NCBI GenBank assembly: GCA_015207195.1
Contig: JADEXJ010000048.1
Span: forward strand, 1-39,218
DNA: 39,218 nucleotides
From: Pleurocapsales cyanobacterium LEGE 10410
GTDB lineage: Bacteria > Cyanobacteriota > Cyanobacteriia > Cyanobacteriales > Xenococcaceae
Direction of reading: 5' to 3'
Below are positions 1-39,218 of the stretch, piece after piece; position 1 is the stretch's first letter; the number at the start of each line of letters is the position of its first letter. Made by a program: the position numbers and the translations under genes. The notes beneath the pieces are model-generated. The model saw nothing but the letters and a program-made list of their open reading frames with translations. It was not told the origin of the DNA and did no database searches.

Positions 1-385
1 GTTCTCTTCCCAACTGTAATAAAGTATCAAACCCCAGGGCAGTATTTGCCCCAGAAATTAAGCTTCCTGCCACCCCTGCTAACGCCTCAGCGATCGCAAA
101 TTCAGTAAAAGAAGTTCCCAGACAATAAATTAACCAGCTGGCGATCCAAACTCCGCTACCTACTACTAAACAGGTTTTTCTTCCCCAGAGATCTGCTAGG
201 TATCCCGACGGCACCTCTAAGATTAAAATTGATAAAGATAAGATGGTTTTTAATAGAACTATTTGCTCTAAATTAAGTCCGTGACTTTCATAAAATAAAA
301 CAATAGTAGGTATCGGAAACCAAGCAAACGCTAGTCCTCGCAGAATGTATAATTTTGCTAAATTTGAGGCAATAGGTTGTTTCAA
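1..385 (-). CDS. MFS transporter, N-terminal part (runs off window)
   Basis: Reading the reverse strand from 385 gives an open frame of about 128 codons that continues past base 1. It begins KQPIASNLAKLYILRG and shows alternating hydrophobic helices. GYLADLWGRK near residues 61-70 fits the loop 2-3 signature (motif A, GxxxDxxGRR/K) of the major facilitator superfamily, so this is the first third of a secondary transporter in the cytoplasmic membrane. No ATG is available: the frame is closed by a TAG about 40 bases upstream, and TTG at 385-383 is the only plausible start. The substrate cannot be told from this part. The gene lies in the same direction as ureE and about 90 bases downstream of it, so co-transcription with the urease genes is possible but unproven. 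Confidence 0.75.
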   Translation of the reverse strand, partial: MKQPIASNLAKLYILRGLAFAWFPIPTIVLFYESHGLNLEQIVLLKTILSLSILILEVPSGYLADLWGRKTCLVVGSGVWIASWLIYCLGTSFTEFAIAEALAGVAGSLISGANTALGFDTLLQLGRE

Positions 386-474
386 GTATTTTTTGTTAGT
401 TTTTGGTTGCTAAATATAGCCAGTGGAGGTTGGTGTATTCAACTTAATATTTCAATCTTGATTGACTTCTTTTT

Positions 475-969
475 CTAATGATTATGAGACAAAGAATTAA
501 ATTGTTGATCGCCAGTTTGTTTTTGATAGTTGATTTGCAAGCCAGGAATATTCAAGGTATGAATCAACTTTTCTATAGTTGCTTTATCTGTAACCAACTT
601 GACATATATTTTATTGTCCTGGAGCGTAATTGGATAATGATGATTGCCCAAAACATGACCTAGATAAACTAATTTTGTAGGAGAAACATCTGCTTCTAAT
701 AAAGACAGGTCTAAAACTAATAGTTCCTGTTGTTGCAGCTGAATTAAGAGTATCTTTCCTGAATTAGTTCTAAATATATCTCCCGACTGTAGGGCGCAAT
801 CGCGACTTTTAATAATGCCAACAGCTACACCAGAATCTGTATGAGCATGAATTCTTCCTTTCTGGCGATCGCTTGGATTTAATGTTACTTCTAAACAATT
901 GTTAACAAGCTCAGTTAAATCAGAATTATGATTGATATTTCCTAAATATACTTGCGCTATTTCTGTCAT
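475..969 (-). CDS. ureE: Urease accessory protein UreE (nickel chaperone)
   Basis: Cytoplasmic metallochaperone that carries Ni2+ to the UreD-F-G/apo-urease complex. The 164-residue protein has the UreE layout: an N-terminal beta domain (residues 1-75), then the metal-binding domain with GNHH at 108-111. This corresponds to the family's GNRH motif, so His111 is the likely dimer-interface nickel ligand and His110 replaces the usual Arg. The tail ends SHNH, a short version of the His-rich C-terminus seen in other UreE proteins. It starts 5 bases after the ureD stop on the same strand, so the two are surely co-transcribed. Family assignment is firm; nickel-binding stoichiometry is inference. Confidence 0.93.
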   Translation of the reverse strand: MTEIAQVYLGNINHNSDLTELVNNCLEVTLNPSDRQKGRIHAHTDSGVAVGIIKSRDCALQSGDIFRTNSGKILLIQLQQQELLVLDLSLLEADVSPTKLVYLGHVLGNHHYPITLQDNKIYVKLVTDKATIEKLIHTLNIPGLQINYQKQTGDQQFNSLSHNH

Positions 970-974
970 CTTAA

Positions 975-1826
975 TTATTTAGCAATATAGGGTAAAGATG
1001 ATTGATTAGTTATGGCTCGAATGCAGTTGAGAGCGTAGGTAAAATATTTTTTCACCTCAATGGTTTTTGCAGCCAAGGTACGAATTAGAACGCCATTGTT
1101 ACTGGGTAAAATTGTTACCGCTACTTCAATATTGTTGTCCCTAGTTGATTTGATATCTTCTAGTCGAGCAGTTAGTAGATTGAGATCGGTATTTGGCAAT
1201 ACGGCGATCGCATTTCCGATAATAGGTTGAGATGTAAACAGCCGATTATGTTTAAATAGGTTTTGAGTTCCTGTAAGACGCATGGCATCAACAAATAATA
1301 ATTTACCTGTTAAATCTGTAACCTGTAGGCGATTAAAATAGTAATTGAAATTATAATATTCTTGTCTAGCTAGTCTACCTGGTAAGATAATTTCACTTAA
1401 GAATAGTTTGGCGGTAGGATGAAGCTTAATTAGGGTATTTTGTTCTAAAAGCGAGTTTTTATAGAGTATGATCGGTTCTGGAACTAATTCTAAACTGGCA
1501 TTAGCATCAACTACAATCTGATAGTTAACTGTTGCCTGGGTACCATCTGCCATAGGATGCACTTTGGTTGCAGCCTGATCTGTCAAATACAAACTATTGT
1601 TAGCTGCTAGCTGTAAAGATATATTCAACTCATCTCCTGCTAGTAAGCCAGGTGAGGTATTAATTAAATAACAATAGGCTCGATGAGAACTTGCTCCCTC
1701 GAAACGAAATATGGGGGATAAACGCAGGGGATAGCTGGTGTAACAATGCTGGGAGACTGTTTGGTTAGCTAGATTGCATTGCAGTTTTAACTCCAGACTA
1801 TTTTGATATTTAATACTTGTTTCCAT
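975..1826 (-). CDS. ureD: Urease accessory protein UreD (UreH)
   Basis: Scaffold protein that binds apo-urease first and recruits UreF and UreG during nickel insertion. The 283-residue length is usual. Recognisable UreD segments include LSPIFRFEGASSHRAYCYLINTSPG's GD-containing continuation (LLAGDELNISL), DQAATKVHPM near residues 83-92, and the PGRLARQE/FNYYFNR stretch near 148-167. It lies 36 bases downstream of ureG and 5 bases upstream of ureE on the same strand. In many bacteria ureD is the first gene of the cluster; here it follows ureG, so the order has been rearranged. UreF, its normal partner, is not encoded in this window. Confidence 0.93.
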   Translation of the reverse strand: METSIKYQNSLELKLQCNLANQTVSQHCYTSYPLRLSPIFRFEGASSHRAYCYLINTSPGLLAGDELNISLQLAANNSLYLTDQAATKVHPMADGTQATVNYQIVVDANASLELVPEPIILYKNSLLEQNTLIKLHPTAKLFLSEIILPGRLARQEYYNFNYYFNRLQVTDLTGKLLFVDAMRLTGTQNLFKHNRLFTSQPIIGNAIAVLPNTDLNLLTARLEDIKSTRDNNIEVAVTILPSNNGVLIRTLAAKTIEVKKYFTYALNCIRAITNQSSLPYIAK

Positions 1827-1862
1827 TACCGAATTTTAACTTGAGGGCGAACGGTTGTTCGC

Positions 1863-2483
1863 TCATACCTGGAACAAAACTGTTTCTAAAATAAAATCTT
1901 TAACTCGCTCCAAACCTGTTCCCGTCTTGCAGTTAGTATAGGCAATCGGTTTTTCCCGTCGATGCTTGGGTGCTTGTTGACGAATCAAATCCAAGTCTGC
2001 ACCTACATAGGGCGCGAGATCGATCTTATTAATCACCACGAGATCCGCCTGAACAAAACCGGGGCCATTTTTACGGGGAATATCATCTCCTGCACCCACG
2101 TCAATCACAAAGATATAAGAATCTACTAGATCGTAACTAAAAGTAGAGGCAAGGTTGTCACCACCACTTTCAATAAAGATCAAATCCAACTGAGGATAAA
2201 GTAACTCTAAATCTTTGACCGCCAATAAATTCATCGTCGGATCTTCGCGTATAGCCGTATGGGGACAGCTGCCAGTTTCTACTCCAATAATTCTTTCTGG
2301 TGCCAGAAATCCTTTACTCTTCAAGCGGTCTGCATCTTCCGTGGTCAATAGGTCGTTAGTGACGATGGCGACTTCAATGTCTTGCTGAGCCAGCATCGGG
2401 ACTAAACACTCTAGTAACGCGGTTTTTCCGCTACCTACAGGACCTCCTATTCCTAGTCTGGCAATAGATTTATTGTTTGTCAT
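1863..2483 (-). CDS. ureG: Urease accessory GTPase UreG
   Basis: SIMIBI-class GTPase that couples GTP hydrolysis to nickel delivery into urease. The sequence shows the P-loop GGPVGSGKT (13-21), the nickel-binding Cys-Pro-His motif (73-75), ESGGDN (105-110) and the guanine-specificity motif NKID (152-155). All key residues are present and the 206-residue length is normal. The start is the third of three ATGs spaced exactly 7 bases apart (2497, 2490, 2483). Only the third opens the UreG frame, and a five-codon mini-ORF from the first ATG ends in a TGA overlapping the real ATG. There is no Shine-Dalgarno sequence because the leader is made of heptamer repeats. Confidence 0.97.
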   Translation of the reverse strand: MTNNKSIARLGIGGPVGSGKTALLECLVPMLAQQDIEVAIVTNDLLTTEDADRLKSKGFLAPERIIGVETGSCPHTAIREDPTMNLLAVKDLELLYPQLDLIFIESGGDNLASTFSYDLVDSYIFVIDVGAGDDIPRKNGPGFVQADLVVINKIDLAPYVGADLDLIRQQAPKHRREKPIAYTNCKTGTGLERVKDFILETVLFQV

Positions 2484-2519
2484 TTGTCATTTGTCATTTG
2501 TTGTTAGTTGTTAGTTGTT
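2480..2519. repeat. Two short heptamer repeat runs (TTGTCAT and TTGTTAG)
   Basis: On the forward strand TTGTCAT-type units repeat three times at about 2477-2497, followed directly by two to three TTGTTAG-type units at about 2500-2518. They form the leader of ureG on the reverse strand, and the start codon of ureG lies inside the first run. Short tandem heptamers of this kind are a known class of repeat in cyanobacterial genomes. They are too short and lack spacers to be a CRISPR array. Confidence 0.9.
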
Positions 2520-2533
2520 GGTCAACCAAACTC

Positions 2534-2617
2534 CCTACTTCCTACTTCCTACTTCCTACTTCCTACTTCCTACTTCCTACTTCCTACTTCCTACTCCCTA
2601 CTTCCTACTTCCTACTC
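2534..2617. repeat. Tandem heptamer repeat, 12 units of CCTACTT
   Basis: Twelve consecutive 7-base units fill this stretch. Ten are exact CCTACTT; units starting at 2590 and 2611 read CCTACTC. The array ends exactly at the base before the ureB stop codon (2618-2620 on the reverse strand), so it lies in the ureB-ureG intergenic space. The forward-strand reading frame through it (repeated PTSYFLL) is only a by-product, because 3 x 7 bases encode a 7-residue repeat. Confidence 0.97.
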
Positions 2618-2923
2618 TCAAACTTCACCTTCAACCAAGCCGTTAAAGCCATAGATCTCTCTAGTACCAGCGATCGCTACTAACTCAACTGTTTTTTGAT
2701 CTCCTGGTTCAAACCTAACTGCCGTACCTGCGGGAATATTTAGGCGCATTCCCTTGGTCGCTTCGCGGTCAAACTGAAGTGCCGAATTGACTTCATAAAA
2801 ATGAAAGTGAGAACCAATTTGAATTGGGCGATCGCCTGTATTAGCAACCTCGATCTCTAAGGTTTCTTTACCAGCATTTAATTCAATTGTTCCCGACTGG
2901 GTAATTATTTCACCTGGAATCAT
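2618..2923 (-). CDS. ureB: Urease beta subunit UreB
   Basis: Structural beta chain of urease (urea + water to ammonia and carbamate), which packs with UreA and the catalytic UreC in the cytoplasm. The 101 residues begin [16 protein letters not shown] and contain the conserved [19 protein letters not shown] segment and the [16 protein letters not shown] block, both diagnostic of UreB. The start is the ATG at 2923, 32 bases after the ureA stop. The stop codon directly touches a 12-unit heptamer array, and the catalytic subunit gene ureC, which usually follows, is missing here. Confidence 0.97.
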
Positions 2924-2955
2924 GGTTTGATTGATAGTTAGTAGTTTTGTATTGC

Positions 2956-3258
2956 TTACCTAATTGGATTATGAACTGTGACAAGTTTGGTACCGTCGGG
3001 AAAGGTAGCTTCTACCTGTACCTCATCGATCATTTCAGGAATACCTTCCATTACCTCATCTCGACCGAGGATCGTTGTTCCATAACTCATTAACTCTGCT
3101 ACTGGTCGTCCTTCTCTGGCACCTTCTAAAATAGCAGCAGAAATATAAGCTACTGCTTCAGGATAATTTAATTTCAAGCCTTTATTTTTACGTCTTTCAG
3201 CAAGCAAACCTACGGTAAAAATAGTCAACTTATCTTGTTCTTGGGGTGATAGCTGCAT
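2956..3258 (-). CDS. ureA: Urease gamma subunit UreA
   Basis: Small structural chain of urease. The 100-residue protein starts [11 protein letters not shown] and carries the conserved blocks [26 protein letters not shown] and [14 protein letters not shown] of UreA; the length is exactly typical. It is the first gene of the reverse-strand cluster, so the promoter should lie in the 125 bases shared with the divergent symporter gene at 3384. Without ureC in the window, the trimer's active site must be encoded elsewhere in the genome. Confidence 0.97.
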
Positions 3259-3383
3259 TTTTATTTTGCCTAATAAATAGGATTAGTTTAATATCCTACA
3301 GTCAGAAGCTGTTTAAAGATTTAATTCCTAATATTTTAATCATAGTTGAATTTTCCAGATCCACTAGTTAAAGATTAAACGTT

Positions 3384-4802
3384 ATGTTTGACCAAATAGC
3401 GATCGCCATCAGCTTTATTCTGTTCCTGTTGTTGTTTACAGGAGTAGGAATATATTCCGCATCGCGCAAACAAAATACCACCGCCGACTATTTACTAGCC
3501 AGTCGCAGCGTCAACCCTTGGCTGACAGGCTTATCAGCCTTTGCCACAGCCCATAGTGGAGGAATGTTCATCAGCACTATTGGCTGGACATATCAAGTGG
3601 GAATCTCTTCGGTGTGGCTGTTAGTAGGCTGGTTTTTAGGTGATTATCTAAGCTGGTTTTTTATTCACCAACCCCTGCGAATTATCTCGGAAGAAACCGA
3701 ATCGGAAACTATTGGCGAATTTCTGGCTCAAAAGTCCGAAGGCTATAGCGCGATCGCTGCGGTTTCAGCACTGATTACTATCGCCTTTTTGGGTGCTTAT
3801 GCTGCTGCACAGTTGTTGGCGGGAAGCAAAGCACTGCACGTTATTTTTGGTTGGAACTATAGCTGGGGGATTATCTTGGGGACGGTTATTGTGGTTACCT
3901 ACTGTTTTTCTGGTGGGATTCGCGCCTCTATTTGGACTGATGCCCTACAGTCGGTGTTGATGATGATTGCCATGCTGATGCTGTTGATTGTTGCTATAAC
4001 AGCCTGTGACGGTCTAGGAGGACTTTGGCAACAGCTAGGCGAGATTGATCCAACCTTAATCGATCCCATTCCTCAAGGATTGCAGTATGGCTTCGGGCTA
4101 TTTATGCTCAGTTGGCTGGTAGCTGGGGTGGGAGTAGTCGGTCAACCTCACATTATGATTCGGGCGATGGTGCTTGATGATGCGTCAAAAATGGGCATAA
4201 CTCGCAATATATATGCCATTTCTTACGTCGTGTTTTCTACTGCTGCGGTTTTGGTTGGTTTGAGTGCGAGAGTACTATTACCAGGATTAATCGACGGTGG
4301 CGATCCCGAATTAGCCCTACCTCAAATGGCGATCGCCCTCCTACCTGCCATCTTAGTAGGGGTTATTTTGGCAGGAATCTTTGCTGCGGTCGTCTCTACT
4401 GCCGACTCCCAGATTCTCTCTTGTTCTGCTGCTTTAACTCAAGATTTGTTTCCAGGGATGGCGCATTCTTATAAATTGGTTAAAGTAGGGACTTTAATCG
4501 TCGCAGCAATTATTCTGGCGATCGCTTTAGCCAGCGATAAGAATATGTTTGCCTTGGGAGTATTTGCTTGGTCGGCTTTGGCTTCTGGTTTAGGACCTAT
4601 TTTGATCCTGCGGGTGTGGCAATTTCCTGTCAGGGCAACCGTGGGCGTAATCATGATGCTGGCTGGTTTGGCTACTGCTGCTATCTGGAATGGAGTGCTT
4701 CAGCTTTCGGGTTCGATCTATGAAGTGCTGCCAGGAATGCTAGTAGGGTTTCTAGTTTATGGTATCGCCCGTATATTTGATTCTCAGTCGTTTAAAGAAT
4801 AA
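3384..4802 (+). CDS. Sodium:solute symporter (SSS family, PutP-like)
   Basis: Integral membrane Na+/substrate symporter of 472 residues with about 13 hydrophobic segments. Family hallmarks are the TTADYLLASRSVNPWLTG segment after the first helix (residues ~33-50), FSGGIRASIWTDALQ in the middle helices, GQPHIMIRAM near residue 253, and the late STADSQIL helix. These most resemble the proline symporter PutP branch, though a broader amino-acid or organic-acid range is possible. It is transcribed away from ureA across 125 bases. A nitrogen-related solute fits that context, but the PutP-like signature argues against a dedicated urea carrier of the DUR3 type. Substrate is inference only. Confidence 0.85.
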   Translation: MFDQIAIAISFILFLLLFTGVGIYSASRKQNTTADYLLASRSVNPWLTGLSAFATAHSGGMFISTIGWTYQVGISSVWLLVGWFLGDYLSWFFIHQPLRIISEETESETIGEFLAQKSEGYSAIAAVSALITIAFLGAYAAAQLLAGSKALHVIFGWNYSWGIILGTVIVVTYCFSGGIRASIWTDALQSVLMMIAMLMLLIVAITACDGLGGLWQQLGEIDPTLIDPIPQGLQYGFGLFMLSWLVAGVGVVGQPHIMIRAMVLDDASKMGITRNIYAISYVVFSTAAVLVGLSARVLLPGLIDGGDPELALPQMAIALLPAILVGVILAGIFAAVVSTADSQILSCSAALTQDLFPGMAHSYKLVKVGTLIVAAIILAIALASDKNMFALGVFAWSALASGLGPILILRVWQFPVRATVGVIMMLAGLATAAIWNGVLQLSGSIYEVLPGMLVGFLVYGIARIFDSQSFKE

Positions 4803-4905
4803 ATCATGCCCCCGTCGCACTCATAGCAGGTTTCTATTTCTTAGCTGTCTTTTGATAGGCACAATTACTGCTTTAATTAAGAAAAGATTAAATAAAGACT
4901 TTTAG

Positions 4906-5835
4906 ATGCAACAAGAAGCAGATCGAGATAAAGAGCAACAGAAAATATCTCAATTGGGATCAAATTTATCTCAGTTTCATCCTACATCGGTCGAAGATGC
5001 AGAACTAACTACGAACTCAAATATCTTACAGTCAGAAATAATCTCTAACCCTTTTCTCAGACAGTACATTTTATTGGGGTATGCTGCCAAAGGAGTTGTT
5101 TATTTTTTAATCGGCATCTTAGCGATCGAAGCTGTAATCTTACCAGAACGTAAAGCAGCAGGAACTTATAAAGCTCTCAAGCATCTATCGGGACAGCCCT
5201 TGGGCAGCGTTATTTTATGCCTTTTGGCAGTCGGTATCTTAGGTTATGTCCTACGTCGGCTACTTCAGGCAATAGTCTATCCAGGGCATTCTCAGGGTTT
5301 TAGTCCTCAAGGCATATTGCAGCGGTCTGGCTATATTCTAAGTAGCTTGAGCTATGCAGGGGTCGCTTATTCTGCTTTAAGTATTGTTTTACATTTGGGA
5401 AAATACAACGACCATATTAAAGATGCAGTAGAAAAATTATTCGAGCAGCCTATTGCTGGAGAAGGAATAGTTTTCATCGCGGGAATTGGCGTTACTGGTG
5501 TCGGAATCGGATATCTTTACGGTGCCTATACAGGTTCATATATCAGTCAATTTACTTCTTCTGAGATCGATCCCCGATTAGAATACTGTGCTAGGTGGAT
5601 GGGCAAGATTGGTATAGCTGCTAGGGGTATCGCTTTTATCATAACTGGTATTTGTCTGGTTATCTCTTCCTTGGTATCTAATTCTGACATAGCGGGAGGA
5701 CTGCAAAACGCCTTTCAGGTCTTGGCAGCGCAACCGTTGGGATGGTTGTGGTTAGGGTTAATAGGTAGCGGTTTTATTGCTTACGGTTTGTATATGTTTG
5801 TTGCTTCTAGATATCGGCTTTATGCCATTAGATAA
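4906..5835 (+). CDS. DUF1206 membrane protein
   Basis: The 309-residue protein has a polar N-terminal tail of about 55 residues, then six membrane segments arranged as three repeats of a two-helix unit. Each repeat opens with a similar phrase: LLGYAAKGVVYFLIGILA, ILSSLSYAGVAYSALSIV, and MGKIGIAARGIAFIITGIC. It continues with a Gln/Pro-rich turn before the second helix (SGQPLGSVIL, EQPIAGEGIV, AAQPLGWLWL). This three-fold repeat is the DUF1206 pattern. No biochemical function is known for the family. It lies 103 bases downstream of the symporter in the same direction and may be read through from it. Confidence 0.85.
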   Translation: MQQEADRDKEQQKISQLGSNLSQFHPTSVEDAELTTNSNILQSEIISNPFLRQYILLGYAAKGVVYFLIGILAIEAVILPERKAAGTYKALKHLSGQPLGSVILCLLAVGILGYVLRRLLQAIVYPGHSQGFSPQGILQRSGYILSSLSYAGVAYSALSIVLHLGKYNDHIKDAVEKLFEQPIAGEGIVFIAGIGVTGVGIGYLYGAYTGSYISQFTSSEIDPRLEYCARWMGKIGIAARGIAFIITGICLVISSLVSNSDIAGGLQNAFQVLAAQPLGWLWLGLIGSGFIAYGLYMFVASRYRLYAIR

Positions 5836-5896
5836 AGTAGTTTAACTGGGCGATCGCTTGAAAAGTTCGTTATGATTTGTGCAAGGAGTCTCAGGT

Positions 5897-6103
5897 ATGG
5901 CAAAACTAAAATCTAAACCATGCGATCGCTGTAACAATTTAGTAGATCTTCGCTACCGCATTCAATATGAATCAGACGGAGACTGGGTGATGGTCTGCCC
6001 TGGCTGTTGGTCGCAGGTCAGCCAGGATAACCCCCACTATCGATATGGCGGTACTTGGAAAGCCAAGAAAAAATCGCCTGCTAAGAATCAAGCCCAGTCT
6101 TAG
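5897..6103 (+). CDS. Small zinc-ribbon-like protein with two CxxC motifs
   Basis: A 68-residue basic protein with CDRC (residues 9-12) and CPGC (near 39-42), spaced as in a small zinc ribbon, followed by a Lys-rich tail. The start at ATG 5897 is chosen over an in-frame GTG at 5879 because AAGGAG at 5883-5888 gives a spacing of 8 bases. It is probably a structural zinc protein binding nucleic acid or another protein. I cannot assign a specific role; small proteins of this type recur in cyanobacteria. Confidence 0.7.
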   Translation: MAKLKSKPCDRCNNLVDLRYRIQYESDGDWVMVCPGCWSQVSQDNPHYRYGGTWKAKKKSPAKNQAQS

Positions 6104-6113
6104 TAACAGAAAC

Positions 6114-6398
6114 TCAGCCAAATTTATAATGTTTTTTGACTGCGCGGTTAATCTTCCAAGTACAGGACATGCCCGCAGGAAAAGTAACCAAATCTCCTTG
6201 ACCCATCATTACTGGTTCACCACCATCGGGAGTCACCACCACCTCACCTGCCAAAAAATAGCAGGTTTCTGTTTCGTCATAAGTCCAGGGAAATTCAGAG
6301 ATTTCTTGTTCCCAAATCGACCAATCGAACACGCCAAGCTGGTTGAATTGTTCTTCACTCGGTTGAGTAACGTCAATAGCTGCAATCTTGGAACTCAT
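6114..6398 (-). CDS. Cupin domain protein (DUF861 type)
   Basis: Single-domain cupin of about 94 residues. It contains FDWSIWEQEISEFPWTYDETETCYFLAGEVVVTPDGG and then GQGDLVTFPAGMSCTWKI, the two cupin motifs in the short form seen in DUF861/EutQ/ureidoglycine-related cupins. The E-T-CYF and FPAG residues are typical; the usual motif 1 histidines are not present, so metal-dependent catalysis is uncertain. A longer frame begins at 6440, but ATG 6398 (MSSKIAAIDV) matches the usual family length. It converges with the zinc-ribbon gene, whose stop is only 10 bases away. Function unknown. Confidence 0.75.
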   Translation of the reverse strand: MSSKIAAIDVTQPSEEQFNQLGVFDWSIWEQEISEFPWTYDETETCYFLAGEVVVTPDGGEPVMMGQGDLVTFPAGMSCTWKINRAVKKHYKFG

Positions 6399-6556
6399 GG
6401 TTATTAATCGGTAGATGATACTAGAATTATTATTAGACATAATATGATATTCAAGTCCTTCAATAGGTAATTTAGGACTCAGATGTTAATAGTATTAGCC
6501 TTGCTATACTGAGCATCATCAATTATCAAATTTAACAACCCTAATTTAGCTAAAAT

Positions 6557-9322
6557 ATGCAGCCTACCGATCAAAGTAAGTTTACTGAACAAGCCTGGGA
6601 TGCGATCGTAAAATCCCAAGAAGTCGCCAAATTATTTCAGAATCAGAACTTAGAGGTAGAGCATTTGATTTTGGCAGCCCTGCAACAAGAGGGATTAGCA
6701 AAAACTATTTTTGATAAGGCTAATATTGACTCGATGCGTCTACAGCAGCAGTTAGAGATGTTCACTAAGCGTCAGCCAAGAATTGGCTCGTCTCAACTGT
6801 ATTTAGGACCTAGCCTAGACAGAATGTTAGACCGTGCGGAAGCTTGTCGCCTCAGTTGGTCGGATAATTTTATTTCCATCGAGCATATTCTGATGGGGTT
6901 TGCCGAAGACGCTCGCATCGGCAAAAAAACTTTACGCAGCTTTAATCTCGATCCTCAAGATTTAGAACAGATAATCAAATCAGTTCGAGGTTCACAAAAA
7001 GTAACCAAGCAAAACCAAGAGGAACAGTATCAGGCATTAGAAAAATACGGGCAAGATCTGACCGAGCGGGCAAAAACGGGTAAATTAGACCCTGTAATCG
7101 GACGCGATGAAGAGATCAGAAGGGTAATTCAGGTGCTGAGTCGGCGTTCCAAAAACAATCCCGTACTTATTGGTGAACCTGGAGTTGGTAAAACAGCGAT
7201 CGCCGAAGGATTAGCTCAACGGATTGTTAACGGCGATGTTCCCGAATCTCTCAAAGATCGTCAGTTGATTTCTCTCGATATGGGTAGCCTGATTGCAGGG
7301 GCAAAATATCGCGGAGAGTTTGAAGAACGTTTACGGGCAGTATTAAAAGAAGTAACCGAATCTAGCGGACAGATAGTTTTATTCATCGATGAAGTGCATA
7401 CTGTAGTCGGGGCGGGGGCAAGAGAAGGTTCAGGCTCAATGGATGCAGGTAACTTACTCAAGCCTATGTTGGCGCGAGGAGAATTACGCTGTATTGGGGC
7501 AACTACCCTCGATGAATATCGCAAAAACATCGAAAAAGATCCAGCCCTAGAAAGGCGTTTTCAGCAGGTATACGTCAAGCAACCGAGCGTTGAGGATACG
7601 ATTTCGATTCTACGGGGGTTAAAGGAAAGATATGAGGTACACCACGGAGTAACGATTACCGACTCTGCCCTAGTAGCAGCAGCTACCCTATCGCAACGCT
7701 ACATCACAGATCGCTTCCTACCCGATAAGGCGATCGACCTGATCGACGAAGCAGCAGCCAAATTAAAAATGGAGATCACTTCTAAACCAAGCGAATTGGA
7801 AGATATCGATCGCCGTATTATGCAGCTAGAGATGGAAAAGGTCTCGCTGACAGGTGAAAGCCAGCGTCCTGGGATGACCACCATCGATCGGGCAGCCAGA
7901 GAAAGATTGAGTAAAATTGAAGCGGAAATTGAAACCCTCAAGGGCAAACAGGGTGGATTATCTGCTCAATGGCAGTCGGAAAAAGGCTTGCTAGACGAAA
8001 TTAACGCCCTCAAAGAAGAAGAGGAAAAAATCCGCCTTCAGTTAGATCGAGCAGAAAGAGACTACGACCATGAAACAGCTGCTCAGTTAAAGTATGGCAG
8101 GCTAGAAAAACTACAGCGGGAATTAGAAGCCAAAGAAGCCAAACTCATCGATATCCAGTCTGAGGGAACAACCCTACTAAGAGAGCAGGTTGCTGAATCT
8201 GATATTGCTGAAATTGTTGCCAACTGGACGGGAGTACCAGTCAACCGCCTCCTTGAATCTGAAAGACAAAAACTACTCCAGCTAGAAGGACACCTGCATC
8301 AAAGAGTTATCGGTCAGCAAGAACCAGTTGCAGCAGTGGCAGCAGCAATACGTATGGCAAGGGCGGGAATGAACGACCCAGGTAGACCTATTGGTTCATT
8401 CCTGTTTATGGGTCCCACTGGAGTCGGTAAAACCGAATTAGCCAGAGCCTTAGCAGCATTTTTGTTTGATAGCGAAGATGCCATGGTGCGGATCGATATG
8501 TCTGAATATATGGAGAAACATGCGGTATCTCGTTTGGTGGGTGCGCCTCCAGGATATATCGGTTTTGAAGAGGGGGGACAGTTAACCGAAGCAGTTCGCC
8601 GTCGTCCCTATTGTGTAGTGCTTTTAGATGAAGTTGAAAAAGCCCACAAGGATGTATTTAATATTTTGTTGCAGGTACTCGATGATGGTAGGATTACTGA
8701 CTCTCAAGGACGGGTAGTAGATTTTCGCAACGCTATTATTGTCATGACCAGTAACATCGGTAGCGAACATATTCTTGATGTCAAAGGAGAAGACAAAGAT
8801 TACGAAGAAATTTATAAGCGAGTCAACAAAGCTCTCAGAAGTCATTTTCGTCCTGAATTTCTCAACCGTATTGACGACTTGATCATCTTCCATGGCTTAA
8901 AGAAAGCAGAATTAAAAGAAATCGTCGCGATTCAAATCGAAGGTATTCAACGCTTGCTGAAGGAACAAAAAATTACTATCGAACTGTCTCCCGCAGCCCA
9001 AGAACGCATTGTCACTATCGGTTATGACCCTGCTTATGGGGCGCGTCCCTTAAAAAGAGCAATTCGACGGGAAATACAAAATCCCATTGCGACAATGATC
9101 TTAGAGAATGCCTTTACCGCAGGAGACAAAATTGTAGTGGATTGCGTAGGCGAAAAGCTAACCTTTAACAAGGAAACTCCACCAATTATCATTGAAGCAG
9201 TTAAGCCCTTGGCATCTGCCAAATCTACAACCAAGCAGAAGACCAAAAAAGCTGCGGAAAACAGTAAACCATCCAAACCTAAGCCCGATGAGAAACCAGA
9301 AGTTGTCTCCTCCGAAACATAA
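6557..9322 (+). CDS. clpB: ATP-dependent disaggregase ClpB
   Basis: Hexameric AAA+ chaperone that threads aggregated proteins with DnaK/DnaJ help. Domains run in the normal order: Clp N-domain (1-145), AAA1 with Walker A GEPGVGKT (206-213) and Walker B VLFIDEVH, the coiled-coil middle domain (about 405-525), AAA2 with Walker A GPTGVGKT (619-626) and [10 protein letters not shown], and the D2-small domain. No ClpP-docking IGF loop is evident, as expected for ClpB. The 921 residues include a Lys/Pro/Ser-rich C-terminal tail of about 40 residues beyond the normal end. Cyanobacteria usually carry two ClpB paralogues; the N-terminus ([21 protein letters not shown]) looks like the ClpB2 type, but I would not insist. 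Confidence 0.95.
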
Positions 9323-9400
9323 ATTTCATTTAGTCTGAGTTACTCAATCCTCCATATATTTAATGCAATTTTGCTGCTCATATCTATAGAAAAAACTGGT

Positions 9401-9811
9401 TTATTTTGTCCCAGAATTATCTTTGCCCATTAAAATATCCCAAGCAACTTGGGCAGCTTCTTGAAGGCGATCGCCCAAAGCAGTAATTTCATCGACGGTT
9501 TTTTGCCAGTTTTCCTGGGCATCTCTTTGAATCATTTCGACAGAATGTTCGATTCGTTTAGGATTTAGCAGTTCGTTTTGTTCCAGGGCTTCTCTAGCAT
9601 TGCGAACGGCATTTAGATAAGCATCCTGGCTGAGAGTTTGTGCATTTTCAATTTCTGACTGCGCTCGCTTTTTGATTGCTTCTACCAAGGCTTTAGTTTC
9701 TTTTTTAATCTGTTCGTCCTGTCCCTCCATTTCCTTTTCGACTAAGGCGTTGGTTTCAGGACTTACATGGACGATATCTGTTTCTTTGTTATCGGGAGTG
9801 TTATTAGTCAT
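9401..9811 (-). CDS. Hypothetical charged helical protein
   Basis: A 136-residue soluble protein, highly charged and predicted almost wholly alpha-helical, with no Cys and no signal peptide. It has long Glu/Lys/Gln-rich amphipathic stretches (residues 20-75) and ends in a more hydrophobic helix (AAQVAWDILMG). I do not recognise the family. It converges with clpB and is divergent from the XRE-ClpN regulator gene at 9974. The 162-base gap between the two divergent starts carries paired operator-like palindromes, so that regulator may also control this gene. Confidence 0.65.
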   Translation of the reverse strand: MTNNTPDNKETDIVHVSPETNALVEKEMEGQDEQIKKETKALVEAIKKRAQSEIENAQTLSQDAYLNAVRNAREALEQNELLNPKRIEHSVEMIQRDAQENWQKTVDEITALGDRLQEAAQVAWDILMGKDNSGTK

Positions 9812-9901
9812 AGTCGGTTTTTTTAATTCAACATATTAATATTTTAATAATTTTGTCTATTTTCTCTACCTATATAGCAAAAGTTGCCGAACTTCGGGGT
9901 T

Positions 9902-9920
9902 TGTTAAGTCATACTTGACA
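9902..9920. promoter_or_regulatory. Operator-like palindrome, copy 1
   Basis: TGTTAAGT-CAT-ACTTGACA: two 8-base arms around a 3-base centre, matching as inverted repeats at 7 of 8 positions. The right arm contains TTGACA (9915-9920), a good -35 element, which pairs with TGTAAA at 9937-9942 as a possible -10 (16-base spacer). The same site recurs 35 bases further on. Probable binding site of the XRE protein encoded just downstream. Confidence 0.65.
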
Positions 9921-9936
9921 TTTAGTTTGCTGGTTT

Positions 9937-9955
9937 TGTAAAGTGTTACTTGACA
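9937..9955. promoter_or_regulatory. Operator-like palindrome, copy 2
   Basis: TGTAAAGT-GTT-ACTTGACA, with the same 8-3-8 structure and an identical right arm to the site at 9902-9920. Centre-to-centre distance is 35 bases. It overlaps the proposed -10 element and ends 18 bases before the GTG start of the XRE-ClpN gene, so bound protein would block transcription. Autorepression is the simplest reading. Confidence 0.65.
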
Positions 9956-9973
9956 ATAAATAGTTGATCAGAA

Positions 9974-10636
9974 GTGAAAAACCGACTAAAAGAACTTAGA
10001 AAAACTCATGGTTGGTCACAGGCAGATTTGGCAAGAAGGTTAAAAATTAGTCGCCAAGCTGTTAACGGGTTTGAGTCGGGGAAGTTTACTCCTAGTCTGG
10101 AAATGGCTTTGAAAATTGCTGGACTATTTAATGTCGCAGTTGAATCAATATTTGTATATCAGGAGAAAAGTCCGATGCAAACTCTAATTGAAAATATTAC
10201 ACAGTGGTTGCCCAAAGGTGAAAAATTCACCTACAAGGCAATTGAAGCAATCGAATATGCTCAATACCAAGCTGCGCTTTCCCAATATTCGCAAGTCGAA
10301 CCAGAACATCTATTGTACGGTTTACTCAATCATCCAACTACTACGGCTACGCGTTTGTTAATAGAACATGGTTTAACTTTAAATGAAGATAATGCGATCG
10401 CCCGACAAGAAGTTCCTAAAATCACTAAGTTTAGTCCAGAAAGTAAATATGTCTTAGAGCTAGCCTTAAATATTGCAAGACTAAGGCAGAAAAAATATAT
10501 CGATACCGAACATCTACTTTTAGGCTTGGTTCAACTAATGCAGTTGGGAGACGAGAATTTAACCGATATTTTTCAAAGAAACGAGGTAGATACGCGATCG
10601 CTAATCGAAAAGATTACCGAGTTAAATTATAAGTAA
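9974..10636 (+). CDS. XRE-family repressor fused to a Clp N-terminal domain
   Basis: The first 60 residues are a compact Cro/CI-type helix-turn-helix (RLKELRKTHGWSQADLARRL, then SRQAVNGFESGKFTPSLEMALKIA), close to the short YgzD-like regulators. After a linker, residues 80-215 form the two-repeat Clp N-domain: YSQVEPEHLLYGLL and YIDTEHLLLGLVQL are the twin signature helices seen in ClpA/ClpB/ClpC N-domains. There is no ATPase module. The start is GTG 9974. The domain pairing suggests a DNA-binding protein that senses a ligand, adaptor or damaged protein through a Clp-type surface. clpB lies 650 bases upstream, and the promoter has two matching operators. The function as a stress or proteostasis regulator is inference. 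Confidence 0.85.
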   Translation: MKNRLKELRKTHGWSQADLARRLKISRQAVNGFESGKFTPSLEMALKIAGLFNVAVESIFVYQEKSPMQTLIENITQWLPKGEKFTYKAIEAIEYAQYQAALSQYSQVEPEHLLYGLLNHPTTTATRLLIEHGLTLNEDNAIARQEVPKITKFSPESKYVLELALNIARLRQKKYIDTEHLLLGLVQLMQLGDENLTDIFQRNEVDTRSLIEKITELNYK

Positions 10637-10670
10637 CCGTATAAATGTATTCCTACGGTCAAGTAATTAA

Positions 10671-11843
10671 CTAACAACATACTAAAGGAGGCATCAAGCG
10701 ACAAATAACCTGCTTTAAAACCATTGCCGTCCAGTCAATATCTGCCGTCGTCGTATCTCTACCCAAAGTTAAGCGAATACCTCTTTTTGCTGCTGCTGCG
10801 TCGTAACCCATTGCCGATAAGATCGGACTGGGGCTAAGTTTGCCACTGTGACAGGCAGAACCTGCACTAATACCAATTCCCGCCAAATTTAACTGTCGGA
10901 CAATAGTTTTTCCCGTTACGTCTTTGGCTTGGTTAGCATAGCGATCGCTCAAGATCAAGCTGACATGATGAGGTAAGCGATATAGCCGATCTCCTGTGGT
11001 TTCCAGACAGGGATAATCCGCCAGCAGGTCAAACAGCCGATCTCGCAACTCAATCAGACGAAAAGCTTCAGTTTTCATTTCCGCTGCTGCTAACTCCGCA
11101 GCAATTCCCATACTCGCGATCGCAGGCAGGGCTTGAGTTCCCGAACGAACATTGGCTTCTTGTCCGCCACCACCTAGCAAGGGTACAAGCTCAACGCCAT
11201 GACGAATATACAAAGCACCTGCTCCCTGAATACCGTATATCTTATGGGAAGAGAGAGATAATAAATCTACCCCAAGCTGATGTACATCAATCGGTAACCG
11301 TCCCGCCACCTGTACCGCGTCAGTATGAAACAAGGCACCATGTTCTCTGGTTATTTTTGCCAATCGTTCGATCGGTTGCAGCGTGCCTACTTCGCTTTGT
11401 CCATAGATAATAGAGACTAAAACTGTATTCTCCTGTAGGGCAGTCTGTAGGTCTAAAGGATTGACCCTACCGTATTGGTTGACAGGTAATCTAGTTACTT
11501 GCCAACCCCACTGTTCTAATAGTTTTGCTGGCTCATTGATGGCGGAATGTTCGACGCTAGAAATAATAATATGTTGTGGAGTGCGGTATTTTCTAGCCAC
11601 GCCTAAAATAGCCAAATTATCAGCTTCTGTTCCCCCAGAGGTAAATACAATAGATTCAGGATTGAGAGCGTTTAGCAAACCAGCTATCTGTAGTCTAGCC
11701 GTTTCTAAAACTGTTGCCGATCTTTGTCCCCAATCATGGAGACTAGAGGGATTACCCCACTGTTGTTGAAGTACAGTCTGAGCTATGGCGATCGCCTCTG
11801 AGCGGGGTTTAGTCGTCGCGCTATTATCTAAATAAATTTGCAT
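10671..11843 (-). CDS. Cysteine desulfurase (NifS/IscS class)
   Basis: PLP enzyme that takes sulfur from cysteine as a persulfide for Fe-S cluster, thiamine or tRNA thiolation pathways. The 390 residues start MQIYLDNSATTKP, with TSGGTEADNLAI for cofactor phosphate binding, the Schiff-base Lys201 in SSHKIYG, the RSGTQ motif, and the catalytic Cys331 in SAGSACHSG. The short loop around Cys331 fits the NifS/IscS group I rather than the SufS group. No iscU, nifU or iscR lies beside it, so it is a free-standing copy. It converges with the XRE-ClpN gene (34-base gap). Confidence 0.93.
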   Translation of the reverse strand: MQIYLDNSATTKPRSEAIAIAQTVLQQQWGNPSSLHDWGQRSATVLETARLQIAGLLNALNPESIVFTSGGTEADNLAILGVARKYRTPQHIIISSVEHSAINEPAKLLEQWGWQVTRLPVNQYGRVNPLDLQTALQENTVLVSIIYGQSEVGTLQPIERLAKITREHGALFHTDAVQVAGRLPIDVHQLGVDLLSLSSHKIYGIQGAGALYIRHGVELVPLLGGGGQEANVRSGTQALPAIASMGIAAELAAAEMKTEAFRLIELRDRLFDLLADYPCLETTGDRLYRLPHHVSLILSDRYANQAKDVTGKTIVRQLNLAGIGISAGSACHSGKLSPSPILSAMGYDAAAAKRGIRLTLGRDTTTADIDWTAMVLKQVICRLMPPLVCC

Positions 11844-12109
11844 ATAGTCAATTTCAATAAACTCTCAATTCTATTAACTTGAGCGAGCCTTGCCCTATTT
11901 ATAGTAATATTTTCTCTCGTTACAGCAACTTTTAACTACTCAATCAGATATATTTTCTGCTAGCTACTTGTCAATAGCCGATAGGTTGATCACTATCTAC
12001 TCGATACACAATCTATTTTCCGCTCTTCGTTTAAAAGAATTACTGCAATTACTACTAAATACTGAATTCATGTCGCAAAATATATAGAGCAATCAATGGA
12101 GTAAGAAAA

Positions 12110-13195
12110 ATGCTGTCATATGCCCTAGCGATCGTCGTAGCCTCAAGTAGTTTGGTGTTGTTCTTAACCGCTTTTTTTATGTCGGATATTCATCGCCAGG
12201 ATGACTTTTTATGGAGTGCCGTAGGCTTGTTTTATGCCTTAATATTGTGGTTTTGTGCCAGAAATATTACGGGAGCCGTGCTTTTGGGACAGACTGCTGC
12301 CACGGGTTTATTGGTCGTGTATGGTTGGCAAACTCTGAAGTTGAGAAAAGCGATCGCCAATCCAGCCCAAGCAGCCGAAATTAGTAATTTTTCTGTCTTA
12401 CAAAGTATCAATAATCTATTGAAACGTAACAAGTCTAAAACAAAACCAGCTGTCACCCCTACCGAAAGTCCGACTATGCCCAAGGTGACAGAACAAGAAA
12501 TAGCAATTCCTCAAGCTGCTGAGACTAAAACTACACCTGCAAAAGACGAAGTTTCCTCTGACTCGACTCAAGACAGACAAACAGCCCCGAAAACGGTAGA
12601 CACCAATATTTCTCTTCCAGAAGACCAGCCTGTCAAAGAAACAACTACTGTTGAGGTAGACGATGCTAATTCTCAACCCGCAGCTACAACAGATAACAAA
12701 GCGCAACAAGAACATAAGCATTCTGCAACTCAGCCTCAAAAGACATCAAATATGTCCGAAGCCGAAGTGGATAAAACAGATCGAGTTCAACCTCAACCAG
12801 TTGTTCGGGACAACCAAATAGAAACCTCTTCGGTTTCTGGTGAAAATGCCAAAACCCAACCAGAAACCAAAGTAAAACCAGCTGAAAAAATTGCTAGTGA
12901 CAGTCAAGAACAAATTAAGATGCCCAAGGTAGATGTCGAACCAGCATCCACAACGGTTGATCCTGAAATAACCGAACCTGAAAAAATTCCGCAAAAAAAA
13001 GCATCATCCCTTGACTCGTTAGAAACAGTAGAAGTCGCTGAAGTGTTAGAAGCAGTTCCAGAAGATGTATCGAGCGATGGAGAATCGGACGACTCGAACA
13101 TTATTGAGGTGACTACTACGGAGATTAATATTACTACTGAAACCAAAACAATCGATCCAGATCGAGATGATCATCCCGACTCAGAACAAAAATAA
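12110..13195 (+). CDS. Ycf66-family membrane protein with long acidic tail
   Basis: The N-terminal 85 residues hold three hydrophobic segments (about 3-24, 36-51 and 54-72) ending in LVVYGWQTLKLRKAIA, the pattern of the Ycf66 family of cyanobacteria and plastids. Residues 100-361 are a disordered, repetitive Glu/Thr/Pro/Lys-rich tail with no fold I can see. A TGGAG at 12097-12101 precedes the ATG by 8 bases and supports the start. The role of Ycf66 is unknown. The membrane anchor plus long cytoplasmic or lumenal tail suggests a tether or scaffold, but that is inference. The 266 bases before it contain no gene I can support. Confidence 0.75.
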   Translation: MLSYALAIVVASSSLVLFLTAFFMSDIHRQDDFLWSAVGLFYALILWFCARNITGAVLLGQTAATGLLVVYGWQTLKLRKAIANPAQAAEISNFSVLQSINNLLKRNKSKTKPAVTPTESPTMPKVTEQEIAIPQAAETKTTPAKDEVSSDSTQDRQTAPKTVDTNISLPEDQPVKETTTVEVDDANSQPAATTDNKAQQEHKHSATQPQKTSNMSEAEVDKTDRVQPQPVVRDNQIETSSVSGENAKTQPETKVKPAEKIASDSQEQIKMPKVDVEPASTTVDPEITEPEKIPQKKASSLDSLETVEVAEVLEAVPEDVSSDGESDDSNIIEVTTTEINITTETKTIDPDRDDHPDSEQK

Positions 13196-13247
13196 GAGTC
13201 AAACGATGATTCTTTACTATTTATTACTCTTTAATTTAAGATGCTCT

Positions 13248-13264
13248 GGTGGGCAATGCCCACC
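13248..13264. repeat. Perfect palindrome GGTGGGCAATGCCCACC
   Basis: Eight-base arms around a single A, lying 53 bases after the Ycf66-like gene. This palindrome is of the dispersed type found between genes in cyanobacterial genomes and could also fold as a small hairpin at the end of the transcript, although no T-run follows directly. Confidence 0.6.
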
Positions 13265-13466
13265 AAATTGAGATTTGTCCGTTAAAGTTGTTGACTATTG
13301 AAAGTAATAGATCTGGTGTAGCCTAGTTTGGGCAAAGATATCTACACAAATTTTTGATCGAGAATATGGCGTTGTTGCCTAAATAAAGTTGCAACAGACA
13401 GCAATTTGAAGATGGTAGATTGAAGTCAACTACAGCGAAAACCTACCAATAAAGAATTAATACCGC

Positions 13467-13970
13467 TTAAGGATTAGTTAGCTTTTTTGAACTCAATGTT
13501 ACCCAGTAGGTAATATCATCTTTGGTAATCTTTTTTTGCTGCTGAGTGTTCTCAACAGTTCGAGCATTATTTAGCTGGGAAGGAAATAAATTTTGTAAGA
13601 AAAATTCAACCGTATTTGGCTTAATCAAACCCTGTTTAATCGCAATATCTCCAAAACGAAGACAATGCTTACGCTGTTCTAGCAGAATAATTTTAATGTC
13701 TTCTTCGCTCAATAGTCCTGCTCTATTCAAATAAAATCCTATGGGATGTTCTATTTTTTTGTCAACCAGTTTAAACCATTCTTGAACAAAAAAATCAGCA
13801 GTATTTTGCTTGACCCATCCACGTAAAGCTAATATTTCTCCCAAGCGCATATCCTGATAATAAAGTTGATCGCGCAAAGCTAATTCTAGCTGTGGATTGG
13901 TAATTAAGCCTGCTTCTTGTAATATTTCACCGATCGGCTGGAAGGTAATAAATTTAGACATAAAAAACAC
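13467..13970 (-). CDS. Protein with two PilB/GspE N-terminal-like repeats
   Basis: A 167-residue soluble protein built of two similar units. IGEILQEAGLITNPQLELALRDQ (about 12-34) continues with MRLGEILALRGWVKQNTADFFVQEW, and the second unit has GLLSEEDIKIILLEQRKHCLRFGDIAIKQGLIKPNTVEFFLQNLF (about 83-130). The phrase 'lGeiLve.GliteeqLe.AL..Q' is that of the type II secretion/type IV pilus ATPase N-domain (MshEN family), which in some members binds cyclic di-GMP. The ATPase itself is absent. An alternative start is ATG 13961. It may be a ligand-sensing adaptor related to pili, but this rests only on fold resemblance. Confidence 0.65.
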   Translation of the reverse strand: MFFMSKFITFQPIGEILQEAGLITNPQLELALRDQLYYQDMRLGEILALRGWVKQNTADFFVQEWFKLVDKKIEHPIGFYLNRAGLLSEEDIKIILLEQRKHCLRFGDIAIKQGLIKPNTVEFFLQNLFPSQLNNARTVENTQQQKKITKDDITYWVTLSSKKLTNP

Positions 13971-14091
13971 CGAAAATAAGCATAAATTTCTCAGATATAG
14001 TCAGATGTTTAAGATTAAAACAACACCCATTAAATGCTAGGACGTTTGTTTAACAACCCTAACAATATTTGTCTGCTGCAATCTAAGTTTG

Positions 14092-14131
14092 TCAAGCAAG
14101 ATATATCGATTAAATATATAGCCTTGCTTGA
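14092..14131 (-). terminator. Hairpin downstream of S-formylglutathione hydrolase gene
   Basis: TCAAGCAAG (14092-14100) and CTTGCTTGA (14123-14131) are a perfect 9-base inverted repeat, extended by ATATAT/ATATAT inside with a small bulge. It begins 11 bases past the stop of the esterase gene on the reverse strand. The U-run on that strand is poor, so it is either a weak terminator or an mRNA-end stabiliser. Confidence 0.4.
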
Positions 14132-14142
14132 GATTATTAAGT

Positions 14143-14994
14143 TTATTTATTTAAATAAGTAGCATGATGCTGAATATGATCTTTTATAAAACTACTAATC
14201 GTAAAATAGCTGTGATCGTATCCCGTTTGCCATCGCAAATTAAGATTTTGTTGCACTTGTTCACAAGCTTTCTGAAATTTTTCGGGCAGCAGTTGTTGTT
14301 GTTGATAAAATTGGTCGTCAGTTCCCTGATCGATCAAGATTGTCGAATCTAACTGAGTATGTTTAATTAGTTCACTAGCATCATATTCTGCCCACTTTTG
14401 CCTGTCGTTCCCTAAATATGCCGTAAACGCTTTTTTACCCCAAGGACAATCCATTGGTGCTGCAATAGGAGCAAAAGCTGACACTGATAAATATTGTTGG
14501 GGATTTTTGAGCGCGCAAATCAATGCCCCGTGTCCGCCCATTGAATGCCCGAAAATGCTTTGTTTGTCTGGTTTGACCGAAAAATTGGCAATAATCAGGG
14601 CAGGTAATTCTTGAGTAATGTAGCTATACATTTGGTAGTGTTTTCGCCAAGGGCTTTCCGTAGCATCTACATAAAAACTCGCACCACTTCCCAAATCCCA
14701 GGTATCATCTTCTCCTGGTATTCTTGTATGACGAGGGCTAGTATCTGGAACTACTAGCATGATTCCCAATTCAGCAGCATATTGTTGTGCGCCAGCTTTG
14801 GTAATGAAGTTTTCTTCAGTGCAGGTTAATCCAGATAAATAGTAAAGAATTGGTACTGCCTGAGACTGTGCTTGGGGTGGCAGATAAACCGCAAAATTCA
14901 TCTCGTGGTTACAAGCGGATGAATGATGGGAGTAATAGGCAACAGTGCCATCGAAACAGCGGTATTCTGACTTGAGATTGGGAGAATTAGACAT
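14143..14994 (-). CDS. S-formylglutathione hydrolase (esterase D family)
   Basis: Serine hydrolase that splits S-formylglutathione to formate and glutathione, the last step of glutathione-dependent formaldehyde detoxification. The alpha/beta-hydrolase signature [10 protein letters not shown] places the nucleophile at Ser151, the acid near DQGTDDQF, and the base at His261 in [19 protein letters not shown] is also typical of the family. I start it at ATG 14994 ([11 protein letters not shown], 283 residues, the usual length); an upstream frame extension relies on a TTG. The partner formaldehyde dehydrogenase is not adjacent. Confidence 0.93.
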
Positions 14995-15202
14995 AATTTT
15001 GAGTTGGCTACTTACCAATCAAAATATCTGGTTCAGGTTGTCGGTTGCAATACCTTGGATAAATTTAAGACTTTTTATGTAGTGTATCAAATACATATTG
15101 TAAGCTTGTATAATTGCGTTGCTTAATATTTGAGTTTATTTTTCCTCTTTACCATGACTGAAATAGATATATTAAAAACAAGACAATATTCCTAATTAAT
15201 TG

Positions 15203-15586
15203 ATGAAATTAAATAAAATTATAGCGATCGCTAGCACGGGTTTTTTATGCTCGATCTTATTAGCTAGCTGTGGAGGACAAGCCAAAATGGAACAGTGTAA
15301 GTTTGTAGAAATTGAGCCTGGAGAGTTTGAAGTCGAGTTTGGCGATATTGATGCTGAAGGTGGCGAAGTAGAAATGGTGTGCGGAGACAAAATTGTTGAT
15401 GTGCCTTGGAATCAATTTAAAAGAAGACTGCGTGTCGATCCTCAGAGGTATATTAATAATCTTGAAGCGTTTAAACGAGAAGTTACTTGTCTGATTAACG
15501 AAAAATCTCAAGATAAAGTAGTTTTTTGTTCTCGACCAAATTCTAACGATGAGTTTGTCAGCTTGAAGTTCAATTATGATGATTAG
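15203..15586 (+). CDS. Small cysteine-rich lipoprotein
   Basis: A 127-residue protein with a clear lipoprotein signal: basic N-terminus (MKLNK), hydrophobic stretch, and the lipobox LLASC about 22 residues in, so the mature chain starts at Cys-Gly-Gly. The mature part is acidic and has four further cysteines (in EQCKF, EMVCGD, EVTCLI and VVFCSR), enough for two disulfides, which suits an exported protein. No domain is recognised. The ATG at 15203 follows a TTG that also opens the frame; ATG is preferred. It ends 14 bases before the exonuclease-ATPase gene in the same direction, so the two are probably co-transcribed. Confidence 0.8.
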   Translation: MKLNKIIAIASTGFLCSILLASCGGQAKMEQCKFVEIEPGEFEVEFGDIDAEGGEVEMVCGDKIVDVPWNQFKRRLRVDPQRYINNLEAFKREVTCLINEKSQDKVVFCSRPNSNDEFVSLKFNYDD

Positions 15587-15600
15587 ATTAATACTGCTCG

Positions 15601-18084
15601 GTGATTGAGAGATATTTAAACCCATTTAAACCGCTAGATTTTGTAGTTATCGACACTGAAGGGCGAAGAGAACTAAGAGAAATTGCTATTATCAATCATG
15701 AAGGAAAATTAATTTATGAGGCTCTAAACCAAGAACATCCTCAAGCTGTAGAACGTGCCTTTAAAAGTAAGCCTTTACAAACTATACTGCTAGATTTCTT
15801 AGAGATTACTCGCCAAAAAATACTAGTATTTCATCACGCTTTACATGATATCCAAGTATTGAAAAATAGTTTTAAAAAAGTTAATCTGGCTTGGCAAAAC
15901 CCTAGTCAGGTACATTGTACTCACAAACTGGCTCAACAGTCTTTTCCACAGTACTGTTCTTACTCTTTGGAGTATTTATCCAAAAAGCTAAATCTAAAAG
16001 TAGATCGCCAGTACTTCGATCCCAGGCAAGCTCATGTAGCCAGATATGATGCTCTATTTACATACCAATTATATTTAGCAATTCAGCATACAATGTCTCA
16101 AGCTTCTATACAAGTTAATCCCTTTGGTAGTAGTCGCGTCGATAATCCTTTTCAAAGCCACCCAGACAATAGTAAGATTTATCACGCTCAATATACTACT
16201 TTAGAATCGGTAATTGACGATATTAAATACGATCCAAACCATCAAAGCAAGGGCGCGGTGGTTATTGGTAAACCAGGTACGGGAAAAACTCATCTAATTA
16301 TGCGTTTAGCCAAACGAAGATTGGAGCTAAATCGCCTGTTGTTTGTTCCTTGTCCCAATGATGCCAACACGATTAAATATCATACCTATAGCTGTATTTT
16401 AGAATCTCTGAACAAAAGCATTCCAGGAACGAGGTTTAATCAGCTAGAGTATTTCTTAGCCAATACTTTTGTGGGCATTATTAAATCGAGTAATCATGAT
16501 ACTCAAAAAATAAAAAGCATTTTAGATAAGATTCAAAATGAGCCTCTAAAGCTATATGAAATATTAGGAGGAGAAGGTACTAAAACCAGAAGAAACAATT
16601 GGGACTCTATTGAAAAAATAACCACTGAATGGTGGTTTAGAAAATACGGTGCCACGGGCTATGCTCCAGAAATTATCAAAGGAATTGTAAGATTTTGTCG
16701 TTACTCCGATCTGGGCTACAAACAGCTAGTAAAAAAATGGCTCGCTGCTGATGAATTAGAGCCAGAAGAATTAGATAAAATTGGCTTGAGTAGTTGGCAC
16801 AATGAGATTAGTAAAGAAGACTTTTCCCTGGAAGCGATTGCAGTTTTAGGTAAACTATCTCTGTTACACGAACCATTAATTATGGTGTTTGACCAGCTAG
16901 AAATGCTGGGTTTAAAACATAACCAAAATATTTTACTAAACTTTGGTGAAGCGGTAAAAGAGATTTTCACCCTGGTTCCTCACGCTTTAGTGATTCTTAA
17001 TTTATTTCCTGAGCGTTGGCAACAGTTAAAGCAAACCTTTGATGGCTCAATCATCGATCGCATTTCTCAACATCAGATATTTTTAGAGCAACCAACGGCA
17101 GACGAAATCAAAGATATTTTGCAGTTAAAAGCTCAGCAAACGGGAACAGGCTTAACAAATTTATTTACATCTCAAGAGATCGAACAAATTATTGGCGAAC
17201 GGCGATCGATTCGTGCAGTGTTAAATAATGCTGCTGAGTATTTCCGCTATAAGTATAAAAATATTCCCTTGCCTGAGAAAAAGGCTGATAATAATTCCTC
17301 AGAAAATTTGCTTGGAGAAAATGTTTTAACTAGATTAAATAAGCTAGAAGCTCAACAAAATCGCCTAGAAAAACTGCTACAAAATATTGCTCAAGCATTT
17401 AATACTTTTACCGTACCTGATAAAACAAGTGTAGAAAGCGAAGTAGCAAATCATAATCCCACTCATATTCCGCGAGACAGCTCAAATAATTTATCCCTCA
17501 ATTTAGTTCCAACCTTAGAGGAAAAAGTTAGAGGTTATTTAGAAACTCAACAAACAATTCTAGAACAAGATTACAACGAAGCGGAAATTTTGCTCGATGA
17601 AAAAGATGTTGGCAAATTACAGGATATTATTGAGGCTTTAAAAAAAATAACTGAATTAGATACAGATGTTTTACCCAGCAAAAGAGTTTTACCTCCTCAT
17701 CGAATTATTCTGAATAAGAATCTTTGTATTGGGTTTTTGAGTAGCTGTAAGGGTAGTAAGTTTACTTCTAGAATTCAAAACTATAATGAATTTGTCGCTA
17801 CTAAAGAACAAATAAGATTTCTCTTATGGCGTGATGTCAGAAGCGATGTAATTAGGAATAAAACAATAGGAAGCCGAGAAATTAGTAAACTCAACAATAC
17901 TAAAAATGGGGAGTTCATGGCATTCGATCGCAACAATCGCATAACCTTTGAACTAATTCATAAATTTATCAGCGATATATATAATCAAGATTTAGAAATA
18001 GATTTAGATACTGAATTGGAGCCTGCACTAAAAATACTTGCAGATTATTTTAGGGAATATTGGCTGATTGAAGAGTTGTTATAG
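15601..18084 (+). CDS. DEDDh exonuclease - P-loop ATPase fusion, unknown system
   Basis: An 827-residue two-enzyme protein. Residues 12-165 form an RNase T/DnaQ-like 3'-5' exonuclease with all five DEDDh residues: Asp18 and Glu20 (VVIDTEG), Asp83 (HHALHDIQ), and His145 with Asp150 (HVARYD). Residues 210-560 form a P-loop NTPase: Walker A GKPGTGKT (223-230), Walker B LIMVFDQLE with Asp431 followed by Gln instead of the common Glu, then an arginine-rich small domain (IGERRSIRAVLNNAAEYF) of the ORC/STAND-like kind. A short coiled coil spans about 574-600, and an unrecognised C-terminal domain follows (about 690-827). The start is GTG 15601; no in-frame ATG precedes Asp18. A nuclease joined to a regulatory ATPase suggests defence or DNA repair; this is inference. 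Confidence 0.8.
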   Translation: MIERYLNPFKPLDFVVIDTEGRRELREIAIINHEGKLIYEALNQEHPQAVERAFKSKPLQTILLDFLEITRQKILVFHHALHDIQVLKNSFKKVNLAWQNPSQVHCTHKLAQQSFPQYCSYSLEYLSKKLNLKVDRQYFDPRQAHVARYDALFTYQLYLAIQHTMSQASIQVNPFGSSRVDNPFQSHPDNSKIYHAQYTTLESVIDDIKYDPNHQSKGAVVIGKPGTGKTHLIMRLAKRRLELNRLLFVPCPNDANTIKYHTYSCILESLNKSIPGTRFNQLEYFLANTFVGIIKSSNHDTQKIKSILDKIQNEPLKLYEILGGEGTKTRRNNWDSIEKITTEWWFRKYGATGYAPEIIKGIVRFCRYSDLGYKQLVKKWLAADELEPEELDKIGLSSWHNEISKEDFSLEAIAVLGKLSLLHEPLIMVFDQLEMLGLKHNQNILLNFGEAVKEIFTLVPHALVILNLFPERWQQLKQTFDGSIIDRISQHQIFLEQPTADEIKDILQLKAQQTGTGLTNLFTSQEIEQIIGERRSIRAVLNNAAEYFRYKYKNIPLPEKKADNNSSENLLGENVLTRLNKLEAQQNRLEKLLQNIAQAFNTFTVPDKTSVESEVANHNPTHIPRDSSNNLSLNLVPTLEEKVRGYLETQQTILEQDYNEAEILLDEKDVGKLQDIIEALKKITELDTDVLPSKRVLPPHRIILNKNLCIGFLSSCKGSKFTSRIQNYNEFVATKEQIRFLLWRDVRSDVIRNKTIGSREISKLNNTKNGEFMAFDRNNRITFELIHKFISDIYNQDLEIDLDTELEPALKILADYFREYWLIEELL

Positions 18085-18293
18085 ATCGCGCTGTTGTGAT
18101 CTAACTTAGATGCGTCGATACTTGAAAAAACAATCGCGCTTTATAGCTAATACCACTTGTTGAAAGTAATAAGGGGTTTAGATGAACATAGATGGTTAGT
18201 TGGTCAATTAACCCACTTCCATGTTTTGCTAAGTATGAGAGTAATCGACTTTGATTCTAAATTTATCCTAACCATCCATACACAAGAAATAAT

Positions 18294-18488
18294 CTAGCTA
18301 TCGCCTTTAAAATCATCTTTATCTACTTTGGGTACAATATCTGGGCGTTCCATGTTTTCCCAACCCGCGGGACGCTTAGAATTGTACCAGGCGATCGAGC
18401 CGATAGTCACAGCAGCTATAAAACCAACTACGTAAACTGCAACAAAATAAGTAGGAAATTCACCAGTCACTGCAAATAGCAAACTCAT
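18294..18488 (-). CDS. Single-helix thylakoid protein, Psb35-like
   Basis: A 64-residue protein with one membrane helix (about residues 12-35: YFVAVYVVGFIAAVTIGSIA) followed by the polar phrase WYNSKRPAGWENMERPDIVPKV. This layout is that of a small cyanobacterial protein family I associate with photosystem II assembly (Psb35, linked to the CP47 module). I rely on memory of the motif, not on an alignment, so the name is tentative. It is the terminal part of no visible operon: 209 bases lie after the exonuclease-ATPase gene and 163 bases before the next small gene. Confidence 0.65.
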   Translation of the reverse strand: MSLLFAVTGEFPTYFVAVYVVGFIAAVTIGSIAWYNSKRPAGWENMERPDIVPKVDKDDFKGDS

Positions 18489-18651
18489 ATTTAAAAATCA
18501 ATAGTCTTATAGTTAGTGCTTTGCAATACTATCAAAGATCGCTGCAAATGTCTCAAATAGAAGATCATCTTTAATATTTTACAATTTTCCTATTAAAAAC
18601 AACGGCACCAAAGCTGTCAAAACAAATAGCGAAACAATATTTATGATTCAA

Positions 18652-18870
18652 TCAAAGATTCTTAGCTGATAGGGAGTCCAATTTGACAACCGCCAACGGT
18701 ACTGCGATCAAAATGCATTTTAAGATCCAAGGCGCGCAAAACAGAGTGATCAAAAAGAATGCCAAAGACGTAAACCGCATTCCCGCCTTAAAAACATCGT
18801 CGTCTATTTTAGAACTAATATATAGTGCGATCGCAGCAACAAATAAAGTCGCCAATGAAAGCGTCAGCAT
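18652..18870 (-). CDS. Small two-helix membrane protein, unknown
   Basis: A 72-residue protein, almost all hydrophobic, with an N-terminal helix (about 2-19), a short polar turn with SSKIDDDVFKAG, and one long or two closely spaced helices (about 32-62). It has no signal peptidase site and no known domain. It is on the same strand as the Psb35-like gene 163 bases further on, which could put both in the thylakoid or plasma membrane under one promoter. Its reality rests on composition and on a sensible ATG start. Confidence 0.5.
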   Translation of the reverse strand: MLTLSLATLFVAAIALYISSKIDDDVFKAGMRFTSLAFFLITLFCAPWILKCILIAVPLAVVKLDSLSAKNL

Positions 18871-19018
18871 TTTAATTTTCCTCTTATAATCAATAAATTG
18901 TGGTGCATTCCGTTGTCAGAAACCGAGCTTCGCTTCAATTTAATCTCTATGGCGACTGGTTAGAAAAACTTAAACGGTCATTAACCCTAATATTAAGATA
19001 TTATAACTTCATTTTTTT

Positions 19019-19040
19019 TTGTCAACTTATTGTCAACTTA
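19019..19040. repeat. Two tandem copies of TTGTCAACTTA
   Basis: The 11-base unit TTGTCAACTTA occurs twice in direct succession, after a run of T, in the 273-base gap between the small membrane protein and the transglutaminase gene. It may be a paired regulator site spaced by about one helical turn for the small-protein gene that is transcribed away from it. No other structure is evident in this gap. Confidence 0.4.
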
Positions 19041-19143
19041 TAAGCATAACTGAACAATTAAAATAGAGTAACCGATTCAACTAAGATCGCTGGTTATTGG
19101 TCAACGTCACACCGCCACGTCTGTCATAAACGCCCCGTCGCAT

Positions 19144-21126
19144 TTAGCGGTCACTATTGAGTGTTGACTGATATTGTTCTAGCCAAGCGCGACAAGCAGA
19201 ACGCAATTGTTCTCTTTCTCGAACGCCGATTCCATGAGGATCGAAACGATAACGGTAGTGCAACTTTACGATTGCATAAAGCCCGTCAAATATAGCTGAG
19301 TTATCTGAGGCGTTTTGCAGTCGTTTCAACCAATTTTGCCAAGTTTCAGCCTGCTCGCGAGCCAGCCCCAGCTTGTTTAATTCCCGTTCGATTAAATAAA
19401 TTTCCGAGTCCGCACCAATATTATACTCAACAGCGTTTTGCTTGATTCTCAAGGCGGTCAACCGTCTTTTTTGTCGCTGACGAGAAAACCTAACTAAAAT
19501 AAACCCCAAGGGAAAGATCAGCCACCACAAACGTCTGATTTCTATATTTTTGACTATTGCCAGGAGCTGGGAGAATTGAAACCCAATCAGTGATGTCAAA
19601 TCCTGAAAATGTTGCCAATTGGAGGCTGCATTATCTTCTATTGCTATCCAAGAAGCGGGAGTAGTATCAAAAGCTTGCCATTTGCCATTGATATATACCT
19701 GCGTCCAAGCATGAGCATGGCGAGCGCGCACGACATACTGTCGCTCTAATCTGCTCAATTCGTGAACGGAATAGCCGACGGTGTAGCGTGTGGGAATACC
19801 TACACCCCGCAACAATAAGGTGGTTGCTGTAGCAAAATATTCACAGTGTCCCGAACGATGGCGTAACAAAAAGGCAGATAAGGGAGTGCGATCTCTGCGC
19901 TGTCGGGCTAGTTTTAGAGAATAACTAAATTCGGTACTAAAAAATCGATTTACGGTGCTTAAGATTTCCTGGGGTGATTTACTTGCCAGCTCTAATTCAT
20001 TAATGATGCGAGCGATCGCAGACTGCTCTAGTTTTGGTATTTGTAGATCTTCAGCTGTAGGTGGACTAGCAAATGATAGCTGGGGATTGTATTGAATTTG
20101 GTAGGATAGAAAACTCGGTTCGGCGATCGCCTGTACCGTACCGTATTGATTTTGCTCGACCTTCTCAACGGGCAACTTATTTACACGAAAACTACCCTGA
20201 GGAAGCTTTAATAAACCTCGACCCTCATCCAAATTTTCACTGATCGTTACTTCTCTTTTTTCAGGATATCCATTTTCTAAAATCCAGGTATTATTATTAC
20301 CCGCTTTAATAGGAACAAATTCCGCCTTAGTTGCTCCCCAGAAGCCAGAAGAATATTTATTGTAAGTAGCTTGTCGAATTAGAGTTGGTGCAATCTGTCC
20401 CGATGCTGGTTTGAGGCGCAAAACAATTTTATTTGACTGCTTAACTGACCCAATGTCGCCGATCGCTGTAGTGATCTGGTTGGGATCGGTTTGAGGGCGG
20501 TAGAAGCGATAGAAAAACCTGGCGGTATTCTGTTGGAGAGCTATTTGCCCACGATGCAGTCCGATGTGTCCCGCTGCACCCAAAGCAGTTGCCAAGATTA
20601 ATAATGATATAAAGACCAAAACAGAAAATCTTTTTGATCTAATGGTAATTAGAACATGACCAATCAAAAAGACAGCACCAGCATAAAAAAATAAGTCTCG
20701 AACATTGGCAGCACTAGCAGCCAGGATACAGAGCGCAAAATAAGGATAGGTCAAGTCCAGAGGAAAAAGCTGCTTCTGGTTAGCTTGTTCCTTGAAAACC
20801 AACAGAGCATGGAGATCGACGCGATCGCTGGTAGAATATGCCTGAGCAATTACCAAAGGCGAACAAATTACAGGTAGCCACTGAAAGAAACTAAAAATTA
20901 ACTGTAAAGAGCGATCGCTAACCAGTAGATAAATCAACACCCCGACCAGCAATACAGTACAGATATGAGAGGTAGAGCGAAAATCAGCCGTAGCTAAATT
21001 CCATCGCCAGTTAATATAGCGTGAACTTTCATAAATTATTGCCAAGGGAATGGCAATAATCCAAAAGCCTGTTTGCCAACCCCAAAATAATAGCGTTGCG
21101 CCTAGAAGAAACGGAGGTAGTTTCAT
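19144..21126 (-). CDS. TgpA-like membrane transglutaminase (DUF3488)
   Basis: A 660-residue membrane protein. Residues 1-185 hold six or so hydrophobic helices (DUF3488 type). Residues 190-520 form an exported domain that includes a papain-like transglutaminase core with a full triad: Cys428 in RHRSGHCEYFATA, His472 in HAHAWTQVY and Asp487 in FDTTPAS. A further helix lies near 540, and then a cytoplasmic DUF4129-like tail. TgpA proteins act on periplasmic protein or peptidoglycan-linked substrates; the true reaction is poorly known. It follows the DUF58 gene by 51 bases, the standard pairing for this family; the MoxR ATPase that often completes the set is not in this window. Confidence 0.9.
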   Translation of the reverse strand: MKLPPFLLGATLLFWGWQTGFWIIAIPLAIIYESSRYINWRWNLATADFRSTSHICTVLLVGVLIYLLVSDRSLQLIFSFFQWLPVICSPLVIAQAYSTSDRVDLHALLVFKEQANQKQLFPLDLTYPYFALCILAASAANVRDLFFYAGAVFLIGHVLITIRSKRFSVLVFISLLILATALGAAGHIGLHRGQIALQQNTARFFYRFYRPQTDPNQITTAIGDIGSVKQSNKIVLRLKPASGQIAPTLIRQATYNKYSSGFWGATKAEFVPIKAGNNNTWILENGYPEKREVTISENLDEGRGLLKLPQGSFRVNKLPVEKVEQNQYGTVQAIAEPSFLSYQIQYNPQLSFASPPTAEDLQIPKLEQSAIARIINELELASKSPQEILSTVNRFFSTEFSYSLKLARQRRDRTPLSAFLLRHRSGHCEYFATATTLLLRGVGIPTRYTVGYSVHELSRLERQYVVRARHAHAWTQVYINGKWQAFDTTPASWIAIEDNAASNWQHFQDLTSLIGFQFSQLLAIVKNIEIRRLWWLIFPLGFILVRFSRQRQKRRLTALRIKQNAVEYNIGADSEIYLIERELNKLGLAREQAETWQNWLKRLQNASDNSAIFDGLYAIVKLHYRYRFDPHGIGVREREQLRSACRAWLEQYQSTLNSDR

Positions 21127-21177
21127 ACTCAGTAAAGACTAAGGGCTGTTTGCCCAGATAACAACAATTGTCGATCG

Positions 21178-22512
21178 CTAAATCGACCGAATATTCATCA
21201 ATGCTGCTTGTATTTTGCCCAGGGGTAGGACATATAAATTCTCTAAATTTAAATCCTCATGCTGCTGTTCGTTTTCAGTAATCAGCAAAACCAGAAGAGG
21301 AATTTTAAATCCTCGAAGATAGTTAACTAATTTTCGTCTCTGCTGATCCCAGCTAATCAGAATACAGATACAGCCACTCAACATCGATACTTTCTCTACT
21401 ACCGCAGCCATCAAACAATCAAAATTATCCTGACATGCAGTAACTCCTGCCAAAATTTCTAGCATTTGTTCCTTACTACCCAAACCTCTACCAGTTGTGA
21501 AGCAATAAGATTCTAAACCGACAAACATCAAATCTAGTAACGACTCTTGAGTATGAAAATCCCAGGCGAATGATGCTGCTACTGCAACAGCTTCTTCTAA
21601 AATTTCGCTGTGTTTTTGAGACTGAAAGGTATCTAAAATAAGAGCGTGACGCACAAAATATTCGCTTTTTTCTTCTTTGACTACAGGCTTGCCCGTTTTT
21701 GCCCAGCTTTTCCAGTGAATCTTGTTTAAAGGATCTCCTGGACGATAATCTCGTAAAGAGATAAATTCTTCAGAATCACCGACGGAGGAAGCGAGGCTAA
21801 CGCTACCAGACTGAGACCTTCTGGAACCTGGTAGGTTGAATACTGGTAGCTGATACCGTTTTGGTAGAACTAACAGCGATCCCGCCTGCTTGACAGTCTT
21901 CGTCGCATTAAACAAATTAAACGGATCGGGACGTAAAATTGTGATTCCCTGAAGACGGACTACTCCTCGATGGGTGGGGGTAATTTCCCCTCGTATTTCA
22001 GTTGTGCTATTGGGCTTCAGGCTGGGCAAGGCGATCGCTTTGGTCTTGGCTTTGCGTTTTTGGGCGATCGCGCATAGCCAACGGTAATATATGTAGGTCA
22101 GAGAATTAACCGAACCTTTGTTGCTATTGGATGTAATTATTTGCTTAAATTCAGTCAAGCTAAATTTAGGATCGGCGATCTCTTCAATAAATAATAGTCC
22201 TGCCTGTAGCTTCTGGTTTCTATTAGTAATAGCAACTCGATAAAACAGCCTAGAACCAACGGTGGCAAATCTCGGTAGCTGACGCTGCACGTCAAAGCGA
22301 GCGGGAAAATAGCAGCTAAAAGTAACTGCAATAATTAATGTGGCTATCATGAAAGCAAAAACCTGATACGTCACAGTTTGCTTTGTATCTATGCCAACAA
22401 TCACCGTAGCCACTAGAGATACCAAAATAGCCAAACCAGCAGAGGTAAAACGCTTCAGTAGCCACTGCTGTACTTTGTATCCAAGACAAAATAAATGATA
22501 GAGAAATTTCAT
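21178..22512 (-). CDS. DUF58 domain protein
   Basis: A 444-residue protein with two N-terminal membrane helices (about 20-37 and 44-66), then a cytoplasmic region with the DUF58 signature near the middle: GDSEEFISLRDYRPGD followed by IHWKSWAKTGKPVVKEE. After that comes a von Willebrand A-like fold (HALILDTF start, MLSGCICILISWD). DUF58 proteins normally work with MoxR AAA+ ATPases and transglutaminase-like partners, one of which is encoded next. The first methionine is at the right distance before the first helix. Function in envelope assembly is inferred from the partner genes. Confidence 0.9.
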   Translation of the reverse strand: MKFLYHLFCLGYKVQQWLLKRFTSAGLAILVSLVATVIVGIDTKQTVTYQVFAFMIATLIIAVTFSCYFPARFDVQRQLPRFATVGSRLFYRVAITNRNQKLQAGLLFIEEIADPKFSLTEFKQIITSNSNKGSVNSLTYIYYRWLCAIAQKRKAKTKAIALPSLKPNSTTEIRGEITPTHRGVVRLQGITILRPDPFNLFNATKTVKQAGSLLVLPKRYQLPVFNLPGSRRSQSGSVSLASSVGDSEEFISLRDYRPGDPLNKIHWKSWAKTGKPVVKEEKSEYFVRHALILDTFQSQKHSEILEEAVAVAASFAWDFHTQESLLDLMFVGLESYCFTTGRGLGSKEQMLEILAGVTACQDNFDCLMAAVVEKVSMLSGCICILISWDQQRRKLVNYLRGFKIPLLVLLITENEQQHEDLNLENLYVLPLGKIQAALMNIRSI

Positions 22513-22937
22513 CTAGCAATAGCTAAATTCAAAATGAAAGCTCCATCTTGGCACAAAAGCCAGCAACTAACGACCATCACAACCAGTATTTATTCAACAC
22601 CCCCCCAAAATTTTTATCAATTTCTCAGGATTTAGTTGGTTTTCTTTCAGCTAAACCAAAGATATTAAAGCTGTAGACTACGCCCGTGAAAGTACGGCAA
22701 TCCACCTCCGAAATTGGTATTAGCATAGTTTATTTTAGTTCATCATGTAAATAGGTAGCAGTAATGTCATACGTAGGCTTGAACTGTATATGGTCAATAG
22801 ATTGTGGAGAACTCAACTTTTTACAACTTTAGTTGAACCTTTATTTCAAACTATACGTCTAAACACATAGTCGGACAGTTCAAATCAAGAAATATTGCTG
22901 ACTTTTAATCAGTTTATAAGGAGTCATAACTGTACAG
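22513..22937. other. 425-base divergent intergenic region
   Basis: This gap holds the promoters for the DUF58 gene (reverse) and the group 2 sigma factor (forward). It contains a C-run at about 22600-22608 and a GC-richer patch at about 22680-22712. An AAGGAG at 22918-22923 sits 14 bases before the sigma factor ATG, wider than usual. I see no tRNA, strong hairpin or protein-coding frame. Confidence 0.5.
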
Positions 22938-23921
22938 ATGCCCAAAGCCAACATCGAAAAAACAACCAAAAAGAGCAACTATTCAGCAGATATGGTGAGA
23001 ACTTATTTGCATGAAATTGGTCGGGTGCCCTTGTTAACCCACGAGCAAGAAATTGTTTACGGGAAGCAAGTACAGAAAATGATGATCCTGTTAACCGAAA
23101 AAGAAGAGTTAGAGCGTCAGCTAGAAACCAAACTCAGTCTGAAGGAGTGGGCGAAATCTGCCCAAATGAGTGAAAAGGAACTTAACAGGGTTATTAGAGA
23201 AGGTCAAAGAGCTAAGCAAAAAATGATCGAGGCAAACTTGCGGTTGGTAGTGGCGATCGCCAAAAAATACCAAAAACGCAATATGGAATTCCTCGATTTA
23301 ATTCAAGAAGGTAGCTTGGGTCTAGAAAGAGGTGTGGAAAAATTCGACCCTACCAAAGGTTATAAGTTTTCGACTTATGCCTACTGGTGGATTCGACAGG
23401 CCATTACTAGAGCGATCGCTCAACAGGCGCGCACAATCCGCTTACCAATTCATATTACCGAGAAACTCAATAAGATCAAAAAAACCCAACGAGAGCTAGC
23501 TCAAAAGCTAGGACGTAGTGCTGAAGCTCAAGAAATTGCTCGTGAACTAGGTCTCAAAACCGAACAGATTCGGGAGTATCTAAGTATTGCCCGTCAGCCA
23601 ATCTCTCTAGACGTTCGCGTAGGGGATAATCAAGATACTGAGTTATCAGAATTGCTGGAAGACGATGGAGTTTCTCCAGACCGCTATGCTACGCAACAGC
23701 TACTGCGTCAAGATTTACACAGCTTGATGGCGGATTTATCTCCCCAACAACAAGAAGTTATTTCTTTGCGTTTTGGTTTAGATGATGGCAAAGAGCTATC
23801 TTTGGCTAAAATTGGTCAGAGAATGAGTCTGAGTCGCGAACGAGTACGTCAACTGGAACATCAAGCCTTAGCCCATTTAAGAAGACGCAGAAGTTACGTC
23901 AGAGAATATATGGCTAGCTAA
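22938..23921 (+). CDS. Group 2 RNA polymerase sigma factor (RpoD-like)
   Basis: A 327-residue sigma-70 protein lacking most of region 1.1. Region 1.2 opens with [21 protein letters not shown]. Region 2 has [61 protein letters not shown], with the intact -10 recognition helix. Region 3 follows ([14 protein letters not shown]), and region 4 ends with the -35 helix [19 protein letters not shown]. The shortness and the N-terminal sequence place it among the non-essential SigB/SigC/SigD-type factors of cyanobacteria used under nutrient, light or carbon stress; I cannot pick between them. It stands alone in the forward direction. Confidence 0.92.
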
Positions 23922-24050
23922 AATTTTCCAGATATTTTTTCCAATTACTGGCGATCTACACTGGTTTGTTATAGATTCGATCTATTAATCTATAGATCTG
24001 TACGTTTATAACAGAAAGTGAGGTCGCTATTATATTAGTATTACAAATTA

Positions 24051-24065
24051 AAGCAAGACTTGCTT
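24051..24065. terminator. Small palindrome between converging genes
   Basis: AAGCAAG-A-CTTGCTT is a perfect 7-base inverted repeat around one base. It lies 130 bases after the sigma factor stop and 9 bases before the end of the doubtful reverse ORF at 24074-24292, so it could end transcripts from either side. No clear T-run follows on the forward strand. Weak candidate. Confidence 0.3.
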
Positions 24066-24073
24066 ATGGCAAG

Positions 24074-24292
24074 CTAAGCTCGCAGAGCTTCCTTGCTAAA
24101 GTGATAAAACAAACCCCTGCTAAATGCCCTGGTATTTTGGTGGGGGTTCATGGCAAAATAAGCATCGATAACGATCGTGGTCTGGAAGGTGTCGGCTAGA
24201 CCAGCAAACAAACGACCCCAAGGATTTCCATTTTCTGGGGAACTCTCCTCAGTTAATTCTTTATTATGTGGTGTAGGAGTGAATAATGACAC
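24074..24292 (-). CDS. Doubtful small ORF, 72 residues
   Basis: The frame opens with GTG 24292 and overlaps the first 7 bases of the divergent ACP-oxoamine synthase gene. The translation looks protein-like (NPWGRLFAGLADTFQTTIVI followed by DAYFAMNPHQ), with no low-complexity content and a Ser/Glu-rich N-terminus. There is no Shine-Dalgarno before the GTG. The first 20 codons compete with the promoter and AGGAGT of the opposite gene, so if it is real it may start internally. No family recognised. Confidence 0.35.
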   Translation of the reverse strand: MSLFTPTPHNKELTEESSPENGNPWGRLFAGLADTFQTTIVIDAYFAMNPHQNTRAFSRGLFYHFSKEALRA

Positions 24293-25947
24293 TATTCAAT
24301 GAAACATTAAATGGCAAAGACAAAATTTCTGCTAGCAGAAATGGTCAGCCAAATACCCTCAATACTGTTTCTGCCTCAGAAACAATACAGGGTTGGTTAA
24401 TCGACAAATTGGCAGAAATCTTAGAAATAGAGCCAAACCAAATTGACGTAGGGCAAGATTTTGAAGAATATGGCTTAGAATCAGCCGAAGCAATCAACTT
24501 ATCTGGCGATTTAGAAGAATATCTCGGTTGCCGTTTACCACCAACTTTGCTGTGGGATTATCAAAACATCGCAGATCTAGCTCAATATTTAGCAAACAGC
24601 AACCTATTTCAAAATAGAGCAAATGCTAATGATCTCGAACTTAGCTCTTCTGGAACCATTGCCGATTTATCCCAAGTCGCAGAGCCGTGGAACGATGGTT
24701 CTGACCTCGCTGGCATTGCCAAAGATCATCAATCAGAAATACCTTTAGAAAACTATAAGTTTAACGAATTTCCCGAATATAAAAAACTATTAGCCCAACA
24801 AGAGCAGGTCAAAAGCTTAGGTAATGGCAATCCATTTTTTGTCCCCCAAGAAACCATAGTAAACGATCGCACGACTATTAATGGGCGTGAGCTAATTAAC
24901 TTTGCAACCTACAATTACATTGGTATGTGTGGCGACCCTCAGGTGTCTCAAGCAGCCCAGGGTGCTACGGCTCATTATGGGACTTCTGCCTGTGCTAGTC
25001 GCTTGATTTCAGGGGAAAAACCGCTCCATCGAGAGCTAGAACAAGAACTCGCCGACTTTATTGGTGTAGAAGACAGCATCGTTCTAGTTGGGGGTCATGC
25101 TACCAACGTCACCACCATCGGTCATTTATTTGGCAAAAACGATTTAGTTATTTATGACTCTTTGAGTCACAACAGTATTCTTCAGGGATGTTTTCTCTCT
25201 GGAGCAAGTTTGGTTGCTTTTCCTCATAATGACATAGAAACCTTAGAAACAATTTTGAGCGATCGCCGTCATCGCTATCAACGAGTATTAATTGTGATTG
25301 AAGGGGTGTATAGCACTGATGGTGATATTGCCGATTTACCTAGTGTTATTAAGCTGAAGCAGCAATACAAAACATTCTTGATGGTGGATGAGGCTCATTC
25401 TATGGGAACAATCGGTAGAACTGGTCGGGGTATCAGTGAATATTACGATGTTGACCCTAATCATGTCGATCTATGGATGGGTACTTTGAGTAAGTCTTTT
25501 GCTAGCTGCGGAGGCTATATTGCTGGCTCTCATGCTTTGGTTGAATATCTCAAATATACCGCTCCTGGCTTCGTTTTTAGCGTTGGTATGTCGCCACCAA
25601 ATGCAGCAGCAGCTTTGGCTTCGGTTCGCGTTCTTAAAACAGAACCAGAAAGAGCCACTCGTTTACAGGCTAAAGCACAACTATTTTTAGAATTAGCACA
25701 GCAACACGGTTTAAATACAGGCATGAGTCAAGACTCACCAGTAATTCCCATTATTGTTGGCGACTCCCTCAAATCAATTCAGCTATCGCAAAATTTGTTT
25801 AAAAGAGGAATTAATGTTCCTTTCATGATCTATCCTTCTGTACCTCAAAATGGTGCGCGATTGCGATTTTTCATTACCTGTAATCATACGGATGAACAAA
25901 TCCATTCGACCGTAAAGATTTTGACTGAAGAAATAAACAAACTGTAG
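24286..25947 (+). CDS. Acyl-carrier-protein / alpha-oxoamine synthase fusion
   Basis: Residues 35-105 are a carrier protein: DFEEYGLESAEAINLSGDLE puts the phosphopantetheine-bearing serine at Ser66, followed by TLLWDYQNIADLAQYLA, as in polyketide/peptide synthetase carriers. Residues 190-550 are a PLP-dependent alpha-oxoamine synthase (relatives: BioF, KBL, serine palmitoyltransferase), with VDEAHSMGTIGRTGRGI and the Schiff-base Lys403 in GTLSKSFASCGGYIAGS. The enzyme should condense an amino acid with an acyl chain held on its own carrier, releasing CO2 to give an alpha-aminoketone. GGAG at 24276-24279 supports the ATG. No acyl-AMP ligase, ketosynthase or biotin gene is nearby, so how the carrier is loaded is open. 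Sphingoid-like lipid or secondary metabolite is possible. Confidence 0.88.
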   Translation: MTLFNETLNGKDKISASRNGQPNTLNTVSASETIQGWLIDKLAEILEIEPNQIDVGQDFEEYGLESAEAINLSGDLEEYLGCRLPPTLLWDYQNIADLAQYLANSNLFQNRANANDLELSSSGTIADLSQVAEPWNDGSDLAGIAKDHQSEIPLENYKFNEFPEYKKLLAQQEQVKSLGNGNPFFVPQETIVNDRTTINGRELINFATYNYIGMCGDPQVSQAAQGATAHYGTSACASRLISGEKPLHRELEQELADFIGVEDSIVLVGGHATNVTTIGHLFGKNDLVIYDSLSHNSILQGCFLSGASLVAFPHNDIETLETILSDRRHRYQRVLIVIEGVYSTDGDIADLPSVIKLKQQYKTFLMVDEAHSMGTIGRTGRGISEYYDVDPNHVDLWMGTLSKSFASCGGYIAGSHALVEYLKYTAPGFVFSVGMSPPNAAAALASVRVLKTEPERATRLQAKAQLFLELAQQHGLNTGMSQDSPVIPIIVGDSLKSIQLSQNLFKRGINVPFMIYPSVPQNGARLRFFITCNHTDEQIHSTVKILTEEINKL

Positions 25948-25980
25948 CCTTAACTGAAACTGAACTGTAATTTTAGAGCG

Positions 25981-26012
25981 CAGGAATAGTGAATACTATT
26001 CCTGTCTTTTTG
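25981..26012 (+). terminator. Rho-independent terminator of the ACP-oxoamine synthase gene
   Basis: CAGGAATAGT-GAAT-ACTATTCCTG is a perfect 10-base stem with a 4-base loop, followed by TCTTTTTGT. It begins 34 bases past the stop codon. Confidence 0.9.
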
Positions 26013-26440
26013 TCTAATTTATTTAAAATAACTGGATTGCCATTTTTCAAACATCCTCTCAAATCTATAGCATTTATCACTTAAATTGGTTAAGTTTGAC
26101 AACCGTATCTTTTATTGATAGTTAATTTTCTGTGGTTTATTAGGTAAACACAAACCAAGTAAAAGAATGTATTTTGTCAATTTGATCGAGACTATAATTA
26201 GCTATTACTAACTAGCGAATATTTTTGTTTTTAAGAAAACACATTTTTAACTTAAAATAAGCAGTTTATTATAATAGTACTTACTAAAATATTTCAATAC
26301 TAAATGCGTATTTGCCCGTAGAAAAAAAAACATAAGTAAAGTTTTTCCGTAAAACAACTATGGTGTAGTTTTTTTTCTCAACAGAAAATGAGATTTAGAT
26401 TCACATAAATAGATTGTCCATACAGAAAAACTTTATTTTT
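26013..26440. other. AT-rich leader region upstream of sigF
   Basis: About 430 bases of very AT-rich sequence without a coding frame separate the terminator from the sigF start. Runs of A and T (26319-26329, 26371-26378) are present. It must hold the sigF promoter; I could not fix its elements. Confidence 0.4.
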
Positions 26441-27208
26441 ATGGCCACCCAAACCCTTAGCTATCGTTGCATGGAATTCCTTCAGAATTATCATCGCAAT
26501 CCATCTTTAGAATTACGTAATAAATTAGTTGAATTAAATGTAGGTTTAGTCAGGAAAGTAGCTCATCAAATTTGCCGTAAATGCGCCGAACCTTATGAAG
26601 ATTTAGAGCAAATAGGTTATCTTGGTTTGATTAGAGCAATCGAACGTTTCGATCCCCATCAAGGTTCGGCATTTAGTTCTTTTGCTATTCCTTATATTCG
26701 TGGTGAAATGCTGCATTATCTAAGAGATAAAGGTAGCATGATGCGGATTCCTCGTAGATGGCAAGAACTTTATACCAAAGGCAAAAAGTTACGCAAAGAT
26801 TTAGTCGAACAGCTTGGTCGTTTGCCTAAAGATACTGAATTGGCTGCTGGTTTGGGCATCCCTTTAGAAGAGTGGAGTGAATGCCAATTGGCTTTACAAA
26901 ATCGCTTACCAATTAGTTTAGATGCTGTCGTCAATAACTCAATGGATTCTTCTATTACCTTTGGTGATACTATTGCAGATCCTAACTATCATAATCAACG
27001 CAGATTAGAAGACGATAAACTACAACTACAAAGAGCGATGAGCCAGTTGGAAGATAAAACTAAAGCAGCAATTGAATGTGTATTTCTTTGGGATTTACCC
27101 CGCAAAGAGGCTGCCAAACATATAGGCATTAGCCCGATGACTGTTACCAGACATTTACACAAAGGGATAGAACAATTGTGCGCGATGCTCGAACCTCAAG
27201 CAGCATAA
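26441..27208 (+). CDS. sigF: Group 3 sigma factor SigF
   Basis: A 255-residue alternative sigma factor of the sporulation/general-stress (SigB/F/G) branch. Region 2 reads NVGLVRKVAHQICRKCAEPYEDLEQIGYLGLIRAIERFDPHQGSAFSSFAIPYIRGEMLHYLRD. Region 3 has RIPRRWQELYTKGKKL, and region 4 ends with WDLPRKEAAKHIGISPMTVTRHLHKGI. This sequence type is SigF of cyanobacteria, known to drive type IV pilus genes and motility and some stress genes. ATG 26441 (MATQTLSYRC) is chosen over an in-frame TTG at 26414. No anti-sigma factor or anti-anti-sigma gene is adjacent, in contrast to SigF loci in Gram-positive bacteria. Confidence 0.88.
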   Translation: MATQTLSYRCMEFLQNYHRNPSLELRNKLVELNVGLVRKVAHQICRKCAEPYEDLEQIGYLGLIRAIERFDPHQGSAFSSFAIPYIRGEMLHYLRDKGSMMRIPRRWQELYTKGKKLRKDLVEQLGRLPKDTELAAGLGIPLEEWSECQLALQNRLPISLDAVVNNSMDSSITFGDTIADPNYHNQRRLEDDKLQLQRAMSQLEDKTKAAIECVFLWDLPRKEAAKHIGISPMTVTRHLHKGIEQLCAMLEPQAA

Positions 27209-27255
27209 GTTTACAGCGGTTTGCATTTCCATCTAAGACAACTAAAATAGCGTCC

Positions 27256-27354
27256 CCTAAAGGACTCCTAAAGGATACACCTTCGGATATAGCTCCGCGT
27301 CCTAAAGGATACCGCTTCGCATATCGCGCAGATAAACACAGATAAACACAGATG
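27256..27354. repeat. Dispersed repeat: CCTAAAGGA units plus AGATAAACAC units
   Basis: CCTAAAGGA occurs at 27256, 27267 and 27301. The last two head imperfect 34-base units (…GGATACacCTTCGgATAT… and …GGATACcgCTTCGcATAT…). They run straight into 10-base units based on CAGATAAACA at about 27328-27354. The second motif recurs in reverse orientation at 39014-39038. This has the look of multi-copy intergenic repeats, not of a gene. Confidence 0.75.
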
Positions 27355-27436
27355 GATGAATCAGCTTTTCTACAAGTTGAATTGCGCTATGTATTAATTA
27401 GTTGGGAAAAAGGCTGTAAATAATAAAATTAAACTT

Positions 27437-27584
27437 TTTACAATCGGCTTTATTTAGTAAAATATATAGATATTAATCAATTATTGCTTACTTTCAACTT
27501 ACTTATGTGGGTACAGTATTTCCAAGTATGGTTTTAACTGTCTATCCAGCAAGCATCTAAATTTTAAGGTGCTTGCTTTTTATT
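27437..27584 (+). ncRNA. Candidate small RNA ending in a strong terminator
   Basis: A promoter-like pair, TTTACA (27437-27442) and TAAAAT (27458-27463, spacer 15, slightly short), precedes about 115 bases with no coding frame. That stretch ends in the terminator at 27548-27584. The nearest upstream forward gene, sigF, stops 340 bases before that terminator with a repeat element in between, so the terminator may serve its own short transcript. I do not recognise the RNA, and no known cyanobacterial sRNA motif is obvious. A long sigF 3' UTR is the alternative. Confidence 0.35.
27548..27584 (+). terminator. Rho-independent terminator
   Basis: AGCAAGCA (27548-27555) pairs with TGCTTGCT (27570-27577), extended by three more pairs including one wobble, with a T-rich tail (TTTTATT). 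The tail is on the forward strand. It also lies just beyond the stop of the reverse-strand amidase remnant. Confidence 0.8.
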
Positions 27585-27600
27585 AGGAAAGAAATATCTA

Positions 27601-27751
27601 CTAAATTGGGGGAGATTGAAATTCTACCACGAGAGCAATTCTTCGGGCGATCGCTCTTTTGCTCCAAATCTTGCCATCTCTTACCTGCAATTTGCACTCC
27701 TATTGGTAATCTACCATTACTTTTACTAGTTGCAACGAGGACAGCATTCAT
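27601..27751 (-). pseudogene. Frameshifted 3' remnant of an amidase gene
   Basis: Reverse-strand reading from 27751 gives MNAVLVATSKSNGRLPIGVQ then IAGKRWQDLE, which matches GLPIGMQIVGKRWREME near the end of the intact amidase next door. After RWQDLE the original frame loses similarity, but the next frame continues KRAIARRIALVVEFQSPPI and stops at 27603-27601. That matches the amidase end LLAIANEI...GDFQYPPL. So one small indel lies near codon 30, and everything upstream of the last ~50 codons is gone. It starts 35 bases after the stop of the intact gene, on the same strand: a decayed tandem paralogue. Confidence 0.8.
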
Positions 27752-27785
27752 AATATGGTAATTATTTATATTTAATCTATGTTGT

Positions 27786-29258
27786 TTATAAAGGTGGATA
27801 TTGAAAATCGCCAGCTATTTTATCAATCTCATTCGCGATCGCCAATAGTTCCATTTCTCGCCATCTTTTTCCCACGATTTGCATACCTATGGGTAATCCA
27901 CTTTCACTTAGTCCAATGGGAATTACGACTACAGGATGTCCTGTAAGATTAAATAGCATTGTGTAACCGCCATTGGCTAGAAAATAAGGAACTTTATGTT
28001 CTTTTATTTTAATGACTGAACCTTTAGAACGATGAGTAAATGCAGTTGTCATAGCAACAGGGCATAACCAAACATCACAATTTTCCAATGCTTTATCCAT
28101 CTGAGCAATAAAGCGATCGCGTTTAGTCAAAATTTCAAAATATCCTTTGAGAGTTGGATTTAACAGTGAAGGTAGAAATTGGCTTAAGTTACTTAAATCC
28201 CGTAGTTGTTTGTCTCCCTGAGTTGCTTCTCGAAACATAACGGGCAAAGCTTTTTTACTAGCATCAAAATCTGCTGGTTGAGAATAAACAAAATTTAATG
28301 CTGTTAGCTGATTACAAACTTGGAATGCTTCTTGTAAGTCAAACGGAGGAGATGCCCAGCATTCCATCTCCGCACATACTGGCTTGAGTTTATTAACTGC
28401 TAAATTAATTGCCTGTTCGATCTCTAAAGTTGGGGTTATCTTCTGCCAACTATCTGACCAAGCTATTCGTATATCTGATAAAGATTTTGCCTCAACCGTA
28501 TCCAAGGGAACAGGAGGAACATCTGGCTGCCGTGGATCTGAACCTACTATCAAAGATAAACATAATTGTAAATCCTCAATCGAACGGGCAAAAGAACCCA
28601 CTGTCATTAGCTGACGGATACATTTTGGCATTCCTGGTGCTTCGGGAATATGTCCTGCTGTGGAGATACGGCGATCTGTTGGTTTTAAGGTATAAACACC
28701 GCAAAAATGAGCGGGTTGACGACTCGATCCAGAGGCATCATTGCCCAAATCTAAAGCTGAAAACCCCGCAGCGATCGCTGCTGCACTGCCACCAGAACTA
28801 CCACCAGGAGTGTAATCTAAATTCCAGGGATTATTAACCCGTCCAAAAAGCTCATTAGTGCTTTGAAAATCGCTTGCCATTTCCGCCAGATTAGTCTTAC
28901 CTAAAACAATTACTCCTGACCGCCGTAGACGGGCGACAACTGTTGCATCTTGAGATGGAATGTAATTTTTTAGAGGCTTGTAACCTGCCGTAGTCAGTAA
29001 TCCTGCTGTTTTAAAAGTATCTTTTAAAGTAATCGGTACGCCGTGTAATGCTCCCCAGTTTTCTCCTTTGGCTAAAGCTTCATCCGCTTCCTCTGCTCTA
29101 GTTCTTGCTTTTTCTGTATCCAGAGTCGCGATCGCATTGATCTTTCCATTGTGTTTGTCTATCTGGTTTAAATAAGCATCCAACACTTCTACTGCGGAAA
29201 CTTTTTGGTCTCGAATCATCCGTGCGAGCTGACTCGCTGTAGCAAATACCAGATCCAT
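27786..29258 (-). CDS. Amidase signature family amidohydrolase
   Basis: A 490-residue amidase of the GatA/AS family, hydrolysing a C-N amide bond through a Ser-cis-Ser-Lys triad. The residues fall at the canonical positions: Lys79 (GVPITLKDTF), Ser154 (TPGGSSGGSAAA) and Ser178 (GNDASGSSRQPAHFCG). The usual D(I/T)GGSIR around the nucleophile is changed to NDASGSSR. GatB and GatC are not adjacent, and the C-terminal half differs from GatA, so a free-standing amidase is likelier than a tRNA amidotransferase subunit; substrate unknown. ATG 29258 is preferred to the TTG-started extension. A perfect 14-base inverted repeat touches this ATG, and a broken second copy lies downstream. Confidence 0.9.
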   Translation of the reverse strand: MDLVFATASQLARMIRDQKVSAVEVLDAYLNQIDKHNGKINAIATLDTEKARTRAEEADEALAKGENWGALHGVPITLKDTFKTAGLLTTAGYKPLKNYIPSQDATVVARLRRSGVIVLGKTNLAEMASDFQSTNELFGRVNNPWNLDYTPGGSSGGSAAAIAAGFSALDLGNDASGSSRQPAHFCGVYTLKPTDRRISTAGHIPEAPGMPKCIRQLMTVGSFARSIEDLQLCLSLIVGSDPRQPDVPPVPLDTVEAKSLSDIRIAWSDSWQKITPTLEIEQAINLAVNKLKPVCAEMECWASPPFDLQEAFQVCNQLTALNFVYSQPADFDASKKALPVMFREATQGDKQLRDLSNLSQFLPSLLNPTLKGYFEILTKRDRFIAQMDKALENCDVWLCPVAMTTAFTHRSKGSVIKIKEHKVPYFLANGGYTMLFNLTGHPVVVIPIGLSESGLPIGMQIVGKRWREMELLAIANEIDKIAGDFQYPPL

Positions 29259-29301
29259 TACTAGCAACCTAATCAAAATCAAAATGGTTAGGTTGCTAGT
29301 A
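29259..29301 (-). promoter_or_regulatory. Perfect 14-bp inverted repeat abutting the amidase start codon
   Basis: TACTAGCAACCTAA (29259-29272) and TTAGGTTGCTAGTA (29288-29301) are exact inverted repeats around a 15-base A/T-rich centre. The inner end of the repeat is the base directly before the ATG at 29258. In mRNA it would fold into a stable hairpin covering the ribosome entry site; in DNA it could be a dimeric repressor operator. No T-run follows, so it is not a terminator. Confidence 0.85.
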
Positions 29302-29385
29302 TGCTTGATGCTTTATTTGTAGCGATTGAACATATAAAAGCAAATTAAATTAACCGCAGTTGAGCATATAAAATAGAATAGTAAG

Positions 29386-29901
29386 CTAATCTTGACTACT
29401 GCCGTTTAATTGCTCTTTGAGGGCTGCTAGGGAAGACCAACGACTATCAACATAATTATCTTCTGAAGTCGCTTTAGTTGTCGCTCCTGGACAGTTCTGA
29501 CCACAAACTTTTCTTAAAGGTAGAGCCAAAGATAGCTGCTCGAAAAGCCAGGTTTCGGGATTGAAGTGTCCGTTGGGGGGCAGAGTTTCTGATAAGTCTT
29601 CTAAAGATACCTCTCTTTCTGTAGGGATGTCTTCAACTTTTTCGATTTCAGATTCGAGCCAGATTAATTCCGAAGTATCGATCGCCAGCCGATGATTGTA
29701 ATGCTGTAGACAGCGATCGCAAACTAAGGTGACAATTGTTTCTGCCTTGGCAGTAACTTCTAAAAAATTGCTCCCATGACGTATACTCATCTTGCCCTTG
29801 ACGGGAATTAGGGTATTTAGCCCCGCAACTGTATCATCAACTATAATTTCTGCTGTTCGCTGTGGTGCTTTAAGCAGATGGGGAATGTATATTGCTTCCA
29901 T
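29386..29901 (-). CDS. yceD: YceD/DUF177 family protein
   Basis: A 171-residue soluble protein of the YceD (DUF177) family, implicated in 23S rRNA accumulation and ribosome assembly. It contains CDRCLQHY near residues 61-68 and CGQNCPG near 133-139, the two cysteine pairs that many members use to bind metal, with the acidic ELIWLESE segment between. In many bacteria the gene precedes rpmF; here it follows khpB in the rpmH-rnpA-yidC group, 52 bases after its stop, as in other cyanobacteria. Confidence 0.85.
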   Translation of the reverse strand: MEAIYIPHLLKAPQRTAEIIVDDTVAGLNTLIPVKGKMSIRHGSNFLEVTAKAETIVTLVCDRCLQHYNHRLAIDTSELIWLESEIEKVEDIPTEREVSLEDLSETLPPNGHFNPETWLFEQLSLALPLRKVCGQNCPGATTKATSEDNYVDSRWSSLAALKEQLNGSSQD

Positions 29902-29953
29902 TATGTATTTACTTTTGATGCAATATGGCGACCTGTAGGTTTAGCGTAAAGAT

Positions 29954-30439
29954 TTATTGCAGTCGCACGATCAGTTTTCTATTTGGCTCTTGACCCCGAC
30001 TTTCGGTTGCCAAACCTTCAACATCTTGTAGCAAAGAATGCACTTGTTTACGTTCTGCGGAAGATAAGCCTGCTAGTTCTACTTCTTGTCCTGTCTCTTT
30101 TACTTTGGCGATCGCCTCTTGAGTCAAAGTTGCTAACTCTTGGTTGCGTTTAACTCTGTAGCCATCGAGTTCAACAATGAAAGAACTTTGCTCTTCTGGA
30201 TCTGCACTCAAATTAAGAATTGTGTTGGCGAGATACTGAATCGCATCAATACTCTCGCCTTTTACGCCAATTAGCTGTTGCTTCTGTTCTGGAGTAAAAT
30301 CACTACCGTCTATATTTAACCAGTTAGAGTTCAAGTCAGCAGCTACTGTCTCAAACCCTTCTGTACTAACTTCAGCAGCCAGATCCATTAAATCTAATAG
30401 CTGCTGTAACCATTCTTGTCCCAAGCTTAGATGATCCAC
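29954..30439 (-). CDS. khpB: KH/R3H RNA-binding protein (KhpB/Jag)
   Basis: A 161-residue single-stranded nucleic-acid binding protein. A KH domain with the GxxG-type loop IGVKGESIDAIQYL occupies about 57-70, and an R3H domain near the end has LSSAERKQVHSLLQ and the TES(R)GQEPNRKLIV strand. The N-terminal Jag-N domain seen in Firmicutes is absent, as is usual in cyanobacteria. It lies 15 bases downstream of yidC, a position conserved from Firmicutes to cyanobacteria, and probably links translation or mRNA control with membrane protein insertion. Confidence 0.9.
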   Translation of the reverse strand: MDHLSLGQEWLQQLLDLMDLAAEVSTEGFETVAADLNSNWLNIDGSDFTPEQKQQLIGVKGESIDAIQYLANTILNLSADPEEQSSFIVELDGYRVKRNQELATLTQEAIAKVKETGQEVELAGLSSAERKQVHSLLQDVEGLATESRGQEPNRKLIVRLQ

Positions 30440-30454
30440 AATAGTTGATGGTTA

Positions 30455-31609
30455 TTAACCTGAAGTTTTTTCTTTCTTCTTAGAACGCTTGCGCTCAAAA
30501 GGTAGAGCTTCTCTGGTCGAAGCAGCTTCTGCTTTTTCTTGTTCGTCGAGAATTTTTTGCAGATTATCTGGTAAAGGTTCTCGCATTAAAAACCACGTTT
30601 GAGCAGTTTGGAAGAAGTTAGCCACTACGATATACAACAATACACCAGCAGGGAGGGGAAAGAATAAAAACATTCCGCTGAAAAGTAAGGGAGTGATTTT
30701 ATTGATTGTCTGTTGCTGATCTGCACCAGCACTAGCGTTTTGCGCGCCACTCATCTGTTGGTTGACGTAAATACCGACACCAAACAGCAAGACCATTGCC
30801 AAGATGTCAAAGTTGATGTTGCCATTGTCATCCGTTACGCCAACTCGACCGAGCTTTTGGATAAATAAGAATCCTGTATTGGCTGCAATTCCAGGAACGG
30901 TAACCTGTACGGTAGCGTCTCCAGGTTCTAAGGCGGTAATCGTACCGTCTTCGTTGATTCTGATTCTTTCAGAGCCTTTTGTCACTTCCAAGGTAGGCTC
31001 AATATTGCTATTGGGATATTCGCTTAGCAGGGTGTTCAAAGATTTACCCTCAGGAGTCTGCAACTCTACCTTAGTAGTTTCTCCTACAGCTAACTTATCA
31101 CCGCCAGGTAACATGGCTGCGATCTTATCGTGTACCCCGTCTTCAATATAAATATTTTTGGGTTTGGTGGCAAAGGGCTGGGGTTGGATTCGCTCTATTT
31201 GCTCTCTAGGCAAAATTTGAACGTTGATATCGTAAGGAGTATTAGTAAACGGCGATCCTCTCAAAGTAGCAAAGAGGGCAAACAAGATCGGCATCTGCAA
31301 CAAAAGTGGTAAGCATCCTGCTAGGGGATTACCAAAATCCTGCATTAGCTTGGTTTGCTCTTCGCGCTGTTTTTCTGGGTCGTTTTTATATTTCTGCTTG
31401 ATCAGTTCTTGTCGCTCTTTCATTAGAGGTTGAACGATCTTCATCTTACGCATGTTGCGAATTTGTCCCGCACTAAGAGGAACAACCGCCAGGCGAATTA
31501 CAATCGTCAGAGCAATAATTGCAAAACCATAACTCGGCACAACCCCATAGAAAAAATCTAGGATTGGGAGCATAACGTTGTTTGAAAGGAAGCCGATACC
31601 AAAATCCAT
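30455..31609 (-). CDS. yidC: Membrane protein insertase YidC
   Basis: Oxa1/YidC/Alb3 insertase of 384 residues for plasma and thylakoid membrane proteins. The five-helix core is present: first helix near 25-45 with the groove arginine Arg39 ([10 protein letters not shown]), a basic cytoplasmic hairpin (50-90), [16 protein letters not shown] (98-113), then after a long insertion the helices near 266-285 and 316-345 ([13 protein letters not shown]). Residues 120-262 form an inserted exported or lumenal domain, whose part 205-240 ([21 protein letters not shown]) has the signature of a bacterial Ig-like Big2 fold. The tail is Lys-rich, suited to ribosome contact. Confidence 0.95.
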
Positions 31610-31708
31610 TTTTTAATCTGTCCAGCCTTTAGGGAATAATTTTAATTTTCAATTTAGTTTAGTCGATCGCCCATGGGGAAAACCGATCTAAACTTTAGTC
31701 TGAGAGAA

Positions 31709-32104
31709 CTAGTTGGCTCGAATTGCTTCGATGGGTCTACCTGTTTTTGCTGCTGCTTTCTCAGAAATATAGTCGTAAATTTCTCTAAATCGAGGAACTG
31801 CACGCATCTCTAAACGGCTTTTATCTCTTAGGGTAATTACTAAGTCTCCCCATAGACCAACCCCCCGAGGAACTTTTACTATCTTAATCACTTCAGAATA
31901 GATAATATCTGTTCTTTGTGTACCTCGCCAACCACCAATTACGCAAATACGACGATCGGTAATACGATAGCGCAACCATAAAGCCCTGACAATTGCGCCG
32001 ACGGTTAAAGGGATACAGATTACGGTAAATGCTAATAATATATTAAATATTAAATCCCCAACGTGAGGACCGCCTTCGTAATAAACTTCTTCTTTAATAC
32101 CCAT
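31709..32104 (-). CDS. PH-domain membrane protein of the rnpA-yidC operon
   Basis: A 131-residue protein with one long or two short membrane helices (about 17-43), then a bacterial PH-like domain: YRITDRRICVIGGWRGTQRTDIIYSEVIKI is the typical strand pattern, and VITLRDKSRLEMRAVPRF follows. It starts inside the end of rnpA (11-base overlap) and precedes yidC by 99 bases. This gene is a constant member of the cyanobacterial operon, so a role in protein insertion or membrane-lipid contact is plausible but unproven. Confidence 0.85.
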   Translation of the reverse strand: MGIKEEVYYEGGPHVGDLIFNILLAFTVICIPLTVGAIVRALWLRYRITDRRICVIGGWRGTQRTDIIYSEVIKIVKVPRGVGLWGDLVITLRDKSRLEMRAVPRFREIYDYISEKAAAKTGRPIEAIRAN

Positions 32105-32465
32105 TGATTATTTTTGCTTGTTTTAATAACTGTTCTAATTCTCGCAAAAAACGTTCATATTTGCATTCAATTGCTTGGGGCTTAACTACAATTACTATTT
32201 TCCAACCAGGGGAAATCTCTGGCAACTTGGTTCTGATTACACCTTTAAGCTGCCTTTTGATTAGGTTGCGGACTACCGCTTTCTTACTGACTTTCTTACT
32301 AATAGAGATCCCGAACTTAGTTTTTGGCGTAGAAACCGCATTAATTTGCTCCTCGCAAGCAAGGGCAATCAAGGTTAGATGAGGACTGTAACGACGGATG
32401 CCCTGTTCGTAGACAGCCCTATATTCTCGCCAATTTTTTAATCTATGGGCTTTTGGCAGTCCCAC
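32094..32465 (-). CDS. rnpA: Ribonuclease P protein component
   Basis: Basic 123-residue protein subunit of RNase P, which helps the catalytic RNA cut tRNA 5' leaders. It has the N-terminal phrase GLPKAHRLKNWREYRAVYEQG, the SKKVSKKAVVRNLIKRQLKGV block (the RNR-like signature that touches RNA), and the family length. The start is GTG 32465, 14 bases after the rpmH stop. The reading frame overlaps the next gene by 11 bases, showing translational coupling. Confidence 0.95.
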   Translation of the reverse strand: MGLPKAHRLKNWREYRAVYEQGIRRYSPHLTLIALACEEQINAVSTPKTKFGISISKKVSKKAVVRNLIKRQLKGVIRTKLPEISPGWKIVIVVKPQAIECKYERFLRELEQLLKQAKIINGY

Positions 32466-32479
32466 CTTAACTAATCAAA

Positions 32480-32617
32480 TCAAACTGATAGACGATGGCG
32501 ACCTTTCTTACGACGCGCCTGAATCACTCTTTTTCCGTTGCTGGTACGCATCCGAACCCGAAAGCCAGACTTTCTTTTTTGTTTACGGCTAGTTCCGCCT
32601 AAAGTACGCTGAGTCAC
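32480..32617 (-). CDS. rpmH: Ribosomal protein bL34
   Basis: A 45-residue very basic protein read from GTG 32617 to TGA 32480: [20 protein letters not shown] followed by [20 protein letters not shown] and RLSV. This is a textbook bL34, with GFRvRM.T.nGrrvi.aRR.KGR.rL. It is the first gene of the rpmH-rnpA-yidC transcription unit. The preceding gap to the DUF2808 gene is 70 bases, so the promoter is close by. Confidence 0.97.
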
Positions 32618-32687
32618 TGCTTATTTCCTCGATAAACTTGATTAATCTGCTTGGCAAAAAGCCACAATCTCTAATTTTACTACAAAA

Positions 32688-33227
32688 TTATGGATTAATG
32701 TTAACAACCCAGGCTCCGATACGTTCGGGAACTGGCACGTTAGTTGCGGGAACTACTTGAGCGTAGAAATAGTATGTTCCTACGTCGGGATTTCTGACGT
32801 TAGAAAAAACTAGCTCTAGTTTTTCGGGATCTCTTATCGGTTCGGCAAGCTCAATCTGTACAAATCTGTTTTCTTGGTCCCAAACGACGTTTTTTAGGGG
32901 CAGGGATCTGTCTTTTTCTCCTCTGGGTCTGACTTCAATCTTGTCGGTATCGAATTTCCCATCAAAATAGTCGGGGTAAGAAATTACAAACTGGGTTGCA
33001 CCGTTGGCTAATTTCTTTTTGGGGATTCTCAGACGATAGCGATCGCGGTTATCAGCAATACCGCCAAAATCTAAATAGTAATTTAAAACGTCAACGTCGC
33101 GATCGCCAAAGATCACTAAACCTGGAGTTCCTTGGGCAACGGCAACAGTATGTATTCCGCCAATGGTGCAGGTGGCAAGAGTCAGAGTAGCTAATAATGG
33201 TTTGAGGAAAGATTTATTAGTAAACAC
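32688..33227 (-). CDS. DUF2808 secreted protein
   Basis: A 179-residue protein with a Sec signal peptide (basic start, hydrophobic core, VAVAQ cleavage region near 28-32). The mature DUF2808 domain follows: VDVLNYYLDFGGIADNRDRYRLRIPKKKL, then ISYPDYFDGKFD.DKIEVR and the closing YYFYAQVVPA segment. The family is nearly confined to cyanobacteria; its role in the periplasm or outer layers is unknown. It stands alone, and a TTGGTAA/TTACCAA palindrome lies about 50 bases upstream. Confidence 0.88.
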   Translation of the reverse strand: MFTNKSFLKPLLATLTLATCTIGGIHTVAVAQGTPGLVIFGDRDVDVLNYYLDFGGIADNRDRYRLRIPKKKLANGATQFVISYPDYFDGKFDTDKIEVRPRGEKDRSLPLKNVVWDQENRFVQIELAEPIRDPEKLELVFSNVRNPDVGTYYFYAQVVPATNVPVPERIGAWVVNINP

Positions 33228-33585
33228 GATCTTTTCTATATTTTTAATAAAGGTAAATTGTAACTAAATTAGACTTGGTAATTTTTACCAAATGCGATCG
33301 ACTTATCCCGATCTAGAAAACTAAAGTTCGTTCGCCAGGGGTAGTCTATGTCATTTCTTGCTAGTTCCTAATTTCTCGAACAGTTATCCAGTCAATCGGG
33401 GATTTAAAACCAGACAAGATTAATTTGGTAAAAGTCGCAATATTTGTGTTTGCCATAGCCAAGCTATCAGATGATAGGACGTAAGATAGTTAGAAAAGTG
33501 CCAGTTGTCCAGTTGGCAGGTGGCAGCTATTTGGGGGTTTTATGCAGTTGGTTAACTTTTTGTTTTCTTGAAAAATTGATAATAA
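33228..33585. other. 358-base gap upstream of the DUF2808 gene
   Basis: The only structure I see is TTGGTAA-TTT-TTACCAA (33275-33291), a perfect 7-base inverted repeat 48 bases before the DUF2808 start and thus well placed to be an operator. The rest holds no supported gene, though part of it may be the eroded 5' portion of the remnant at 33586-33828. Confidence 0.4.
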
Positions 33586-33828
33586 CTATCAATTTATGGA
33601 GCAACTGCTTCCTGGCATTTTGGCGATCGCCAAAATCATCTAGCGCTTACTTTGGGCTGGGCAAATAGAGAAGATCAATTTGAGGACGGCTTTACCCAGT
33701 CAGACGAGGTATTTACCTTTTCCTTTGGACTGGGCGAGCCTGCCAATCCCTTTCCCGTTACTGCCGAACAACTGAGAAAACAAGAACGGGATAGCTTCGA
33801 GCAACAGCAGGAAAGAATTAGAGAATAG
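33586..33828 (+). pseudogene. 3' remnant of a protein gene (beta-barrel-like)
   Basis: An 80-codon frame with no start codon, opened only by a TAA at 33583, reads YGATASWHFGDRQNHLALTL then GWANREDQFEDGFTQSDEVF and ends FGLGEPANPFPVTAEQLRKQ followed by ERDSFEQQQERIRE and stop. Alternating hydrophobic residues and the strong protein-like composition, followed by a charged tail, look like the C-terminal strands of an outer-membrane or exported beta protein. The 5' part is missing or scrambled. Family not identified; a frameshift upstream rather than a truncation is also possible. Confidence 0.55.
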
Positions 33829-33942
33829 TTGTTAATTTATACAACTAATTTAGCAATCAATATATATTAATGACGGGCGATCGTTCCAACATTAAAATTG
33901 CGTTGTTTAATATTAGCACTCGGATGTTTCAGGCTTGTTCAA

Positions 33943-34341
33943 TCACAGTTTAAAGCCCAATTGACCATTAACGCCTCTAATAGAATGATATCCACCGCCA
34001 ATAACCAAGCTACCCACAGTAACATGTACACCTCCTGAATAGGCTACAGATTCATCGCCAGAATAATATCCAAGTCCCAGATAGGGCGAAACAATCGGGA
34101 AGCTCAGAAACGTTAGTATATCTCCTCCCGTGGCTCCTTCTTCTCCCGTACCTACTTCCAGACCCACTCCAGCAAACCTGACTCCAGCACCATAGCTAAT
34201 CAGATCGTCCACCGAACCAACGGTAGCCCAAACTTCAGGTAAAATTTGACTCTGGGCGGGGGAAATTCTTATGGTGGAAATACCAGCGGTCAAGATGGTG
34301 GTTAAGACTGCTTGTTGGGACAGGCGAAGACAATTTAGCAT
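33943..34341 (-). CDS. Small exported beta-rich protein
   Basis: A 132-residue protein with a probable signal peptide (residues 1-30, hydrophobic core VLTTILTAGIST). A Gly-rich sequence of alternating hydrophobic residues follows (ISYGAGVRFAGVGLEVGTG, PYLGLGYYSGDESVAYSGGVHVTVG) and ends GQLGFKL, with the final residues like a beta-strand. This points to a small outer-membrane or surface beta structure. No named family recognised. It is divergent from ispF, starting 60 bases away, and convergent with the gene remnant before it. Confidence 0.65.
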   Translation of the reverse strand: MLNCLRLSQQAVLTTILTAGISTIRISPAQSQILPEVWATVGSVDDLISYGAGVRFAGVGLEVGTGEEGATGGDILTFLSFPIVSPYLGLGYYSGDESVAYSGGVHVTVGSLVIGGGYHSIRGVNGQLGFKL

Positions 34342-34401
34342 ATTTTAATACTCCAACACTAAACAAAAACACAAACTAATCTAGGATAATTCATTCAAAC
34401 A

Positions 34402-34887
34402 ATGAACATTCGTATTGGCAATGGCTACGATATTCATCAACTGGTAGAGGGTAGATCTTTGGTCTTAGGAGGGGTCAAGATTCCCCATAGCTTAGGACTG
34501 TTAGGACATAGTGATGCTGATGTTCTCACTCACGCCATCATGGATGCTTTGCTAGGAGCTTTGGGCATGGGAGATATCGGACATTATTTCCCTCCAAACG
34601 ACCCTAAGTGGCAAGGCGCAGACAGCATCATGTTGTTAAAACAGGTTGTAGAGCTTGTACACTCCCAAGGATGGCAGATTGGCAACATCGATTCTACTAT
34701 AGTCGCCGAACGACCAAAACTAAAGCCCCATCTCAAATCTATGCGTTTGGTTTTAGCTGAAACTTTAGCAATTGAAATAGACCAAATAAATATTAAGGCT
34801 ACTACCAACGAGAAGTTGGGACCTGTTGGTAGAGAAGAGGGAATTTGCGCCTACGCAGTAGTTTTACTGTTAAATACTTCAAGTTAG
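34402..34887 (+). CDS. ispF: 2-C-methyl-D-erythritol 2,4-cyclodiphosphate synthase
   Basis: Fifth enzyme of the MEP isoprenoid pathway; it converts CDP-methylerythritol phosphate to the cyclic diphosphate with release of CMP. The 161-residue protein carries the zinc ligands Asp10, His12 (GYDIHQL) and His44 in [19 protein letters not shown], followed by [18 protein letters not shown] and the late [15 protein letters not shown] motif. All match the family, and the offset of two from E. coli numbering is expected. The trimer works in the cytoplasm. It feeds carotenoid, phytol and quinone synthesis in a phototroph. Confidence 0.97.
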
Positions 34888-35112
34888 ATAACTCAATTTT
34901 AAAAACCAGAGAGAACTAATGGCATGTCATTTGAGGCAAGATGGGTTAAATTAAGATAGCAAAATTGAGAGACAAATATAAACCAGGCAAGACTCAAATT
35001 GGAGCATTAAAATTATTCAGTAATATTTTATTTCAGTGTCATAAATATAAAATTGATGGCAATTAGTAATTATTGATATTCATCAGCGCATTGTTGGCGT
35101 AACTCAAAGAAT

Positions 35113-35853
35113 ATGAGTGTAGTTTTAGAAATAGATAATCAAGTTTATACTGCCGAAGACTTAGTTCCTCTGTTGAGGCAATATCAAATGTTGCCGAGGT
35201 TAGCGCAAGAAATCTTAATCGATCGCTCGATTGCAGAAATTGAATGTAGCGAAGAAGAGAACACTGCAATTTATGATCAGTTCTGCCAACAGAATAAAAT
35301 TACCTCTGAAGAACAGATGCAAGTTTGGCTAGAAAAACAGGGCATGAATCGCGATCAGCTACAGCATCTAATTACTAAGAAATTAAGACTGGACAAATAT
35401 AAAGAAAAAACCTGGAGCAATGAGGTAGATGCTTATTTTATCAAGCGAAAATCTCAGCTAGATCGCGTGGTTTATTCTTTAATTCGTGTCGAAAAGCCAG
35501 AGGTAGCTCAAGAGCTATATTTTCGCATTAAAGATGATGAAAACACTTTTAGCGAGTTGGCAATGGAATATTCTCTGGGGACAGAAGCTCAAACAGGTGG
35601 TTTGATTGGACCTGTAGAAATTAATGCTCCTCATCCCAAAATTGCGCAAATACTTGCTACTTGTCAACCTGGACAGTTAGTTCCCCCAACTCGCGTTGGA
35701 GAGTGGATTGTAATTGTCAGACTAGAAAACTATCTCTCGGCAAAGCTAGATGCGCCGATGCGCCAGAGAATGTTGGATGAACTGTTTAATCGCTGGCTCA
35801 ATGAAGCAATGCAGCAAAAAGTATCATTTTTATCTAGTACAGATACTCCTTAA
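35113..35853 (+). CDS. Cytoplasmic parvulin-type peptidyl-prolyl isomerase
   Basis: A 246-residue protein. The N-terminal 115 residues are a SurA-like helical chaperone domain; the parvulin domain spans about 115-205 (YSLIRVEKPEVAQELYFRIK, FSELAMEYSLGTEAQTGGLIGPVEI, LATCQPGQLVPPTRVGEWIVIVRLE). There is no signal peptide, so it works in the cytosol. It ends 14 bases before the ABC exporter gene. This PpiC-like gene next to a C39-type ABC transporter is a recurrent pairing in cyanobacteria. I infer that it keeps the exporter's substrate in a transport-ready state. Confidence 0.88.
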   Translation: MSVVLEIDNQVYTAEDLVPLLRQYQMLPRLAQEILIDRSIAEIECSEEENTAIYDQFCQQNKITSEEQMQVWLEKQGMNRDQLQHLITKKLRLDKYKEKTWSNEVDAYFIKRKSQLDRVVYSLIRVEKPEVAQELYFRIKDDENTFSELAMEYSLGTEAQTGGLIGPVEINAPHPKIAQILATCQPGQLVPPTRVGEWIVIVRLENYLSAKLDAPMRQRMLDELFNRWLNEAMQQKVSFLSSTDTP

Positions 35854-35867
35854 AGCATATTTAACTT

Positions 35868-38800
35868 ATGACCAACACCAACACTACGAAAATTGTCGAG
35901 CAGTTCCTTTCCTTAGTTCCTCAATTCAATCAGCTTCCCCCTGAAGCGATCGCCGAAATTGCTCCTAACTTGAAACCGCTACGGTTTGGCGTGGGCAAGG
36001 TAATGATCATGCGGGAAAAAATGCAGGGACAGGTGGCAATTATCTCTGAGGGAGAAGTCAGGCTGCTAGGTTACGATCCCCGCACGAAAATGCCCACCAC
36101 TCTTGATAAACTCAAACCAGGACAGATCATTGGTTGGGTAAATTTGGCTAGGGGAATGCCCTGCGAAACGGCAATGGCAAGTACGGAAGTGGTTTGTCTG
36201 GCTTTAGATAATCAGTATTTTCTGGATTTAATTGAAAAGTATCCTCAGCTAGCGCAAGAATTCAAATATAAGCCAGCTAAGGTTGAAATCTTCGATCTAC
36301 TCGGTACTCATTTAGAACAGCAGGCTCAGGGAGATTGGGAATTAACCGAGTTGGCTAATAAAGTGACCGAAGTTGCTGGAGTTCACTATCTGCCTCCTGG
36401 AGAACATCAGCTAAATGGCGAAGTTGCCCAACCTTTAAGAGATCCCAATCTGGTTTGGTTGGTCAGTAGTGGGGCAATTGAAGAATTTTCGGTTGGTAGT
36501 CGTCTCAAGCTAACCAGAGATCGGCAAACCATAACCGTCAAAGGTAGTCAGCCAGCACGCCTGATTTCTATTCCCAAACAATACTGGTTTGATGAGGGAC
36601 AAGAAGAAAATGGACTAGACCTGTTTGACCAACCCCTGCCAGACAGCGCAGATATTGTACCTCGTTTAGATTTGGATGAGACTGACTTTGATGATTCTGA
36701 GGGATTGGGCGAGGGCTATAGTTTTCACGAAGAAGCAGAGTCTGTTGAACCAGAAAAAAAAGATTATCCTTTTTTCTCAGGTAAAACTCCTCTAGAAGTA
36801 GGTCTTGCCTGTTTCCAAATGCTGAGTAAGCATTTTGGCATGCCTTTTCGTAAAGAGGTAATCAAACGGGTTTTAAAAGAACAGCTAGAGCGAACTCCTA
36901 CCTTATCTCTACCCTTGTGTGGTGGAGTCTCAGAATTAATGGGTCTTAGTCCCCAACTGGTCAATATTCCCGCCCAGGCAATTACTCGCCTAGAAGGTCC
37001 ATGTTTGGCGATTTGGCAAGACAGTTTGGTCGTCATTTATGAGTTAAACGAAAAAGAGTTGGTTATTGCCGTCCCCGAATTGGGGGTACGTCGTTACAAA
37101 CCCGAAGACTTTATTGAAACTTGGGGCGACGGGGGAGAAATATTATTACTCAAAAAAACCAAAGAAACTCCCCAGGAACGATTTGGTTTAAATTGGTTTT
37201 ACCCTGCCTTGAAAAAACACAAGCGGGTTTTGATTGAGGTATTTGTTGCTTCCTTTTTTGTCCAGCTATTTCAGTTGGCTAACCCATTGATGATTCAGGT
37301 GATTATCGATAAGGTCATTAGCCAAAACAGTCCCGATACTTTGGGTTGGTTAGTCGGTTTCCTGGTGATCATCAATATTTTTGAGGCACTGCTGACTACG
37401 CTGCGTACTTATTTGTTTGTTGATACAACTAATCGTATCGACTTAAATTTAGGTTCGGAGATTATCGATCATCTACTTAGATTGCCCCTACGCTACTTTG
37501 AACGACGACCAGTAGGAGAAATTTCAACTCGTGTCAACGAGCTGGAAAAAATTCGCCAGTTTTTGACGGGAACAGCTTTAACGGTAGTTCTAGACTGTAT
37601 CTTTTCGGTAATCTACGTGTTTGTAATGTTTGTCTATAGCCCCTTATTAACGGCGGTATCCCTGGCAATCATTCCCGTATTTATCGGTCTGACTCTAATT
37701 TTCTCTCCCACAATTCGTAAACAGCTAAGAACTAAAGCAGAACGCAACGCAGAAACTCAGTCTTATTTGGTTGAGGTGTTGACGGGAATACAAACAGTCA
37801 AAGCACAAAACATCGAATTGCGATCGCGCTGGAAATGGCAAGAGCGTTACGCCCGCTATATTTCTACAGGGTTTAAAACTGTAATCACCTCTACTCTGGC
37901 TAAATCGGCTAGTGACTTTCTTAACAAGCTCTCACGAGTAATCATTATCGGGATGGGTGCATATTTAGTCTTGGAAGGTCAACTAACTCTGGGTCAGCTA
38001 ATTGCCTTTAGAATCATTGCAGGTTATGTCACCTCCCCCGTGATGCGGTTGGCGACCCTTTGGCAAAACTTCCAAGAAACTGCACTATCTCTCGAACGTC
38101 TGGCGGATATCGTCGATCATCCTGAAGAAGGAGAAGGCGATCGCAGCAATATTCCCATGCCAGCAATCAAAGGTAGAGTTAAGTACGACCAGCTTTCTTT
38201 CCGTTTTAAAAACACTGGTCCTTTGCAGTTAAAAAACGTTACTACCGAGTTTGCTCCTGGTACATTCGTGGCGATTGTGGGAGAAAGCGGTGCGGGTAAA
38301 AGTACCATGACTAAGCTGCTATCTCGACTGTACGAACCAGAAGGAGGGCGAATTCTAATTGACGGTTATGATATTAACCGAGTCGAGCTATATTCTTTGC
38401 GTCGTCAAATAGGGGTTGTACCTCAAGATACCTTGTTGTTTGAAGGCACGATCTTGGATAATATTGCCTTGACCAATCCCGATGCCACTACAGAAGAAAT
38501 TATTGCAGCAGCCCAGATTGCAGCAGCCCACGACTTTATTATGTCTCTACCAAGTGGTTACAACACTAGAGTGGGAGAGCGTGGTTCATCGCTATCTGGG
38601 GGACAAAGACAGCGGATTGCGATCGCCCGTACTATTTTACAAGCCCCTGCGATGATGATACTTGATGAAGCAACCAGTGCTTTGGACTTCTCTACTGAGC
38701 AAGAGGTCTCTCGTAACCTTAAAGAAGCTCTCAAGGGACGCACGGTATTCTTTATCACTCACCGTTTAGGCACGATTAAAAACGCCGATACAATTGTGAT

Positions 38801-38903
38801 GATGGATTCTGGTTCGATTGTGGAACGAGGTACTCACGAAGAACTGATGGCGTTAAAAGGACGCTACTGTTATCTCTATCAACAGCAAGAATCTTCTGTA
38901 TAA
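35868..38903 (+). CDS. HlyB-like ABC exporter with cNMP-like and degenerate C39 domains
   Basis: A 1011-residue type I secretion ABC transporter. Residues 20-130 and 165-240 resemble cyclic-nucleotide-binding folds (GQVAIISEGEVRLLGYDP; PGQIIGWVNLARGMPCETAMA). Residues 305-430 form a C39 peptidase-like domain with all catalytic residues lost: Val311 in place of the Cys (EVGLACFQML), Ser386 in place of the His, Val402 in place of the Asp. The membrane domain (about 450-730) is followed by the nucleotide-binding domain with Walker A GESGAGKS (805-812), signature LSGGQ (909-913) and Walker B MILDE (Asp933, Glu934). As in HlyB, the dead C39 part should bind, not cut, the substrate. No membrane-fusion (HlyD) gene follows in the window. 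Confidence 0.93.
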   Translation: MTNTNTTKIVEQFLSLVPQFNQLPPEAIAEIAPNLKPLRFGVGKVMIMREKMQGQVAIISEGEVRLLGYDPRTKMPTTLDKLKPGQIIGWVNLARGMPCETAMASTEVVCLALDNQYFLDLIEKYPQLAQEFKYKPAKVEIFDLLGTHLEQQAQGDWELTELANKVTEVAGVHYLPPGEHQLNGEVAQPLRDPNLVWLVSSGAIEEFSVGSRLKLTRDRQTITVKGSQPARLISIPKQYWFDEGQEENGLDLFDQPLPDSADIVPRLDLDETDFDDSEGLGEGYSFHEEAESVEPEKKDYPFFSGKTPLEVGLACFQMLSKHFGMPFRKEVIKRVLKEQLERTPTLSLPLCGGVSELMGLSPQLVNIPAQAITRLEGPCLAIWQDSLVVIYELNEKELVIAVPELGVRRYKPEDFIETWGDGGEILLLKKTKETPQERFGLNWFYPALKKHKRVLIEVFVASFFVQLFQLANPLMIQVIIDKVISQNSPDTLGWLVGFLVIINIFEALLTTLRTYLFVDTTNRIDLNLGSEIIDHLLRLPLRYFERRPVGEISTRVNELEKIRQFLTGTALTVVLDCIFSVIYVFVMFVYSPLLTAVSLAIIPVFIGLTLIFSPTIRKQLRTKAERNAETQSYLVEVLTGIQTVKAQNIELRSRWKWQERYARYISTGFKTVITSTLAKSASDFLNKLSRVIIIGMGAYLVLEGQLTLGQLIAFRIIAGYVTSPVMRLATLWQNFQETALSLERLADIVDHPEEGEGDRSNIPMPAIKGRVKYDQLSFRFKNTGPLQLKNVTTEFAPGTFVAIVGESGAGKSTMTKLLSRLYEPEGGRILIDGYDINRVELYSLRRQIGVVPQDTLLFEGTILDNIALTNPDATTEEIIAAAQIAAAHDFIMSLPSGYNTRVGERGSSLSGGQRQRIAIARTILQAPAMMILDEATSALDFSTEQEVSRNLKEALKGRTVFFITHRLGTIKNADTIVMMDSGSIVERGTHEELMALKGRYCYLYQQQESSV

Positions 38904-39013
38904 ATTAATTAGTGGCGCGTCAAGTCTAAAATAGTGCAACAAACCACTCTAAATAACCAGGACTGTCTACTATATATCTAAAACCCAAAATCAGTTAAGC
39001 AAGCCGATAAATT

Positions 39014-39038
39014 ATCTGCGTTTATCTGTGTTCATCTG
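39014..39038. repeat. Dispersed repeat, ATCTG-TTTATCTGTG type
   Basis: ATCTGCGTTTATCTGTGTTCATCTG is the reverse complement form of the CAGATAAACACAGATAAACA units at about 27328-27354. It lies in the gap between the ABC exporter and a reverse-strand gene end, which fits a mobile or multi-copy intergenic repeat of the genome. Confidence 0.7.
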
Positions 39039-39112
39039 AGGACTTTTCTAATGCCTTAATTAGAGCTTGATAAGCCACTGGTATAAATTAGCTGCGGGGG
39101 CGACACAAACAA

Positions 39113-39218
39113 TCACAGAGCTTGCTGAATCAAGGATTTAGCCCTCATACCCTGGCGATAATAATCATTTTTGGCAGTGGAAAAACGGAGCAACTCTCGA
39201 ACAACATCTTGGAAAAAT
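39113..39218 (-). CDS. C-terminal end of an unidentified gene (runs off window)
   Basis: Reverse-strand codons from the window edge to TGA at 39115-39113 read FFQDVVRELLRFSTAKNDYY then RQGMRAKSLIQQAL. The helical, charged composition is protein-like, but 34 residues are too few to identify. It converges with the ABC exporter gene. Confidence 0.4.
   Translation of the reverse strand, partial: FFQDVVRELLRFSTAKNDYYRQGMRAKSLIQQAL

Follow-up and report, generated by a model that had tools for sequence, protein, structure and literature searches.

The window analysed here is a 39,218-nt stretch of Pleurocapsales cyanobacterium LEGE 10410 (GCA_015207195.1, contig JADEXJ010000048.1). It contains a gene for an 827-aa protein in which a predicted DEDDh exonuclease is followed by a predicted Orc/Cdc6-type AAA+ ATPase and a C-terminal domain of possibly REase-like nature (Table 1). 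A small lipoprotein gene precedes it, and the two are flanked by a gene for a 64-aa protein and by an esterase-family gene, which presumably encodes an S-formylglutathione hydrolase. Elsewhere in the window, a 361-aa open reading frame (12110-13195) has a second half with a very high content of Glu, Thr, Lys, and Pro.

Table 1. Features of the nuclease-ATPase locus, in window coordinates
Feature	Position	Strand	Remarks
Nuclease-ATPase gene: DEDDh exonuclease, Orc/Cdc6-type AAA+ ATPase, and C-terminal domain (possibly REase-like)	15601..18084	+	GTG start, 827 aa
DEDDh exonuclease domain (predicted 3'-5'), residues 12-167	15634..16101	+	catalytic D18, E20, D83, H145, D150
Orc/Cdc6-clade AAA+ ATPase (predicted), residues 169-563	16105..17289	+	Walker A 223-230, Walker B 427-434, invariant R487 and R538
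Helical region and linker, poorly conserved, residues 564-639	17290..17517	+	median identity to the window protein 0.19 (residues 560-650); low pLDDT 603-635
C-terminal domain, residues 640-827	17518..18081	+	alpha-beta-beta-beta-alpha-beta core, possibly REase-like, no D..ExK seen
Small lipoprotein gene, judged outside the system	15203..15586	+	no linkage to nuclease-ATPase
Chromosomal flank, esterase-family gene	14143..15018	-	Pfam Esterase 3.7e-63; beside the locus in some members of the genus
Chromosomal flank, 64-aa protein	18294..18488	-	~600 bp from the esterase gene in G011, no nuclease-ATPase gene between

The N-terminal domain matched Pfam RNase_T (PF00929) at 9.8e-9, its 36.4 bits exceeding the cut-off of 24, and the PADLOC 'DEDDh' model at 1.8e-12, and its best profile matches were the DnaQ and PolC proofreading exonucleases. 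The first-pass annotation had read all five DEDDh residues from the sequence; each was identical in 46/46 rows with a complete exonuclease domain in a 50-row family alignment from which partial or broken copies (L039, L056-L058, and L126-L128) were excluded. Two of the four other rows begin at a contig end (L044 and L053), and two orthologues from one genus (L049 and L051) have the ATPase and C-terminus and lack the nuclease domain. Both of these orthologues (L049:5173-7098 and L051:9004-10929) lie 21 bp downstream of a ~740-aa gene, which at L049 matches amino-acid permease and SLC12 families. Across the 50 rows, median identity to the window protein was 0.46 for the exonuclease, 0.52 for the ATPase, and 0.40 for the C-terminus, and the linker was nearly unconstrained (Table 1). 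Kinship with DnaQ, PolC, and DinG suggests that the exonuclease would act on DNA with 3'-5' polarity.

In HMM searches and structure comparison, the protein resolved into an RNase_T/DnaQ-type exonuclease, an ATPase related to ORC/Cdc6 and TnsC through the predicted fold of residues 169-563, and a C-terminus without an accepted family. The Pfam AAA_16 match (4.6e-6) was under its cut-off. The perfect Walker A and the Walker B with Asp-Gln recognized earlier were borne out: G223, G226, G228, and K229 were identical in 50/50 rows, as were D431, Q432, and E434 (window motif FDQLE at 430-434) and the arginines R487 and R538. From sequence and modeled structure, both domain identities are firmly predicted, each with a conserved active site. 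The protein had been likened to nuclease fusions of STAND/ORC-like ATPases, and the ORC-like half of that description agrees with the fold. The STAND half is not supported: the fold points to ORC/Cdc6 and TnsC, and the sensor repeats of an Avs-like STAND NTPase are absent from the C-terminus, which is instead one compact 188-aa alpha/beta domain. Matches to nSTAND families were below cut-off. The C-terminal domain had been called unrecognized, and by sequence it remains so; no Pfam family matched above cut-off, and a 44-row profile compared with solved sequences found none better than E 0.73. The predicted structure has only two short helices after residue 794, and an REase-like nature is weakly suggested for this domain.

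No catalogued anti-phage component in PADLOC 2.0.0 matched the whole protein; part-length matches were to DEDDh, the exonuclease part of PDC-S48, and the P-loop of mad8. Known proteins share parts of the architecture. The DinG of Gram-positives, as described in the available text of PMC12345164, joins a DEDDh exonuclease to an SF2 helicase, whereas the motor here is AAA+. DnaQ and PolC have the DEDDh family in common with the window protein, which is not part of a polymerase. TnsC and Cdc6/ORC share the fold of the ATPase module, but the window protein has a fused nuclease, lacks a wHTH, and has no recurrent Tn-type transposase partner among the loci seen. Cap18 (the CBASS 3'-5' exonuclease) and Cas2-DEDDh are separate or differently fused and lack an AAA+ module. 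No published description of this DEDDh-Orc/Cdc6 ATPase fusion was found among the papers that the literature searches listed. Judged by these searches and by the profile libraries (Pfam, PADLOC, and NCBIfam), the fusion architecture is a new form of an already known type of system.

The first-pass annotation had described a lipoprotein with four extra cysteines ending 14 bases upstream and had proposed that it may form a two-gene system with the ATPase, possibly as a sensor, or be unrelated. The description was accurate. The open reading frame runs from an ATG at 15203 to a stop at 15584-15586, has the lipobox LASC with four further cysteines downstream, and is separated by 14 bases from the GTG start at 15601; it matched no family in the Pfam, PADLOC, and NCBIfam libraries. 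The proposed pairing did not survive. Co-occurrence was seen in the window itself and, as a 35-aa remnant of the lipoprotein start (46%) upstream of the nuclease-ATPase gene, in one congener (L148). The lipoprotein was found in 5/60 genomes, the window's included; in the other four, the ATPase was absent from the 3.3 kb around it, and none of the first 31 loci fetched (26 family, 5 paralogue) carried the lipoprotein open reading frame. On these results it is rejected as a partner. With only a short remnant in the congener, the lipoprotein looks like a passing neighbor and seems unrelated to the nuclease-ATPase.

A looser set of ATPases of ~610-820 aa surfaced in the same searches as the window family. 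Using hhalign, the window family aligned with the paralogous ATPases of wHTH/FtsK loci at a probability of 99.6 and an E value of 4.7e-25 over residues 168-785, and with a second paralogous subfamily at 7e-24; the C-terminus alone aligned weakly (P 0.0014 and 0.15). A wHTH gene was present at 31/33 loci of the paralogous ATPases and an FtsK gene at 8/33, these loci being 6 to 19 kb long and including several near copies from sister genomes. At one (L062), the FtsK protein has a 3'-5' exonuclease and a PD-(D/E)XK domain and matches SspH at 2.2e-66. Three different Orc/Cdc6-type ATPases are grouped at each of L178, L171, and L061, with wHTH genes among them; FtsK is also present at L061 and L178. 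The available text of PMC10853773 describes Orc/CDC6-iREase-wHTH-HerA/FtsK systems ('HerA/FtsK capture'), predicted from comparative genomics to act against invaders; some of the published loci also have a linked multi-wHTH (DndG-like) gene. The organization of the paralogous-ATPase loci matches these systems as they are described there.

The window family resembles the Orc/CDC6-iREase ATPases, as the available text of PMC10853773 presents them, in having an Orc/Cdc6 AAA+ module, with a further domain occupying the position of the dead REase, and in its patchy occurrence and mobile contexts. It differs from them in having an N-terminal DEDDh domain and in lacking both a C-terminal wHTH and wHTH/FtsK genes. 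The alignment of the window protein to the paralogue A4 stops 119 positions before the end of A4, and none of 57 window-family loci (6 of them <10 kb) had such a wHTH gene or, in a search with an HMM of cyanobacterial FtsK, such an FtsK gene. A separate Orc/Cdc6-type ATPase of the paralogous kind was not found in the window's own genome. On a Tolypothrix plasmid, annotated DUF87 (HerA-type) and NurA genes lie just upstream of the nuclease-ATPase (L101:8071-11433), and neither was matched by the cyanobacterial FtsK HMM. By these defining features, as read from sequence, the window family is a relative and not a member of the Orc/CDC6-iREase systems.

The gene is patchily distributed. True relatives were present in 27/100 close genomes, the window's own counted, including 8/13 genomes of the genus, with 5/13 lacking the gene; three of the 27 copies are broken (G021 is split, G026 has an internal deletion, and G020 is a remnant). 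In an even draw across the class, 29/291 genomes had a large match, in pieces in three of them (G127, G194, and G326), two more had remnants (G189 and G279), and 260 did not have even a remnant. Inside the phylum but outside the class, only short exonuclease-type matches were obtained (33 genomes among the matches listed, best E 5e-9). Beyond the phylum, the search consisted of the plasmid collection and a single-protein contig search, which reaches close relatives only and returned two loci. No relatives were found in viral contigs and phages. Presence in all cyanobacteria beside conserved housekeeping genes, or membership of a named family with a non-defense function, had been put forward as grounds for abandoning a defense role; the distribution was patchy, and no such family was found.

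Among genus members without the gene, G011 (L151) has an empty site, with both flanking genes and no nuclease-ATPase gene (Table 1). In the 1.5 kb examined from each of G005, G006, and G007, the esterase gene was present and the 64-aa gene was not; no esterase match was obtained in G009. In the 50-row gene tree, five families with at least two rows (f1, 11 rows; f33, 8 rows; f25; f22; and f44) formed single groups and seven did not. The retention of these five groups indicates that gene movement is slow, and inheritance is mainly vertical, with loss and some transfer. Fifteen gene copies are on contigs of >2.7 Mb. Of all family members in the tree, L124:8986-11313 diverges the most, with an end branch of 3.7 changes per column, and its blastp match to the window protein reaches residue 549 only.

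Nine records in the plasmid collection matched, all cyanobacterial, 7 of which cover at least 80% of the protein; six plasmid regions were read for neighbors. On p11801_1, the next downstream gene, at 119 bp, is ThsB, followed by ThsA (Thoeris; PADLOC 1.2e-71 and 3.5e-66, respectively), and on pIITB3_1 it is a type IIG restriction-methyltransferase at 45 bp (PADLOC 3e-282). The type IV restriction enzyme GmrSD is next downstream on two Nostoc plasmids, at 33 bp as one 772-aa gene on HK-01 plasmid2 (L102) and at 30 bp on C057 p057_H (L104), where a transposase gene interrupts it. At L103, the next upstream gene has PADLOC candidate-defense matches, and annotated phospholipase D and helicase genes lie beyond it. 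The linkage of homologues to defense genes that had been suggested as a check is seen on plasmids, where Thoeris, type IIG, and GmrSD genes adjoin.

On Synechococcus elongatus plasmids, the nuclease-ATPase gene is the divergent neighbor of parA. We compared stretches of pIITB3_1 and pIITB6_1 (17.3 and 24.2 kb), which encode identical ParA proteins and share 1730 bp containing parA (98.7% identical), ending 60 bp before the gene start. Past this shared region, pIITB6_1 continues with genes for a small hypothetical protein, an Abi-family protein, and a cytosine methyltransferase and has no nuclease-ATPase. Near the point of divergence, pIITB6_1 carries a second, degenerate copy (L182:7023-7113; 91 bp, 86%) of the boundary sequence on the parA side, possibly a trace of the exchange. 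Between p11801_1 and pIITB3_1, the gene is shared (86% DNA identity over 2.7 kb), the sequences diverge at the gene end, and the ParA proteins are only 47% identical, indicating that the gene and its neighbor have different histories. Plasmids that share a par region and differ in having the gene offer a ready natural comparison.

Chromosomal neighbors were mixed. PADLOC matched four of ten scanned, two of these being generic AAA or helicase types, and a Pfam scan of ten found at least four housekeeping types (phosphotransacetylase, dihydrouridine synthase, O-antigen ligase, and sugar kinase); these 20 single neighbors were picked by hand and so do not constitute a sample. In a defense-island test, 144 neighbor proteins from 16 loci matched 146 PADLOC models; for 16 control windows of the same genomes, 110 of 111 proteins were used (one of ~2,490 aa was dropped) and matched 34, the counts being of overlapping models and not of proteins. 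Among the families listed, both sets consisted mostly of PD-T4-6 models, which we take to be generic kinases, and the target set also had Cas12f-type models, which IS605-type transposases can trigger. The chromosomal excess over control is suggestive only. An IS605-type transposase gene (L034, L041, and L110) was the only partner gene that recurred at unrelated loci.

We consider a stand-alone, single-gene anti-invader nuclease to be the best-supported reading, with a probability of roughly 55%. Of the earlier proposal that the lipoprotein and the ATPase may be a defense or DNA-quality module, the nuclease-ATPase part is supported by patchy distribution, decay, plasmid carriage, and defense neighbors on plasmids, and the pair is not. 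Homology to the ATPases of wHTH/FtsK loci also favors the anti-invader reading. By analogy with ORC/Cdc6, the AAA+ module would assemble on DNA in an ATP-dependent manner, the C-terminal domain, possibly like a dead REase, may aid recognition of DNA or of a partner, and the tethered DEDDh domain would then chew DNA from 3' ends, so that foreign DNA of phages or plasmids is degraded as it enters or replicates. We infer both the trigger and the anti-invader function. Weighing against this reading are the mixed chromosomal neighbors, the slow movement, the nuclease-less orthologues, the lack of a recurring partner other than the IS605-type transposase and of phage or viral-contig copies, and the weak alignment of the C-terminus to paralogues. 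More tentatively, the protein may be a minimal immune machine in which origin-recognition-type AAA+ assemblies load a proofreading-type 3'-5' exonuclease directly onto foreign DNA that is entering the cell or being replicated. Its origin would be the fusion of a DEDDh domain to the Orc/Cdc6-iREase ATPase of a multigene defense system, a step that made the wHTH and FtsK partners dispensable and was followed by spread among cyanobacteria.

The DnaQ/PolC/DinG-like exonuclease, the largely vertical inheritance within several families, and the chromosomal site common to part of the genus would also suit a DNA-maintenance factor, in which an ORC-like loader recruits an exonuclease of the proofreading type to stalled forks or to damaged ends. 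Such a role is unlikely for a gene that is missing from 5/13 genus genomes and, even as a remnant, from 260/291 class genomes, that is broken in several others, that is missing in G011 although both flanking genes are there, and that is carried on plasmids. Plasmid carriage itself (nine records), the position beside parA, and the ORC/Cdc6 fold raise the alternative of competition between plasmids or of plasmid maintenance, with ORC-type recognition of the origins of incoming replicons and domestication of the chromosomal copies. We give this little weight, too, as p11801_1 encodes a CyRepA1-type replication protein of its own, the gene is missing beside the same par region on pIITB6_1, and 15 copies are on the large contigs.

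It is less probable still that the protein is a suicide (abortive infection) effector, its ATPase sensing infection and its exonuclease destroying host DNA. The effector-ATPase layout, the strict conservation of both active sites, and the neighboring Thoeris system on p11801_1 would fit, since Thoeris acts by suicide; an exonuclease, however, needs ends and is by itself a poor chromosome killer, and no separate sensor domain was found. A TnsC/TniB-like role, as a cargo or accessory ATPase in a Tn7/Mu-like transposon, is very improbable: a Mu-transposase-type gene was present only at L115, one of the ten neighbors scanned with Pfam, and the other nearby transposase genes are of IS types (the three IS605-type genes, and those annotated at L102 and L104, the latter of the ISL3 family).

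If the anti-invader reading is correct, the gene would add to the defense repertoire of cyanobacteria and provide a one-gene, easily cloned relative of the ORC/Cdc6-based defense systems predicted in the available text of PMC10853773. It would also make directly approachable the question of how an origin-recognition ATPase distinguishes self from foreign DNA.
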